Of a DNA stretch of 64,000 bases, positions 1 through 64,000 are shown in pieces. The notes beneath the pieces are model-generated. The model was not told where the DNA came from, did not search any database, and saw nothing but the letters and a program-made list of their open reading frames with translations. Numbering within the stretch: position 1 is the stretch's first letter; the number at the start of each line of letters is the position of its first letter. Source of the stretch: Gemmatimonadota bacterium (GTDB lineage Bacteria > Gemmatimonadota > Gemmatimonadetes > Longimicrobiales > Gaopeijiaceae); assembly GCA_028874905.1 (NCBI GenBank), contig JAPPGZ010000024.1, positions 1-64,000 of the forward strand. The letters run 5' to 3'. Position numbers and translations under genes: made by a program.

Positions 1-784
1 AATAGTCGGCCGTCGCAAAGACCTCGAAGGTCGCCGAGGGACGCCACACGATCGTGCCGCGCCCCGCCTGTCCGTTGTCGTTGCCCTTGTCGAGCCCGTC
101 ATGGACGCGTGTCACGTACCCGTCCCGCTTGCGGAGAGCCAGGGCCACGCTCCCGAACAGCCCATCCGCCAGGGCACCGTTTGCCGACGCGGTCAGGTTG
201 GTCATCCGATCGTCGCCGAACTGTGCCCTGATGCTCCTGCGCGCTACGGCGTCCGGCCTCCTGGAGTGCACCGACACGGCTCCGCCCACCGCGTTGCGCC
301 CGAAGAGCGTCCCCTGCGGTCCGCGCAACACCTCGACACGGTCCACGTCGATGAGGTCCATCACCGCTCCTACCGAGCGCGGCATGTATATCCCGTCAAC
401 GTAGACCGCAACTCCGGGATCCGTCACCGGCAGGAAGTCACGCTGCCCCACGCCCCGAATGTAGAACTGCGCCGCCGATTTCGTGCCCGAGAGAGCGCCG
501 GAGTGGTTGAAGTGGACGTTCGGCATCATCTGGCCGAGCCGATCGGTCGTGGCGACCTGGCCAAACTCCAGATCACGACCGGAGAAGGCCGAGACCGCCA
601 GCGGGACGCTTTGAAGGAGCTCCTCCCGGTTCCTGGCCGTCACGACCAGCGGCTGCAGCCTGACAACCGAGTCGGGTTCGGGCGGTGGGGGTTCCTGCCC
701 TGACGCCGCGGGTGCCGCGGCGCAAACGGCGACCAGCGTGCTTCCAACGATCAGAAGACACCGCCGGTCCGTGCTACGACCCAC
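1..784 (-). CDS. TonB-dependent receptor, N-terminal part (runs off the left edge)
   Basis: Reverse-strand translation (not in ORF track because it has no stop inside the window) gives signal peptide RRCLLIVGSTLVAVCAAAPAASGQ, then a plug domain VRLQPLVVTARNREELLQSVPLAVSAFSGRDLE...FYIRGVGQRDFLPVTDPGVAVYVDGIYMPRSVGAVMDLIDVDRVEVLRGPQGTLFGRNAVGGAVSV. GTG start at 784 is a best guess. Confidence 0.88.
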   Translation of the reverse strand, partial: MGRSTDRRCLLIVGSTLVAVCAAAPAASGQEPPPPEPDSVVRLQPLVVTARNREELLQSVPLAVSAFSGRDLEFGQVATTDRLGQMMPNVHFNHSGALSGTKSAAQFYIRGVGQRDFLPVTDPGVAVYVDGIYMPRSVGAVMDLIDVDRVEVLRGPQGTLFGRNAVGGAVSVHSRRPDAVARRSIRAQFGDDRMTNLTASANGALADGLFGSVALALRKRDGYVTRVHDGLDKGNDNGQAGRGTIVWRPSATFEVFATADY

Positions 785-1043
785 CTTCGAGGGCGACGAT
801 ATCGCGGGTGAACGATCCCTTGGCCGTGGACAACGCCTGCTGAACCTCCGGATCGCCGTAGTGTGCCCAGGACGAAGCCGCGTCGGGAAAGCGCACGACC
901 AGAATGCGGGTCGCTGCATCACGCTCGTTCTGGTAGAGAAGCTCGCCACCGTGTCTCGCCAACGCCGCCGACGCCGCGCTGGTGTACGTTGCGCACCGGT
1001 CAGCATCGTGAACTCTGATGCGAATCATCTTGTAGACCGCCAT
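774..1043 (-). CDS. Small DUF1330-like / dimeric alpha-beta barrel type protein
   Basis: 89-aa ORF MAVYKMIRIRVHDADRCATYTSAASAALARHGGELLYQNERDAATRILVVRFPDAASSWAHYGDPEVQQAL; pattern resembles DUF1330. Confidence 0.6.
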   Translation of the reverse strand: MAVYKMIRIRVHDADRCATYTSAASAALARHGGELLYQNERDAATRILVVRFPDAASSWAHYGDPEVQQALSTAKGSFTRDIVALEGGS

Positions 1044-1054
1044 CTCATGCCTCC

Positions 1055-2028
1055 TTACGCCGGATACAATCCCGCAATCTCCGCCCTCTGACGCACCAGC
1101 GCCAGTACCACGTCGATGGTCGGCGTGGGCACCCCGACCAGGCGCCCCAGCTCCTGCACCGAGGTGACCAGCGCGTCGATCTCCATCGTGCGGCCCCGCT
1201 CGAGGTCCTGCAGCATCGAGGTGCGGTGGGCGCCCACCCCCGCCGCCCCGTCGATCCGCTTCTCGATGTCGAGCCGGAAGCGCACGCCGAGCGCCTCGCC
1301 GATCGCGCGGGTCTCCTCCATCATCCCCCGCGCCACCCCCCGCGTCCCGGGCTCGGTGGCTACCCTGTCCAGAGTGGCCAGGGTGAGCGCGCTGATTGGG
1401 TTGAAGGAGACGTTGCCGAGCAGCTTCATCCAGATCTCCTGGCGGATCCGACGCACGGGGGCCCGGATGCCCGCCCCGATCAATGCCCGGCTGAGCGCCT
1501 TGATCCGCGCGGTCTTCTCCCCGGTGGGTTCGCCCACGGTGAACCGGTTCCCGTACAGGTGCCGGATCACGCCCGGCTCCGCGATTTCGGTCGCGACGTA
1601 GACGACGCAGCCGATTGCCCGCTCCGGTCCGATCCCGTCCCACTGGCGCCCCCCCGGATCCACGCTCTCCAGGCGCGTGCCCTCCCACTCGCCGCCCACG
1701 CGATGGAAGTACCACCAGGGGACGCCGTTCTGCGCGGTGATGACGGCCGTGTCGGGGCCCAGGAGCGGCTGCATCGCGTCCACCACGCGCGTGGCCGAGT
1801 GCGCCTTCAGCGTGATGATCACGTAGTCCTGCGGGCCCGCCTCTGCCGGATCGTCGGTGCAGAAGGGGCGCGCGACGAGTTCGTCCCCGTCGATGAGCAG
1901 CCGCGCGCCATCCCGCTGCATGGCGTCGAGGTGGGGGCCTCGCGCGATCAGGGTGGTGTCGACCCCGGCCCGCGCCAGTTTCACTCCCAGGTATCCGCCC
2001 GTCGCCCCCGCGCCGTAGATCGCGATCT

Positions 2029-2032
<4 letters not shown>
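1055..2032 (-). CDS. panE: 2-dehydropantoate 2-reductase (ketopantoate reductase, PanE/ApbA family)
   Basis: MKIAIYGAGATGGYLGVKLARAGVDTTLIARGPHLDAMQ Rossmann motif; ITAQNGVPWW and KLLGNVSFNPISALT motifs typical of the family. Confidence 0.88.
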
Positions 2033-3549
<1,517 letters not shown>

Positions 3550-3552
3550 CCC

Positions 3553-5514
3553 TCACGCCTCCGGCAACGCCAGCGCGACCAACTCACTTGGCTGACGCCT
3601 GGCTCCCACCGCCACGACGATATACTGTCGGCCCTCGTGCATGTAGGTCATTGGCAGCCCCGTCTGGTTGGCGGGCAACTCGATCTCGGCGACGATCTCG
3701 CCCGTGGCCTTGTCGTGGGCACGGAACATGTTGCCGCCCGACCCGTACGCGGCGAACATTCCGCCGCCTTCGCCCGCAAACAGAAGCGTCCGCGTGACGA
3801 GGAGGCCGCCCCGGTCCGGCCGGCCGGTCCTTCCCACATCGATCCCCTCGAGCGCGGGATGGTCCTTCACGTAGTCGGGCGCGTCGCCGTTGGGCACCTG
3901 CCACGCAATCTCGCCCGCGCTCAGGTCGATCGCCGTGATCCTGCCCCATGGCGGCTTGAAGAGCGGCAGACCCTGGGGGCCGCCGCCCTGGCGGAGCCGC
4001 AGCCCACCGCCGCGAATGTAATCCATGGTCGAGATGTCGGGTTCGGGTGAGAGCGCGATCACGCTGGGCGCCGTCGCCGACTGGACATACAGGTACCCGG
4101 ACTCCGGATCGAGGGCACCGCCTGGCCAGTTGGCGCCGCCGAGCGAGCCCGGAACCATCAGTGTGCCCTGTGTGCCTCCCTCGATCGGCCTCGTAGGGGG
4201 CGTGTAGAGCGGACCGTGGTGCAACTGCGCCAGGATCTCCTCGGCCTCGGCGCGCAACTCCGGGGTGAAGTCGATGAGGTCGTCGGGATCGACGCCCTGA
4301 CGGTCGTAGGGCGGCGGTTTCGTCGGGAAGGGCTGGGTGGGGGCGGTGCGCTCGCCGGGGACATCGGTCTGCAGCACGGGTCGCTCTTCGATGGGCCACA
4401 CGGGCTCGCCGGTGCGACGGTCGAAGACGAACGTGAAGGTCTGCTTGGTGATCAACGCGACCGCGGGGATTTCGCGGCCGTCCACCACCAGGTCCGCAAG
4501 GACGGGGGCCGCCGGAGGGTCGTAGTCCCAGATGCCGTGGTGCACCGTCTGGAAGTGCCACGCCCGCTCGCCGGTGGCGGCGTCGAGCGCGACGATGCTC
4601 TGCGAGAAGAGGTTGTCGCCGGGGCGGTGGCCGCCGTAGTAGTCGCCCGTGCCCAGTTCGATGGGAAGGTAGACGAGGCCGAGTTCGGGGTCCGCGCTCA
4701 GCGCGGTCCAGACGGCTGCGTTTCCGGTGTACTCCCAGGAACCATTCTCCCACGTCCCGTTGCCGTACTCGCCCGGTTGCGGGATGGTATGGAAGGTCCA
4801 CCGGAGTTCGCCCGTGACCGCATCGTAGCCGCGGACGTGTCCCGGCGGCATTTCCGGTGCGGGCGGCGCGCTGCCCGACGGCAGGGCGGACCCGACTACA
4901 ACGACATCGTCCACCACGATCGGCGGGGAACTGGAGCCGATCGGGGCGCGCACAAGGTCCAGTTCGCGACCCAGCCCGAGGCGCAACTCAACCACGCCGC
5001 CATCGCCGAAGTCGGGTATGGGGCGACCCGTCGCCGGGTCCAGCGCGACCAGCTGGAAGCCGGGAGTCACGAAGAAGATGCGGGGCCCGGTCTCCACCGA
5101 TTCCCACCACGCGACCCCACGCCCCGAATTGCGGCGCGGGGCGGCTCGGTCTCCTTCGTCCAGGCGGTAGGTCCACAGGGTCTCACCCGTTCCGGCGTCG
5201 ATCGCGGCGACTGTGCGCCGGTATCCCGCCGTGGCGTACAGCACGCCGTCGACCATGAGGGGGGTCGTGCGGTAGTTGTATTCGGGAGCGGGGCCGAAGT
5301 TGGCTGCCTGCCAACGCCACGCGATCTCCAGGGAAGCGACGTTATTGCGGTCGATCTGGTCGAGCGGTGCATAGCGGGTGCTGCCGGCGTCGCCCCCGTA
5401 GTAGCGCCATTCACCTTCGGCGGCGCCTTGCTGGGCGTTGGCGGTGGTGGGCGAGAGCGCAACGATCGTGGCAAGCGCCAGGTGTGCGTGCGCGGCTGTC
5501 CGTCTGTAGATCAA
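3553..5514 (-). CDS. Secreted PQQ-dependent dehydrogenase (quinoprotein glucose/alcohol dehydrogenase-like)
   Basis: 653 aa, signal peptide then EWRYYGGDAGSTRYAPLDQIDRNNVASLEIAWRW; repeated beta-propeller GE(L/I)xW motifs. Confidence 0.9.
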   Translation of the reverse strand: MIYRRTAAHAHLALATIVALSPTTANAQQGAAEGEWRYYGGDAGSTRYAPLDQIDRNNVASLEIAWRWQAANFGPAPEYNYRTTPLMVDGVLYATAGYRRTVAAIDAGTGETLWTYRLDEGDRAAPRRNSGRGVAWWESVETGPRIFFVTPGFQLVALDPATGRPIPDFGDGGVVELRLGLGRELDLVRAPIGSSSPPIVVDDVVVVGSALPSGSAPPAPEMPPGHVRGYDAVTGELRWTFHTIPQPGEYGNGTWENGSWEYTGNAAVWTALSADPELGLVYLPIELGTGDYYGGHRPGDNLFSQSIVALDAATGERAWHFQTVHHGIWDYDPPAAPVLADLVVDGREIPAVALITKQTFTFVFDRRTGEPVWPIEERPVLQTDVPGERTAPTQPFPTKPPPYDRQGVDPDDLIDFTPELRAEAEEILAQLHHGPLYTPPTRPIEGGTQGTLMVPGSLGGANWPGGALDPESGYLYVQSATAPSVIALSPEPDISTMDYIRGGGLRLRQGGGPQGLPLFKPPWGRITAIDLSAGEIAWQVPNGDAPDYVKDHPALEGIDVGRTGRPDRGGLLVTRTLLFAGEGGGMFAAYGSGGNMFRAHDKATGEIVAEIELPANQTGLPMTYMHEGRQYIVVAVGARRQPSELVALALPEA

Positions 5515-5645
5515 GTGGAGACTCCGTTCCGAATGGATGTCGCCGGCCGCGCATACGGGATACGTTGCCGAGCCTGTGAACGCGTGAACATGACCTGGTC
5601 GTGCAGCGTAGGAAAATAGCCGGACCGCAACAAGGAGGGCCTGGA

Positions 5646-6224
5646 ATGCTCACAGCCTACGTGTTCTGCCTCGCGGTCGGCGGCGGCCTTCTCGCGCTCT
5701 CCTTCTTCGGAGATTTCCTCGAGGCCGACGTGGACGTCGACGCGGATGTCGACGTCGCCGCCGACCTGGACGGTATCTCGGCGGGAACAGGGATCGCACA
5801 GGTCTTCTCCGTGCGGGCGCTCATCAACGCCATCTTCGGCTTCGGAGCCGCGGGGGCCCTCCTGCATCTCGTCTGGGGCGGCGGTCAGCCGATGCTCACG
5901 GCGGCGATCGCGGGGGCCACGGGGCTCGGCTCGGGTGCTCTGATCAGTACCGTATTCGCGTACCTCAAGCGCACCGAGTCCGGGGCCCTGAAAGGGGAGG
6001 AGTCGTTCGTCGGACTGACGGGCGAAGTGTCCCTGGAGGTTGGACCGGGCAGCCACGGTACCGTCACCGTCCGCAGGGGCGACCGGCGGGTGCGGCTGCG
6101 TGCGCGGCCTGCCGACGCGTCCGGGGCTCCGGCGCTCAGCCTGGGGCAGCCCGTCGTGGTGGTCGAGATGAAGGATGGAATCGCGGCAGTGGCTCCGGTC
6201 GGGCCGAAGCTGCTGGAAGATTAA
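5646..6224 (+). CDS. NfeD/YqiJ-like membrane protein with OB-fold, partner of flotillin
   Basis: TM segments, Asp-Val repeat (EADVDVDADVDVAADLDG), C-terminal OB-like domain (GLTGEVSLEVGPGSHGTVTVRRGDRRVRL); directly upstream of SPFH gene. Confidence 0.75.
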   Translation: MLTAYVFCLAVGGGLLALSFFGDFLEADVDVDADVDVAADLDGISAGTGIAQVFSVRALINAIFGFGAAGALLHLVWGGGQPMLTAAIAGATGLGSGALISTVFAYLKRTESGALKGEESFVGLTGEVSLEVGPGSHGTVTVRRGDRRVRLRARPADASGAPALSLGQPVVVVEMKDGIAAVAPVGPKLLED

Positions 6225-6268
6225 ACGGGGCCGGGAGCCCCCCAGGGACGAATGACAGGAGGAGGCAA

Positions 6269-7579
6269 GTGTTTACTCCATTGGGCGCCCTCGTAGCGGG
6301 CTTGGTAATCGTGCTGGTGATTGTCGTGCTGGTTGCGACGATCAAAACTCTCATCGTTATCTCGCCGCCGAACCGGGCGGCGGTGCTGACGGGGCGCAAC
6401 CGACTGCTCACCGATGGGCAGCAGGTGGGCTACCGCTCCATTTCGGGGGGCCGTGTCTTCCGTGTTCCCATCATCGAGACGGTTCAGCACATGAACCTCG
6501 AGACCATCCCCATCGAGGTGTCTGTGAACAATGCCTTTTCGAAGGGCAACATTCCCTTGAACGTGGAAGCCATCGCCAACGTCAAGATCGCCTCCGAGCC
6601 GGAATGGGTCTTCAACAACGCCGTCGAGCGGTTGCTCGGAAAGAGCGAGGACGAAATCAAGGCGCTCGCGCAGGACACCCTCACCGGCAACCTGCGCGGC
6701 GTGCTGGCAACGCTGACGCCGGAGGAGGTCAACGAGGATCGGCTGGGGTTCGCCAAGGCGCTGTCGGAGGACGCGGGCGAGGACCTGGCCTCACTGGGGT
6801 TCCACCTGGACGTGCTCAAGATTCAGAACGTGAGCGACGAGCGCGGGTACCTGGCCGCGATCGGACGGGAGAAATCCGCCGAGGCCATTCGCCAGGCGGA
6901 AATCGCGGAAGCGCGGAAGCGGGCGGATACGCGCGAGGCACAGGCGGAGGCCAGCCGGCGCGCGGAGGTGCGGGAGGCCGCAGCGTCGATCAAGGTGGCC
7001 GAGGCGAAGAACGCGCTGCGGGTTCGCCAGGCGGAGCTCGACCGTGAAGGGGAGACTGCCGAGAAGATCGCGCGGGTGAAGGCGTTGGAAGCGGAGGTGG
7101 AGGCCGAGCGGATCCTGGAAATGAAGCGCGTGGAACGTGAGGAGCAGAGGCTCCTCGCCGATATCGTCGAGCCGGCCAAGGCGGAGAAGATGGCGGCGTT
7201 CGCACGGGCCGAGGCCGAAGCGGCTCCGATCCTCGAGCGCGGGAAGGCGCAGGTCGAAGTGCTGCGGCGTCTTTACGGCGAAGTGCGGGCCGGCGGCGAT
7301 GCCGCGTTCGCCGTGTTCATTGCCGAGAAACTGCCCGAGCTGCTGGAGATCGCGGTGGGTGCGGTCGAGGGAGTGGATATCGACCGAGTGGTGGTCATGG
7401 ACGGTGGTCAGGGCGAAGGCGTGTCCAACGCGTTGAACCAGCGCGTCAAGGGGGCGTACGGGACGATGGAGGGGCTGGCGTCGGTGCTTGGGCTCGACAT
7501 CCAGGAAGTCCTGAAGCGCGCGGTCGGCGGGGACACGAGCGAAGGCCCGAAGATGGAGCCAGCTCTGTCCCCCGAGTAG
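6269..7579 (+). CDS. Flotillin-like SPFH/band-7 protein
   Basis: N-terminal TM, VISPPNRAAVLTGRNR, SPFH domain, long coiled-coil (AEARKRADTREAQAEASRRAEVREAAASIKVAEAKNALRVRQAELD). Confidence 0.9.
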   Translation: MFTPLGALVAGLVIVLVIVVLVATIKTLIVISPPNRAAVLTGRNRLLTDGQQVGYRSISGGRVFRVPIIETVQHMNLETIPIEVSVNNAFSKGNIPLNVEAIANVKIASEPEWVFNNAVERLLGKSEDEIKALAQDTLTGNLRGVLATLTPEEVNEDRLGFAKALSEDAGEDLASLGFHLDVLKIQNVSDERGYLAAIGREKSAEAIRQAEIAEARKRADTREAQAEASRRAEVREAAASIKVAEAKNALRVRQAELDREGETAEKIARVKALEAEVEAERILEMKRVEREEQRLLADIVEPAKAEKMAAFARAEAEAAPILERGKAQVEVLRRLYGEVRAGGDAAFAVFIAEKLPELLEIAVGAVEGVDIDRVVVMDGGQGEGVSNALNQRVKGAYGTMEGLASVLGLDIQEVLKRAVGGDTSEGPKMEPALSPE

Positions 7580-7616
7580 CCGGTCGTGACCCGTCCGTTA
7601 CGGTATCGGCCCTGTA

Positions 7617-7654
7617 GTGACCATCTGGCGATGGCTGTGTGACTCTTTCGTTAC
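7617..7654 (+). promoter_or_regulatory. Putative Pho-box-like array upstream of the phosphate porin
   Basis: GTGAC (7617), GCGAT (7628, weak), GTGAC (7639), GTTAC (7650): 11-bp spaced units. A further GTGAC/GTTAC pair at 7586/7597 is also 11 bp apart. Confidence 0.5.
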
Positions 7655-7676
7655 ATGTGGCTGGTAGCATGTAACG
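7649..7676. repeat. Perfect 9-bp inverted repeat CGTTACATG-N10-CATGTAACG
   Basis: Read directly; overlaps the last unit of the Pho-box-like array. Confidence 0.75.
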
Positions 7677-7706
7677 CCTCGATGCCCCGGGCCGGCACGG
7701 CCGGGC

Positions 7707-8825
7707 ATGCGAGTCCCGGCCACGTTCCAGGCGTTCATCAACCGGGAGGTACACTACGTGATCAGGTTCCGTGTGTTGGCGATGTCGGTTCTCGTCGTCG
7801 CCAGCACCGCCGAGACCACGCGGGCACAGGTGGAGATTTCCGCCCGCAGCGCCCAGGTTCGCTTCGGCGGGCGGCTCCATTCCCAGTTTGCGACGAGTTC
7901 GGCGGAAGGTGGAAAGGCGACGGATTTCTTCACGCGGCGGGCGCGCTTCACCCTGGACATCGGTGTCACGGACCTGCTGGATGCGCGCGTCCAACCCGAT
8001 TTCGGAGGAGGCGAACTGGAACTGAAGGACGCGTATTTCCGCCTCAACGTGAGTCGAGGGTTCCGGTTCTCGGTGGGTCAGTTCAAGCGGGCGTTCGACA
8101 TCTTCGAGCTCAACAGTTCCACCGACATCGTAGTGGTGGAGCGCACCGGACGTATAAACGGTCTCGTTGGGTGCGCGGGACCCGGCGGCACCTGTACGCT
8201 CAGCCGCTTCACGGAAAAGCTCGCCTACTCCGATCGGGACATCGGCTTCAAGGCCGACGGTTCGCTCGGCGACAGACTGTCCTACATGGCCACGCTGACG
8301 AACGGCACGGGGACAGCGGGATCGGACGAGAACTCGGGCAAGTCGCTTGCGGGACGCCTGACGGTTCGCCTGACGGACGGCGTATCGGCCTCGGCCAACC
8401 TGTCCCGGCATGACTATGTCGGCCCGCATGGCGAGGGTGCTTCGGCGACGGCCTTCGGGGGCGACCTCGAGATCGGGGGCTTCCGCAGCGGCACGCACCT
8501 GCAGGTGGGCCTGGTCGGCGGTGCGAACTGGCGGTTGCCGGAGTCGGCCGGAGGTGAGGTCCCGAGCTTTCTGACCGGCCAGGTGATCCTGAGCCGGTAT
8601 GTACCGATTGAGAACGGCAACTTCGAGGCCGTGGAGCCCATGGCGCGGGTGAGTTGGGGAGACCCCAACCGGAATGCCCTCGACGATGGCGGCCTGCTCC
8701 TTACCCCGGGGCTGTTCCTCTACGTGGCCGGCAAGAATCGGATCGGCGCGAACCTGGACATCTACGACTCTGCCAGGGGCTCGCGGGAGGTTTCCTTCAA
8801 GCTGCAGACCTATCTGTACTACTGA
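7707..8825 (+). CDS. OprO/OprP-like phosphate-selective porin
   Basis: Signal peptide, VRFGGRLHSQFATSSAEGG, FFTRRARFTLDIGVTDLLDARVQPDFGGGELELKDAYFRLNVS...VGQFKRAFDIFELNSSTD, C-terminal aromatic-rich strand; adjacent to pst operon. GTG at 7759 is an alternative start. Confidence 0.82.
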   Translation: MRVPATFQAFINREVHYVIRFRVLAMSVLVVASTAETTRAQVEISARSAQVRFGGRLHSQFATSSAEGGKATDFFTRRARFTLDIGVTDLLDARVQPDFGGGELELKDAYFRLNVSRGFRFSVGQFKRAFDIFELNSSTDIVVVERTGRINGLVGCAGPGGTCTLSRFTEKLAYSDRDIGFKADGSLGDRLSYMATLTNGTGTAGSDENSGKSLAGRLTVRLTDGVSASANLSRHDYVGPHGEGASATAFGGDLEIGGFRSGTHLQVGLVGGANWRLPESAGGEVPSFLTGQVILSRYVPIENGNFEAVEPMARVSWGDPNRNALDDGGLLLTPGLFLYVAGKNRIGANLDIYDSARGSREVSFKLQTYLYY

Positions 8826-8869
8826 TCGCATGCGTCGCGTGGGCATCACCGGTGCACGTGGGGATCATT

Positions 8870-8907
8870 GGTACACTGTCGTCACTACTCGGTGACCCCG
8901 TCGTGAC
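8870..8907 (+). promoter_or_regulatory. Putative Pho box array upstream of pstS
   Basis: GGTAC (8870), GTCAC (8881), GTGAC (8892), GTGAC (8903): exact 11-bp spacing over four units, about 55 bp before the pstS ATG. Confidence 0.6.
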
Positions 8908-8961
8908 AAATCGTCGCGAGCGTTGCAAACACACCAGATCAGAAACGGAGCGAGAAACCGA

Positions 8962-9831
8962 ATGAAGAGAGTCATCCCCTTTGTCGCGCTGGCGATGCTT
9001 GCCTGCGGGGGCGCCGACAGGGCCCAGCGGGCCATGATCCAGAACAAGGGCTCCGACACCCTGTTGAACGTGGCCCAGGCGTGGGCCGAAGTGTACAGCG
9101 CGGTCAACCCGAATGTGGCGGTCGCAGTCACCGGCGGAGGGTCCGGTACCGGCATCTCCGCGATGATCAACGGCACCGTGGACATCGCGAACTCCTCGCG
9201 GAAGATGCGCGAAGCCGAATTCGAGGCGGCCAGGCGAAACGGGGTCGAGCCCATCGAGTACATCGTCGGGTATGACGCGCTCGCGGTCTATTTGCACGCC
9301 GACAACCCGATCGGGAGCATGACCCTGGAGCAACTCAAGGCCTTGTATGGGGAGGACGGCACGGTGACGAGATGGTCTGATCTGGGCGTTGCCGTGCCGG
9401 GTTGCGACTCGGACGAAATCGTTCTGGTGAGCCGGCAGAACAATTCGGGCACGTACGTCTATTTCAAGGAGACCGTGCTGGGCGACAACACCGAGTACAA
9501 GCTCGGTTCCCGGGACATGCACGGTTCGAAGGACGTTGTCGACCTCGTGGAAAACACGCCTTGCGCCATCGGGTACAGCGGGCTCGCTTATGCCACGGAA
9601 CACGTCAGCATGCCATGCATCATGGTGGGAGACGCCGGGGGCTGCGTGGAGCCCGCCATTGCCACGGCCGTCGACGGGAGTTATCCCATTGCCCGCCCGC
9701 TCTTCATGTACACCGCCGGCGAACCGCAGGGTGCGGTCAAGGAGTACATGGACTGGATCCTCTCACAGGAGGGTCAGTGCGTGATCCTGGAGCGCGGGTA
9801 CGCGCCCTATACTGACATGGAGTGCGCTTGA
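8962..9831 (+). CDS. pstS: Phosphate ABC transporter substrate-binding lipoprotein PstS
   Basis: MKRVIPFVALAMLACGG lipobox; NKGSDTLLNVAQAWAEVY, GGGSGTGISAMINGTVDIANSSR, RQNNSGTYVYF. Confidence 0.93.
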   Translation: MKRVIPFVALAMLACGGADRAQRAMIQNKGSDTLLNVAQAWAEVYSAVNPNVAVAVTGGGSGTGISAMINGTVDIANSSRKMREAEFEAARRNGVEPIEYIVGYDALAVYLHADNPIGSMTLEQLKALYGEDGTVTRWSDLGVAVPGCDSDEIVLVSRQNNSGTYVYFKETVLGDNTEYKLGSRDMHGSKDVVDLVENTPCAIGYSGLAYATEHVSMPCIMVGDAGGCVEPAIATAVDGSYPIARPLFMYTAGEPQGAVKEYMDWILSQEGQCVILERGYAPYTDMECA

Positions 9832-10904
9832 GCCTCTACGACCAGCGCCTGGAGGCCGACCTCGCCGCAATCCGCACGCGGCTGCAGGGTGTCGGAGACG
9901 AGGTCCTGCACAATTTGCGGCACGGGGCGCGGGCGGTCCTCGACCTCGACCGGCGCCTCGCCAACGATACCCTGATCAGGGACCGCGCGGTCAACCAGGC
10001 CACACGCGAGGTCGATCACCTGTGCCACCTCTTCGTGGCCCGGCATCTTCCGAGCGGAAGTCACCTCCGTTTCATCTCCGGGGTGCTGCGGCTTGCCGTC
10101 GCAATGGAACGGGTGGGCGACTACTCGGTCGCGATCTGTCGGGTGGCGAGGCAGATCGAGTCCCCCCTGCCCGATGCGGTGTTGAACAACATCGAACTGA
10201 TGAGCGAGCATGCGCGACGGGCGCTGCGGGCGGCTCTGGACGGGTTTCTGGAAGGTGACCCGGACGCGGCGCATGTTTCGCGGGGGTTCGCCGCTCAGAC
10301 CGCCGCGCTCTACCCCTACGCCTTCGAAATCCTGAGCGCGGCTGCGGATTCGGACCCTCGTCCGGCGCGCGACCTCTTCGGGGCGTTGCTGGTCTTTCGG
10401 CTCTTGCAGCGGACCGCGGAGCAGGCGGAGAACATTTGCCAGCAAACGCTGTTCGCGGTAACGGGGGAACGGAAGCGGGACAAGCGCTACCGCATGCTCT
10501 TCGTGGACGAGAACAACGCCATGGTCAGCAAGATGGCGGAGCTGGCGTGTGTCGAAAGCTATCCGCACGCCGGCCGCGTCGGCTCGGCCGGGCTCGAGGC
10601 AGCGGCCGAATTCGCTCCGGCATTGCGTAGGTTCTGCCGGCGCCGGGGGATGGTTCTGCCGGCTGATGACGCCCCTAGAAACTTCGCCGATGCGCTCGAC
10701 TCGTCGCGGCACTATCACGTGATCGTGGGGTTGGGGGTGGATCCCACCAACCATTGTTCCGTCCCCTACCGGACAGCCGCTCTCCAGTGGGATCTGGACC
10801 AGGACGCGACCGGCGGCGACTCCAGCGCCGAGGAGCTGTACCGGGAACTCATGCGGCGGATTCGCGGCCTGATGACGACTCTGGGGGTTCGGGACGACGA
10901 GTGA
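9822..10904 (+). CDS. phoU: PhoU-domain protein fused to a C-terminal LMW-PTP/ArsC-like domain lacking catalytic residues
   Basis: PhoU-like helical N-terminus (LRHGARAVLDLDRRLANDTLIRDRAVNQATREVDHLC...MERVGDYSVAICRVARQI). C-terminus RYRMLFVDENNAMVSKMAELACVESYPHAGRVGSAGLEA...YHVIVGLGVDPTNHCSVPYRTAALQWDLDQD aligns by eye with the LMW phosphatase fold. GTG start, overlaps pstS. Confidence 0.82.
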   Translation: MRLSLYDQRLEADLAAIRTRLQGVGDEVLHNLRHGARAVLDLDRRLANDTLIRDRAVNQATREVDHLCHLFVARHLPSGSHLRFISGVLRLAVAMERVGDYSVAICRVARQIESPLPDAVLNNIELMSEHARRALRAALDGFLEGDPDAAHVSRGFAAQTAALYPYAFEILSAAADSDPRPARDLFGALLVFRLLQRTAEQAENICQQTLFAVTGERKRDKRYRMLFVDENNAMVSKMAELACVESYPHAGRVGSAGLEAAAEFAPALRRFCRRRGMVLPADDAPRNFADALDSSRHYHVIVGLGVDPTNHCSVPYRTAALQWDLDQDATGGDSSAEELYRELMRRIRGLMTTLGVRDDE

Positions 10905-11851
10905 CGCCTCCGGACTACACCGCGACCGCACCGAGGCCAACCGCAATGGATCCGCGTGACGCAATGGATCGGCGCGACCTCGCGTGGTACGTGGACCGGG
11001 TGGCCCAGGCGCTCGTCTTCGTGGGTGGCATCTCCGCGATCATCTTCATCCTCGGGATCTTCGTATTCGTCACCAAGGAAGGGCTCGACTTCGTCCTCGG
11101 ATCGCTCAATCTCGGTGAGTTCTTTACGTCGATCGCGTGGCGTCCCACCTCCAACAACCCCACCTATGGCGCCCTGGCGCTCATGGTGGGCACGGCCAGC
11201 GTCACGGGCTTCGCGATGCTCTTTTCCGTTCCGCTGTCGCTGGGCGCCGCGCTCTATATCGGGGAATTCGCCACGGGGAAGACTCGCGAAGCACTCAAGA
11301 TCCTGGTGGAAATGCTCGCCGCGATTCCCTCGGTGGTGTGGGGCTTCGTCGGCATGTCGATCATGAACCCGCTGATCATCGAGACGTTTGACGTGCCGGT
11401 GGGGCTGGGCGTGCTGAACGCCGGGCTCATCCTGGGACTGATGGCCGCACCGATCATGACCACCATTGCGGAGGACGCCCTGAAGGCGGTTCCCGACACC
11501 TACCGGGAGGCTGCTGAGGCCCTGGGGGCCACGCGCTGGGAGGTGATTCTCAAGGTGGTGATCCCGGCCAGCAAGAATGGACTTTTGGCGGCTGTGCTAC
11601 TCGGCGTGGGAAGGGGCTTCGGAGAGACCATGGCCGTGCTGATGGCCTCGGGCCATGCGATCAACCTGCCCACGAGCCCGTTCGACTCCGTGCGCGCCCT
11701 CACGGCAACGATCGCCGCCGAACTCGGGGATACGGTATACGGATCGAGTCACTACGGTGCACTCTTCACCCTGGGCATCTTCCTGTTCCTGGTCACCTTC
11801 ATCGTCAACCTCACCGCGGACGTCGTGGTTCGCGGCATCCGGAAGAAATAG
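10901..11851 (+). CDS. pstC: Phosphate ABC transporter permease PstC
   Basis: ALMVGTASVTGFAMLFSVPLSLGAALYIGEFA, IPSVVWGFVGMSIMNP, EAAEALGATRWEVILKVVIPASKNGLLAAVLLGVGRGFGETMAVLMASGHA. GTGA overlap with phoU. Confidence 0.93.
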   Translation: MTPPDYTATAPRPTAMDPRDAMDRRDLAWYVDRVAQALVFVGGISAIIFILGIFVFVTKEGLDFVLGSLNLGEFFTSIAWRPTSNNPTYGALALMVGTASVTGFAMLFSVPLSLGAALYIGEFATGKTREALKILVEMLAAIPSVVWGFVGMSIMNPLIIETFDVPVGLGVLNAGLILGLMAAPIMTTIAEDALKAVPDTYREAAEALGATRWEVILKVVIPASKNGLLAAVLLGVGRGFGETMAVLMASGHAINLPTSPFDSVRALTATIAAELGDTVYGSSHYGALFTLGIFLFLVTFIVNLTADVVVRGIRKK

Positions 11852-11854
11852 CCC

Positions 11855-12724
11855 GTGTTCACCGCGACGACGCTCAACCGGAGAAGCTACCGGACCCAGA
11901 ACGTGGCCCGGGCCGTGTTCTTCCTGATGACCGTGACCCTGGTGATCCCGGTGCTGATCATCATCGGCACTCTGGTCGTGAAGGGGGGACCGGCGATCTC
12001 GTGGGAGTTCCTCTTCACGGAGCCGCGCGACGGGATGACGGCCGGCGGGATCTTCCCGGCACTGGTAGGAACCGTATGGCTGGTGGCAGTGGCGCTGCTG
12101 GCTTCAGTGCCGGTTGGGGTGGCCGCGGCCCTTTACCTGAGCGAATACGCGCCGGACAACCTGCTGACCCGGACCATCAACCTGGCGATCATCAACCTGG
12201 CCGGAGTGCCCTCGATCGTGCACGCGCTCTTCGGCGTGGGCGCGTTCGTCCTCTTCTTCAACATCGGAGCCTCGATCCTCGCCGCCAGTCTGACTCTCGC
12301 CGTGATGACGCTGCCGGTCGTCATCGTTGCCACGCGCGAGTCGCTCCAGGCGGTACCGCAGGCGTTCAGGGAAGCATGTTGGAACATGGGGGCCACACGC
12401 TGGCAGACGATTCGCAAAGTCGTTCTACCCAATTCGATCAGCGGGATCCTCACCGGGGTGATCCTCGAGGTCTCACGGACGTCCGGAGAGACTGCGCCGA
12501 TCATGTTCACGGGAGCCGCCGCGTTCGTGGCGTTCCTTCCGGCCAGCGTGTTCGATCAGACGATGGCCATGTCCTACCATCTGTACTACATCGCGACCCA
12601 GCAGACCGGCGTGCCCGAGGAGATTCCGTTCGGCGTGGCCCTGGTGCTTATCTCGATCGTGCTGATGATGAACGCCATCTCGATCGCGTTCCGGGTCTAC
12701 CTGCGGGGCCTGAAGAAATGGTAG
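11855..12724 (+). CDS. pstA: Phosphate ABC transporter permease PstA
   Basis: GGIFPALVGTVWLVAVALLASVPVGVAAALYLSEYAP, NLAGVPSIVHALFGVGAFVLF, EACWNMGATRWQTIRKVVLPNSISGILTGVILEVSRTSGETAPIMFTGAA. Confidence 0.93.
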   Translation: MFTATTLNRRSYRTQNVARAVFFLMTVTLVIPVLIIIGTLVVKGGPAISWEFLFTEPRDGMTAGGIFPALVGTVWLVAVALLASVPVGVAAALYLSEYAPDNLLTRTINLAIINLAGVPSIVHALFGVGAFVLFFNIGASILAASLTLAVMTLPVVIVATRESLQAVPQAFREACWNMGATRWQTIRKVVLPNSISGILTGVILEVSRTSGETAPIMFTGAAAFVAFLPASVFDQTMAMSYHLYYIATQQTGVPEEIPFGVALVLISIVLMMNAISIAFRVYLRGLKKW

Positions 12725-13552
12725 ACGGGTTGCCTGCGTCTGCGACGGCCGGCGTGCTGGCCGCGGCGACGACCGCCGGCGGGGTTGCGAGCCCGCTCTA
12801 CGGGGAGCCTCCCATCATCGAAGTGCGGGACCTGACGATTTCATACGATGGTCAACCCGCGCTGCGGGACATTTCGCTGGACATTTTCAGGCACGAAATC
12901 TTCGGGATCATCGGCCCCGCCAACAGCGGCAAGACGTCGTTCCTGCGCACGCTCAACCGCATGGACGGCTTCAATCCGGGGATGGACGTGCGTGGGAGCA
13001 TCCGTCTCAACGGGAAGGACATCAACGACTGGCGCAACGTGTACGCGCTACGCTCCAGGATCGGGGTCGTGTTCCCGTTGCCGGTGGGCTTGCCGTTGAC
13101 CGTGTACGACAACGTGGCCTTCTCGCCGCGGCTGCGCGGGATTCGCAGGAAGGCCGATCTGGACGAAGTCGTCGAACGGTGCCTGACCCGCGCCGCGCTG
13201 TGGGATGAGGTCAAGGACCGGCTGGATTCGCTGGGGAGCCTGCTTTCCGGTGGCCAACAGCAGCGGCTCACGATCGCGCGCGCGCTGTCGCAGGAACCGG
13301 AATTGCTGCTCCTGGACGAGTTCTCGATCGCGGTCGATCCGGTGACCACCATGCGTATCGAGGACGTTCTCCGGGAACTGCGCTCCGAACTGACGATCGT
13401 GCTGGTGACGAACCTGGTGCAGCAGGCGCGCCGGCTGGCCGACCGCACGGCCTTCTTTCTGATGGGTGAGATGGTCGACATCGGCGCCACGGAGGATCTC
13501 TTTGAGGGCAGGGTCCGGGACGAGCGCACGACCGGCTATATCGAGGGACGCT

Positions 13553-13560
<8 letters not shown>
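12718..13560 (+). CDS. PstB-like ATPase A (canonical LSGGQ signature, degenerate Q-, D- and H-loops)
   Basis: Walker A GPANSGKTS; 'Q-loop' VVFPLPVGLPLTVYDNV (Gln to Pro); LSGGQQQRLTIARAL; Walker B LLLLDEFSIAVD; H-loop VTNLVQQA (His to Asn). Confidence 0.9.
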
Positions 13561-14337
<777 letters not shown>

Positions 14338-14338
<1 letters not shown>

Positions 14339-15996
14339 TGGTGATGCGCGTCCTGGTCACGGCCGGTTTGCTTGCGGCCGTCGGTTCCTGCTCGCCGGAG
14401 CCGCCGCCAGCGGACCTGATCCTCCACAACGGCCGGGTCATCACCGTCGACTCCGGCCTTGGCGATGTAGCGGCGCTGGCCGCGCGCGCGGGGCGGGTGC
14501 AGGCCGTGGGCTCCGATGCCGAGGTGCTCCGGCTGCGCGGCCCGGACACCCATGTCGTTGACCTCGGCGGCCGCAGCGTTGTCCCTGGCCTGACCGACAA
14601 CCACTTCCATGCGCTGGGCGGTGGCCCCGGCGTGGACCTGTCGGGCGTGCGCACGATGGCCGACCTGCTGGACGCCATCGCGGCCCGCGCCGCCGAGACC
14701 GAACCCGGCGAACTCGTCGTCACAAACAGCAACTGGCATGAGGGCCAGTTGGCGGAGCAGAGACTGCCCCTGCGCGACGACCTCGACCGCGTGGCGCCGG
14801 ATCACCCCGTGGTTGTCGTACGCGGTGGTCACGAGTTCATCCTCAACTCGGCGGCCCTGTCGCGCTGGGGCATCGACGAGGCCGACGAGTCGCCGCCGGG
14901 TGGGCGAATCGGGCGCTACGACGACGGTCGTCTCAACGGGGAACTGGTGGATCGCGCCAAGGACCCGGTGACCCTGCCGGCACGGACCGCGGAGGACGCG
15001 GCGGCCCGCTTCCTTGAAACACAGGCCGTGATGAACGCCCTGGGCGTGACGGCGCTGCGGATACCGGGCGGCACGCCGGAGCAGTACACCATGCTGCGGA
15101 GGCTGGCCGAAGAGGACCGGCTTACGATGCGGGTCGAGTTCCTTTTCCGCTTGCGCGGCACGCCTGTGGACGAGGTGCGTACGGTTGTGGCGTCGTGGGG
15201 CGTGCCACCGGACTTCACCACGGGCCTCCTCTCGGTGGGCGGCGTCAAGCTCGGGGTCGATGGGGGCTTCGAGGGCGGATGGATGCGGGAACCCTACGAG
15301 GAGCCGTGGGGAAGGGGAGGCACGTTCCATGGACTGCAGACGATCCCGACCGAGCTGTTCCACGGCACGGTCCGGGAGCTGAGCGCGCTGGGTTGGCGCG
15401 TCGCGACACACGCGGTGGGCGATGCCGCCATCGACCTCGTTCTGGGTGCGTATGAACAGGCGGACGCCGCCACCCCCATGGCGGAACGACGCTGGACGAT
15501 CGAACACGGCTTCATACCCGCGCCCGACCAGTTCGAGCGAGTGCGCCGGCTCGGCCTCACGGTAACCGCGCAACATCACCTCTACGTGGCGGCCCCGAGC
15601 CTGGTCGACTACTGGGGCGCCGTGCGCGCGGCGCTGACGACCCCCTTGAGCCGCTATATCGAAGAACAGATCCCGGTTTCGCTCGGGACCGACTCGCCGG
15701 TGATTCCTCACAGCCCGTTTGCCGTGCTCTATCACTTCGCGACCCGCGGCACCATTTCCGCGGGCACAATGGGCGCCGAGTACGCCGTCGGCCGCATGGA
15801 GGCGCTTCGCACCATGACCACGGGATACGCGTACCAGGTGTTTGCGGAATCGGAGCGGGGGACCCTGGCCCCCGCGATGGCCGCCGACCTGACGGTGTTG
15901 TCCGGCGACTACCTGGCCGTGCCCGATGCCGAGATCCCCGGGCTGACTGCGGTGATCACCGTCGTAGACGGGAGGATTGTGCACGACGCGCGTTGA
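14338..15996 (+). CDS. Lipoprotein-type amidohydrolase (YtcJ-like, amidohydrolase family 3)
   Basis: MRVLVTAGLLAAVGSCSPEPPPADLILHNGRVITVDSGLG; DNHFHALGG; HAVGDAAIDLVL; GTDSPV. ATG overlaps upstream TGA (TGATG). Confidence 0.87.
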
Positions 15997-17050
15997 CAGC
16001 CTGGGTGCGCGAGCGGCGCCGACCAGCGGGTATCCGCCTGGTGGGGCGGAGCCCGTCCCTGGCGCGCCAGACGCGAAACTGCCCTCGGTCGGCCAGCGCG
16101 CACACGTCCCCAAACGAGTCCCCCAGCACGCGGGCAAGCGGAAGCCGGCGCTGAGCAACGAGCAGGAGACTTCCACCCTTCGCGAGGGTGGACGGGGCGC
16201 CCCGTGCCAGAGCTTCGACGGTGCTCAGGCTTTGGGCGCTGCCGACGTGGATCGGCGGGTTCGTGACGATCAGGTCGAACGGGCCCGGGACCGCGGAGAG
16301 GTCGCTGCCCCGCGCCAGGATGGCTCCTGGAGCGTTCACGGCGGCCGCGGCCAGGGAAATGACGTCGGGTTCCAGCAGGTGTACCTCGGTACGCCGGCTC
16401 GCGCGTCCCAGCACGGCCGCGCCGATGGGGCCCGTACCGGCGCCGAAATCCAGGACGCGCGACCCGGCGGGAATGTCGGGCAGGGCCTCGATGAGCAGGG
16501 CCGTCGCCGGATCGAGGCGGCCGTACGCGAAGACGCCGGGATAGAAGGTCCAGGCCCGCTCGCCGGTGCCCCAGTCAACGGGTGCCTGGAACTTCCAGCT
16601 GTCGAGGCCGTCCGGTCGGGGCGGCGGCTGTCCCTTTACGGCAGTGAGCACGCGGCAGCGGCGCTTGATCAGGGCGGCGCGGGGCTCGTCGGTCCCGTCC
16701 GGGAAGTGCCGAGCCGCCGACCGGATGCCCTCGTTGTTGGCACCGTAGAGGTGGATACGGCGGCCGTCATGCACCCGGGCCGCAGCAGCGTGGAGAAGCA
16801 TGGCGGCTTCCAGTGAGGAGCGCGGCATCCTCACCCACACCTCGCCGAACGGGCCCGTCGGCGGCCAGGGCGTGTGGAGCTGGTTCCGGGACGGCAGGCG
16901 GTGCCAGCGGGTGACCGTGCGCCCGAGATCCTCCAGTGCACGGGCGAGGCGGGGAGAGGAGTCGCCCAGTACGAGTGCCGTGCCGTCGGTAGTGCCTGTC
17001 GCGCCGCGCGGCCGGGTACTGGCCCACTCGGCCGCTACCTCGGCGGCCAT
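15956..17050 (-). CDS. Class I SAM methyltransferase, RsmC/RlmG-like
   Basis: VLDFGAGTGPIGAAVLGR, FDLIVTNPPIHVG motif (NPPxH), N-terminal pseudo-MTase-like half. Convergent 41-bp overlap with the amidohydrolase. Confidence 0.8.
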   Translation of the reverse strand: MAAEVAAEWASTRPRGATGTTDGTALVLGDSSPRLARALEDLGRTVTRWHRLPSRNQLHTPWPPTGPFGEVWVRMPRSSLEAAMLLHAAAARVHDGRRIHLYGANNEGIRSAARHFPDGTDEPRAALIKRRCRVLTAVKGQPPPRPDGLDSWKFQAPVDWGTGERAWTFYPGVFAYGRLDPATALLIEALPDIPAGSRVLDFGAGTGPIGAAVLGRASRRTEVHLLEPDVISLAAAAVNAPGAILARGSDLSAVPGPFDLIVTNPPIHVGSAQSLSTVEALARGAPSTLAKGGSLLLVAQRRLPLARVLGDSFGDVCALADRGQFRVWRARDGLRPTRRIPAGRRRSRTQAVNARRAQSSRLRR

Positions 17051-17067
17051 TTTGCCGCGCGGAGGGT

Positions 17068-18510
17068 TCACAGCAGCGCAGAGACTAGGCCCGCGGCGTT
17101 CTCGGCCAGCCTGAGCGGCCAACTGCGCGCCGACCACCGGGCCGCATCGACTTTGGTGCAGTCCTCGAGGTAGCGCATTTGAAGGAGACGAAGTTCCGAG
17201 GCGAAGTCGCTGTCGTATATCAGCGTGCTGAGTTCGAAATTGATCTCGAAGCTGCGTCGGTCCAGGTTGGCGGTGCTCACGAGCGCAAAATCGCGGTCCA
17301 CTGTGATGGTCTTGGCGTGAAGCAGCCCCTTCGTGAATTCGTGCACTTCGGCGCCCGCGTTGAGCAGCGTCTCGTAGAAGCTCCGGCTGGCGAGCGCGAC
17401 GAGGGGCGAGTCGTTCCTGGCCGGGACGACGATGATCGTCCTGACGCCGCGGATCGCCGCCGTGGTCAGCGCCGCGAGCGTACCCTCGTCGGGGACGAAA
17501 TAGGGCGTGGTGAGGATGAGTTCTTCGCGAGCCATGTGAACGGCGGACTGGATCACGCGCACCAGCGCCTGGTTCTGTGAGTTGACGCCTGTGCCTACGA
17601 TCTGCACGATGCGGCCGTCCGGAAACTCCTCGGGCGGCTGGGCGATCAGGTGGTCGAGGTTCTCTTCGGTGTCCATGAACCAGTCTTCGATGAAGAGGGC
17701 CTGAAGGTCGCGCACCGCGGGCCCCTCGATTCTGAGCGTCGCGTCGATCCACGGTGCAAAACGCGGCTTCGGGTGAAACGCCTCCTCGGCAATGTTGTGA
17801 CTTCCCGTGTAGCCCACGCGACCGTCCACGACCGCGAACTTTCGATGATTGCGCATGTCGAAGCGGATGGAGGCAATCTGCGTGATCCGCGTCGGCAGTG
17901 CCGCGACCACCTGGACACCCGCATTCTTCAGCGTGCGGCACAACTCCGACTTCAGGAAGTCACTCGATCCGACGTTGTCCACCAGCAGACGGCATGCAAC
18001 TCCCCGTTGCGTCGCCCTGACGAGCGCAGCGGCGACCGTCCGCCCGACGTTGTCGTCCAGGTAGATGTAGGACAACAGGTGGACATGGTCCCGCGCGTCG
18101 TCGATGTCGGCCACCAGCGCCCGCGTGAAACGCTCCGCCGTAGCCACCAGTTTCAGCCGGTTTCCGTTGCGCGGCAGCGTGTCGCTCCCAAGCCGTGCGA
18201 GCCGGGCGATGGCCTCGCTGCCCCAGGGCACAACGGTCGCAGCCGTCGTCTGGTGCCAGGCGCGCTGCAGGACGGTACGAATATTCTTCTGGATCGTGCG
18301 GTGACGGCGTTTGCGCTTGCTGCCGGTACGCACCTCGCCCACGACCAGGTACAGGACGATCCCGCCGAACGGGACGGCGATGATCACAAGAATCCAGGCG
18401 AGCGACGAGGGTTGGCGGACGCGTGGACGCAGTAGCACGAACACAACGAAGACCGCATGCAGCCCGATGACCCCGGCAGTAACGACAAAAGCACCCAGGG
18501 TCGAGATCAT
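17068..18510 (-). CDS. Cardiolipin synthase (phospholipase D family)
   Basis: Two HKD motifs: HRKFAVVDGRVGYTGSHN and LLHAKTITVDRDFALVSTANLDRRS; two N-terminal TM helices. Confidence 0.93.
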   Translation of the reverse strand: MISTLGAFVVTAGVIGLHAVFVVFVLLRPRVRQPSSLAWILVIIAVPFGGIVLYLVVGEVRTGSKRKRRHRTIQKNIRTVLQRAWHQTTAATVVPWGSEAIARLARLGSDTLPRNGNRLKLVATAERFTRALVADIDDARDHVHLLSYIYLDDNVGRTVAAALVRATQRGVACRLLVDNVGSSDFLKSELCRTLKNAGVQVVAALPTRITQIASIRFDMRNHRKFAVVDGRVGYTGSHNIAEEAFHPKPRFAPWIDATLRIEGPAVRDLQALFIEDWFMDTEENLDHLIAQPPEEFPDGRIVQIVGTGVNSQNQALVRVIQSAVHMAREELILTTPYFVPDEGTLAALTTAAIRGVRTIIVVPARNDSPLVALASRSFYETLLNAGAEVHEFTKGLLHAKTITVDRDFALVSTANLDRRSFEINFELSTLIYDSDFASELRLLQMRYLEDCTKVDAARWSARSWPLRLAENAAGLVSALL

Positions 18511-18522
18511 GCCGACAGAGGA

Positions 18523-19164
18523 CTACCCGTCGCGAGGCGGGACAATCATGATATGGGCTCCGGGCGTGCCCGCGGACATCAGGTAGGGACCACCCTGAAC
18601 GGGCGCAGCCGACAGGCCGATCGACTGCTCGGTTGCTCCAGGCACGTAGATGACCCATCGGAGCATGCCTTCGGCGGTCCGCGTCTCGCTGTCCCACGTT
18701 CCGTCGAAGATATACTGCGTGGCGGACATGACCGGCATCGGAAGCGAGCCCGCCTCCATCTCCTCGAAGCGAACAAGGTATCGGTCCTCGCGACTGGTAC
18801 CCGCCGCGTCCAGTTCCCTGCCGCGGGCAAAGTAGGGTTCCAGTGAAGCGTGGTAGCACGATGAGGAGAATTGCTCACTGGCCGGGTTGGACGCCAGGCA
18901 GATGAAGTCGTTGGATCCCTCGCGAAGTTGCACAACGGTGCCGTCGGTTGCGTAGCCGAGGACTCGGGCCCCTTCGGCCAGGTCACCCGGTGCGGCCGTG
19001 AGCGCCTGGGCGACCTGCTCTTCGGGATTGGCTACCTGTGGAGAAGCGCAGCTCCATGCGGCGGACACGGCCAGTGCGGCCAACGCGAGCAGGCCTCGGT
19101 GAATCGCGCCTCCGCGCGGTGACATGGAACCCGTGGTTGGGGTCAGGCGCTTCAAACGTTTCAT
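18523..19164 (-). CDS. Hypothetical secreted protein
   Basis: Signal/lipobox-like LLALAALAVSAAWSCASP; 213 aa with coherent GC-rich coding pattern. Confidence 0.55.
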   Translation of the reverse strand: MKRLKRLTPTTGSMSPRGGAIHRGLLALAALAVSAAWSCASPQVANPEEQVAQALTAAPGDLAEGARVLGYATDGTVVQLREGSNDFICLASNPASEQFSSSCYHASLEPYFARGRELDAAGTSREDRYLVRFEEMEAGSLPMPVMSATQYIFDGTWDSETRTAEGMLRWVIYVPGATEQSIGLSAAPVQGGPYLMSAGTPGAHIMIVPPRDG

Positions 19165-19463
19165 GACAAGCCATCCTTCCCATTGCTGATGGTCCCGGCG
19201 GGACTGGGGGGTCCCACCCGGCGATACGGCCCCCCGATCATGCAACAACGATCTGCGGCGGGATTCGGTTTCCGAAGATTCGACGATTGCCCGGTGTGGC
19301 GCTAGGGGTCGTTGGCGAGGCCTTGCCCGAAGCGAGGATTTGCCTGGACGCCGGAGTCGGGACAGGGTGCGACTCGAAGGCCGGCGACGCGTCCACTGGC
19401 GCGCAGCGGTGTTCTTCGTGCAGATTCGGTGTGCAAGGCGTTGATTCCCCTTCGTGACGGGAT

Positions 19464-20591
19464 GTGCGAGTGCATTCGCACAGAATACGGCGAAAAACGA
19501 AGCCGTTGGCCGCTGCAGCAGCAGTTGGTGTGCTGGCAGCGTGCAGTGACGGGCCGTTGGGCCCCGGGCCCTCGGGCCCCCTCGATATCGATCTGGCTCT
19601 GCCCTGGACCGAGGCCTCCGTGGCCGACGTCGGGGGCTCGCCGGAGCGAATGGCTCGCGCCGTGGAGCTGGCCGGGGCCAACGACCGCATGCGCAGTCTG
19701 CTCGTGGTGAAGGACGGTCGGCTGGTCGTGGAAGAGTACTTCGGCGACGGCGCCGACGAGGAGTTGCACGATGTCCGGTCCGTGACCAAGAGCGTCGTAT
19801 CGGCGCTCGCCGGGATCGCGATCGAACGCGGGGACATCGGCGGACTGGACGATCCGATCGGTGACTATCTGGACCCGTTGACGGGGCCGATCGATCCGGA
19901 CAAGCGCGCGATCACCGTGGGGAATCTCCTCACCATGACCAGCGGCCTGGAATGGGACGAGACGGGTGGATTCGGATCGTACGTCGAGTGGATCCGTTCG
20001 GGCGACTACCTCGGCTTCGTGCTCGAGAAGCCGCTGACGTCAACCCCCGGCACGCGGTTCACCTACAACTCGGGCGCCGTGCACCTGCTTGGCGTCGTGA
20101 TCGAACAAGCGACCACGATGCACCTCCCCAACTTTGCCCAGCACGTGCTCTTCGATCCCATGGGCATTGCAAGGAGCCGGTGGGAGAGTCTGGGCGGGGG
20201 GTACCACAACGGCGGCGCTGGACTCGATCTCCGGCCGCGGGACCTGGCAAGGTTCGGGCAACTCTACCTTCAGCGGGGGTCCAGCGCGGGACGGCAGATC
20301 ATTCCCGCCGACTGGGTCGATCGGTCTACGCTGGGCCGATTCGACTGGCGCATCGATTCCGGCTCCCTGAAGGGAATCTCGTACGGATTCCTGTGGTGGG
20401 TTGCCGCCGACGCCCCCGAGTCCATGTATTTCGCCTGGGGTCACGGCGGGCAGTACATCGTGGTCGTCCCGGATCTGAATCTGGTGGTCGTCACCACCAA
20501 CAATTGGTGGCGAATGGGGGAAGCGGCGGGTGACTACCAACGGATGACCATGGACATCGTGGTCCAGCACGTCCTGCCCGCATTCCGCTGA
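19464..20591 (+). CDS. Serine hydrolase, beta-lactamase class C family
   Basis: DVRSVTKSVVSALAGIAIERG (SxxK), FTYNSGAVHLLG (YxN), GHGGQYIVVVPDLNLVVVTTNN. Confidence 0.9.
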   Translation: MRVHSHRIRRKTKPLAAAAAVGVLAACSDGPLGPGPSGPLDIDLALPWTEASVADVGGSPERMARAVELAGANDRMRSLLVVKDGRLVVEEYFGDGADEELHDVRSVTKSVVSALAGIAIERGDIGGLDDPIGDYLDPLTGPIDPDKRAITVGNLLTMTSGLEWDETGGFGSYVEWIRSGDYLGFVLEKPLTSTPGTRFTYNSGAVHLLGVVIEQATTMHLPNFAQHVLFDPMGIARSRWESLGGGYHNGGAGLDLRPRDLARFGQLYLQRGSSAGRQIIPADWVDRSTLGRFDWRIDSGSLKGISYGFLWWVAADAPESMYFAWGHGGQYIVVVPDLNLVVVTTNNWWRMGEAAGDYQRMTMDIVVQHVLPAFR

Positions 20592-20596
20592 CCGAC

Positions 20597-21130
20597 CTAC
20601 CCGGCCGGAAAACGGATGACGTGCGGCTGGTGGCCCTCGGCCGTCAGAAAGCACAACAGGCCCGCGGTGGACAGCGTCGTGGTCTTCGAGTTGTCCAGCG
20701 GATGGAAGTTGAGCGGCTCGGCAGCCAGCAGATCCGCGTCCAGTGCCACTTGGACGACGCCTGTGACGTCATTCAGGATCGCGAAGGGAGAGACGCTGCC
20801 GCGCCCGATCCCGAGGTAGCCTCCCAGCCGCCGTGCGCTGCAGAAGGTGAGCCGCTTGGTGCCCAGTTCCGATGCCAGCCACTTCAGGTCGAGCTTTCGG
20901 TCGGCGAGGCAGGACACCAGCCAATGCCGCTCCTTCTTGTCGCGCACAAAGAGGTTCTTGGAGTGCGCTCCTTCGATGCGCCCCCGCAGGCGCTGCGCCT
21001 CCTCGACCGTGAAGACGGGGTCGTGCGTCATCGTGCTGTGGGGGACCCCCAGGTCGTCCAGGCGGCGGAAGAGTTCGCTCGGGCCCTTCGGCCTGTCGCC
21101 TGTGATCAGCCGGATTCGCTTGTCGTCCAT
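20597..21130 (-). CDS. YbaK/ProX-type aminoacyl-tRNA deacylase
   Basis: HSTMTHDPVFTVEEAQRLRGRIEGAHSKNLFVRDKKERHWLVSCLADRKLDLKWLASELGTKRLTFCSARRLGGYLGIGRGSVSPFAILND. Confidence 0.88.
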   Translation of the reverse strand: MDDKRIRLITGDRPKGPSELFRRLDDLGVPHSTMTHDPVFTVEEAQRLRGRIEGAHSKNLFVRDKKERHWLVSCLADRKLDLKWLASELGTKRLTFCSARRLGGYLGIGRGSVSPFAILNDVTGVVQVALDADLLAAEPLNFHPLDNSKTTTLSTAGLLCFLTAEGHQPHVIRFPAG

Positions 21131-21266
21131 AGCCTGGTCGCGGCGCGTTTTGCCCGCCGCGCTTGAGGGATCTTCGGTGTCTGATTGCCTCTTCGGGATC
21201 TGGTTGCCGTCAAGGCCGGTATGTACGTTGAAACGTAAGCGTCGAGTATCCAAAGGGGAGGCGGAC

Positions 21267-21737
21267 GTGTTTCGTGCCCGATCCAGACTGCTCACTGTCT
21301 CGCTGGCAGGCGTCTTCCTCGTGGCGGGCTGCGGCGACGAAATGGTCGTGGTACCGGATCCGATGCCGCCCGATCTCACGGGAACGTATGCCCTCCAGTC
21401 CTTTACCTCCGCGCTGGACCCCGAAACGACGCTCGTGCCCCCGGAAGTGTCGGGCAGTTTCACCGTGCAACAAACCGCGGTCGTAGGCGGCGAAGCGACG
21501 GGCACGTTCACCAGTGATCTGACGCTGCCCTTCAGCGGCAACATCGTCGAACTCCCGGGCACGGGTACCTACGTCAATCGACTCGACGGCACGTGGGAGC
21601 AGGAGTTCCTGACCGGGCCGCTGGTCCAGCTGAGCCCACAGCAGACGGGGACGTACACCTTCGAGAACTCCGTTCTGACGGTCGTGGTCACGCAGCCCCC
21701 TCTCTCGGCCTCCACCACGGTCTGGCGCCGTCAGTAG
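21267..21737 (+). CDS. Hypothetical lipoprotein
   Basis: GTG start, lipobox LAGVFLVAGCGDE, beta-rich protein; immediately upstream of TonB receptor. Confidence 0.6.
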   Translation: MFRARSRLLTVSLAGVFLVAGCGDEMVVVPDPMPPDLTGTYALQSFTSALDPETTLVPPEVSGSFTVQQTAVVGGEATGTFTSDLTLPFSGNIVELPGTGTYVNRLDGTWEQEFLTGPLVQLSPQQTGTYTFENSVLTVVVTQPPLSASTTVWRRQ

Positions 21738-21739
21738 CC

Positions 21740-23896
21740 GTGCGTGGTCAATTGCGGATCTGCGCTCCGCTGCTCGGGATCGCGGCGCTTTTTGCTTCCG
21801 GTCCGCTCATCGCCCAGGAGGGTGCGCCCTTCCGCGGCGTGGTCGTGGACGCGGAATCGGGTGCCGCCGTCGCGCAGGCGGAAGTGCTGGTCATGGGCAC
21901 GCCGCTTCGCACTTTCACGGGCGAGGATGGCAGCTTCTCACTGGTTCTTCCCGGCTCCGGGCCGCATGAACTGGTCGTGGCGGCATACGGCTACAGCACC
22001 GTCGAGCATTCCGTGGTTGCGCAGGCTCCCGGCGACGAGCCTTTCCGGATTGCCGTGACCAGGCAGCTGTTCGAGGTCCCTGGACTTACGGTCACGGCCA
22101 GTCGTGGCGCCGCCCGGCCTGGAGACCCTCCCACGAGCGTGGCCGTGATCGGAGCGGAGGAACTGCAGCGCCGCGATGTGACCTCCCTCGACGAGGCGCT
22201 TCCATTTGCCCAGGGAGTGACGTTCAACGCGGGCCAGATGGACATTCGCGGTTCAACCGGCATTGCCCGCGGGGTGGGAAGCCGCGTCCTCATGCTGCTA
22301 GACGGCCACCGGATGCTCGGCGGTGTGAGTTCGGCGATCGACTTCGGCGTCCTCCCGATCCTGGACGTGGAACGGATCGAGATCGTCAAGGGTCCGCACT
22401 CCACCCTCTGGGGGACCAACGCCATGGGTGGCGTCGTCAACGTGATCACGCGGCCCCTGGTGGTCGAAGCCGAGTCCGTGGTCCGCGGATACTATGGTGT
22501 CTTCGACACCCCCGGGGACGTGCACTTCACGGACGAACGCCTGAACATGCAGGGGCTTCAGTTGCAGCACGCACGCAGGATCGGCACGACCGATCTGACG
22601 CTCTTCGGCGGCCGCGAGAGATCCGACGGCTTCCGCCAGAACGGCAACGTGGACCGCTGGCACCTGCGGGCGAAGGCGGTGTTGGGAGCGGAGTCCCTGA
22701 CCCCCTGGGCGGTCTTTGCGACCTGGAAGCGGGAGGACGCGCAGGAGTTCTTCACGTGGCGCTCCGCGGATCGGCGGCTGGAAGTCGATCCCAGCCAGCT
22801 GGGCGACTGGATCCGCAACTCCGACCTGGTGGTTGGCCTGACGGGTACGCCGTTGGTGAATTCCCGGCTCAAGCTTCAGATACGACCGCAGGTTCAGCAC
22901 GTCCGCGTACAAAACCACTTTCACGACAATGAGGACTATCACCGCTCGACGCGGTACGGGACAGATGTTCAGTTCTCGCTTTTCGGTGCGGGAAGCAATT
23001 CCCTCACCTTCGGCGGAGAGGCGGCCTATACCGGTGTGGCCTCGAACTTCCTGGATCCGACGCCGAACGTCACCGATTTTGCACTCTTTGCCCAGGATGA
23101 CATCAGATTCTCCGAGACCGTGCGAGGTTCCGTCGGCTTGCGGCTGGACAGGCACGCAGCCTCGTTCGTGGAGTCGGACCTGACCCTCAACCCGAAGATC
23201 GGGTTTGTCCTCCAGCGGAGCGACCGCCTGAGCTTCAGGACCTCGTTCAGCCGGGGCTATCGGGCCCCCTCGGTCTCCGAGCAGTTCACGTCCACGGTGG
23301 TGTTCGGCTTTCGCGTCGTTCCCAACCTGCAATTGCGCGGAGAGTCGGCCTGGGCCGGCGAGGTCGGCCTGACCGCCAGTCCCCGCGATTGGCTGTGGTT
23401 CGATGCGGGTCTTTTCTGGAGCGAGTACGACGGCCTGATCGAGGTATCCGGTGCCCCGGGCCAGTTCCTTACGTTTCAGTTCCGGAACGTTGCGGAAGCT
23501 CGGGTGAGGGGGCTGGACGCGGGTCTGAGGGTCGGGCTTGTGCCGCGCAAGCTCAATGTCGAGACGAACTACCTCCTTCTCGACAGCAGGGACCTCAACA
23601 CGGACCTCCGGCTAGCGTACCGCTCCCGGCACAACATCACGACAACCCTGTCCGGCTGGACGGACCTGGTCGCGCTGGACCTGCGCTATCGCAGCCGGCC
23701 CGAGCAGGTTCTCGCGTTTCCGCTCGACGAACGTGGGGCGATCACGCTTGTGGACCTGAGGTTCGGGATGGAGGTCAGGGACATGGAAGTGCAGGCCAAG
23801 GTCGCCAATCTGCTGCAGGCCGAGTACGTCGACGTCCAGGAGCGCAATCCGGGCGCCACCCGCAGCTTCCGCATCACCCTCACCTCCCGCTTCTGA
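21740..23896 (+). CDS. TonB-dependent receptor with N-terminal carboxypeptidase-regulatory-like domain
   Basis: FRGVVVDAESGAAVAQAEVLVMGTPLRTFTGEDGSF; plug LDVERIEIVKGPHSTLWGTNAMGGVVNVITR; C-terminal RSFRITLTSRF. Confidence 0.9.
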   Translation: MRGQLRICAPLLGIAALFASGPLIAQEGAPFRGVVVDAESGAAVAQAEVLVMGTPLRTFTGEDGSFSLVLPGSGPHELVVAAYGYSTVEHSVVAQAPGDEPFRIAVTRQLFEVPGLTVTASRGAARPGDPPTSVAVIGAEELQRRDVTSLDEALPFAQGVTFNAGQMDIRGSTGIARGVGSRVLMLLDGHRMLGGVSSAIDFGVLPILDVERIEIVKGPHSTLWGTNAMGGVVNVITRPLVVEAESVVRGYYGVFDTPGDVHFTDERLNMQGLQLQHARRIGTTDLTLFGGRERSDGFRQNGNVDRWHLRAKAVLGAESLTPWAVFATWKREDAQEFFTWRSADRRLEVDPSQLGDWIRNSDLVVGLTGTPLVNSRLKLQIRPQVQHVRVQNHFHDNEDYHRSTRYGTDVQFSLFGAGSNSLTFGGEAAYTGVASNFLDPTPNVTDFALFAQDDIRFSETVRGSVGLRLDRHAASFVESDLTLNPKIGFVLQRSDRLSFRTSFSRGYRAPSVSEQFTSTVVFGFRVVPNLQLRGESAWAGEVGLTASPRDWLWFDAGLFWSEYDGLIEVSGAPGQFLTFQFRNVAEARVRGLDAGLRVGLVPRKLNVETNYLLLDSRDLNTDLRLAYRSRHNITTTLSGWTDLVALDLRYRSRPEQVLAFPLDERGAITLVDLRFGMEVRDMEVQAKVANLLQAEYVDVQERNPGATRSFRITLTSRF

Positions 23897-23912
23897 CCGG
23901 GGGCCCGTCCAG

Positions 23913-24893
23913 ATGAACACGCCAGTTGCCCTTTCGCCTGTTGCGCGCGTTGTCGCCACGGCGCTCTGCGCACTTCCTGTCGCGACTCCGATCGCAGGTC
24001 AGGATACTTCCGGTCCATCCGACGTGCCCGCGCCGCAGACGATGCCGGTGGATCCGCTCGTGGAGGTCGATTGGCTCATGCAGCACATCGGGGACGAGGA
24101 CGTCATCGTGATTGAGGCCGAACGGCGGGCCGGAGCCTTCGCCGCGGAGCATATTCCCGGTGCCCGTCCGTTGCGGTTCGACGACATCGCGTGGGAGGGT
24201 GAGGAGGGCTGGATTGCCGAATTCCGGGAGCTCGACGACATTGCGGCCACCCTGCGCGCGGCGGGCGTGCGGCGCGAGTCCCGGGTCGTGATCTACGGCG
24301 CCAGCATGACAATGACCGCACGAACCTGGGTCACTTTCGATCTGCTGGGTCTGGGAGACCGCGCGTTCGTCCTGAACGGGGGCCTCGAGGCCTGGAAGGC
24401 GGCGGGCGGCGAGGTTGCGACCGGACCGCCACCGGAGGTCGCTGCGGGAGATGTCGAGCCCGCGCACCGCGTCGACTTCCGCGTGTCGGCGGACTGGATT
24501 CATGCGCGACTCGCGGACGAGTCCCTGGTCCTGCTGGACGCCAGACCCGACGACGAGTACACCGGCGACGACGGGGGTCTCGGCAACGGAGGCCGGCCCG
24601 GACACATTCCCGGCGCGGCGCAGCTCTACTGGGAAGAGTTGATGGACCCGGACAACAACACCCGATTCCGGCCCCGCGCGGAGATCGCGCGCATCCTTGA
24701 GCGCCACGGGGCGGGCGAGGGCAGGACCCATGTCGCGTACTGCATGATCGGTATGAGAGCCAGCGTGGACTACATGGCGGCGCGCATGATGGGGCTGGAC
24801 ATCCATTTCTACGACGGCAGCTGGCGCGACTGGGGCGACCGCCGCGATCTGCCTGTCGAAATGGGCCCGGATCCGCGCGACCGGGAGCCGTAG
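23913..24893 (+). CDS. Secreted two-domain rhodanese-like sulfurtransferase
   Basis: VEVDWLMQHIGDEDVIVIEAERR, HIPGARPLRFDDIAW, LLDARPDDEYTG, catalytic loop HVAYCMIGMRAS. Confidence 0.87.
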   Translation: MNTPVALSPVARVVATALCALPVATPIAGQDTSGPSDVPAPQTMPVDPLVEVDWLMQHIGDEDVIVIEAERRAGAFAAEHIPGARPLRFDDIAWEGEEGWIAEFRELDDIAATLRAAGVRRESRVVIYGASMTMTARTWVTFDLLGLGDRAFVLNGGLEAWKAAGGEVATGPPPEVAAGDVEPAHRVDFRVSADWIHARLADESLVLLDARPDDEYTGDDGGLGNGGRPGHIPGAAQLYWEELMDPDNNTRFRPRAEIARILERHGAGEGRTHVAYCMIGMRASVDYMAARMMGLDIHFYDGSWRDWGDRRDLPVEMGPDPRDREP

Positions 24894-24909
24894 AGGCCCT
24901 GCAGCGGCC

Positions 24910-27900
24910 CTAGCGGCCGCCTGTTACCCGGTGCTGCACCATCGCCAGTGCCGGCACGATCATCATCAGCACTGCCGTCGCGAACAGAATGCCGAAGCCC
25001 AGCGAAGCCGCCATCGGGATCAGGAACTGGGCCTGGAGGCTCGTCTCGAACACGAGCGGCGCAACGCCGAGGAAGGTCGTCACGGAGGTCAGGAAGATCG
25101 GGCGGAAGCGCGCCTTGGCGCCTGCGATGATCGCTTCGCGCCCGGGCATGCCCTGCCGTAGCCGCTCGTTGATGAAGTCGATCATGACCAGCGAATCGTT
25201 CACGACCACGCCGCTCAGCCCGATGACTCCGAAGAGGGACATGATGGCCATCTGGAGCCCGAGGATCGCATGGCCCAGCACGGCCCCAATGATCCCGAAG
25301 GGGATTGCCGCCATGATGATCAACGGCTTGGTGTAGGAGCCGAACGGAATTGCCAGGAGCGCGTAGATCGCAAGCAGCGCCAGGGCGAAGCCTCCGCCGA
25401 GCGCACTGAACGATTCCACCTGTTCCTGCTGTTCCCCGCCGAACGAATAGGTCAGTCCCGGGTTGCGGCTGACGAGTTCAGGGAGGATTGAGCGGTCCAG
25501 GATGTTGGTCATCTCGTCGCCGGTGACGACGTTGATGTTGACGTCGCCGGTGACGGTGAGCACCCGTTGGCCGTCCTTGCGGCGGATGGTGGTCGGTGAG
25601 CGGCCGAATCGCACGGAAGCCACGCGGGCCAGGGGGACCTCTCCGCCCCCCGGGGTGCGGACCAGGTAGCCCTCTACGTCGGCGATGGCGTTGCGCTCAT
25701 CCTCGGGCAGTCGGACGTAGACGCGCATGTCCTCGCGGCCGCGCTGCACACGCAGGGCCTCGTCACCGAAAAAGGCCGAACGCACCTGCCTGGCCAGGTT
25801 GTCGAGCGTAAGTCCCAGGGTTCGTGCTTCGGGCAGCAGATCGAGCTGAATCTCCCGCAGCCCCTGGTCCTGATCCGCCTGAACGTCGAACACGCCCGCG
25901 AAACCGTGGAGCCTGGCCATGACGGTGTCGCCGATCGTGCCGAGACGGTCCGGATCCGGGTGCGAGAGTTCGACGTGCACGGGGGCGCCGAAGCTGATGA
26001 GTTCGGCGGTGATGGTCAACGACTTGGCCTCGGGGAGCGGGCCGATCGCTTCGCGCCACTCCTGTTGGAGGTCGGTAGCGGAAATGTCCCGGTCATCAGG
26101 GCTTACGAGCTTGAATTCGACGGCCGCGATGTTCGCCTGCGGGTTGGCTTGAGCGTCCGCGGCACCAGCTGGACCGCTCTGCCTGGCGGGCAATCCAACC
26201 GTGACGTTGACGCCGGTCAGGACACCGTCAAGACCTTCGCTGCCATCCGCCGCCAGCCGCTCGAGCGCTTCGTATCCCGCCGATTCCAGTCTCCCGGCCA
26301 CGTCCGATGTGCGCTGGACGGGCGTGCCTTCGGGCATCTCCAGGCTGGCGGTCACGAGGTCGGCCTCCACCGAAGGCATGAAGTCGACCTTGATGATCCC
26401 GGCCGGAATCATTGCCACGGAGATCACGATCATCCCGACGCCGCTGGCGATGACGATTCCAGGCCGGCCCGTCGCGAACCGCAGGCTCCGGTCGAGCGGG
26501 CCTTCGATGAACCGCTTGAGCCCCGCTTCGACCCGTGACCGCATCCGGGAGACCGGGTTGGGGTTCCGGCTGGCCAGGGGCCTGCCACGGTCGGGGAGAT
26601 GGGAGAGGTGGTTCGGAAGAACGAGAAGAGACTCGATCAGGGAGAAGAGAAGGACCGAGATGACAATGATCGGGATCTCCCCGACGATCCTTCCGATGGA
26701 ACTGGGGATGAAAAAGAGCGGACAGAAGGCCACTACGGTGGTCAGGATTGCGAAGATCACCGGCTTGGTGACCCTGCGCGCGCCGCGGATCGACGCCGCG
26801 ACGCCCCTGTGGCCCCGCTCGCGGGCTGCGTAGATGTTCTCGCCCACCACGATCGCGTCGTCCACGACGATCCCCACGGCGAGGATGAAGGCGAAGAGCG
26901 ACATCAGGTTGATGGAGACGCCCAGCAGGGCCATGACGCCGAATGTGCCCACGAAGGAGACGGCGATGCCCACCGCCACCCAGAAGGCCAGCCTGATCTC
27001 CAGGAAGATCGCCAGCGCGAGCAGGACGAGAGTCAGCCCGAGCAGGCCGTTCTTTACGAGCAGTCCGAGCCGATCCTGGAGGATATTGGCGTCGTTGTTC
27101 CAGATCTCGAGTCCGACGCCCGCCGGGAGCGCCGGGATCACCTCCTCGTCAAGGTGCTGCTCCACGGCGTCCACGATCTCGAGAGCCTTCTCGTCGGCGG
27201 TTCGGAAGACCTCCACGTATGCGGCGGGTTGCCCTCCGTACCGACCGACGAGGTCCACGTCGCGGAAACCGTCGCGCACCTCGGCGATGTCGCCCAGCCG
27301 CACAACGGTTCCATCGGCCCGGCTGACGACGATGATTTCCTCGAAGTCCTGCTGCGTGTAGTTCTGCCCCGTGGTGCGGATGCGCACCTCTTCGTCACGG
27401 GTGTCGATGCTTCCCGCCGAGAGGTCCAGCGAGCCGCTCCGGACGGCCATTGAGATGTCGCGCAGCGTGAGACCCAGCGCCCGCAGCCGCTGCAGCGGGA
27501 CCTCGATCGAAATCTCGTACTCGCGCACCCCGGTGGTCTCGACGTAGGAGACTTCGGGCAGCGCGGAGAGCATGTCCTCGGTACGGTAGGCGATTTCCTT
27601 CAGGGTTCGCTCGGACGCGTCCCCGAAGAGGACGAGGCGGATAACGCTCTGCCGGTTGGTCACCTCGGTGACCTCCGGACGCTCGGCACCGGCGGGGAAG
27701 GTCTGGATCCTGTCGATCTGCGCCTTGATGTCGTCGAGGAAGCGATTCAGATCCTCGCCGAGCTCCAGTTCGGCGACGACGGACCCGCGGCCCTCCGCCG
27801 CCGTCGACCGGATTTGCTTGAGGCCTTCAACACCTTCGATCTGTTCCTCGATCTTGAGAATGATCGATTCCTCGACCTCGTCCGGAGTGGCGCCGGGGTA

Positions 27901-28110
27901 GGGGACCGAGATGTTGACCCGGTCCATCGAGATCTCGGGAAAGACCTCCTGCACCAGAGTCGTGAGGGCAAAGAATCCGGCAAGGAGAATGAAGAACATC
28001 AGGAGGTTGGCCGCGACGCCGTTTCGCGCCATGTAGGCGATCGGTCCTCCCGGCTCGCGAGGGCCCAGGCCGTCGTCCTGACTCATTGCCGCCGGCCGAT
28101 CCTTGACCAA
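24910..28110 (-). CDS. RND-family efflux transporter permease (AcrB/HAE1-like)
   Basis: 1066 aa; PGATPDEVEESIILKIEEQIEGVEGLKQIRSTA, GVSINLMSLFAFILAVGIVVDDAIVVGENI, GLSGVVVNDSLVMIDFINE. Confidence 0.94.
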   Translation of the reverse strand: MVKDRPAAMSQDDGLGPREPGGPIAYMARNGVAANLLMFFILLAGFFALTTLVQEVFPEISMDRVNISVPYPGATPDEVEESIILKIEEQIEGVEGLKQIRSTAAEGRGSVVAELELGEDLNRFLDDIKAQIDRIQTFPAGAERPEVTEVTNRQSVIRLVLFGDASERTLKEIAYRTEDMLSALPEVSYVETTGVREYEISIEVPLQRLRALGLTLRDISMAVRSGSLDLSAGSIDTRDEEVRIRTTGQNYTQQDFEEIIVVSRADGTVVRLGDIAEVRDGFRDVDLVGRYGGQPAAYVEVFRTADEKALEIVDAVEQHLDEEVIPALPAGVGLEIWNNDANILQDRLGLLVKNGLLGLTLVLLALAIFLEIRLAFWVAVGIAVSFVGTFGVMALLGVSINLMSLFAFILAVGIVVDDAIVVGENIYAARERGHRGVAASIRGARRVTKPVIFAILTTVVAFCPLFFIPSSIGRIVGEIPIIVISVLLFSLIESLLVLPNHLSHLPDRGRPLASRNPNPVSRMRSRVEAGLKRFIEGPLDRSLRFATGRPGIVIASGVGMIVISVAMIPAGIIKVDFMPSVEADLVTASLEMPEGTPVQRTSDVAGRLESAGYEALERLAADGSEGLDGVLTGVNVTVGLPARQSGPAGAADAQANPQANIAAVEFKLVSPDDRDISATDLQQEWREAIGPLPEAKSLTITAELISFGAPVHVELSHPDPDRLGTIGDTVMARLHGFAGVFDVQADQDQGLREIQLDLLPEARTLGLTLDNLARQVRSAFFGDEALRVQRGREDMRVYVRLPEDERNAIADVEGYLVRTPGGGEVPLARVASVRFGRSPTTIRRKDGQRVLTVTGDVNINVVTGDEMTNILDRSILPELVSRNPGLTYSFGGEQQEQVESFSALGGGFALALLAIYALLAIPFGSYTKPLIIMAAIPFGIIGAVLGHAILGLQMAIMSLFGVIGLSGVVVNDSLVMIDFINERLRQGMPGREAIIAGAKARFRPIFLTSVTTFLGVAPLVFETSLQAQFLIPMAASLGFGILFATAVLMMIVPALAMVQHRVTGGR

Positions 28111-28150
28111 ACCGCCCTCGCGTCAGCGGCCGCCCGTTCGGCGGCCGCGA

Positions 28151-29326
28151 TCACCGCGTATTCCCCGTCTGTACCAGCATGCCCTCGGTCGCGATCTGGA
28201 TCCCCCTGACGATGACCGGCTGATTCGGCTCCAGGGCGCCGGTGACGTAGACCTGGTCCTCGGACCGCTGCAGCACCTGCACGGGCACGATGGTCACCAG
28301 CGTGTCCTGGCGCGTCGCCCAGACCTCGTTGCCGGTTCGCAGCGCGGCGCGAGGCACCACGAAGTACCGGTCGGGCGCAACTCCGTCGATCTCCACCTCC
28401 ACGAACTGGCCCACCAGAAGCGGCGGCCCCGATCCGGAGAAGGGGTTCGGGACGCGCACGATCACGTCAATCGTACGGGTCTGCTCGTCCAGTGCTGCTT
28501 CGGCGCGGTCCACGTACCCATCCCAATCGTGGTTCGCCGGACCGTAGCCCGCGGTCACGACGGCGCGGACACTGCGGTTTCCATCGCCGGCGGCCAGTCG
28601 CCAAAGGTTCGGAACCAGCGCGGCGTCCGAGTCGGACAGGGGCACCACGACCTCGACCGCGTCGTCGGCGTACAGTCGACCGACGCCCTGGCCCGCCGCA
28701 ACGAACTGCCCGACATCGACCGATTCGGTCCGCACGGCCCCGCTGAACGGCGCCAACACCTCGGTACGCGACAGGGCAAGTTCGGCGTCCGCCAGCGCCG
28801 CGCTATCTCGCGCAAGCGCAGCGCGCGCGGCGGCGAGCTGTGGCTCACGCAACGCGAGCGGGCTGGCTTCGCCCGAGCCTGCGGCATCGGGCTGACGCTT
28901 CAGGAAGAGCGCATACTCCTCGCGCGCGATTCGCGCGTCCTCCTCGGCTTGCAGAAGCGCGACCTGTCCCGCCGCAACGTTGGCGCGCGCCTGCTGCACA
29001 CGGTTGCGGTAGTCCGCGTCGTCGATGCGAAAGAGAACGTCGCCGCTCCGGACACGGCCGCCCCCCTGGAAGGCCGGAGATACCCACGCGACCTTGCCAT
29101 TGATCTGGGCCGCGACGTCGATCTCCGCATGCGGCCTGACCGTGCCGGCGCCGAAGACCGGGATCGCGCCCTCGCCGGCAATCGTGGGTGCGGTCGTGAC
29201 GAAGGGGACCAGCGAAGGTGGCTCGCGCATCGGGGGCTCGGGCCTGAGCTGAAACATGATCACCGCGATGACGATCGCGCCGAGCAGGATGCCCCCGGCA
29301 GTCAAGGCGTTCTTGAAACGACCCAT
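28151..29326 (-). CDS. RND periplasmic adaptor (membrane fusion protein)
   Basis: GAGTVRPHAEIDVAAQINGKVAWVSPAFQGGGRVRSGDVLFRIDDADY; coiled-coil hairpin; FSGAVRTESVDVGQFVAAGQGVGRLY. Confidence 0.9.
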   Translation of the reverse strand: MGRFKNALTAGGILLGAIVIAVIMFQLRPEPPMREPPSLVPFVTTAPTIAGEGAIPVFGAGTVRPHAEIDVAAQINGKVAWVSPAFQGGGRVRSGDVLFRIDDADYRNRVQQARANVAAGQVALLQAEEDARIAREEYALFLKRQPDAAGSGEASPLALREPQLAAARAALARDSAALADAELALSRTEVLAPFSGAVRTESVDVGQFVAAGQGVGRLYADDAVEVVVPLSDSDAALVPNLWRLAAGDGNRSVRAVVTAGYGPANHDWDGYVDRAEAALDEQTRTIDVIVRVPNPFSGSGPPLLVGQFVEVEIDGVAPDRYFVVPRAALRTGNEVWATRQDTLVTIVPVQVLQRSEDQVYVTGALEPNQPVIVRGIQIATEGMLVQTGNTR

Positions 29327-30880
29327 CTATCTGCTCCATTCGGAGTTACGTGCGTTGCCGTCGCCGTCCGACCCCGTGACGGGGACCATTTCCAGCCCTT
29401 CCAGGGATTCGGGCGGTGCGGTCCACTCGCCTCCCAGGGCGCGGTGCACCGCCAGTCGGGCCAAAGCCAGGTCTCGGCTGGCCCCGGACAGGGTCGATTC
29501 GACATTGAGAAGTGTGCGCAGCGCGTCCAGGTAGTCGGTGTAGCCGCCGACCCCCGATGCGTACCGCTCCGACTGGAGGTCGACCGAGCCCTGGGCTTCC
29601 TCCCGCTGGGCGACAAGGAACGCGTGGCGGCGGTCTTCGTTGGCCAGCGCGGCCAGCGCGGCTTCGACCTCGTAGACGGCCGTAACCACCGTGCGCCCGT
29701 ACACGGCTGCGGCCTGCCCGAACTGGGCGTGCGCCAGCGCGATGTTCTGCCGGATGCGGCCGCCCTGGAAGATCGGGGCGGTCAGGTTGCCCAGCAGGTT
29801 GCGGAACCACTGGTCCACGTTGAAGAGCCCGTCGGCCTGCGCGGACTGGACGCCGATCGTGCCGGAAAGAGACAGCGATGGAAGCATCTCTGCCCTCCGC
29901 GCACCGATCGCAAAGCGCGCCGCGTCCAGCCGCAGTCCCGCGGCCAGCACATCGGGCCGCTGATACAGGAGGTTCGCGGGGACGCCGACGGCGACCGGAT
30001 CTCCCAGGGGCACGGGGGCGAGCGAGTCGGGCAGGATCGCGTCGAGTTTCCCGCGGAACCCGCCCAGAAGAACCGCCAGGCGCCCCTCGGCATCGGTCAA
30101 CAGGGTCTCCAACTGGGGAAGTGTGGCCTGTGTGTTGCGGAGATCCAGTCTGACCTGATAGAGCTCGAACGAGGTGACCAGGCCACGGTCGTATCGCGTT
30201 TCCGCCAGTGCCTCGCGCTCCAACAGCACATCGATCGTTCGGCGGGCAAGCTCGGAGCGGCGACGCAGGTCCACGATCTCGAAATAGGTCGAGATCGTTG
30301 TCGCCAGCACCCCGATGCGTGCTGCGTGGTAGTCCGACTCCGAAGCCATGTACTGGGCGCCCGCCGCACGGGCGTCGTTGCGGGCCCGGCCCCAGAAGTC
30401 GAGTTCGTACGCGAAGTCGACGCCCAGCGAATAGGTCGTGAAGGCCAGCCGGTCCGGGAACTGAAAGCCTCCGGGCAGCGCTCCGTCCTCGCCACCCGCC
30501 AGCTTGCGAAACTGCTCGCCGAATCCGGCGTTGGCGGGCGTGTCCTGATCGGTGGCGCTGGCACTGGCCTGCAGGGCCGGGAACAGCCCCGCTCTGGCGA
30601 TCCCCGCCTGTGCCCGCGCTTGCTGTACGCGGGCTATCGCTTCGGCCAGGTCGAAGTTTGCCGCGAGGACCGAATCCACCACCGTGCTCAGCACGGGATC
30701 CTGGAAGATCTCCCACCACTCGCGCGTCTCATAGTCCCCGGGCAGCGAACTGCCCATGAAGTTGCCGGGCAACTCGGCGACCGGTTCCGGGACCGCCGGC
30801 GGCGGCGCAAACGAGCAAGCCGACGACAGGAGTAGCGCGCCCGTGGCCAGCAGCAACCGTCGCTTGCCGAGCCCGGACAT
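29327..30880 (-). CDS. Outer-membrane efflux lipoprotein (NodT/OprM family)
   Basis: LLSSACSFAPPPAVPEPVAELPGNF; WWEIFQDPVLSTVVDSVLAANFDLAEAIARVQQARAQAGIARAGLFPAL; DLRNTQATLPQLETLLTDAEGRLAVLLG. Confidence 0.9.
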   Translation of the reverse strand: MSGLGKRRLLLATGALLLSSACSFAPPPAVPEPVAELPGNFMGSSLPGDYETREWWEIFQDPVLSTVVDSVLAANFDLAEAIARVQQARAQAGIARAGLFPALQASASATDQDTPANAGFGEQFRKLAGGEDGALPGGFQFPDRLAFTTYSLGVDFAYELDFWGRARNDARAAGAQYMASESDYHAARIGVLATTISTYFEIVDLRRRSELARRTIDVLLEREALAETRYDRGLVTSFELYQVRLDLRNTQATLPQLETLLTDAEGRLAVLLGGFRGKLDAILPDSLAPVPLGDPVAVGVPANLLYQRPDVLAAGLRLDAARFAIGARRAEMLPSLSLSGTIGVQSAQADGLFNVDQWFRNLLGNLTAPIFQGGRIRQNIALAHAQFGQAAAVYGRTVVTAVYEVEAALAALANEDRRHAFLVAQREEAQGSVDLQSERYASGVGGYTDYLDALRTLLNVESTLSGASRDLALARLAVHRALGGEWTAPPESLEGLEMVPVTGSDGDGNARNSEWSR

Positions 30881-31092
30881 TCCCGTCCCGCCGCCAGCGC
30901 GAGCTGATGAGGTCAGTGTCCCGTTCATGTGCCCTCTCGACCGATTGTATCGTTGCCGGCGCTCGTCCCGCGTCGCGCGCGGAGCCTCCGGCGCGGGGCT
31001 GGCGTGATCGCCCTCCCACACGGAACTTTCCCGGGCGTCCGGCGGCGACGCAAGTACGACGAGGCTGCTTTCCCACGACAGCGAGACCACCA

Positions 31093-32265
31093 ATGACGAT
31101 AACCCGAAGCGTGGCCATTCGCAGACTCCGGAGCCCGGTAGTGTTCCTCGTGATTGCCCTTGTCGCTGCCTGCGACCTGCCACGGGAGGCCGGATCTCCG
31201 GAAGCGGGCGTCAACACCGGACATGAGCCGCCCGCGTTTCAGGTCGACGCGTCGTGGCCTCTCGAAATGCCGGACAGGTGGATCATGGGGGCCGTGACGG
31301 CGGTGTTCGTCGACGCTCGCGACCACGTCTGGGTGGCGCACCTGCCGGAGACCCTGACACCGGAGGAGACCTCGGCGGTTCAGGATCCGCCCATCGGGAC
31401 CTGTTGCGTGCCCGCCCCGTCCGTGATCGAGTTCGATCCCGACGGGCGGGTGGTGCAGGGATGGGGCGATCCGTCGCAGGACATTGCCGACTATCCCCGC
31501 AATCCCCACGGCCTCTTCGTGGACCACAACGACTTCGTCTGGGTGGGCACCTACCGCCACCACCGTGTCATGAAGTTCACACGCGAGGGCGAGTTGGTCA
31601 TGACGCTGGGTGAGTACGACGTCACCGGCGGGAGCGACGACACCCGGCTGCTGGGAGGGCCGGCGGGCATGTGGGTGGACCCCGGCACGAACGAGGTGTT
31701 CATCGCCGATGGCTACGCCAACCGCCGCGTTGTCGTGTTCGACGGCGAAACGGGCGAGTACCGGCGTCACTGGGGCGCGTACGGCGAGCCACCCGTCGAC
31801 GAATACGAGTACGACTACGCGGGCCGCGACCCGGATGGCCCGCCCCCTCTCCAGTATTCGACCGTTCACGGGATCATCGGGTCCGCCGACGGCCTGATTT
31901 ATGTGGCGGACCGCCGGGGCAACCGGATCCAGGTCTTCCGGCAGAGCGGAGAGTACGTGACCGAGAAGACGATCGCGCCGCGTACCCTGGCCTCCGGTTC
32001 AGCCTTTGTGCCGGCTTTGTCTCCCGACCCCGGGCAGCGGTGGCTCTACCTTGCCGACGGTACGAATCACAAGGTCTGGACCCTGCGCCGCGACGACCTC
32101 GAAGTGGTGGGCGAGTTCGGGCGTGGCGGACGGCAGGCGGGCCAGTTCCTTCGCCCCCACGGCATGGATGTCGATTCGCGCGGCAATCTGTACGTCGGCG
32201 AGGCGTCGACGGGTCGCCGGGTGCAGAAGTTCACCGTGGCCCCGGGCCGCCAGGGAAGCTCCTAG
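31093..32265 (+). CDS. NHL-repeat / 6-bladed beta-propeller lipoprotein
   Basis: VIALVAACDLPREAG; repeated NPHGLFVDHNDFVWVGTYRHHRVMKFTREGELV type blades. Confidence 0.8.
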   Translation: MTITRSVAIRRLRSPVVFLVIALVAACDLPREAGSPEAGVNTGHEPPAFQVDASWPLEMPDRWIMGAVTAVFVDARDHVWVAHLPETLTPEETSAVQDPPIGTCCVPAPSVIEFDPDGRVVQGWGDPSQDIADYPRNPHGLFVDHNDFVWVGTYRHHRVMKFTREGELVMTLGEYDVTGGSDDTRLLGGPAGMWVDPGTNEVFIADGYANRRVVVFDGETGEYRRHWGAYGEPPVDEYEYDYAGRDPDGPPPLQYSTVHGIIGSADGLIYVADRRGNRIQVFRQSGEYVTEKTIAPRTLASGSAFVPALSPDPGQRWLYLADGTNHKVWTLRRDDLEVVGEFGRGGRQAGQFLRPHGMDVDSRGNLYVGEASTGRRVQKFTVAPGRQGSS

Positions 32266-32675
32266 TCCAGCTCGTAGTCCAGGGCGAGAGTGTGGGTGCC
32301 GTCCTGCGTGACCGAGATCTCCATCTTGCCGGTCATGCCGGCCAGCTCGCCGGTGCCTGAGCCGGGCACGACGTGTCCGGCAGTCCTGGGTGGCGTGCCG
32401 GCTGCCACCACTCCCCAGTGCTGCAGCACGAAACTGCCCTTTCGGCCCTCCAGGCTTCCCTCGACCATTTCCGAGGCCACATACCCTGCGTTTTCGCTAT
32501 TGCTGGCGGGATCGGCCCGACACATAAGCAGTCGCGCCCGCCCCACGCCTTCGAGTTCGCCGCGGTAACGCTTGAGCACCAGCGCCTCACCCAGGCTTGG
32601 GCCGTCGCCTTCCTCCCCGTACGGAGTCTCCTCCCAGCCCGTCACTTCGAAGGCTGAAACGATGCGGCGGCCCAT
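32262..32675 (-). CDS. DUF3224-like domain protein
   Basis: FEVTGWEETPYGEEGDGPSLGEALVLKRYRGELEGVGRARLLMCRAD...GYVASEMVEGSLEGRKGSFVLQHWGVV. Confidence 0.68.
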   Translation of the reverse strand: MGRRIVSAFEVTGWEETPYGEEGDGPSLGEALVLKRYRGELEGVGRARLLMCRADPASNSENAGYVASEMVEGSLEGRKGSFVLQHWGVVAAGTPPRTAGHVVPGSGTGELAGMTGKMEISVTQDGTHTLALDYELD

Positions 32676-33880
32676 CAGATTGCTGCCGTCCGGGGCGCGG
32701 TCGCCGGGGCTGAGGGCGCGGTCGCCGCCGTCCGAGGTGCCGCCGCCGCGCTCCCGAGTATCCGGTCCAGCGCCTCCGCCAGGGTGTCCACCGTACGATC
32801 GACCTGACCCAGCTTGTCCAGCCCGAAGAGCCCCAGGCGGAACGTGCTGAATCCCTCGGGCTCGCCGCACTGCAGCGGCACGCCGGCCGCGATCTGCACG
32901 CCGACCCGCGCGAAACCGGTGCCTTGCCTGATTTCGGGGTCGTCGGTGTAGCAGACAACGACCCCTGGCGCCTCGAATCCCGGCGCGGCCACGCTCCTGA
33001 AGCCTCGTCCGGCAAGGAGCGCCCGGACTCGATCGCCGAGCTGCCGTTGGCGCGCCCTGGCCTTCTCGTGGCCGAATGTCTGCATTTCGACCATGGCGTC
33101 GTGAAGCATGCGGAGTGCGTCCGTGGGCATAGTGGCGTGATAGGTGTGTCCGCCTTCTTCGTAGCTCTGCATCACGTGGAGCCAGCGCAGCAGGTCGCAC
33201 GAGAAGCTGGTGTTGTCCGCCGGGTCCATCCTGGCCAGCGCCTCCGGCCCCAGCATCACCAACCCTGCGCACGGCGAACCGCTCCACCCCTTCTGCGGCG
33301 CGCTGAGCAGGACGTCGACGCCGCACGCCTTCATGTCGACCCACATCGCCCCCGACGCAATGCTGTCGAGCACGAAGAGTCCCCCCGCCGCGTGCGTCGC
33401 GTCCGCGACGCCACGCAGGTAGCCGTCCGGCAGCAGGATTCCGGCCGAGGTCTCCACATGGGGCGCGAAGACGACGTCCGGGCGCTCCGCCGCGATGGCC
33501 GCTGTGACCTCGGCGATGGGCGGCGGCGCGAATGGAGCGTGCGGACCGTCGGCTACGGGGCGCGCGGAAAGCACCGTCTCGGCGGACGGGATCCCTCCGG
33601 CCTCGAAGATCTGGGTCCAACGGTAGCTGAACCAGCCGTTGCGAATGACCAGGCAGCGCTTGCCGGTGCCGAACTGCCGCGCTACCGCCTCCATCGCGTA
33701 GGTCCCGCCGCCGGGCACCACGGCGACCGCTTCCGCACTGTATGTCGCCTTCAAGGTCCCCGAGACGTACTTCATGATGTCGCGGAACCGCTCCGACATG
33801 TGATTCAGTGACCGGTCGGTGAAGACGACCGAGTATTCCAGCAGTCCGTCGGGATCGATATGGGGATGCAGCCCGGGCAC
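32675..33880 (-). CDS. Class V PLP-dependent aminotransferase (alanine-glyoxylate/phosphonopyruvate-type)
   Basis: VVPGGGTYAMEAVARQFG, FVLDSIASGAMWVDMKACGVDVLLSAPQKGWSGSPCAGLVML (PLP lysine). Confidence 0.88.
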   Translation of the reverse strand: MPGLHPHIDPDGLLEYSVVFTDRSLNHMSERFRDIMKYVSGTLKATYSAEAVAVVPGGGTYAMEAVARQFGTGKRCLVIRNGWFSYRWTQIFEAGGIPSAETVLSARPVADGPHAPFAPPPIAEVTAAIAAERPDVVFAPHVETSAGILLPDGYLRGVADATHAAGGLFVLDSIASGAMWVDMKACGVDVLLSAPQKGWSGSPCAGLVMLGPEALARMDPADNTSFSCDLLRWLHVMQSYEEGGHTYHATMPTDALRMLHDAMVEMQTFGHEKARARQRQLGDRVRALLAGRGFRSVAAPGFEAPGVVVCYTDDPEIRQGTGFARVGVQIAAGVPLQCGEPEGFSTFRLGLFGLDKLGQVDRTVDTLAEALDRILGSAAAAPRTAATAPSAPATAPRTAAI

Positions 33881-33993
33881 TTCCGCCTCCTTGGATCGAG
33901 ATGAGAAGTGATACGTTAGCCAGAGGGCCCCACGATGAGAATAGAGCGCGCATCGGCTTCGACTGCGGTGCGCCAGGCCATGCGAGGCAAGTG

Positions 33994-34767
33994 ATGATAC
34001 AGCGAGTCAAACCGTTGGTTGCGGCAGCTGCGGTGCTGCCGCTCTTCCTCGGCGGCTGCGGGGACTCCGTCGCCGTGCTCGGCTACGAACTGCGGCGCAC
34101 GCTTCCGCACGATCCCTCCGGATATACGCAGGGACTGCTGATCCACGACGGCGTGTTCTTCGAGAGCACGGGCCAGTACGGGGAGTCCGACGTCCGGCGG
34201 GTCGACATCGCGACCGGCGAGGTGCTGCACAGCCACGGACTCTCGGACGAGCATTTCGGCGAGGGAATCGCTCTGGTGGGCGACAAGCTGATCCAGCTCA
34301 CCTGGAAGGCGGGTCTGGCCTTCGTCTACGATGCCGCGACGCTGGCCCGGGAGGGCACTTTCTCTTACGAGGGCGAGGGTTGGGGACTCTGTCACGACGG
34401 CGAATCGCTGTTCATGTCGGATGGATCGAATACCTTGCAGCGGCGGGATCCCGCAACCTTCGAACTGCTGGACCACATCGACGTCACGCGCTCCGGCTTC
34501 TCGGTACGCAACCTCAACGAGCTCGAATGCGTCGGCGACGACATCTACGCGAACATCTACCTGAGAGACGAAATCGTTCGGATCGACAAGACGACGGGCG
34601 AGGTCACGGGCCAGCTCGATGCCTTCGGACTCTCGCTGGCGAGCGGCCGGCCGGCGGATGCGGGCGCGGTCTTCAATGGCATCGCCTACGACGAGGCCAC
34701 CGGCACCTTCTACGTAACCGGCAAGCTGTGGCCGTCGATGTTCGAAATCGTCATCACGGAAGAGTAG
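33994..34767 (+). CDS. Secreted glutaminyl-peptide cyclotransferase (glutamine cyclotransferase family)
   Basis: LPHDPSGYTQGLLIHDGVFFESTGQYGESDVRRVD, EGWGLCHDGESLFMSDGSNTL, NLNELECVGDDIYANIY, FNGIAYDEATGTFYVTGKLWP. Confidence 0.9.
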   Translation: MIQRVKPLVAAAAVLPLFLGGCGDSVAVLGYELRRTLPHDPSGYTQGLLIHDGVFFESTGQYGESDVRRVDIATGEVLHSHGLSDEHFGEGIALVGDKLIQLTWKAGLAFVYDAATLAREGTFSYEGEGWGLCHDGESLFMSDGSNTLQRRDPATFELLDHIDVTRSGFSVRNLNELECVGDDIYANIYLRDEIVRIDKTTGEVTGQLDAFGLSLASGRPADAGAVFNGIAYDEATGTFYVTGKLWPSMFEIVITEE

Positions 34768-34797
34768 CTTCGCCTCCGGGAGCAGCTCCGTCCCCCT

Positions 34798-35601
34798 TTA
34801 TCCGAACAGCAACCGGTCGAGCCCGCGAACCAGTCCCTGGACATCGCCGACCCGGCGCGCCGCCAGCAGCGTTCCCGCCACGTACGGCTCGGCGCTCTCG
34901 CCCGCGTCGTGGCGAATGGTGAGGTGCTCGCCGGGGAGGCCGAACAGGACTTCGACCGAGATGACGTAGCCAGGGAGCCGCACCGAATGCACCTGGGTTC
35001 CCTCGATGCCCGCGCCGCGGGTCCCCGGCACCCCCACGATCTCGTCCACGGGAACGTGGATGCGGTTGGGTGCGACGGTGTCCAGGTACTCCGCCAGCTC
35101 CATCGCCGTGCCGCTCGGGGCGTCCGGCTTGCCGGCGTGGGCGTAGTCGACGATCTCCCGGTGCGGCAGGTGGCGCGACGCGATCCCGGCCAGGTGCTTG
35201 AGACACGCGGCCGTCAGCGAAAAATTGCCCGCCGCGATCACCCCCGCACCGTGCGCGACCGCCGCTGCCTCGATGTCCCCGTAGTCGGATGCTCCCAGCC
35301 CCGAGGTGCCGACCACCACCCGGGTGCCCGCCGCCAGGGCGGTCAGTGCGTTTTTTTTCACCGCCAACGGATGCGTATAGTCGATCCAGACGTCGGGTGC
35401 GCAGGACAGCGCGCGCAGCGGGTCGGCCGTGATCTCCACCCCCGTGTGCTTCTCCCAGCCGAGCGCCTCGCCGACATCCGTGCCCGCTGCCCGGCGCGCG
35501 ACCGCCGCCACCAGTTCGAACTCCTGCGAATCCTGCACGGCCGCGGCCACCTCGCGCCCCGTCCATCCGGTGACACCCGCCACGCATAACCGCAGGCTCA
35601 C
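34798..35601 (-). CDS. dapB: 4-hydroxy-tetrahydrodipicolinate reductase
   Basis: LCVAGVTGWTGREVAAAV; VVVGTSGLG; EIVDYAHAGKPDAPSGTAMELAEYL. Confidence 0.88.
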   Translation of the reverse strand: MSLRLCVAGVTGWTGREVAAAVQDSQEFELVAAVARRAAGTDVGEALGWEKHTGVEITADPLRALSCAPDVWIDYTHPLAVKKNALTALAAGTRVVVGTSGLGASDYGDIEAAAVAHGAGVIAAGNFSLTAACLKHLAGIASRHLPHREIVDYAHAGKPDAPSGTAMELAEYLDTVAPNRIHVPVDEIVGVPGTRGAGIEGTQVHSVRLPGYVISVEVLFGLPGEHLTIRHDAGESAEPYVAGTLLAARRVGDVQGLVRGLDRLLFG

Positions 35602-36905
35602 CCGAATAGCCCCTTGAAGTCCTCGCTGTCCGCAAACTCTGCGAAACCGCCGTCGTCCTCGGCTGCTTCACCGATCCTCTCCACCCCTCGACGGATGTCC
35701 TCCATGCTGTTGGCGATCGACAGCCGCAGGAAGTCCTGTCCCTCCGCACCGATTCGGCCGAACGACGCCCGGTCCATCGACGCCACTCCGTAGCGGTACA
35801 AGAGGAACATCTGGAGGATGGCCGCCGGCGTCGCCCGCCCGCGCGCCTCGGCCGGCAACCGCGCCCACGCGTCGTACACCCCGAGCCGCTCACACATCCC
35901 CGACACGTCGGGGAAGACGTAGAACGCCCCCTTCGGCAGCCGGCACCTCACGCCCGGAACGCCGTTCAGCGCCGGCACGACCCAGTCCCGCCGCCGCTCG
36001 AACTCCCGCACCATCTGCTCGACCTGCACCGCCGACTCCGGGTCCTCGTACGCGGCCGCGCCCGCCTCCTGGAGGAACGGGGGCACGCACGACATGATGT
36101 TGATATTGAGCTGCTTGAAGATCCCGGCCTCCTCCTCGGTGGGCAGGATCGCCCATCCCAGGCGCCACCCGGTCATCGCGAAGCCCTTGGAATGGCCGCT
36201 CGCCAGGACGGTTCGCTCGGGCATGCCCTCGTGAGACATGATGCTTTCGTGTTCGAGCCCGTCGAAGAGAATGTGCTCGTAGATCTCGTCGGCGTAGATG
36301 CGCACGTCGGGACGGCAGCGCTCCCGGACCAGCGCGGCGATCCCCGCCAGATCCTCCCGCGACAGCACGCCCCCTGTCGGATTGGAGGGCGAGCACAGGA
36401 TGATCACCTTCGTCCGCCTGGTAATCAGCTCAGCGAGATCGTCGGCGGTGAACGCGAAGTCGCGCTCGTCAGAGAGCAGCAGCGGCACCGGTACCGCGCG
36501 CGCGAAGCGCACCCATGATTCGTAGATCGGGAAACCGGGCGAGGGGTAGATGACCTCGTCGCCCTCGTCGACGTAGGTCTGCAGCGTGTAGCCGATCGGG
36601 GGCTTGGCTCCCGGCGTGACGACCACGCGGCCCGGGGTCACCTCCACGCCGCGTGTGCGCGACACATGAGCCGCGACGGCCTCGCGAAAGGGCAAGATGC
36701 CGGCGGGATCGCAGTATCCGGAATTCCCCGCGTCCAGCGCCTCGCTGGCGACGCGATTGAGGTGCGGGGCACTGCGAAAATCGGGCGCGCCCAGGTTGAA
36801 GCGGATCACGTCCATTCCCCGGTCGACGCATCGCTGGATGTCGTCGCCGAGCTTGAAGGCGTTCTCCGTACCCAGGTGGCTCATGCGCTGGGCGATCAGT
36901 GACAA
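35598..36905 (-). CDS. Class I/II PLP aminotransferase (aspartate-aminotransferase-like)
   Basis: FNLGAPDFRSAPHLN, CSPSNPTGGVLSREDL, YADEIYEHILFDG, SGHSKGFAMTGWRLGW. TTG or ATG (36884) start. Confidence 0.9.
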   Translation of the reverse strand: MSLIAQRMSHLGTENAFKLGDDIQRCVDRGMDVIRFNLGAPDFRSAPHLNRVASEALDAGNSGYCDPAGILPFREAVAAHVSRTRGVEVTPGRVVVTPGAKPPIGYTLQTYVDEGDEVIYPSPGFPIYESWVRFARAVPVPLLLSDERDFAFTADDLAELITRRTKVIILCSPSNPTGGVLSREDLAGIAALVRERCRPDVRIYADEIYEHILFDGLEHESIMSHEGMPERTVLASGHSKGFAMTGWRLGWAILPTEEEAGIFKQLNINIMSCVPPFLQEAGAAAYEDPESAVQVEQMVREFERRRDWVVPALNGVPGVRCRLPKGAFYVFPDVSGMCERLGVYDAWARLPAEARGRATPAAILQMFLLYRYGVASMDRASFGRIGAEGQDFLRLSIANSMEDIRRGVERIGEAAEDDGGFAEFADSEDFKGLFG

Positions 36906-37038
36906 GGTGCGCTCCTGTCTGGGTTTTTGGGAAGGGAGCTCGCGTGCGTGCTCCGCGGACGGGACTGGCAACGGAAGCTGCCTACCCGGTATGATGAGAG
37001 CAACCCGCCCGTTCGGCCCAGTCCCAGGAGGCAGCCTC

Positions 37039-38346
37039 GTGAAGCGTCGAACCAGCCGCCGCTCCTTCCTCGCCGACGTGGCCGCCGGAGCCGTCGTCCT
37101 CCCCGCAGCCATCTCGCGCACAGCCGATCCTCCCGCAGATCCGGGTGTGCCCTCCGGAGGTCCGGCCCGGCCTCCCACGGGTTCCGCCTCACCAGCCGAC
37201 GAGTCCTACTGGGGGCAGGTCCGCGCGCAGTTCTCATTCACCGAGGAACGCGTCCCTATGAACGCGGCCAACCTGTGCCCGTCGCCCCGCTCCGTGGCCG
37301 CGCGCGTGGAGGACCTGACCCGCGACATCGACCGCGACTGCTCGTCCAACAACCGCGCCAAGTTCCGCACCCTGACGGAGACGTCCCGGTCGGCCGTCGC
37401 GGCCCAGCTCGGCGTCAGCCCCGACGAGATCGCGCTCGTCCGCAACACCAGCGAAGCCAACAACACGGTCAACAACGGCGTGCCGCTGAGCGCGGGCGAC
37501 GAGGTGGTTGTCTGGGACCAGAACCACCCGACCAACAACGTCGCGTGGGACGTGCGGGCGGCGAGGTTCGGGATCGCGGTGAAGAGGGTCGCCGTGCCAC
37601 GTCACCCTGCCTCGGCCCAGGAGCTCATCGACCCCTTCGTCTCGGCCCTGACCGCCCGGACGCGGGTGCTGGCGCTCACGCACGTATCGAACGTCAGCGG
37701 TGTGCGGCTTCCCGTCCGCGACCTCGTCGAGGCGGCACACGCCCGCGGCATCCACGTCCATCTGGATGGCGCACAGAGCTGGGGCGCGCTCGACGTCGAC
37801 CTGCGCCAACTCGGATGCGACTCCTATTCCGCCTCCTCCCACAAGTGGTTCATGGGCCCGAAGGAGGCGGGTGTGCTCTACGTGAAGGAGCCCCGCATCC
37901 CCGAGATCTGGCCCAACATCGTGGCGCCGGGGTGGGGCAACGACGCCGACCCGGACGTGAAGGGCGCACGCAAGTTCGAGTCGATGGGCCAGCGCGACGA
38001 TGCGTGCCTGGCCGCGGTCGGCACGACGGCGGAGTTCCATGCCGCGATCGGCGGACGCGAGACGGAAGCGCGGATCAGCGAACTCGCGACGACCCTGAAG
38101 CAGGGGCTCGCCGAGCTCGGGATGACCCTGGTTACGCCGATGGAACCGGAGCTCTCCGGCGGCGTCTGCATCATCGAGGTGCCGGGCGATCGCGGTGCGG
38201 CGCTCCGTCGCCTGTACGAGGAGCACGGAATCGCGGGGGCGGGCACGGGCGGGCTCCGGCTGTGTCCACACGTTTACAACACGCGCGAGCATGTGGCCCG
38301 AGCGGTGGCGGGCGTCAAGGCGCTGCGCGACGTTGTTCTGGGGTAG
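37039..38346 (+). CDS. Tat-exported class V PLP enzyme (cysteine desulfurase / isopenicillin-N epimerase-like)
   Basis: GTG start; twin-arginine leader VKRRTSRRSFLADVAAGAVVLPAA; HVHLDGAQSWGALDVDLRQLGCDSYSASSHKWFMGPKEAGVLYV. Confidence 0.85.
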   Translation: MKRRTSRRSFLADVAAGAVVLPAAISRTADPPADPGVPSGGPARPPTGSASPADESYWGQVRAQFSFTEERVPMNAANLCPSPRSVAARVEDLTRDIDRDCSSNNRAKFRTLTETSRSAVAAQLGVSPDEIALVRNTSEANNTVNNGVPLSAGDEVVVWDQNHPTNNVAWDVRAARFGIAVKRVAVPRHPASAQELIDPFVSALTARTRVLALTHVSNVSGVRLPVRDLVEAAHARGIHVHLDGAQSWGALDVDLRQLGCDSYSASSHKWFMGPKEAGVLYVKEPRIPEIWPNIVAPGWGNDADPDVKGARKFESMGQRDDACLAAVGTTAEFHAAIGGRETEARISELATTLKQGLAELGMTLVTPMEPELSGGVCIIEVPGDRGAALRRLYEEHGIAGAGTGGLRLCPHVYNTREHVARAVAGVKALRDVVLG

Positions 38347-38436
38347 AGGGGAACTCAATTCCGGGCGTAGGATCCACTTGTACTGCCCACGCCGTGAGGC
38401 CGCGAGACGATACCAATCACTGGCGAGCCGCGAAGA

Positions 38437-38550
38437 CGTTTCCTGTGAAACGCTCCCGCCCCTTTCCCCGACCAGACCCGGCGAATCTCACCACTACTAA
38501 ATATTCTGGTTTAGTATTCTTTCGACCATTCTAAACATAAATATTTAGTA
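38437..38550. repeat. Composite palindromic spacer module 1 (GTTTC-N4-GAAAC followed by nested TACTAAA...TTTAGTA hairpin)
   Basis: CGTTTC-CTGT-GAAACG at 38437-38452; TACTAAATATT (38495-38505) pairs with AATATTTAGTA (38540-38550), nested GTTTAG (38509-38514) / CTAAAC (38531-38536). Confidence 0.7.
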
Positions 38551-38629
38551 TCCCGCCAGCCGCATACTGGCCGGCTGCGGTCGGCTACCGCTTCAAAGCC
38601 CCGCTGCTTCGCGGCCCCACCACCTCCAC

Positions 38630-39148
38630 CTACCGCCGTACCGCAGTCCCCATCACCTCGAACCGGGCCCCGAAGAGAAGCCGCCCCGATCCCAGGAACG
38701 CGCGGGCCGGAAACTCGCCGGTGAAGTAGGTGCGGTAGACGCTATTGAAGGCGTCGTAGTCCGCGACGTCCGAGGCGAACACTTGGACTACCACCAGATC
38801 GTCCATCGTCAGACCCTCGCCCTCCAGGACGCCCTTGATGCCATCGAGGACATTGGTGGCCTCCTGTTCCGCAGTCTCCGGAACCTGGCCCGCCTCGAGC
38901 CCGAGCATGCCGGACACGTAGAAGGTGTTGTCGACCCACACGGCGCCGCTGAACGGCAGCACGCCGTCTCCGTCGGCCGTCGAGCGCGCGTTGACGAACT
39001 CGACTGTGGGGACGGCGTCCTGCATCGGCATCTCGCCGGCCGTGCCGGCGTCTGCGCAGCCCATGGCCAGAACGGGGGGCGCGGCTGCCAGGGCCGCAAA
39101 CGGGAATCTGCGCAGCATTGTCGAGGTCAGCGGGATTGTCGAGTTCAT
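38630..39148 (-). CDS. Secreted RidA/YjgF-family protein
   Basis: Signal peptide/lipobox-like FAALAAAPPVLAMGC; VEFVNARSTADGDGVLPFSGAVWVDNTFYVSGMLGLEAG...LTMDDLVVVQVFASDVADYDAFNSVYRTYFTGEFPARAFLG (canonical PAR). Confidence 0.85.
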   Translation of the reverse strand: MNSTIPLTSTMLRRFPFAALAAAPPVLAMGCADAGTAGEMPMQDAVPTVEFVNARSTADGDGVLPFSGAVWVDNTFYVSGMLGLEAGQVPETAEQEATNVLDGIKGVLEGEGLTMDDLVVVQVFASDVADYDAFNSVYRTYFTGEFPARAFLGSGRLLFGARFEVMGTAVRR

Positions 39149-39300
39149 TGGGCTTGCCTTTCGCGTATGGAAGGGTGCCAGGCCACGGAGAGGACGGACA
39201 ACGGAAAGCGCTTTACGTTGTGTCCAGAGTCATGGCGAGATTAAGGCTGGCGTGTCCGGCACGGCAAGACCCGGGGCAGAGGGTCGGAAGGACGGGAACC

Positions 39301-40548
39301 ATGAGACGCATCGTCCACGGAATCGCAGCCCTGGCGCTTGTCGGTTGTGACGGCGACCGGCCACCCGCGGCGCCGGCCGCGGAGGTCACCGACTCGGCCG
39401 GAGTCTCCATCGTGACCAGCCTGCCCACCGGCGCCGTATACGCGGAACTCGGGGCAGAGCCGTCACCGTCGATCGGCGCCCTGGAGGGGCCGGAGGAAAT
39501 CCTCTTCGACGGTATCGTCAGCGTTGTCCGGGATGACGATGGCAACCTCATCGTGGCCGACAACGGCGCCGGCGAGATCCGGGTCTTCGACGCCGAGGGC
39601 GGCCATCTGCGCTCCTTCGGATCTCGTGGTGACGGTCCGGGCGAATTCCAGGCGCTGGTCGGTGCGTGGCTGTTCGCGGACGGGAGCATCGTTGCGGCGG
39701 ACCGGCGCCTGCAGCGCATTTCGCGATTCGATCCCCGGGGGACGCTGCTTGGCACCGGGGCCCTTGCGGGGGTGGAGGGCATGGGCATGATCACACCGGT
39801 CGGACCTGCAGGTCCTGCGATCTTCCTGAGCCGGGTGCGGTCTCTCACGATGCGCGGCATCAGCGAATCACCGCTGGAGAGTCTGGAGGAGGCCTTCGGA
39901 GGAGACGAGGCCCCACCGGAGTACTTCGTGAGGTACCGTCTGGACGGCGCGCCGATCGACACCGTGGCCCGCCATCCGGGCGTGAAGATGTCGCTGTCGG
40001 CGTCCGGCAGCGGCAACAGGATGTCCTTGGACCTCTTGAGGGTACCGTTCTCTCCGGAGCCGACGGCGCACGGATCCCACCGTGGCGTCGTCGTAACCGC
40101 AGGCACCCGATACGAAGTCGGCGTGTTCGATGACACCGGCGCGCTGATCCGGATCGTCCGGCTTGCCGAACCCCCGGCCCCACGCACCGACGAGCACCTT
40201 GAGGCGTATGTCCGCAATTCCGGCAACCCGTTCGCGCAGGATGAAGCTTCCATTCGGACCATGGTCGCGAACTACCGGGAAATGCCGCTGCCGGAGACGC
40301 TCCCCGCCTACACGGATCTGCGCACCTCCGATTCGGGAGGGCTCTGGGCTCGCCGCTACCACCTGCGCGGCGCCCCAGCCTTCCGCTGGGACGTCTTCGG
40401 TGCCGATGGCCGCTACCTGGGCCGCGTTGACGTGCCCTCGTCCTTCGCCGTCGAGGAGGTTGGCCGAGGCCAGGTCGTTGGCGTGGGCACCGACGAGTTC
40501 GGGGTGGAGCGCGTGCAGGTCCGCGAGCTTATCTTGAGTGGCCGGTAG
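39301..40548 (+). CDS. 6-bladed beta-propeller lipoprotein
   Basis: GIAALALVGCDGDRPP; SVVRDDDGNLIVADNGAGEIRVFDAEGGHLRSFGSRGDGPGEFQALVG. Confidence 0.8.
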   Translation: MRRIVHGIAALALVGCDGDRPPAAPAAEVTDSAGVSIVTSLPTGAVYAELGAEPSPSIGALEGPEEILFDGIVSVVRDDDGNLIVADNGAGEIRVFDAEGGHLRSFGSRGDGPGEFQALVGAWLFADGSIVAADRRLQRISRFDPRGTLLGTGALAGVEGMGMITPVGPAGPAIFLSRVRSLTMRGISESPLESLEEAFGGDEAPPEYFVRYRLDGAPIDTVARHPGVKMSLSASGSGNRMSLDLLRVPFSPEPTAHGSHRGVVVTAGTRYEVGVFDDTGALIRIVRLAEPPAPRTDEHLEAYVRNSGNPFAQDEASIRTMVANYREMPLPETLPAYTDLRTSDSGGLWARRYHLRGAPAFRWDVFGADGRYLGRVDVPSSFAVEEVGRGQVVGVGTDEFGVERVQVRELILSGR

Positions 40549-40590
40549 GAGGCACCGGCCCAAGGACCGAGAACCGGGAGGAACCCACGA

Positions 40591-40956
40591 ATGAGCCGCA
40601 ACCTCGAATGGCGCTATCACCGCCCTGGCTGAACCAGTTGCAAGCGTACGCAGGAGTTTCTTGCGCAGAATGAAATCGACGCGGCTGAAACGAGAAGCGC
40701 GAGCCGGGATCCGGTGGTGGCGAACGAGGTCCTGTCGCTGCTCGAGGGCATGACCGAGCTCTGCGTGGCGAAGGGCCGTAAGGTGGTGCGCGTGGACCTT
40801 TCGGCGGACGACCGTCCCGCGGACAGCGACCTCGTCGGCATGATGACGAGCCGTTGGGGCAAGCTCAGGGCTCCGGCAATGAGGGTCGGCACCACGTTCG
40901 TGGTCGGCTTCAACCAGGACATGCTCGCCGAGGTCTTCGGCACGGCCAACGACTGA
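40591..40956 (+). CDS. ArsC-family (thioredoxin-fold) selenoprotein with in-frame TGA decoded as selenocysteine
   Basis: Full reading frame MSRNLEWRYHRPG-U-TSCKRTQEFLAQNEIDAAETRSASRDPVVANEVLSLLEGMTELCVAKGRKVVRVDLSADDRPADSDLVGMMTSRWGKLRAPAMRVGTTFVVGFNQDMLAEVFGTAND; TGA at 40630-40632 in a CxxC-type position; SD GGGAGGA upstream; ORF track shows only the 80-aa remnant after the TGA. Confidence 0.78.
40649..40665 (+). promoter_or_regulatory. Candidate bacterial SECIS hairpin
   Basis: CGCAGGA-GTT-TCTTGCG: 7-bp stem (one G-U), 3-nt loop starting with G, apical loop 23 nt downstream of the TGA. Confidence 0.55.
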
Positions 40957-41120
40957 ATCGCCGGTCGCGCACCGGTCGCCGGCTGCGCACCACTGGCGGC
41001 CCGGTCCAATCCTGCCCAACCTTGTCGCTGGCAGGCGTCGTGGGGGACGGGGACGGCGGGTTCCGTCCGGGCGTTCCCCCGACGACGATTCCGCTGTTCC
41101 TCAGCCCGGAGATCCGGACC

Positions 41121-44036
41121 ATGTCCTTTGCTCGCCCCCGCACGACGGCCTTGACTCTCTCGCTCGCCTTGCTTGCGGCCGCCGCCCCTGCGCTCGCGCA
41201 ACAGCGCGCCCTCGACCACGAGGATGCCCTTCACTGGAACACCATCGGCAGCCCCTCTCTATCACCGGACGGTAACTGGCTGGTGTTCGTGCTGACCGCC
41301 ATGGAGGGCGACCCCGTCCTGACCATCCGCGCCGCTCGTGAAGGGGCCGAGCCGCTGACCCTGAGGGGCACGAGCCCGCGGTTCACCTCCGATTCCCGGT
41401 TCGTGGTCTACGAGGTACCGCCGGTGGAGGCTGTGGTGGATTCACTGAGGCGGGAGGGCAAGAGGGGCGACGCGCTGCCGAAGGACTCTCTGGGTGTCGC
41501 GACCTTTGGTGGCGGAGACGGTGGGATTCAGGCGCGCACGGTGGGTGCGGTCGAGAGCCACAGGGTGGCGGGCAGCGGAAGCTGGGTGGCCTATGTACCG
41601 GTCGAGGAGGAGGAAGCCGAAGCAGAGGAAGAAGAAGGTGCCGCCGAAGAGGAAGCCCAGGCCGAAGAACCGGCTCCGGAGCCGGAACCGGAGCAGGAGA
41701 CCGGAGAAGAGGACGAAGAAGAAAGGGAGAAGGACGAGGGCTCGCCATTGGTCCTGCTGAACCTTGCGACCGGCGACGAGGTACGGTACGAAAAGGTCAC
41801 CGATTTCTTCTTCGCCGAAGACGCCGAGGTCCTCGCCTTCGCGACCTCGACGAGCGATGGATCCGGCGACGGCGTCTACATCGTCGACCTGGCGACCCTG
41901 GCGCGTCACGCGGTTATGGAGGGAGAGGGTAACTACAAGCAGTTGGCTGTCGCCGAGGACGGGACCCGGGCCGCGTTCCTGTCCGACCGGGACGACTACG
42001 AGGCCGATCAGCCCGAGTTCACGCTATACCACGGTGCGGGCCCGTCCTGGTTGGGCGCCGCCATGGCCAATTCAGCCACCAGCGGTGTGCCGTCCGGCTG
42101 GTGGGTCAGTGAAAACGGCAACGTGAGCTTCTCGGACGGCGGCGGACGAATCCGCTTCGGCACGGCGCCGCGCCCCGAACCGGAGGAAGAGGACGACACG
42201 CTGGACCGCGACAAGGTCACACTGGATATCTGGAACTGGAAGGATCCCTATCTGCAGCCCATGCAACTCGTGCAAGCGAACCAGGAGCGCAACCGCACGT
42301 ACAGCGCGATCGTGCACCTGCACGGCGACGCTTCCGGCGGCCGAGTCGTGCAGCTGGGCAGTCCGGATGTCCCCATGGTGCGCTTCGCTGCGGAAGGCGA
42401 TGCCTCGTACGCGCTCGGCGCGACCGACGTCCCCTACCGGCAGCTCATCTCCTGGGACGGCCGCTACAACGACGTCTACGCGATCGATGTCGCCACGGGC
42501 GAGCGGCGCATGGTCGCGGAGATGGTGAAGGGCTTCTTCGGCGCGTCGATATCGCCGGGCGGCAACTACGCGTCCTGGTGGGACGGGGAAGCGCGGCATT
42601 GGATGGTCGCACCCGTGGATGGCGGCGAGGCGATGGCGGCCAGCGCCGACGTCCCGCACGCGGTCTGGAACGAGCTGGACGACCATCCCGACCTCCCACC
42701 CCCGTACGGATCTGCCGGATGGACCGAGGACGACGAGGCCTTCCTCTTCTACGACCGTTACGATGCCTGGCGCTTCGAGCCCGCCACGGGCGAGACCACC
42801 AACCTTACCGATGGCGCGGGCCGAGCGTCGGGTACCCGATTCCGGTACGCCCGCACGGACTTCGAAGAACCCGCCATCGCGGAAGGCGAGGCGCTCTGGC
42901 AGGCCTTCCACTACCTCGGCAAGCAGTCGGGCTTCCACCGGGGCCGCACCGACCGGACCGCCACGCCGGACCCGGTCATCATGGCGGACAAGACCTTCCG
43001 CTTCCGCGGGAAGGCCGAGGACGCGGACCGCTGGCTGATCACCCGCGAGGACTTCCGTGAGTTCCCGGATCTGTGGGTTGCCGGAGGCGAGGGCGCCGAC
43101 ATCGACTTCCCCGACCTGGTCAGGATGTCGGACGCCAATCCGCAACAGGCCGACTACCGCTGGGGATCGGCCGAGATCGTCGAATGGAACTCCAACGACG
43201 GGACCCCGCTCCAGGGCATTCTCTTCACCCCCGACGGCTTCGATCCGTCCACCCGGTACCCGATGATGGTGTACTTCTACGAGCGCATGTCCGACGGGAT
43301 CCACCAGTACCGCTCGCCCCGGCCCGGGGGCTCGTCCGTCTCGGTGCCGTTCTACGTCAGCCGCGGCTACGTCGTCTTCATCCCCGACATCCCGTACGAG
43401 ATCGGCTACCCGGGCGAGAGCGCCCTCGACGCGGTGGTGCCCGGCGTGCTGAGTCTGGTTGCCCGCGGCTTCGTCAAGGAGGACAGGATCGGGGTGCAGG
43501 GTCACTCATGGGGCGGCTACCAGATCGCGTACATGATCACCAAGACGAACCTGTTCGCCGCGGCCGAGGCGGGCGCCCCGGTCAGCAACATGACCAGCGC
43601 CTACGGCGGCATCCGCTGGCAGTCCGGCATGAGCCGCATGTTCCAGTACGAGCGCACGCAGAGCCGCATCGGCGGCACGCTGTGGGAATCGACGAACGAA
43701 TACCTTCACAACTCGCCGGTCTTCTACACCGACAAGATCCACACGCCGCTCCTGATGATGCACAACGACGAAGACGGCGCCGTACCCTGGTACCAGGGGA
43801 TCGAGATGTTCGTCGCCATGCGCCGCCTGCAGAAGCCGGTGTGGATGCTCAACTACAACGGGCAGGGGCATGGGCTGAGCCGCGAGGCCGACCGCAAGGA
43901 CTGGGCCATCCGCATGCAGCAGTTCTTCGACCACTACCTGCTGGACGCGCCCGCGCCGGTTTGGATGGAGGAAGGCGTGCCCGCGATCCTGAAGGGCAAG
44001 ACTCTGGGGCTGGAAGTGAAGCGGAAGGTGTCGTAG
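41121..44036 (+). CDS. Secreted S9-family (prolyl oligopeptidase/DPP-IV-like) peptidase with acidic low-complexity insert
   Basis: Signal peptide LALLAAAAPALAQ; catalytic GVQGHSWGGYQ, HNDEDGAVPW, NGQGHGLS; Glu-rich insert EEEEAEAEEEEGAAEEEAQAEEPAPEPEPEQETGEEDEEE. Confidence 0.9.
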   Translation: MSFARPRTTALTLSLALLAAAAPALAQQRALDHEDALHWNTIGSPSLSPDGNWLVFVLTAMEGDPVLTIRAAREGAEPLTLRGTSPRFTSDSRFVVYEVPPVEAVVDSLRREGKRGDALPKDSLGVATFGGGDGGIQARTVGAVESHRVAGSGSWVAYVPVEEEEAEAEEEEGAAEEEAQAEEPAPEPEPEQETGEEDEEEREKDEGSPLVLLNLATGDEVRYEKVTDFFFAEDAEVLAFATSTSDGSGDGVYIVDLATLARHAVMEGEGNYKQLAVAEDGTRAAFLSDRDDYEADQPEFTLYHGAGPSWLGAAMANSATSGVPSGWWVSENGNVSFSDGGGRIRFGTAPRPEPEEEDDTLDRDKVTLDIWNWKDPYLQPMQLVQANQERNRTYSAIVHLHGDASGGRVVQLGSPDVPMVRFAAEGDASYALGATDVPYRQLISWDGRYNDVYAIDVATGERRMVAEMVKGFFGASISPGGNYASWWDGEARHWMVAPVDGGEAMAASADVPHAVWNELDDHPDLPPPYGSAGWTEDDEAFLFYDRYDAWRFEPATGETTNLTDGAGRASGTRFRYARTDFEEPAIAEGEALWQAFHYLGKQSGFHRGRTDRTATPDPVIMADKTFRFRGKAEDADRWLITREDFREFPDLWVAGGEGADIDFPDLVRMSDANPQQADYRWGSAEIVEWNSNDGTPLQGILFTPDGFDPSTRYPMMVYFYERMSDGIHQYRSPRPGGSSVSVPFYVSRGYVVFIPDIPYEIGYPGESALDAVVPGVLSLVARGFVKEDRIGVQGHSWGGYQIAYMITKTNLFAAAEAGAPVSNMTSAYGGIRWQSGMSRMFQYERTQSRIGGTLWESTNEYLHNSPVFYTDKIHTPLLMMHNDEDGAVPWYQGIEMFVAMRRLQKPVWMLNYNGQGHGLSREADRKDWAIRMQQFFDHYLLDAPAPVWMEEGVPAILKGKTLGLEVKRKVS

Positions 44037-44046
44037 GGGGCGTGCC

Positions 44047-45033
44047 ATGGCATCGGGTGTGGGGTGGGGCCGGCTTGCAGCGTCGGTGTTCGGAGTGGCC
44101 GCTGCCTGCACGCCGCCCGCCGCCGAACCGCCGCCCTCGAGCGCGTTCGCGTTCGGCGTCTATGGGGACGGCCCCTACTTCTTCTGGGAGAACGGACGGC
44201 ATCGCCGGCTGCTCGCGGACGTGGCGGCCTCCGATGTCGACTGGCTGGTGCACATCGGCGACCTCCTCTGGACACCCTGCTCGGACGACGCTTTCCGCGA
44301 GCGCCGGGCGCTCCTGGATGCCCTGGAGCTCCCGGTGATCTACACGCCGGGAGACAACGAGTGGACCGACTGTCACGAGGAAGCGTCCGGCGGCCATGAC
44401 ACGCTGGAGCGCCTCGCCGCCCTCAGGCGCGTCTTCTTCGACGATCCGCACACGAGTCTGGGCGGCCATCCAATGCCACTCCTTTCGCAGGCGGCTACGC
44501 CGGACTACCCCGACTTCCCCGAGAACGCGCGCTGGAGTCGAGGCGGCTTCGTCTTCGCCACGGTGCACATCGTCGGGTCCGCGAACGGCACGCTGGTTTT
44601 CGAGGGCCGTACGGCCGCGCACGACGCCGAAGTGCTGCGCCGCATGGAGGCCGCGGTGGCGTGGCTGGACGCGACTTTCGCCGCGGCGCGTGCCGACAGT
44701 GCGACCGGGGTCGTGATCATCGCCCACGGGAATGTCGCCCTGGAGACCGGAGGTGCGTGGGGTGAATGGGGATCCGAGCCCTACGAGCCATTCGTTACCG
44801 CATTGGAGAAGCAGGTCGCGGGTTTTCCGGGACCGATCCTTTTCATCCACGGCGACTCGCACGAGCAGCGGGCCGACCAGCCGCTCCGCGACAGCGCGGG
44901 TGTGGTCCACGCCAACTTCACCCGGCTGGAGACCTTCGGCTCGCCGGACATCGGCTGGGTGCGCGTGGTCGTCGACACCGTCGGAGGGCGCTTCCTGGAG
45001 TTCGAGCCCCGACTCATGCGCGGCTGGTTCTAG
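44047..45033 (+). CDS. Secreted calcineurin-like metallophosphoesterase
   Basis: FAFGVYGDGPYFF, WLVHIGDLLWTPCSD, VIYTPGDNEWTDC, GPILFIHGDSHEQRADQPL. Confidence 0.82.
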   Translation: MASGVGWGRLAASVFGVAAACTPPAAEPPPSSAFAFGVYGDGPYFFWENGRHRRLLADVAASDVDWLVHIGDLLWTPCSDDAFRERRALLDALELPVIYTPGDNEWTDCHEEASGGHDTLERLAALRRVFFDDPHTSLGGHPMPLLSQAATPDYPDFPENARWSRGGFVFATVHIVGSANGTLVFEGRTAAHDAEVLRRMEAAVAWLDATFAAARADSATGVVIIAHGNVALETGGAWGEWGSEPYEPFVTALEKQVAGFPGPILFIHGDSHEQRADQPLRDSAGVVHANFTRLETFGSPDIGWVRVVVDTVGGRFLEFEPRLMRGWF

Positions 45034-45083
45034 CCTCACGTCGCGTACTGGTCCCCCCCTCGCCCCCCGCTTACCTTCCAGCC

Positions 45084-45335
45084 ATGCCCATCTACGAGTA
45101 CACCTGCGGGGACTGCGGCCTCGACTTCGAACGCCTCGTGCTCGGCGGCCGCACCCCGTCCTGCCCGGAGTGCGCGAGCCAAAACCTTGCGCGGCGCCTG
45201 TCCTTGCCGCGCGTCAAGTCCTCCACCACGCGCGAGATGGCGATGCGCGCCGCCCGAAAGCGCGACGCGGGTCAGGCCCGGGACCGGATGCACGAGCGCA
45301 TCCGGTATGAAGAGAGCCACGACCGGCACGGTTGA
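45084..45335 (+). CDS. FmdB-family zinc-ribbon regulatory protein
   Basis: MPIYEYTCGDCGLDFERLVLGGRTPSCPECASQNLARRLS, two CxxC pairs. Confidence 0.88.
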   Translation: MPIYEYTCGDCGLDFERLVLGGRTPSCPECASQNLARRLSLPRVKSSTTREMAMRAARKRDAGQARDRMHERIRYEESHDRHG

Positions 45336-45338
45336 GCC

Positions 45339-45866
45339 TTGAACCCGGTTCGAGCACTTGTGCTGCTCGCCCTGGCCGTCGCTTCGGCGGGTTGCGCGGG
45401 CGACCGGGCCTCCGGTGTCCTGGACACCATAGCCGGTGAAGCCCGCGCCGCCATCGACGCGTACGTTGACGCCGTGAACGCGCTCGACCTCGATTCGGCC
45501 AGCACGTTCTACTCGGACGCGCCGGGATTCCAGTGGGTCGAGGACGGTGCCGTGCGCTACGGCTCGGCTCGCGAAGCACGCGAGTCACTGGCCGCTCTGG
45601 GCGCGATGGCGTCGTCCACCAGCCTCACCCTGAGCGACCTGTCGGTCACGGCGCTCGGACTGGGCAGCGCCGTCGCGAACTGTCACTTCGACCAGCAGAT
45701 CGGCATCGAGGGCAGGGGCGGGTTTTCATACTCGGGGGCGATGACCATCGTCCTGCGCAACGAAGACGGCCGCTGGCTCTTCGCCTCCGGTCACACATCC
45801 ACGGCTTCGCCCGTGCCTGGCCGCCCTGAGGGAGCGGCGCCCACAGAGCCCCGGGAACGCCCGTGA
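45339..45866 (+). CDS. Lipoprotein with SnoaL/DUF4440 (NTF2-like) domain
   Basis: ALAVASAGCAGD; AIDAYVDAVNALDLDSASTFYSDAPGFQWVEDG...GAMTIVLRNEDGRWLFASGHTS. TTG start. Confidence 0.72.
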   Translation: MNPVRALVLLALAVASAGCAGDRASGVLDTIAGEARAAIDAYVDAVNALDLDSASTFYSDAPGFQWVEDGAVRYGSAREARESLAALGAMASSTSLTLSDLSVTALGLGSAVANCHFDQQIGIEGRGGFSYSGAMTIVLRNEDGRWLFASGHTSTASPVPGRPEGAAPTEPRERP

Positions 45867-47380
45867 CGAACGGCAAGTCCGACGGAGGCGGGACCGGCGC
45901 ACAACAGTCCCCGGGACTCAGCAGGCAGCTGGGACTGCTCGGACTGACCGCGACCGGCATCTGTGCGATGCTGGGTGCCGCGATCAATATCATCCCGATC
46001 ATGCTGCAACGGAACGTCCCCGGGATCGGGCCCCACGTCCTTTCCTCGTACCTCTTCGCCGCGATTCCCGCGCTGGTGGCCGCGCTCGCCTATGCAAGCC
46101 TGTCCTCGGCCATGCCGCGCGCGGGCGGCAGCTACATCTACGTGAGCCGCTCGCTCAGCCCCTACTGGGGGTTCGTGGCCAGCTTCTCGCAGTGGTTCGG
46201 GCTGTCGATCGCGATCGGCGTCGTGTCCTATGTGCTCATTCCCTTCGTGAGGGACATCTTCGATGCCGTGGGATGGGAGGCGATGGCGGCGGCGCTCGAC
46301 ACCGGACCGATCCGGGTCGGCCTCGCGCTCGCATTCCTGTGGACGTTCGTGATGGTGAACGTGCGTGGCCTCGGCGTGTACCAGGTCACGCTCGTTCCGA
46401 TGATGTTCCTCATGTTCGCGCTGGGCAGCGTGGTCATCGTGGCCGGCTTCCTCTTCGATCATGGGGACTTCGGCGCGGCCCTGATGGCCACCGAGGGGCG
46501 GGCCGTCCCGCCCGAGCCCGCCGCTCCCTTCCGCATCGGTCCCTTCCTCGCGGCCGCCGCGCTTCTCTTCTCGAGCTTCATCGGCTTCGACTCCATCGCC
46601 CAGGCGGGTGGCGAGGCCCGCAACCCGGCCCGCAACCTCCCTCTCGCAACCTGCCTCGCCGTCGTCACGGTCGGTGCTTTCTATCTCCTCTTCACGGCCG
46701 CGATCTATCACGCGATCCCCTGGAGTTTCGTGGCCCAGGAGGCGCAGCTCCGCGACCTCACCGCGCCCGGCCTCCTCGGCTACCTGCTTCCCACGGGCTG
46801 GACGGTGGCGATTGTCGCGGGGGCGGCCGTGGCGCTCATCAACGACCTGCCCGCCATGCTGCTCGCCGTCTCGCGCCTCATGTTCGCGTGGGCCAGGGAC
46901 GGGATCTTCCCGCGCATGACCGCGAGCGTGAACGCTCGCTGGCGGACCCCCCACGCGGCACTGCTGGCGAGCGGCCTGATGGCGACGGTGGGCATCCTGG
47001 GAAGCCATCTGGCCGGTGATTTCTTCCTGGGGATCGATATCCTCGTCACCGCGATGCTGGTCAACTTTCTGCTCATGTGCCTGTCGCTGCTGAACCTGGC
47101 CCGCCGCAACCCCGAGCACGCGGCGCGCATGCAGGTGCTCAGGGGCCGCGCGGGCCAGCTTGTGTCCGGTACGGCCGGCGTCGTGCTGCTCACCGTCTTC
47201 CTGGCCGTGCACATCAACAAGGATCTGAGTGCCGACGTGGGCGCCTGGTACTTCCACTCCACGTGGGTGTGGATCGGCGTCATGGCCGTCGCCTCGGCGA
47301 TCTTCTTCGTGCGCGTGGCGCGGATGCGGAGGGAGGGCGCGGACACGGGCGCCCTCTTCCGGGAGCTGCCGCGGGGTTGA
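45863..47380 (+). CDS. APC-superfamily amino acid permease
   Basis: LGLTATGICAMLGAAINIIPIMLQ, ~12 TM segments, ASFSQWFGLSIAIGVVSY, FSSFIGFDSIAQAGGEARNPARNLP. Confidence 0.9.
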   Translation: MTNGKSDGGGTGAQQSPGLSRQLGLLGLTATGICAMLGAAINIIPIMLQRNVPGIGPHVLSSYLFAAIPALVAALAYASLSSAMPRAGGSYIYVSRSLSPYWGFVASFSQWFGLSIAIGVVSYVLIPFVRDIFDAVGWEAMAAALDTGPIRVGLALAFLWTFVMVNVRGLGVYQVTLVPMMFLMFALGSVVIVAGFLFDHGDFGAALMATEGRAVPPEPAAPFRIGPFLAAAALLFSSFIGFDSIAQAGGEARNPARNLPLATCLAVVTVGAFYLLFTAAIYHAIPWSFVAQEAQLRDLTAPGLLGYLLPTGWTVAIVAGAAVALINDLPAMLLAVSRLMFAWARDGIFPRMTASVNARWRTPHAALLASGLMATVGILGSHLAGDFFLGIDILVTAMLVNFLLMCLSLLNLARRNPEHAARMQVLRGRAGQLVSGTAGVVLLTVFLAVHINKDLSADVGAWYFHSTWVWIGVMAVASAIFFVRVARMRREGADTGALFRELPRG

Positions 47381-47437
47381 TGACGGGCGGGGCTGGGAGG
47401 TGTCGGGGGAGATGCCGGTGCCCGTGGGACCATTGAC

Positions 47438-48946
47438 ATGCCCACTTTGCCCATGGAGGTAGAGCGCGCATCGCTGGGTCCGGGACTCGAGGTGTCCCGC
47501 GTCCTGACCGGACTCTGGCAGGTTGCCGACCAGGAGCGGGGTGGCCGGACGCTCGACCCGGAAGCCGCCTCGCGGGCCCTGGAGCCATACGCCGACGCGG
47601 GTCTCGCCAGCTTCGACATGGCGGACCACTACGGCTCGGCCGAGATCATCGCCGGGAGGCTGGCGAAGCGTCGCCGCGATGTCCAGCTCCTCACGAAGTG
47701 GGTGCCCGAGCCGGGGCCCGCGAGCCCGGAGACCGCGGCGGCTGCTGTTGACCGGGCGCTCACGCGACTCGGCACGGACCGTATCGACCTCCTGCAGTTC
47801 CACCCGTGGAGCTACGCGGACCCGAGCTGGCTGGACAACCTCTTCCTGCTCGCCGAGCACCAGGCCGCCGGTCGGATCCTGCATCTCGGACTCACCAACT
47901 GCGATGCCGTCCACCTCGACATGGCGATCCGGAGCGGCGTGCCCATCGTGTCCAACCAGGTGTGCTTCTCGCTCGTCGACCGCCGGGCAGCCGGCACGAT
48001 GTCGCAGGTTTGCCGGGAGCACGGCGTGAAGCTGCTCGCGTACGGGACGCTGGCGGGCGGCCTGCTCAGCGACCGCTGGCTGGGGTGCGCGGAGCCGGCG
48101 ATCGACGAATCGCTGACCTGGTCGCAGATGAAGTACCGTCGCTTCGTCGACCAGGCGGGCGGGTGGGAGCGGTTTCAGGCGCTCCTCGGTACCGCACGCC
48201 GGATCGCGGATCGGCTCGATGTGGCGGACCCGGAGGGGGACCCTAACGTTACGTCAGGGTTGGCGGAAAAGAACGTCTCCATAGCCAATGTGGCCTGCCG
48301 CTACGTGCTCGATCAGCGCGAGGTCGCCGGCATCATCGTGGGTGCGAGACCCGGGGAAAGAACCCACATCGAGGAGAACCTCCGGCTCTTCCGATTCGCG
48401 CTTGACGCGCAGGCGCGCCGGGAACTGGAGGCGGCGTGCGAGGCGCTCCATCCGATCCCCGGCGACTGCGGCGACGAGTACCGGCGTCCTCCCTTCCTGA
48501 CTGCTTCGGGGGATCTCAGCCACCACGTCACGCACTTTCCCGCGCCTTGGCCGGTCACAGCCGGCGGCGGTGCCGCGCGGGTCTCCACGGGGACACCCTG
48601 GGAAGCGCTGGCGGGCTACAGTCGCGCCGTGCGAAAGGGCGACCGGATTCATGTATCGGGCACGACCTCGAGCCATGCCGGCCGGGTGATCGGCGGTCGC
48701 GATCCCGCAGCCCAGACCCATTTCGTCATCGACAAGATCGACGGGGCGCTGCAATCGCTGGGCGGGTCGCTGGAGGATGTCGTGCGCACCCGGATCTTCA
48801 TTCGGGACGGCGTGGAATGGGAGCCGGTGGCACGGGCCCACGGGCTTCGTTTCGCGCACATTCGTCCAGCAAATACGCTCGTGCGGGCGAACACGGTGGA
48901 CGACGACCTTCTCGTCGAGATCGAAGCGGACGCGGAGCTGTCGTGA
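47438..48946 (+). CDS. Aldo/keto reductase fused to C-terminal RidA/YjgF domain
   Basis: AKR tetrad FDMADHYG / LLTKW / LLQFHPWSYAD, then RidA domain EALAGYSRAVRKGDRIHVSGTTSSHAGRVIGGRDPAAQTHFVIDKIDGALQSLGGSLEDVVRTRIFIRDGVEWEPVARAHG. Confidence 0.88.
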   Translation: MPTLPMEVERASLGPGLEVSRVLTGLWQVADQERGGRTLDPEAASRALEPYADAGLASFDMADHYGSAEIIAGRLAKRRRDVQLLTKWVPEPGPASPETAAAAVDRALTRLGTDRIDLLQFHPWSYADPSWLDNLFLLAEHQAAGRILHLGLTNCDAVHLDMAIRSGVPIVSNQVCFSLVDRRAAGTMSQVCREHGVKLLAYGTLAGGLLSDRWLGCAEPAIDESLTWSQMKYRRFVDQAGGWERFQALLGTARRIADRLDVADPEGDPNVTSGLAEKNVSIANVACRYVLDQREVAGIIVGARPGERTHIEENLRLFRFALDAQARRELEAACEALHPIPGDCGDEYRRPPFLTASGDLSHHVTHFPAPWPVTAGGGAARVSTGTPWEALAGYSRAVRKGDRIHVSGTTSSHAGRVIGGRDPAAQTHFVIDKIDGALQSLGGSLEDVVRTRIFIRDGVEWEPVARAHGLRFAHIRPANTLVRANTVDDDLLVEIEADAELS

Positions 48947-49605
48947 AGGCGTCCGGGTGCTCGGGGAGGCAGCCCGCCGCGCGGTGCTCGCACCCCGGGG
49001 TGATCCTCTTCGACCTGCTATCGGCGCTGCTCGACTCGTGGTCGCTCTGGGACGACATCGCGGGGGGGCGGGGTCCGGGGCGCCGCTGGCGCATGGAATA
49101 CCTGGAGCTCACCTATGCGGCGGGCGCGTACGTCCCCTATCTGGACCTCGTCGCCGACTCGGCGGAGGCCGTGGGCCTGCCCCGCGACTGCGCGCACGAG
49201 CTCGAAGCCCGGTGGGACGAACTCGCTCCGTGGCCGGGCGCCGGCGAGGTGTTGCGCCGGCTGGCGGAGGACAGACCGCTGGGCGTCGTAACCAACTGTT
49301 CCGAAACGATGGGCCGGCGGGCGGCCGATCTCGTGGGCGCGCCATTCGAGGCGGTCGTGACCGCGGAGTCCGCGGGCTTCTACAAGCCCGACGCGCGCAT
49401 CTACGCGGCCGGTGCGAAGGCGATGGGTGCCGCGCCGGCCGAGGTGCTTTTCGTGGCCGGATCTCCGTTCGACGTCATTGGAGCCAGCGCGGCCGGCTTC
49501 GCGGTGGTGTGGCACAATCCGGCCGGCCTGCTGTCGCCTGCCGCGGAAGCGGCCGCCGCCTCCGTCCTCGACGACCTGCGCGAACTGCCTTCCTTGCTGG
49601 CATGA
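48943..49605 (+). CDS. HAD-superfamily hydrolase (haloacid-dehalogenase type II-like)
   Basis: VILFDLLSALLDSWSLW; GVVTNCSETMGRRAADLVGAPFEAVVTAESAGFYKPDARIYAAGAKAMG. Confidence 0.82.
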   Translation: MKASGCSGRQPAARCSHPGVILFDLLSALLDSWSLWDDIAGGRGPGRRWRMEYLELTYAAGAYVPYLDLVADSAEAVGLPRDCAHELEARWDELAPWPGAGEVLRRLAEDRPLGVVTNCSETMGRRAADLVGAPFEAVVTAESAGFYKPDARIYAAGAKAMGAAPAEVLFVAGSPFDVIGASAAGFAVVWHNPAGLLSPAAEAAAASVLDDLRELPSLLA

Positions 49606-49635
49606 TTCCCCGCGAGGCTTACCTTGACTCCCTGC

Positions 49636-49657
49636 CCTGGGCTTCTTCCTGCCCAGG
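49636..49657 (+). terminator. Possible hairpin CCTGGGC-N8-GCCCAGG between the HAD gene and the FKBP gene
   Basis: Perfect 7-bp inverted repeat; no strong U tract, so only weak terminator evidence. Confidence 0.3.
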
Positions 49658-49682
49658 ACTTCCCTGAAGAAGGTTGATCCCG

Positions 49683-50363
49683 ATGTCCGCTCGCCGTCGC
49701 CTGCTCACTCCGCTCCTGCTTCTGGGCCTTGCCGCCTGCGTGCCCGAGGCCACACTGGAAACCGACGCGCAGAAGGCCAGCTACGGCATCGGCCTGAACA
49801 TGGGCCGGTCGCTCGTCGACGTGATTGAACACGTGGACATGCCCGCGCTGATGAAGGGACTCAACGACGGCCTGGGAGACGTAGGTCCGGCGCTGTCGCA
49901 TGAGGAAATCCAGACGGCCATGACGGCCTTCGGCGACGCGATCCAGGCCGCCGCGGAGGAGGTGGGGAGAGTGGAAGGGGATGCGTTCCTGGCGGACAAC
50001 GGGGCCAGGGAAAGGGTGATGACCACCGAGTCCGGCCTGCAGTACGAGGTGTTGCGGGAAGGGGACGGCCCCGGCATCGAGTCGGGTCAGATCGCCATTC
50101 TGCACTACCGGGGCACGCTCACCGACGGAACCGTCTTCGACTCTTCCTACGACGACGATCCGGCCACCGAGGACCAGCCCGCCAGCTTCGGCGTCGACAA
50201 CGTCATCGCGGGCTTCTCCGAGGCGCTCAAGCTGATGGCGGTGGGCGGCCGCATGCGGGTGGTGATCCCCAGTGAGCTGGCCTACGGCGTGGCCGGAGCG
50301 CCGCCGAACATCGGTCCCAACCAGGTACTCATCTTCGAGATCGAATTGCTGGGGGTGCAGTAG
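49683..50363 (+). CDS. FKBP-type peptidyl-prolyl isomerase lipoprotein
   Basis: LGLAACVPEATLETDAQKASYGIGLNMGRSL; FKBP domain GLQYEVLREGDGPGIESGQIAILHYRGTLTDGTVFDSSY...VIPSELAYGVAGAPPNIGPNQVLIFEIELLGV. Confidence 0.93.
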   Translation: MSARRRLLTPLLLLGLAACVPEATLETDAQKASYGIGLNMGRSLVDVIEHVDMPALMKGLNDGLGDVGPALSHEEIQTAMTAFGDAIQAAAEEVGRVEGDAFLADNGARERVMTTESGLQYEVLREGDGPGIESGQIAILHYRGTLTDGTVFDSSYDDDPATEDQPASFGVDNVIAGFSEALKLMAVGGRMRVVIPSELAYGVAGAPPNIGPNQVLIFEIELLGVQ

Positions 50364-50377
50364 GCTCGCGCGCGGGC

Positions 50378-51751
50378 TCACGCGTCACGCGCCCGTCGCC
50401 CCGCGAGCAGGTAGAACACGAGTCCGGCGCCGATGACCAGTGGGGCCATCGCGGCCTCTGCCGGCCGGTCGATCGCGATGTACACCAGGGTCCACAGCGT
50501 CAGCCCGATGTAGACGAGCGGCGTGACCGGGAACCCCCAGGTGCGGTACGGGCGGGGGGCATCGGGCTCTCGCACGCGCAGAATGATGACCCCGGCGACC
50601 GCCAGCAGGCTGTTCAGCCCGAGGGTGAAGCCGGCGAAGACGAGGATCGACTCGAACGAGGCAGTGACGATGAAGGTGAGCGTGAGCGCGGCCTGGGTCA
50701 CGATCGCAATCGCGGGAATGCCGTGGCGGTTGACCCGGCTCAGCCGCCGGAAGGCCTGGTAGTCCTCGCCGATCACCTGGAGCACACGCGGTCCGGCCAT
50801 GACCATCGCGCTCACCGTGGAGACCAGCAGCGTGGCCAGGGTGACGCCCATGATCGCTGCTCCCACGGGGCCGAAGACATGGGTCGCGGCCACGTAGCCG
50901 ACCTCCAGCCTTCCCTCCAGCTCCGCCATCGGGGCCGCGCGCAGGAAGGCGTAGTTCAGGGCGGCGTAGAGCACCATCACGAGCAGCGTGCCGGCGCCGA
51001 GCACCCGGGGAAGGGTGCGGCCGGGGCGCCGCACCTCTCCCGTGAGATAGGTGGCCGCGTTCCAGCCCGTGTAGGCGTAGGAGACGTAGATGAGGGAGAC
51101 GGCGAAGGCGCCGCTGAGGACCAGCGCGCCGTCGCCCCGGACGGGGAGAAGCGACACGGTCTGCGGCGTGTCCACCATCGTGGCGGCGGCCACGCAGAAG
51201 GCGGCGATCAGCACGACCTTCACCGTCGTGAAGGAGCGCTGGAGGAAGCTGGAGTTGCGGTGGGTCGTGGCGTGGATCCAGGTGAGCGCGACGACCAGCC
51301 CGGCCCCGAGCCAGGTAGGCGACAGGGTGGGGAAGACGGAGGCGAGGTAGGTGCCGAAGGTGATGGCGGCCAGGGCGGTTGGGGCCGCGAAGCCGATCGT
51401 GGCGGAGATCCAGCCCGATATGAACCCGGCGACCGGATGGTAGATCCGCGACAGGAAGGTGTATTCGCCTCCCGACCTGGGAATTGCCGCCCCGAGTTCG
51501 GCGTATGAGATCGCGCCGCAGAAAGCCGCCACCCCGCCGACCACCCAGAGCAGGAGCAGGGGGAAGGTGGACTGGAGGTCGAGCAGCTGGAACCCCAGGC
51601 TGGTGAACACGCCGGTGCCGATCATGTTGGCGACCACTACCGACAGGGCTGCGTAGGGTCCGTAGCCCCGCGCAGGGGCCGCGGCACCGGTGGCCGACCC
51701 TGCGGCACCCTTGGCGGACCCTGCGGAGCCGTTCGCGCGCACGCCGTTCAT
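50378..51751 (-). CDS. APC-superfamily amino acid permease
   Basis: YGPYAALSVVVANMIGTGVFTSLGFQLLDL, YAELGAAIPRSGGEYTFLSRIYHPVAGFISGW; Ala/Gly-rich N-terminal tail. Confidence 0.9.
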   Translation of the reverse strand: MNGVRANGSAGSAKGAAGSATGAAAPARGYGPYAALSVVVANMIGTGVFTSLGFQLLDLQSTFPLLLLWVVGGVAAFCGAISYAELGAAIPRSGGEYTFLSRIYHPVAGFISGWISATIGFAAPTALAAITFGTYLASVFPTLSPTWLGAGLVVALTWIHATTHRNSSFLQRSFTTVKVVLIAAFCVAAATMVDTPQTVSLLPVRGDGALVLSGAFAVSLIYVSYAYTGWNAATYLTGEVRRPGRTLPRVLGAGTLLVMVLYAALNYAFLRAAPMAELEGRLEVGYVAATHVFGPVGAAIMGVTLATLLVSTVSAMVMAGPRVLQVIGEDYQAFRRLSRVNRHGIPAIAIVTQAALTLTFIVTASFESILVFAGFTLGLNSLLAVAGVIILRVREPDAPRPYRTWGFPVTPLVYIGLTLWTLVYIAIDRPAEAAMAPLVIGAGLVFYLLAGRRARDA

Positions 51752-51822
51752 TGGCGCGTCACCTCCCGAGTTGCGAGATTGGGGCCTCCAATACTCTCCT
51801 GTTCGCACGGTTCGATCCAGCG

Positions 51823-52443
51823 GTGAATCAGCTACCCATTGTCGGAGTCATGGGCTCGGGCGCCCGCGCGCACGCAGATCTTGCCGCGCCGTTGGGGCGC
51901 CGTCTGGCCCGGTTGGGCGTTCACCTGCTGACCGGAGGCGGGCGCGGGGTCATGGCGTCGGTCTCTCGGGCGTTTGCGGAGGTGGAGGGGCGTGCGGGCC
52001 TGGTGATAGGGATTCTCCCGCACCTGGAGGAAGACGGCGGGCCGGCCTCGCCGCCGGGGTATCCCAACCGCTGGGTCGAGCTGCCGATCCGCACACAGTT
52101 GGGTAAGGAGGGCGCAGAGCCCGATTCCCGCAACCACGTCAACGTGCTCACGTCGGATGTGGTTGTGGCGCTGCCCGGCAGCTCGGGCACGGCCTCGGAA
52201 GTCGACCTGGCCCTCAGTTACGGCCGCCCCCTGATTCTCCTGGGCGATCTCGGGCGGGCGCGGAATCTGCCCCGGCCGGTCGCCACCGCCTCGACCGTCG
52301 ACGAGGTCATCGCGTTCGTCGGTCGTTCGCTGATCGATGCGGGCCCGCCGCCGTCCGCGCTCGAGGCAGACCCGCCGCCCGCCGCCCAACAGCAACAACC
52401 CGAAGCTCATGCCCCCCCGCCCGAGGGCGGTGCCCAGCAGTAG
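51823..52443 (+). CDS. LOG-family / TIGR00725-like nucleotide-binding protein
   Basis: IVGVMGSGARAHADLAAPLGRRLARLGVHLLTGGGRGVMASVSRAF...NVLTSDVVVALPGSSGTASEVDLALSYGRPLILL; Pro/Gln-rich tail. GTG start inferred. Confidence 0.75.
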   Translation: MNQLPIVGVMGSGARAHADLAAPLGRRLARLGVHLLTGGGRGVMASVSRAFAEVEGRAGLVIGILPHLEEDGGPASPPGYPNRWVELPIRTQLGKEGAEPDSRNHVNVLTSDVVVALPGSSGTASEVDLALSYGRPLILLGDLGRARNLPRPVATASTVDEVIAFVGRSLIDAGPPPSALEADPPPAAQQQQPEAHAPPPEGGAQQ

Positions 52444-52450
52444 TCTCGCA

Positions 52451-53626
52451 ATGCACCCGCCAACGCCCTCCCAACCACCCCGCCTCGGCGGCATCGTCGG
52501 CTTCTCGATCGATCGCGTCGCGCAGGCCGCCGAGGCCGACGCCGAAGTCCTCCGCCTGGAGAACCTCGACACCGACGTCCCTCCGCCCCGGGCCGCGATC
52601 GAGGCCACCCGAGCCGCCGTCGGTCTCGATGACGCCAACAGCTACCTCCCCTTCCTGGGGGGTGCCGAATTGCGCGCAGCGGCCGCCGCGCACGTGAGCC
52701 GGCTGAGCGGCGTCCCCTACGACCCGGACACGCAGACGATCATCACGGCCGGCGGCACCGAGGGGCTGTTCAACGCGCTGCTGGCACTCATCGAGCCGGG
52801 CGACGAAGTCGTGGTCACCGACCCCACCTACGCGGGTATGCTCTACCGCGTCCGCCTGGCGGGCGGCGTAGCCCGTTTCGCGCCCCTACTGATCCGTGAA
52901 GGGGGCTGGGCGCTGGATCTCGACCGCTTCCGCGACGCCGTCACCGACCGCACCCGCGTGATCTTCCTCATGAACCCGTCCATCCCGTCGGGCGCGGTGC
53001 TGACTCGCGAGGACTGGGACGAAATCGCCGGCGTGTGCACCGAACGCGGGATCTGGCTCCTCTACAACGCCGCGATGGAGCGCATCCTCTTCCGCCCCCG
53101 CCGCTACATTCACCCGGCGAGCGTGGGCGGACTCGCGGACCTCACGATCACGGTCGGCTCCGTGTCCAAGGAATACCGCATGATCGGTTGGCGCGTCGGC
53201 TGGGTGACCGGGCCGCGCCGGATCATGAACCGCATTGGGTTGGTAAGCATCTACAATGTCGTCACACCCGTGGGAATCGCGCAGCCCGGTGCGCTGGCGG
53301 CCCTCGTTGAGCCTGCGGGAGGAGGCGTGACGGACGCGGTCGCGGAGTGGGAGCGCAGGCGCGACACCGTGCAGGCGGAGCTGGACGGTCTTCCCGTCGT
53401 GCGCGCGGACGGCGGCTGGTCGCTCCTGGTGGACACGGGAGCGCTCGGCTAGGACGGGGCGGAGGCGTCGGCGCGGCTGCTGGAGCACGGCAAGGTGGCG
53501 GCCACGCCCATGACCCACTGGGGCCGAAAGAACGCGGCCCAATTCGTGCGGATCGTCTTCAGCAACGAGCCGGTGGAGCGCTTGCGGGGGCTGGGGGAGC
53601 GGTTCGGGCGGGCACTGCAGCTCTGA
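52451..53626 (+). pseudogene. Class I/II PLP aminotransferase interrupted by an in-frame TAG at 53450-53452
   Basis: Conserved fold up to WSLLVDTGALG, then TAG, then same-frame DGAEASARLLEHGKVAATPMTHWGRKNAAQFVRIVFSNEPVERLRGLGERFGRALQL to TGA at 53624-53626. Confidence 0.75.
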
Positions 53627-53660
53627 GGCCGCCGGGCCGGATACTTAACACTATTGTTCA

Positions 53661-53739
53661 GTTTCAGCTGAAACGTCCTGCTTCGCGTTTCACCTGAAAC
53701 GTCCTCCCGCCGAAATACTAAACCAACACGTTTAGTATT
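53661..53739. repeat. Composite palindromic spacer module 2 (two GTTTCA..TGAAACGTCC copies followed by AATACTAAAC-N6-GTTTAGTATT)
   Basis: GTTTCAGCTGAAACGTCCTGC (53661-53681) and GTTTCACCTGAAACGTCCTCC (53687-53707), then a perfect 10-bp inverted repeat (53714-53739). Confidence 0.75.
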
Positions 53740-54706
53740 GCGCGCGCCCCAGTTCGTCCAGCCAGGCCTGGATCGCGCGCTGGTGGTAGTTCGGGCTGAA
53801 CATCATCCACTCGCCCAGCTCTGCGGGGACTTCGTAGGCCGCCGCCGCGTCGTCCGAGTTGACTCCGCGCCGCCACGCGTTCCGCGCGGCCTCTTCGACG
53901 GAGTCGATCAGCGCTACGTATCGCGCCATGACCTCGGCGTCCGCCAGCGGACCGTGGCCGGGCACGAAGGTGGCCGCGCCCATCGCCTGAAGCGCCCGGA
54001 CCGAGCGCGACAGCCGCGACGGCACCGCGTCCATGTAGTTGGGGAACATGGCGTTCCACACCAGGTCGCCGCACCAGACCGGTCCTTCCCCCCTGTCCAC
54101 CTCCACCGAGAGGTCGCTTGCGGTGTGGCCTTCGCGCGGCACCACCGACACCGCTCGGCTGCCGAGGTCGATCTCGACCGGACCGTCCTCGGGCACGACC
54201 TCCACGTCGGCCCAGGGGGCCTTTGCGGCCTCGTCGCCCGGCGAGCTCTGCACGAGGTCGCGTGTGGTCGCGGTGGCTCGAAGACGCGGCGTGGTCTCGC
54301 CATCCTCCCCGTAGCCGGCCGGCCCGGCGGAGTGATCGCCGTGGTAGTGTGTCACGACGATGTGCGTGGGCCAGCGCCCGGTAAGCGCGCGCGCCTGCTC
54401 CGCCGCCCACCTTGCACCCTCGGGAGTGGCGAACGCCTCCACCACCACCGTCCCGGACGAGCCGCCGATGATGCCGCCGTTGCACACGGTGGTAAAGTCC
54501 CCGTCCAGCGGCGTGGAGATGATCGCGAACATCCCGTCGCCCAGCTCCTCGATGCGCGCAAAAGGCGTCCGGGCCACGATCCTGCGCGCCCTCACGCCGC
54601 TCCACCTCCGCAGAGCGGGTTCGCTCAGCAGGGGTCCCGCGGCGGCCAGGTACGAAGCACAACCCGCCGAGGTCGTGACAAAGCGGCGGCGGCTCATGCT
54701 CCTCAT
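53732..54706 (-). CDS. Tat-type exported metallo-beta-lactamase-fold hydrolase
   Basis: MSRRRFVTTSAGCASYLAAA leader; VVTHYHGDHSAGPAGYG (HxHxDH-type), VPREGHTASDLSV, FVPGHGPLADAEVM. Confidence 0.87.
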   Translation of the reverse strand: MRSMSRRRFVTTSAGCASYLAAAGPLLSEPALRRWSGVRARRIVARTPFARIEELGDGMFAIISTPLDGDFTTVCNGGIIGGSSGTVVVEAFATPEGARWAAEQARALTGRWPTHIVVTHYHGDHSAGPAGYGEDGETTPRLRATATTRDLVQSSPGDEAAKAPWADVEVVPEDGPVEIDLGSRAVSVVPREGHTASDLSVEVDRGEGPVWCGDLVWNAMFPNYMDAVPSRLSRSVRALQAMGAATFVPGHGPLADAEVMARYVALIDSVEEAARNAWRRGVNSDDAAAAYEVPAELGEWMMFSPNYHQRAIQAWLDELGRAQY

Positions 54707-56004
54707 GATCCGGTCCTGTGCAGGTAGATGTTCGACGCGATGCGCCCGCCCAGAAAGGCCACGACGGCGGCCGTGGCCCCGACCCATCCCAGCCCCCAGG
54801 CCAGCACGGGGAAGATGACCACAATGCCGAGCAGTCCGAGGGTCGTGGCCATCGTAATGGCCTTGGTACGGCGCCTCAACACCATAATCGCACTCTGGTG
54901 CGCCAGCCAGAAGGCGAGCCCGGGCACGGGGATCAGCACGATTGCCGGGATCCGGGCGTATCCGGACAACTCGGGAGTCAGCCCCGACACGGTTTCGAAC
55001 CAGACGCCGAAGAGCGGGGTGAGGACGATCAGCGCGTAGGCGGCGGTGGCCGCCAGACCCATTCGGAGCGCGAAGCGTCCCACCGGCCGGCGGTGCTCGA
55101 AGTCGTTCCCCGTCAGCGCGATCGCGGCCTCCTGGTAGCTGAGCCCCGCGGCGCGGAAGAGAAACGACAGGGAGTGAACGACCGGAAGGACCGCCAGCGA
55201 CTCGAGCGGGTCGCGCGCACGTCCCACGAAGAAGGTGAGCATGGGGTGCGTGGACAGCGCTACCAGCGACGTCAGCGCGAGGGGATAGTAGAAGGTGAGA
55301 ATCCCCCGGTAGCTCATCGGCGCGGCGCCGCTCTCCGCAGGCGATGTCGCGAGTACCCGCCGAATCGAACCGGTCGCCATGATGCGAGCCGCAACCGCCT
55401 CGACGCACACGCCGACCGTAAGGCTGGCGGCGCCCACCCACGCACCGTGCAGGTCGGTGACCACGGGCAGGGTGAATGCGGTTCCCGCCATGGAAGCCAG
55501 GCGGAATACGGTGCCGACCGCGACCTGCCTCGTCTGGCCGGTGCTGATCATCACGCCGTGAATGAAGCGCCGGTAGCCGATCGCGGCCGGCCAGGGCAGG
55601 TAGATCCACAGCGCCCCGTAGATGATGTCGGCGACCTCGCGGGGAAGATCGAGGAGCCCCAGGATCAGCGGCTCGAAGACGGCCGGTACCAGGAGCAGGA
55701 CGACCAGCAGCGTGGAGAGCGCGTTGAGCCCGTGGGCGAAAAGGCGCAGCTTGCGGTAGCTGTCCCGGTCGCGCACCAGTGCCGTGGCCGCCGTCATGAG
55801 CATGATCACCGGGGCCTCGACCAGGATCGCGATGGCAAAGACCACGCCGTGGGACGCCAGGTTGATCTTGGCCTCGGGGAGGCGCGCGATGGTGGCTGCG
55901 ATGAGCGGGCCTTCGAGCGCCATCATGATCCAGGTCGCGGCCAGGGGGGACCAGAACCGCGCGATGTGGCCGGAAGTCAGCGTCCCGCCGGGAGCGGGGT
56001 TCAT
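54703..56004 (-). CDS. Polytopic membrane protein, MATE/ANKH-like (MOP superfamily?)
   Basis: ~12 hydrophobic segments; FWSPLAATWIMMALEGPLIAATIARLPEAKINLASHGVVFAIAILVEAPVIMLMTAATALVRD. Family call tentative. Confidence 0.6.
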   Translation of the reverse strand: MNPAPGGTLTSGHIARFWSPLAATWIMMALEGPLIAATIARLPEAKINLASHGVVFAIAILVEAPVIMLMTAATALVRDRDSYRKLRLFAHGLNALSTLLVVLLLVPAVFEPLILGLLDLPREVADIIYGALWIYLPWPAAIGYRRFIHGVMISTGQTRQVAVGTVFRLASMAGTAFTLPVVTDLHGAWVGAASLTVGVCVEAVAARIMATGSIRRVLATSPAESGAAPMSYRGILTFYYPLALTSLVALSTHPMLTFFVGRARDPLESLAVLPVVHSLSFLFRAAGLSYQEAAIALTGNDFEHRRPVGRFALRMGLAATAAYALIVLTPLFGVWFETVSGLTPELSGYARIPAIVLIPVPGLAFWLAHQSAIMVLRRRTKAITMATTLGLLGIVVIFPVLAWGLGWVGATAAVVAFLGGRIASNIYLHRTGS

Positions 56005-56111
56005 GTTGAATGGGTCTCCGCGCGGACCGGACGGCCGCATGATTGGGAATGAACGACAGCAAGTACGATAACGCCGCCGTAAACGGGTCATGAGCGAAAC
56101 AGGTAGCGGGC

Positions 56112-56987
56112 ATGGGCGAGAGTGAAGCTCCGGTCACCGACGCTTTCGGCGAAACCGATGTGTGGGGCGATAGCTGCCCGGCCGGGTGGGGCGCGTTCTG
56201 GCTGCGCGTCGCACGGTCCTTTCCCGGCGGCCGGCCGTGGAGCCGGCTCGCGGTTCTCGCCCGACGGGCCGCGCGCCGGCACCTGACCGGCCCCGTCGAC
56301 ACCCTGGTCTGGGGGCAGCGCACGCGCCTCTTCCCCGACCGCTCGGTGTCGGAGGCCAGGATCCTGTTCCTGCCCCGTTCCTGGGACCGGGCGGAACGCC
56401 GGCTTCTCGCGAAGTGGGCAAGGCCTGGATTCACATTCGTGGATGTCGGCGCCAACGTCGGCGGCTACTCTTTGTGGGTTCTCTCCCTGCTTGGTGCTTC
56501 GGCGCACATCGTCGCTGTGGAGCCCAACCCCGATCTCACGCGGCAGCTCCGGTTCAACGTGCGCGTAAACGGCGCGCAGGACCGCGTGCGGGTGGTCGAG
56601 GCAGCGGTGGGCGCGACACGGGGCACGGGTGCGCTCGCGGTCAATCCGCGGAACTCGGGCGAGGGACGGCTGGTCGGGCCGGAGGATTCGTCGGATGCTG
56701 CCCGTGCCATTCCCGTGCAAGTCGTCACCCTGGGCGACATCGTGAACGACGCGCGACTTGACCGTGTCGACTGCCTCAAGGTCGATGTGGAGGGGCACGA
56801 GCCCGATGTCATCCAACCCTTTCTGCGTGATGCGCCGCGTGGACTGTGGCCCCGGCACATCATCGTCGAACTGAAGGCCGGTCGGCGCGATTGGCGACGA
56901 TCGGGCGAACTGGAGGCGTGGCTCGTCGCCCGCGGCTACCGCCTCGAACTGCGCACCCGGCTGAACGGGCTCTTTCGGCTGACCTGA
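56112..56987 (+). CDS. FkbM-family SAM methyltransferase
   Basis: GFTFVDVGANVGGYSLWVLSLLGASAHIVAVEPNPDLTRQLRFNVRVNG...RVDCLKVDVEGHEPDVIQ. Confidence 0.9.
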   Translation: MGESEAPVTDAFGETDVWGDSCPAGWGAFWLRVARSFPGGRPWSRLAVLARRAARRHLTGPVDTLVWGQRTRLFPDRSVSEARILFLPRSWDRAERRLLAKWARPGFTFVDVGANVGGYSLWVLSLLGASAHIVAVEPNPDLTRQLRFNVRVNGAQDRVRVVEAAVGATRGTGALAVNPRNSGEGRLVGPEDSSDAARAIPVQVVTLGDIVNDARLDRVDCLKVDVEGHEPDVIQPFLRDAPRGLWPRHIIVELKAGRRDWRRSGELEAWLVARGYRLELRTRLNGLFRLT

Positions 56988-57113
56988 TCCCCGCCGAACT
57001 GGCGTGAAGTCGCGCCGAGCCAGCCGGAATTCACTCCGAACTGGCCCGCATCGCGGCCACCGGGCTATGTTGCACCGGTCATAGACGAGGACGCACGCCT
57101 GAGGAGTCCGCCG

Positions 57114-57821
57114 ATGAAGTCGCTCTTCCGCCTCACCATCGCCTCTGCCGTCGCCGGCCTTGCCACACTCGCCTCGTCCGAAGCCGGATCGGCGCAAGCC
57201 CGCCCGGAAGCGATGACGCGCGCTGCCGAACCGGACGGCTGGACGATCTCGTTTGCCCCCAGGGTCGGGTATTTCCTGCCCCAGCACGGCGGGGATCAGA
57301 GCACGATGCGGCGACCCACCTACGGCGTGGAGTTGGCGGCGAAGCGCAGGGGCTCCTGGTACGGTGCCAGGGCACTGTTCGAGCGCTCAACGCGCTGGAC
57401 CCCGCGGAGCGATCCGGCGAGCAGCATCCTGTCGAATGGCCTGACCGTATTCGACGATTCTCAGGATTCGCGGTACTTCGAGACCGTGGTCGTGGACATC
57501 ATGGCCTACACACCGTCATACGACGGCGTCCGGGCCTACATGTTCTCGGGCTTCGGCTCCAAGATCATCGGGTCTCCCGAGCAGACGCCCATCCTGCCCT
57601 ATTCCCTCGTCGGCGCCCAGCGGGCACGCACCCTCCACGGCGGTTTCGGGATCGAGGCGCCGCTTGGCAACGGGGCGGCCGTCTTCGAGGTGGGCGACTA
57701 CTACGGCCGGAACGGCGGCGAGAACCGCGTCCACGACATTCACATCACCCTGATGGCCCGCCTTTCCGGCGTCGGCGACTTCATCAGGACGCTTGTCACG
57801 GGCGAAGAGTCGGACGGGTAG
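57114..57821 (+). CDS. Hypothetical secreted/outer-membrane protein
   Basis: Signal peptide SAVAGLATLASSEAGSAQA; beta-strand-like alternation (ISFAPRVGYFLPQHGG). Confidence 0.6.
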   Translation: MKSLFRLTIASAVAGLATLASSEAGSAQARPEAMTRAAEPDGWTISFAPRVGYFLPQHGGDQSTMRRPTYGVELAAKRRGSWYGARALFERSTRWTPRSDPASSILSNGLTVFDDSQDSRYFETVVVDIMAYTPSYDGVRAYMFSGFGSKIIGSPEQTPILPYSLVGAQRARTLHGGFGIEAPLGNGAAVFEVGDYYGRNGGENRVHDIHITLMARLSGVGDFIRTLVTGEESDG

Positions 57822-57858
57822 GCAACCGCACCGCCGCCGGCCCGCACGCGAATGGCGC

Positions 57859-58764
57859 GTGGTGCGCCATGCGGATCCGCGCGCCTTCCTGGACCGGGCC
57901 GAGCCCTGGCTGCTGCAGCGCGAAGCCGAGAACAACCTGCCCCTGGGGGTGGCCGCCTCGCTGGTGGGGACGCGCCCTGCGGAGTCGTCGGATCGTGCGT
58001 CTTCGTCGGGTCCTGCGGCGGCCTCCACGCACTCTGTGGCCGTCCACCCACCCCCTTTCTACTTCGCGACGATCGAGCTGGGCAACGACATCGTCGGATG
58101 CGCCTTCCGCACGCCGCCCTACAAGCTGGGCCTGACCGACATGCCTCTGGAGGCGATTCCGCCATTGGCCGGTGATGTGGCCGACATCTACGAGGAGATA
58201 CCAGCGGTTCTTGGACCGGTCACGGTGGCCCGCGCCTTCGGTGACGCCTGGAACCGGCTCAGGGGAGTCAGGGTGACGCCGGGAACGCGGCAGCGGATCC
58301 ATATCCTGGAGCGCGTGATGGCACCTGCGCGGATGGCCGCGGGAAAGGCGCGGCTTGCCGCACCCGCGGATGTCGAACTCGTCACCGAGTGGCTGGACTC
58401 GTTCGAGCGGGAGACCGGGCTGGGACATCCGGGAGATCCGCTGGCGCGTGCCCGCCGACTGTGTGGTGGCGATGGCGGCAACCGCCTGCTGGCGCTGTGG
58501 GAGGACGGAGCGCCCGTGTCCATGGCCGGATTCCCGGCGCACACCCGCCACGGCGTTCGAATCGGCTATGTCTACACCCCCGACGAGCATCGCCGCAGAG
58601 GCTACGCCACCGCGCTGGTGGCCCGGCTGAGCAGCCATGCGCTCGACCTGGGCTTCGGCCACTGCGTCCTCTATACCGACCTCGCGAACCCCACGTCCAA
58701 CAAGATCTACCGCGAAATCGGGTACCGGCCGCTCCAGGATGTCATGGATGTGGAGTTTGAGTAG
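57859..58764 (+). CDS. GNAT-family N-acetyltransferase
   Basis: VSMAGFPAHTRHGVRIGYVYTPDEHRRRGYATALVARLSSHALDLGFGHCVLYTDLANPTSNKIYREIGYRPLQD. Start uncertain. Confidence 0.87.
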   Translation: MVRHADPRAFLDRAEPWLLQREAENNLPLGVAASLVGTRPAESSDRASSSGPAAASTHSVAVHPPPFYFATIELGNDIVGCAFRTPPYKLGLTDMPLEAIPPLAGDVADIYEEIPAVLGPVTVARAFGDAWNRLRGVRVTPGTRQRIHILERVMAPARMAAGKARLAAPADVELVTEWLDSFERETGLGHPGDPLARARRLCGGDGGNRLLALWEDGAPVSMAGFPAHTRHGVRIGYVYTPDEHRRRGYATALVARLSSHALDLGFGHCVLYTDLANPTSNKIYREIGYRPLQDVMDVEFE

Positions 58765-58773
58765 TCTTCTCGA

Positions 58774-59823
58774 ATGATCGATCTCCGCAGCGACACCGTC
58801 ACCCGCCCCTCGCCGGCCATGCGCGAGGCAATGGCACAGGCCGTCGTCGGCGACGACGTCTACGGCGACGACCCCACCGTCAAGCGCCTCGAGGCCCGGA
58901 CGGCGGAGTTGCTCGGCAAGGCGGACGCCGTGTACATGCCGACCGGGTCGATGACGAATCAGGTGGCAATCCGCGCCCATACCGAGCCGGGCGACCTCGT
59001 CCTGATGGATGCCGCGTCCCATGTCGTGCGCTCGGAGGGTGGCGGGCCGGCGGCGCTCTCCGGGGTCACGGCCCAGCGCATGGCCGGCGACCGCGGGATC
59101 TTCACGGCCGATCAAGTGCGGGACGCGCTGGGAACGTCGCACCCGGGTTCGCCCTCCACCCTCGCTCCCCCGCCGACCCTGCTCTCAGTCGAGAACACGC
59201 ACAACGGCGGGGGAGGCAGTATCTGGCCCCTGGAGCAAATGGACGCGGTCGTCGCGGTCGCCCGCGCCGCCGGGCTCCGTTGCCACCTCGACGGAGCCAG
59301 GATCTGGAACGCCTCCGCCGCGACGGGCATCCCGCCGGCCCGCTATGCGCGCGACTTCGACAGCGTCTCGGTGTGTTTCTCGAAGGCGCTGGGAGCACCG
59401 GTGGGTTCGGCCCTGGCCGGTTCCGGGGAGTTCGTGCGGCGGGCGAGGCGGTTCAAACAGCTCTTCGGCGGCGGGTTCAGACAGGCGGGCATCATCGCGG
59501 CGGGGGCCCTGTACGCGTTGGAGCACCACCGCGCGTGCCTGGCGGAGGACCACGCCAAGGCGGCTCTCCTCGCCGATGCGCTGGTCGAGGTCCCGGGCGT
59601 GGACCTGGTTCGGGAGCACGTGGAGACCAACATCCTGCGCTTTGCCGTGCGCTGCCCGGCGGGCGACTTCGTGGACGCGTGCATCGCGCAGGGCGTCGCG
59701 ATGCTGGTCTCGGGCCGCCACGATGTGCGGGCGGTGATGCACCGGGATGTCTCGGTTTACGACGCCGAGCGCGCCGCGCAGGTGATTCGCGAAGTGATGC
59801 CGAAGCTCAACCCGTCAGGATGA
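58774..59823 (+). CDS. Low-specificity L-threonine aldolase
   Basis: MIDLRSDTVTRPSPAMREAMAQAVVGDDVYGDDPTVKRLEARTAELLGKADAVYMPTGSMTNQVAIRAHT; SVCFSKALGAPVGSALAG. Confidence 0.94.
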   Translation: MIDLRSDTVTRPSPAMREAMAQAVVGDDVYGDDPTVKRLEARTAELLGKADAVYMPTGSMTNQVAIRAHTEPGDLVLMDAASHVVRSEGGGPAALSGVTAQRMAGDRGIFTADQVRDALGTSHPGSPSTLAPPPTLLSVENTHNGGGGSIWPLEQMDAVVAVARAAGLRCHLDGARIWNASAATGIPPARYARDFDSVSVCFSKALGAPVGSALAGSGEFVRRARRFKQLFGGGFRQAGIIAAGALYALEHHRACLAEDHAKAALLADALVEVPGVDLVREHVETNILRFAVRCPAGDFVDACIAQGVAMLVSGRHDVRAVMHRDVSVYDAERAAQVIREVMPKLNPSG

Positions 59824-60288
59824 CCGTCCGTTTCCGGAGGGCGTGATCCCGGCCAACATCGCTTCGATCTCCCCGATGCGCTCGCTGGCCTCCGGGAATC
59901 CGGTCAGAAAGGCGCCCTCGGGTGCGACCAGCGTGAAGAGCGCGGCGGCCTTGGCCAGAGAGGAACGGGCCAGATCCGTCTCTCCCGAGGACAGCAGACT
60001 CACCCCGTCCGTCATCAGCACCTCGGCCAGCAGCCAGCAGCGCGCGGGATCGACCTCGCCCGTGGGTGCCATCATCGCGGGGAGCGCGTCGATGGACGCC
60101 GCGCGGGCGAGGTCCAGGTCCATGCCCGCGCCGGCAGCCGCGCGACGCAGGGTGTCCTCCACGTCGGCCGCCCGGGCCGAGCCGCCCAGGATTGCCCTGC
60201 GCAGCGCGATCAGCACCGCGCCCAGTTCCTCGATCACGCGCAGGATGTAGTCACGCTGTACCATCATCCCGCGTATGCCCAGAGCCAT
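59815..60288 (-). CDS. DUF6483-like protein
   Basis: MVQRDYILRVIEELGAVLIALRRAILGG N-terminus; helical protein. Confidence 0.6.
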   Translation of the reverse strand: MALGIRGMMVQRDYILRVIEELGAVLIALRRAILGGSARAADVEDTLRRAAAGAGMDLDLARAASIDALPAMMAPTGEVDPARCWLLAEVLMTDGVSLLSSGETDLARSSLAKAAALFTLVAPEGAFLTGFPEASERIGEIEAMLAGITPSGNGRSS

Positions 60289-60761
60289 TCGCGGCTGGCC
60301 GGGTCCAATGCCTCCGGATCAGGGACGTGATACAGGTCGCCGGCCAGGTCGCGTATCAGCAGACCCCCGTCGGCGATCTGGACCGGCCAGTCGTCCAGCC
60401 GCGTCTGAAACCTCCGTGACCCCTGGCGTGTTCGGACTGCCCAGTGCCGGATTTCAACCTCCTCGGATACGTCTTCGACGGCTGTAATCTCCAGCAGGAA
60501 TCCGGCTGCGACAAGCGCACGCTCGAGCGCCGCGCGTGACTCCTCCTCCAGCTCCGACACGTCGCGTACGTAGGCGAACTCCTCGTCGTCATGGTCCCGC
60601 AGCGAGATGTGCCGGGCCGGATCGGACCACTGAAAGCACCGATGAACCACGACAGGAGCATGGCGTCCCCCGGCCTCGGCCCACAGCTGTGCGTCAGGCC
60701 GCCAACAGAGCACGACCGGGTCTCGGCCTGAAGTCCCCTTTTGCCCTCTCACATTGCTCAC
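60264..60761 (-). CDS. DUF1854-family protein (ABC-transporter-associated)
   Basis: EVEIRHWAVRTRQGSRRFQTRLDDWPVQIADGGLLIRDLAGDLYHVPDPEALDPASREWLWAYAG. Confidence 0.78.
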   Translation of the reverse strand: MSNVRGQKGTSGRDPVVLCWRPDAQLWAEAGGRHAPVVVHRCFQWSDPARHISLRDHDDEEFAYVRDVSELEEESRAALERALVAAGFLLEITAVEDVSEEVEIRHWAVRTRQGSRRFQTRLDDWPVQIADGGLLIRDLAGDLYHVPDPEALDPASREWLWAYAG

Positions 60762-60762
60762 G

Positions 60763-63096
60763 TCAATCGTCCTTTCGTGTTTCGATCTGCAACTCGTAGA
60801 GCCTTCTGTAGACTCCGTCCTCGAGCGCCAGCAGTTCCCCCTGGGTGCCCGCCTCGACGAGGTAGCCGTTCTTCATTACGAAGATCCGGTCCGCGCGTGC
60901 CAGCGTCGAAAGCCGGTGCGCGATCGCGAACACGGTTCGCCCGGAGACAAGCCGATCGATCGCTTCCTGTATCTTGCGCTCGGTCTCGGTGTCGACGGCC
61001 GATGTCGCCTCGTCCAGAATCAGGATTCGCGGGTCGTGGAGGATCGCGCGCGCGATCGAGACGCGCTGGCGCTCACCCCCGGACAGCGTCTGTCCCCTTT
61101 CCCCGACCACGGTGTCGTAGCCCAGCGGCAGCCGGCAGATGAAGTCGTGCGCATTGGCTGCTCTCGACGCCTCTACCACCGCATCGAGCGATGCTTCCGG
61201 GTCGCCGTAACGGATGTTCTCCAGGATCGAGCCGTGGAACAGGTACGGGTCCTGCAGCACAATCCCGATCTGGCGCCGGTAGTGGCCGGTGTCGAGCGTG
61301 CGGACATCGGTTCCGTCGATCAATACGCGCCCGCCGGTGGCGTCGTAGAAGCGCGCGATGAGGTTCGTGATGGTGGTCTTGCCGCCGCCCGAAGGTCCCA
61401 CGAGTCCGATCATCTCGCCCGTCCGGACGGAGAACGACACGCCCTTCACCACCTGCTTGACGCCGTCGTATCCGAAGGTCACCGATTCGAACTCCACGGC
61501 CCCGCGCACCGGTTCCAGCCGCACGGGGTGCGCCGCGTCACGCACCTCCGGCTCCGTGTCCAGCACCTCGAAGACGCGGTGGGCCGAACTCGTCGCCCGG
61601 TTCATCACCCGGGCCATCTGGCCGATGACCTCGATGGGCTGCACGTACATCGTCATGTACAGGAGGAACGAGACGAACGTGCCCGACGTGAGGTTGCCGG
61701 GGCTTTCCGGTGTGCCGAGGAGCCGTGGCACCGCCAGCGCCCACACGGCCATGGTCATGACGTGCACGCCCAGCATCAGCGCCGGCCAAAAGAAGGTCCA
61801 GACGCGGTGGATGCGGTTGAACTCGCCCATCGCGGCGTCGTTGCTGGCGTCGAAGCGCCGCTTCTCGCGGTCCTCCTGGTTGAACGCCTTCACCACGCGC
61901 ATCCCGGGGATCGTGTCCGACAGGATGTCCGTGAGCCCCGACCATTTCCGCCACGCCCGTGCGAACAGACGGTGGATGCGCTCGCCGTGCCGGAAGATCG
62001 ACCAGCACAGCAGAGGTACGGGAAGGATCATGACGAGACCCAGCCGCCAGTCCAGGTTGAGCAGGACGGCGCTCAGCCCCGCGAGCATCACCGCCGAGAG
62101 CGACACGTCCACGATCCCGAAGGCCAGGAACTCCCACAGTCGATCCGTGTCCGAGCTGACCCTTGTGATGAGGCCGCCCGTCTTCTTCCTGGCATAGAAG
62201 CTCAGGCTCAGGCGCTGCAGGTGCTCGTACAGTTCGGTGCGCAGATCGCGCGCCACGTACTCGCCGAGCACGCTCATCTGCTTCAGGCGGACGTGGGCCG
62301 CACCCTCCCGCACCAGGTACATCAGCGCCATGCCGGCTACCGCTACCCACGCCGTCCGCAGCGCGTCGGCCATGGCAAGCGAACCGTCGCGCGCCGGTCT
62401 CACGACCTCGTCGATCAGATAGCCCGCCAGAAAGGGCGGCACCAGGCTCACCCCCGTGATGAAGGCCGCGGCGGCGAAACCGGCCAGCAACCGCGTCCTG
62501 TACGGTCCCAGGTAGCTGAGCAGCCTCCACAGAACCGCCCTTCGCGTGCCCCCCACCAGCGCCTGCGCCTCGCGCACGGGGCCGGCCACGCCTCTTTCGT
62601 ACTCGAGGTCCGCGTCGGCGGGTGATCTGGCGTCCTTGCCATCGAGCTGCACGCCGTCCTCGCTATCCGCGTTGAGCACGCCGGCCGCCGGCGCGATCCC
62701 GTGTTCCAGCACGAAGCGAAGATTCTCCATCGCGCGCCGCTGGCGGTGCGTGTAGCGCAGACTCGCCAGGGGCCGCTCGCCGGCGGGCCCCAGGACCAGG
62801 AGGACCGTGCTGCTCAGTCCCGGTATCTCCCGGACGCCCTCCACATCGCGACGCTCGAAGGAGTCGATCCTCCATGAGCCGTCGGTGCGCCGCGTCGCGG
62901 TCGCCCCCCGTGAGGGTCCCAGGGCGAACCACCGCTCGGTGAGCGTCATGGCCTCGTCCAGGTCGGCCATCGCGTAGAGCTGCACGGGCTCCCCGTCCCA
63001 GCGGTCCTCGATGAGCCGCCGCACCTCGGCGGGCATGCGCGCGGGCTGATCCGTGTAGCGCTCGATGATCCGTCTGTCTTGTGTCAGGTGTGACAT
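60763..63096 (-). CDS. ABC exporter (TM + NBD half-transporter) with extra N-terminal domain
   Basis: GPSGGGKTTITNLIARFYDATGGRVLIDG, LSGGERQRVSIARAILHDPRILILDEATSAVDTETE, six-TM exporter domain; ~160-aa N-terminal extension. Confidence 0.92.
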   Translation of the reverse strand: MSHLTQDRRIIERYTDQPARMPAEVRRLIEDRWDGEPVQLYAMADLDEAMTLTERWFALGPSRGATATRRTDGSWRIDSFERRDVEGVREIPGLSSTVLLVLGPAGERPLASLRYTHRQRRAMENLRFVLEHGIAPAAGVLNADSEDGVQLDGKDARSPADADLEYERGVAGPVREAQALVGGTRRAVLWRLLSYLGPYRTRLLAGFAAAAFITGVSLVPPFLAGYLIDEVVRPARDGSLAMADALRTAWVAVAGMALMYLVREGAAHVRLKQMSVLGEYVARDLRTELYEHLQRLSLSFYARKKTGGLITRVSSDTDRLWEFLAFGIVDVSLSAVMLAGLSAVLLNLDWRLGLVMILPVPLLCWSIFRHGERIHRLFARAWRKWSGLTDILSDTIPGMRVVKAFNQEDREKRRFDASNDAAMGEFNRIHRVWTFFWPALMLGVHVMTMAVWALAVPRLLGTPESPGNLTSGTFVSFLLYMTMYVQPIEVIGQMARVMNRATSSAHRVFEVLDTEPEVRDAAHPVRLEPVRGAVEFESVTFGYDGVKQVVKGVSFSVRTGEMIGLVGPSGGGKTTITNLIARFYDATGGRVLIDGTDVRTLDTGHYRRQIGIVLQDPYLFHGSILENIRYGDPEASLDAVVEASRAANAHDFICRLPLGYDTVVGERGQTLSGGERQRVSIARAILHDPRILILDEATSAVDTETERKIQEAIDRLVSGRTVFAIAHRLSTLARADRIFVMKNGYLVEAGTQGELLALEDGVYRRLYELQIETRKDD

Positions 63097-63120
63097 GGTT
63101 TCTGCTGGCTCCTCAAAAGA

Positions 63121-63159
63121 AATCGGCCCCCTGGCGGTGCGAGCGCCGGAGGGCCGATT
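63121..63159 (-). terminator. Terminator/attenuator-like hairpin in the 5' leader of the ABC exporter
   Basis: On the minus strand: AATCGGCCCTCCGGCG-CTCGCAC-CGCCAGGGGGCCGATT (16-bp arms, one mismatch, one G-U) followed by TCTTTT, about 25 nt before the ATG. Confidence 0.5.
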
Positions 63160-63441
63160 CGGTCCCGATGAACGTCTTGTCTACCGTTCTATGGCGCTCT
63201 CTCCCTGGTCGCGGCCGCGACGCGGTCTCTGGCGAAACGCACGGCGGCGGACGCAATGCCCCCGTTGGGCGGAGAACCGTGCGACTTGCGCCGGTACATC
63301 CACCCTGCGGGAACGTTGTGGGTCGTCGGTCTCATTGCTTCGCCGTGTGTCGAGAGTGAAGGTTGTCCACCTGCGTGAACCCGCTACTACGGGGCCGCCG
63401 CCAACAAGGTTTCGGCGGGCCCGGTTGGGAGAGGACAGACG

Positions 63442-63879
63442 ATGGCGCCGAAGTGTTGGGCCGTTTTCGTGGCACGTGTGATCCTGGGGCTCATCTTCTT
63501 CGCCGCCGGCCTCTGGAAGGTGTTCCGGCTTGGTGCGGTCGAGCATGCCAGGAGCCTGTTCGTCGAGCCCTACGCATCGGGCCCGCTGCCCGAGTGGTCC
63601 CTCTGGTTCACCGGCGTCGTGATCCCCTACGTGGAGCTGATCGGCGGCGCCCTCATGCTGGCCGGGTGGAAGCGCTTCGCGGCGGCGGCCGGGTTGGGGT
63701 GTGTGCTGATACTGGTCACCTTCGGGCACCTCCTGGCCGAGCCGCTGTACGCGTTCCACACCCATGTGATCCCGCGCGTCCTGCTGCTGATCGTGGTGCT
63801 GGCCCTGTTCGAAGAGGACCGGCTGAGTCTGGATTCGTGGCTGGCTGGAAGGCGGCGGGCTGCCTCGCCAACCCCATGA
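63442..63879 (+). CDS. DoxX-family membrane protein
   Basis: ARVILGLIFFAAGLWKVFRLG...WSLWFTGVVIPYVELIGGALMLAGWKRFAAAAGLGCVLILVTFGHLLAEPLY. Confidence 0.82.
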   Translation: MAPKCWAVFVARVILGLIFFAAGLWKVFRLGAVEHARSLFVEPYASGPLPEWSLWFTGVVIPYVELIGGALMLAGWKRFAAAAGLGCVLILVTFGHLLAEPLYAFHTHVIPRVLLLIVVLALFEEDRLSLDSWLAGRRRAASPTP

Positions 63880-64000
63880 CACCGGCCGCCGAAGCCTTCG
63901 CGTGGCGCCTGCGCGGCCACCTGTACCGCCGGATCCGGGATACCGGGACGGTGCCTTCGCGCGCCGAGCTTGCTGCCGGCCTCGCCGCGGCCGATACCGA
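63876..64000 (+). CDS. Unknown protein, truncated by the window edge
   Basis: ATG overlapping the DoxX stop; MTPAAEAFAWRLRGHLYRRIRDTGTVPSRAELAAGLAAADT. Confidence 0.45.
   Translation, partial: MTPAAEAFAWRLRGHLYRRIRDTGTVPSRAELAAGLAAADT

Follow-up and report, generated by a model that had tools for sequence, protein, structure and literature searches.

It has long been an open question how PhoU senses the phosphate state of the cell and relays it to the phosphate transporter and to PhoR. The locus described here poses this question for a PhoU protein carrying a second half that resembles an arsenate reductase: what is the added half, and what might it contribute to PhoU? The gene, designated phoU·LMWP, lies on the forward strand at positions 9822..10904 of the window, by which we mean the whole 64,000-nucleotide stretch under analysis (contig JAPPGZ010000024.1 of the Gemmatimonadota assembly GCA_028874905.1). 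It is an open reading frame with a GTG start encoding 360 amino acids, homologous to PhoU in its first part and to ArsC in its second. The account we favor, with slightly better than even confidence, is that the product acts as PhoU in a Pst system that is divergent and probably asymmetric, and that its non-catalytic pseudo-ArsC tail is probably a module for interaction or regulation.

The PhoU part comprises residues 5-215 (9834..10466, + strand) and matches PF01895 in two stretches (E 7.3e-18, 65.2 bits; cut-off 23.5), with both PhoU repeats exceeding the Pfam cut-off. These two repeats and the location in a pst operon are shared with canonical PhoU proteins (TIGR02135, PF01895), whereas three features set the fusion apart: the added C-terminal domain, a score of 106.7 bits against the full-length PhoU equivalog TIGR02135, which is under the cut-off of 130.25, and a degenerate second ExxxD metal motif. 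In the window copy, the first of these motifs is intact (ERVGD) and the second reads QRTAEQ. The same holds across the fusion family, as ERxGDY is present in 48/48 copies covering the first metal-binding motif, while the second is degenerate throughout, e.g. QRTAEQ or KRVAEQ.

The genes surrounding phoU·LMWP form a compact operon on the + strand, in the order Porin_O_P, pstS, phoU·LMWP, pstC, pstA, pstB1, pstB2. The first gene encodes a phosphate-selective-type porin (7707..8825; PF07396, E 7.6e-9), which adjoins pstS in near relatives and is located on the other strand or undetected elsewhere. PstS (8923..9831; TIGR02136, 229.7 bits, cut-off 206.6), PstC (10901..11851; TIGR02138, 260 bits, cut-off 196) and PstA (11855..12724; TIGR00974, 259 bits, cut-off 193) score above the curated cut-offs for phosphate transporters, and PstB1 and PstB2 below theirs. 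The fusion gene overlaps pstS by 10 bases, and its stop codon overlaps the GTG start of pstC by four (GTGA). Within each stretch fetched, the pst gene order was identical in every relative locus. Two further genes flank the operon: an SPFH/Band_7 (flotillin-like) gene (6269-7579) shortly before the porin, also found beside the operon in near relatives, and an amidohydrolase gene (PF07969; 14335-15996) directly after pstB2.

We read the gene product as the PhoU subunit belonging to this divergent phosphate transporter (PstS-PstC-PstA-PstB1-PstB2). In phosphate-rich conditions, its PhoU half would probably act as other PhoUs do, damping the transporter and any linked PhoR. The window genome carries a second, ordinary phoB-phoR-pstSCAB-phoU locus on another contig (open reading frames read by eye, with PhoU, PhoR and PstB matches). 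Of the 21 fusion genomes tested, 12, mostly draft assemblies, yielded no PhoU other than the fusion, and in these same 12 genomes PstB1 and PstB2 are the only strong PstB matches. In one of these sole-PhoU genomes (locus L052), PhoB- and PhoR-like genes (6-767 and 872-2599 of that locus) directly precede the porin and pstS; in several other fusion loci, a PhoR-like kinase is encoded on the same strand a short distance upstream.

The C-terminal domain spans residues 222-355 (approximately 135 residues; 10485..10886, + strand). Searched alone against Pfam, the window domain gave no significant match, and phmmer with this single sequence returned a weak hit to the ArsC structure 3t38 (E 0.0017, domain residues 9-137). 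A profile of 37 family sequences matched PDB structures over nearly the full length (3t38, 1.4e-11; 1y1l, 2e-11; 2l17, 2e-9), with more ArsC and LMW-PTP structures below these three, and 19 of the 37 members matched PF01451 individually (best E 7.6e-9). Comparison of this family with free ArsCs of the same phylum, profile against profile, gave a probability of 99.4 and an E-value of 8e-22 over 134 columns. A single receiver domain, included as a control, gave no match in this comparison; the reading as a receiver domain, which the response-regulator-like start RILFVDxD might suggest, was rejected on this ground. Homology of the C-terminal domain to thioredoxin-type arsenate reductases and LMW-PTPs is thus firm as judged from the family profile, and the resemblance extends over the whole domain, including the SAG motif, a conserved Trp and the scaffold residues of the P-loop. 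AlphaFold models of the full-length product and its C-terminal domain, built on four aligned sequences, had an uninformative pLDDT of 45, and the LMW-PTP-type fold is predicted here from homology.

Does the domain retain the residues of an enzyme? Among 394 genomes searched from the class, we identified 48 full-length or near-full-length fusions, including the window copy, plus one copy ending at a contig end, with ordinary PhoUs found beside them; the 49 fusions (the window copy and 48 Gemmatimonadota relatives) were aligned. All counts given here derive from sampled Gemmatimonadota. The degenerate P-loop of the window copy, DENNAMVS (10506..10529, + strand), runs D229-E-N-N232-A-M-V235-S236-K-M-A-E, so that Asp229 stands at the position of the nucleophilic Cys and Val235 at that of the Arg. 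Across the alignment, the nucleophile position is Asp in 40 sequences, Gly in nine and Cys in none, and the P-loop Arg is retained in two (L033 and L036), the other copies having mostly Ala, Val, Leu or Thr there; no copy has the C(X)5R signature. The W-D-L-P-D-P loop, which supplies the general-acid Asp of ArsC, is retained in 0/49 fused domains, a DP dipeptide near the Trp but in another register occurs in four (L020, L033, L036 and L040), and the domain is entirely free of Cys in 19/49. With its fusion to PhoU, these losses distinguish the domain from ArsC and LMW-PTP.

The initial annotation had described a PhoU fused to an LMW-PTP/ArsC-derived domain, with Asp and Val replacing the P-loop Cys and Arg, flanking Asn, Ser and MAE conserved, and catalysis abolished. 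Family-profile and profile-profile homology bear out the fusion, the window copy has exactly these residues, and "catalytically dead", taken as lack of catalytic residues, agrees with the counts above. Catalytic residues have been lost in every relative examined, and the loss thus characterizes the sampled family as a whole rather than one mutated strain. Homologs with an intact C(X)5R were also sought; no such fusion was found among approximately 440 genomes of the phylum, and both an isolated mutation and a fusion to an intact enzyme were rejected on this basis. While Asp in 40/49 copies could in principle replace Cys as a nucleophile, and in the lineage of L033 and L036 the Asp is accompanied by the Arg and by a further Cys of the P-loop (DRxNDCRS), we consider continued enzymatic activity of this kind very improbable, given the Gly-type loops, the loss of Arg and the lack of a conserved DP general acid.

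The composition of the loop bears on two further readings. Its position 0 is restricted to Asp or Gly and positions 1, 2, 4 and 5 are variable, while position 3 is mostly kept as Asn or His and position 7 is Ser in 40/49. The initial annotation had suggested that the domain might sense phosphate or arsenate: the P-loop backbone would still bind the anion and report intracellular Pi to PhoU, providing feedback on uptake. Descent from an oxyanion-binding fold, the retained residues at positions 3 and 7 and the room that Gly would leave for an anion in nine sequences are compatible with this proposal, and PhoU of M. smegmatis has been reported to respond to intracellular Pi (PMC12301784). However, in 40/49 copies an Asp occupies the position of the anion (thiolate), and the anion-anchoring Arg is gone in 47/49, the window copy showing both changes. 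The substitutions oppose a classical oxyanion site, even if the nine Gly-type loops could allow one, and we regard an oxyanion sensor as unlikely. In sum, the initial annotation was right about the fusion and the loss of catalytic residues, its Pi/arsenate sensor is not supported, and an operon with two complementarily degenerate PstBs did not feature in it.

The same Asp could instead create an acidic pocket for a cation, e.g. Mg2+, or for a positively charged segment of a partner, and this charge-switched site would regulate PhoU via metal or ATP/Mg status. The limitation of the Cys position to Asp or Gly amid variable neighbors, together with the one metal motif of two that the PhoU part retains, would fit such a role; Gly in 9/49 copies does not, and a second conserved acidic ligand was not identified in the loop. 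We judge this possibility improbable.

Replacement of the nucleophile has a precedent in ArsC homologs of kinetoplastids, in which Gly takes the place of the catalytic Cys (PMC2175518), as it does in nine of the fusions, and the T. brucei LMWPc protein mt-SAF26 (PDB 6sga) is among the PDB matches of our family profile. The pseudo-ArsCs of PMC2175518 are likewise ArsC-derived and devoid of the catalytic Cys; in contrast to the domain described here, they come from eukaryotes, have retained both the Arg and the general-acid Asp, and are not fused to PhoU. Our literature searches, in a body of papers from which most subscription journals are absent, turned up no account of a PhoU-LMWP/ArsC fusion.

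If the domain is not an enzyme, it might simply be decaying. The fusions are well separated from their relatives: in a profile search of 395 phylum genomes (largely the same set), they scored 126-203 bits and all other proteins at most 56 bits. The lower-scoring matches that were fetched proved to be ordinary ArsCs carrying C(X)5R; some of them begin with an ArsR-like or GNAT-like N-terminus, as judged by eye. A midpoint-rooted tree places the fused domains in a single clade (100/100), separate from the intact C(X)5R ArsCs of the phylum. A contig scan with the window protein as query covers close relatives only, and a plasmid search gave no place covering 80% of the query, the matches displayed being to PhoU only. 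Within the genus of the window (20 sequences, Nei-Gojobori), where synonymous sites are already well diverged, the PhoU part had a median dN/dS of 0.15 and the domain one of 0.22. Given the latter value and the at least 90% conservation of 18 of the 134 domain columns, the domain is, by these measures, under purifying selection and not decaying freely.

This evidence also bears on a vestigial, linker-like appendage of little function, retained only for the stability of the protein. Consistent with this idea, the domain diverges faster than the PhoU part in pairwise identities as well as in dN/dS, and the transporter is also found without the fusion. The purifying selection on the domain, its invariant residues (H299, P315 and W323, among others) and the lack of truncated domains among the 47 aligned copies uncut by a contig end argue against it, and a mere appendage seems to us a poor candidate. 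The faster divergence of the domain is, nonetheless, also compatible with relaxed constraint and to this extent counts against the interaction module that we favor.

The transporter itself appears unequal in its two ATPases. PstB1 (12718..13560, + strand) keeps LSGGQ and contains a DEFSIAVDP stretch, with the Q-loop Gln replaced by Pro and the switch His by Asn; PstB2 (13466..14338, + strand; start uncertain) keeps the Q-loop, Walker B and the His, with LSLEE in place of LSGGQ. These changes recur in the relatives: in 21/21 operons, PstB1 has an intact LSGGQ but neither the Q-loop Gln (the stretch reads VFPLPVGLP or close) nor the switch His (VTNLVQQ), and PstB2 carries LSLE[EA] or a close variant, with Q-loop, Walker B and His kept, in 20/20. 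As read from their motifs, PstB1 and PstB2 are complementarily degenerate. If they pair, the transporter would combine a consensus composite ATP site with a degenerate one, as do ABC heterodimers of the degenerate-site type such as TM287/288 (PMC5216877); TM287/288 is an exporter, whereas the Gemmatimonadota system would be a phosphate importer with a putative PstB1-PstB2 pair. Adjacent PstB genes with distinct roles are also found in Enterococcus faecalis, in which Walker A, LSGGQ and the H-loop are kept in both proteins (PMC12096839), unlike in the pair described here.

The asymmetry of the PstBs extends beyond the fusion, because the same motif losses occur in eight operons without it. This PstB1 type is present in 51 genomes, nine of which show no fusion (eight loci inspected), and the fusion is therefore not essential for the transporter. 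Six fusion-free genomes belong to one genus and have PstSCAB1B2 with pstS directly followed by pstC; a genome-wide search for PF01895 (PhoU) proteins found none in these six.

Pseudoenzymes repurposed as interaction modules are a known pattern, and we propose that the C-terminal half of the fusion follows it. This half would derive from a thioredoxin-type arsenate reductase whose nucleophile was lost before the sampled family diversified, and is now probably a folded interaction or dimerization module rather than an enzyme. Candidate contacts include PstB1/PstB2, PhoR or another subunit. In a more elaborate version, an asymmetric PhoU would employ the repurposed ArsC domain as a built-in sensor of a ligand or partner, and would control a phosphate transporter in which one ATP site works and the other is degenerate; we hold this version with little confidence.

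A natural PhoU that carries a separable additional domain, and that is the sole PhoU found in some genomes, offers a direct handle on how PhoU controls transport and signaling. The linked PstB pair would, if its subunits pair, constitute a degenerate-site ABC importer for phosphate. The combination of the fusion with seemingly unequal ATPases in one compact operon may help to show how PhoU-type regulators control phosphate uptake.
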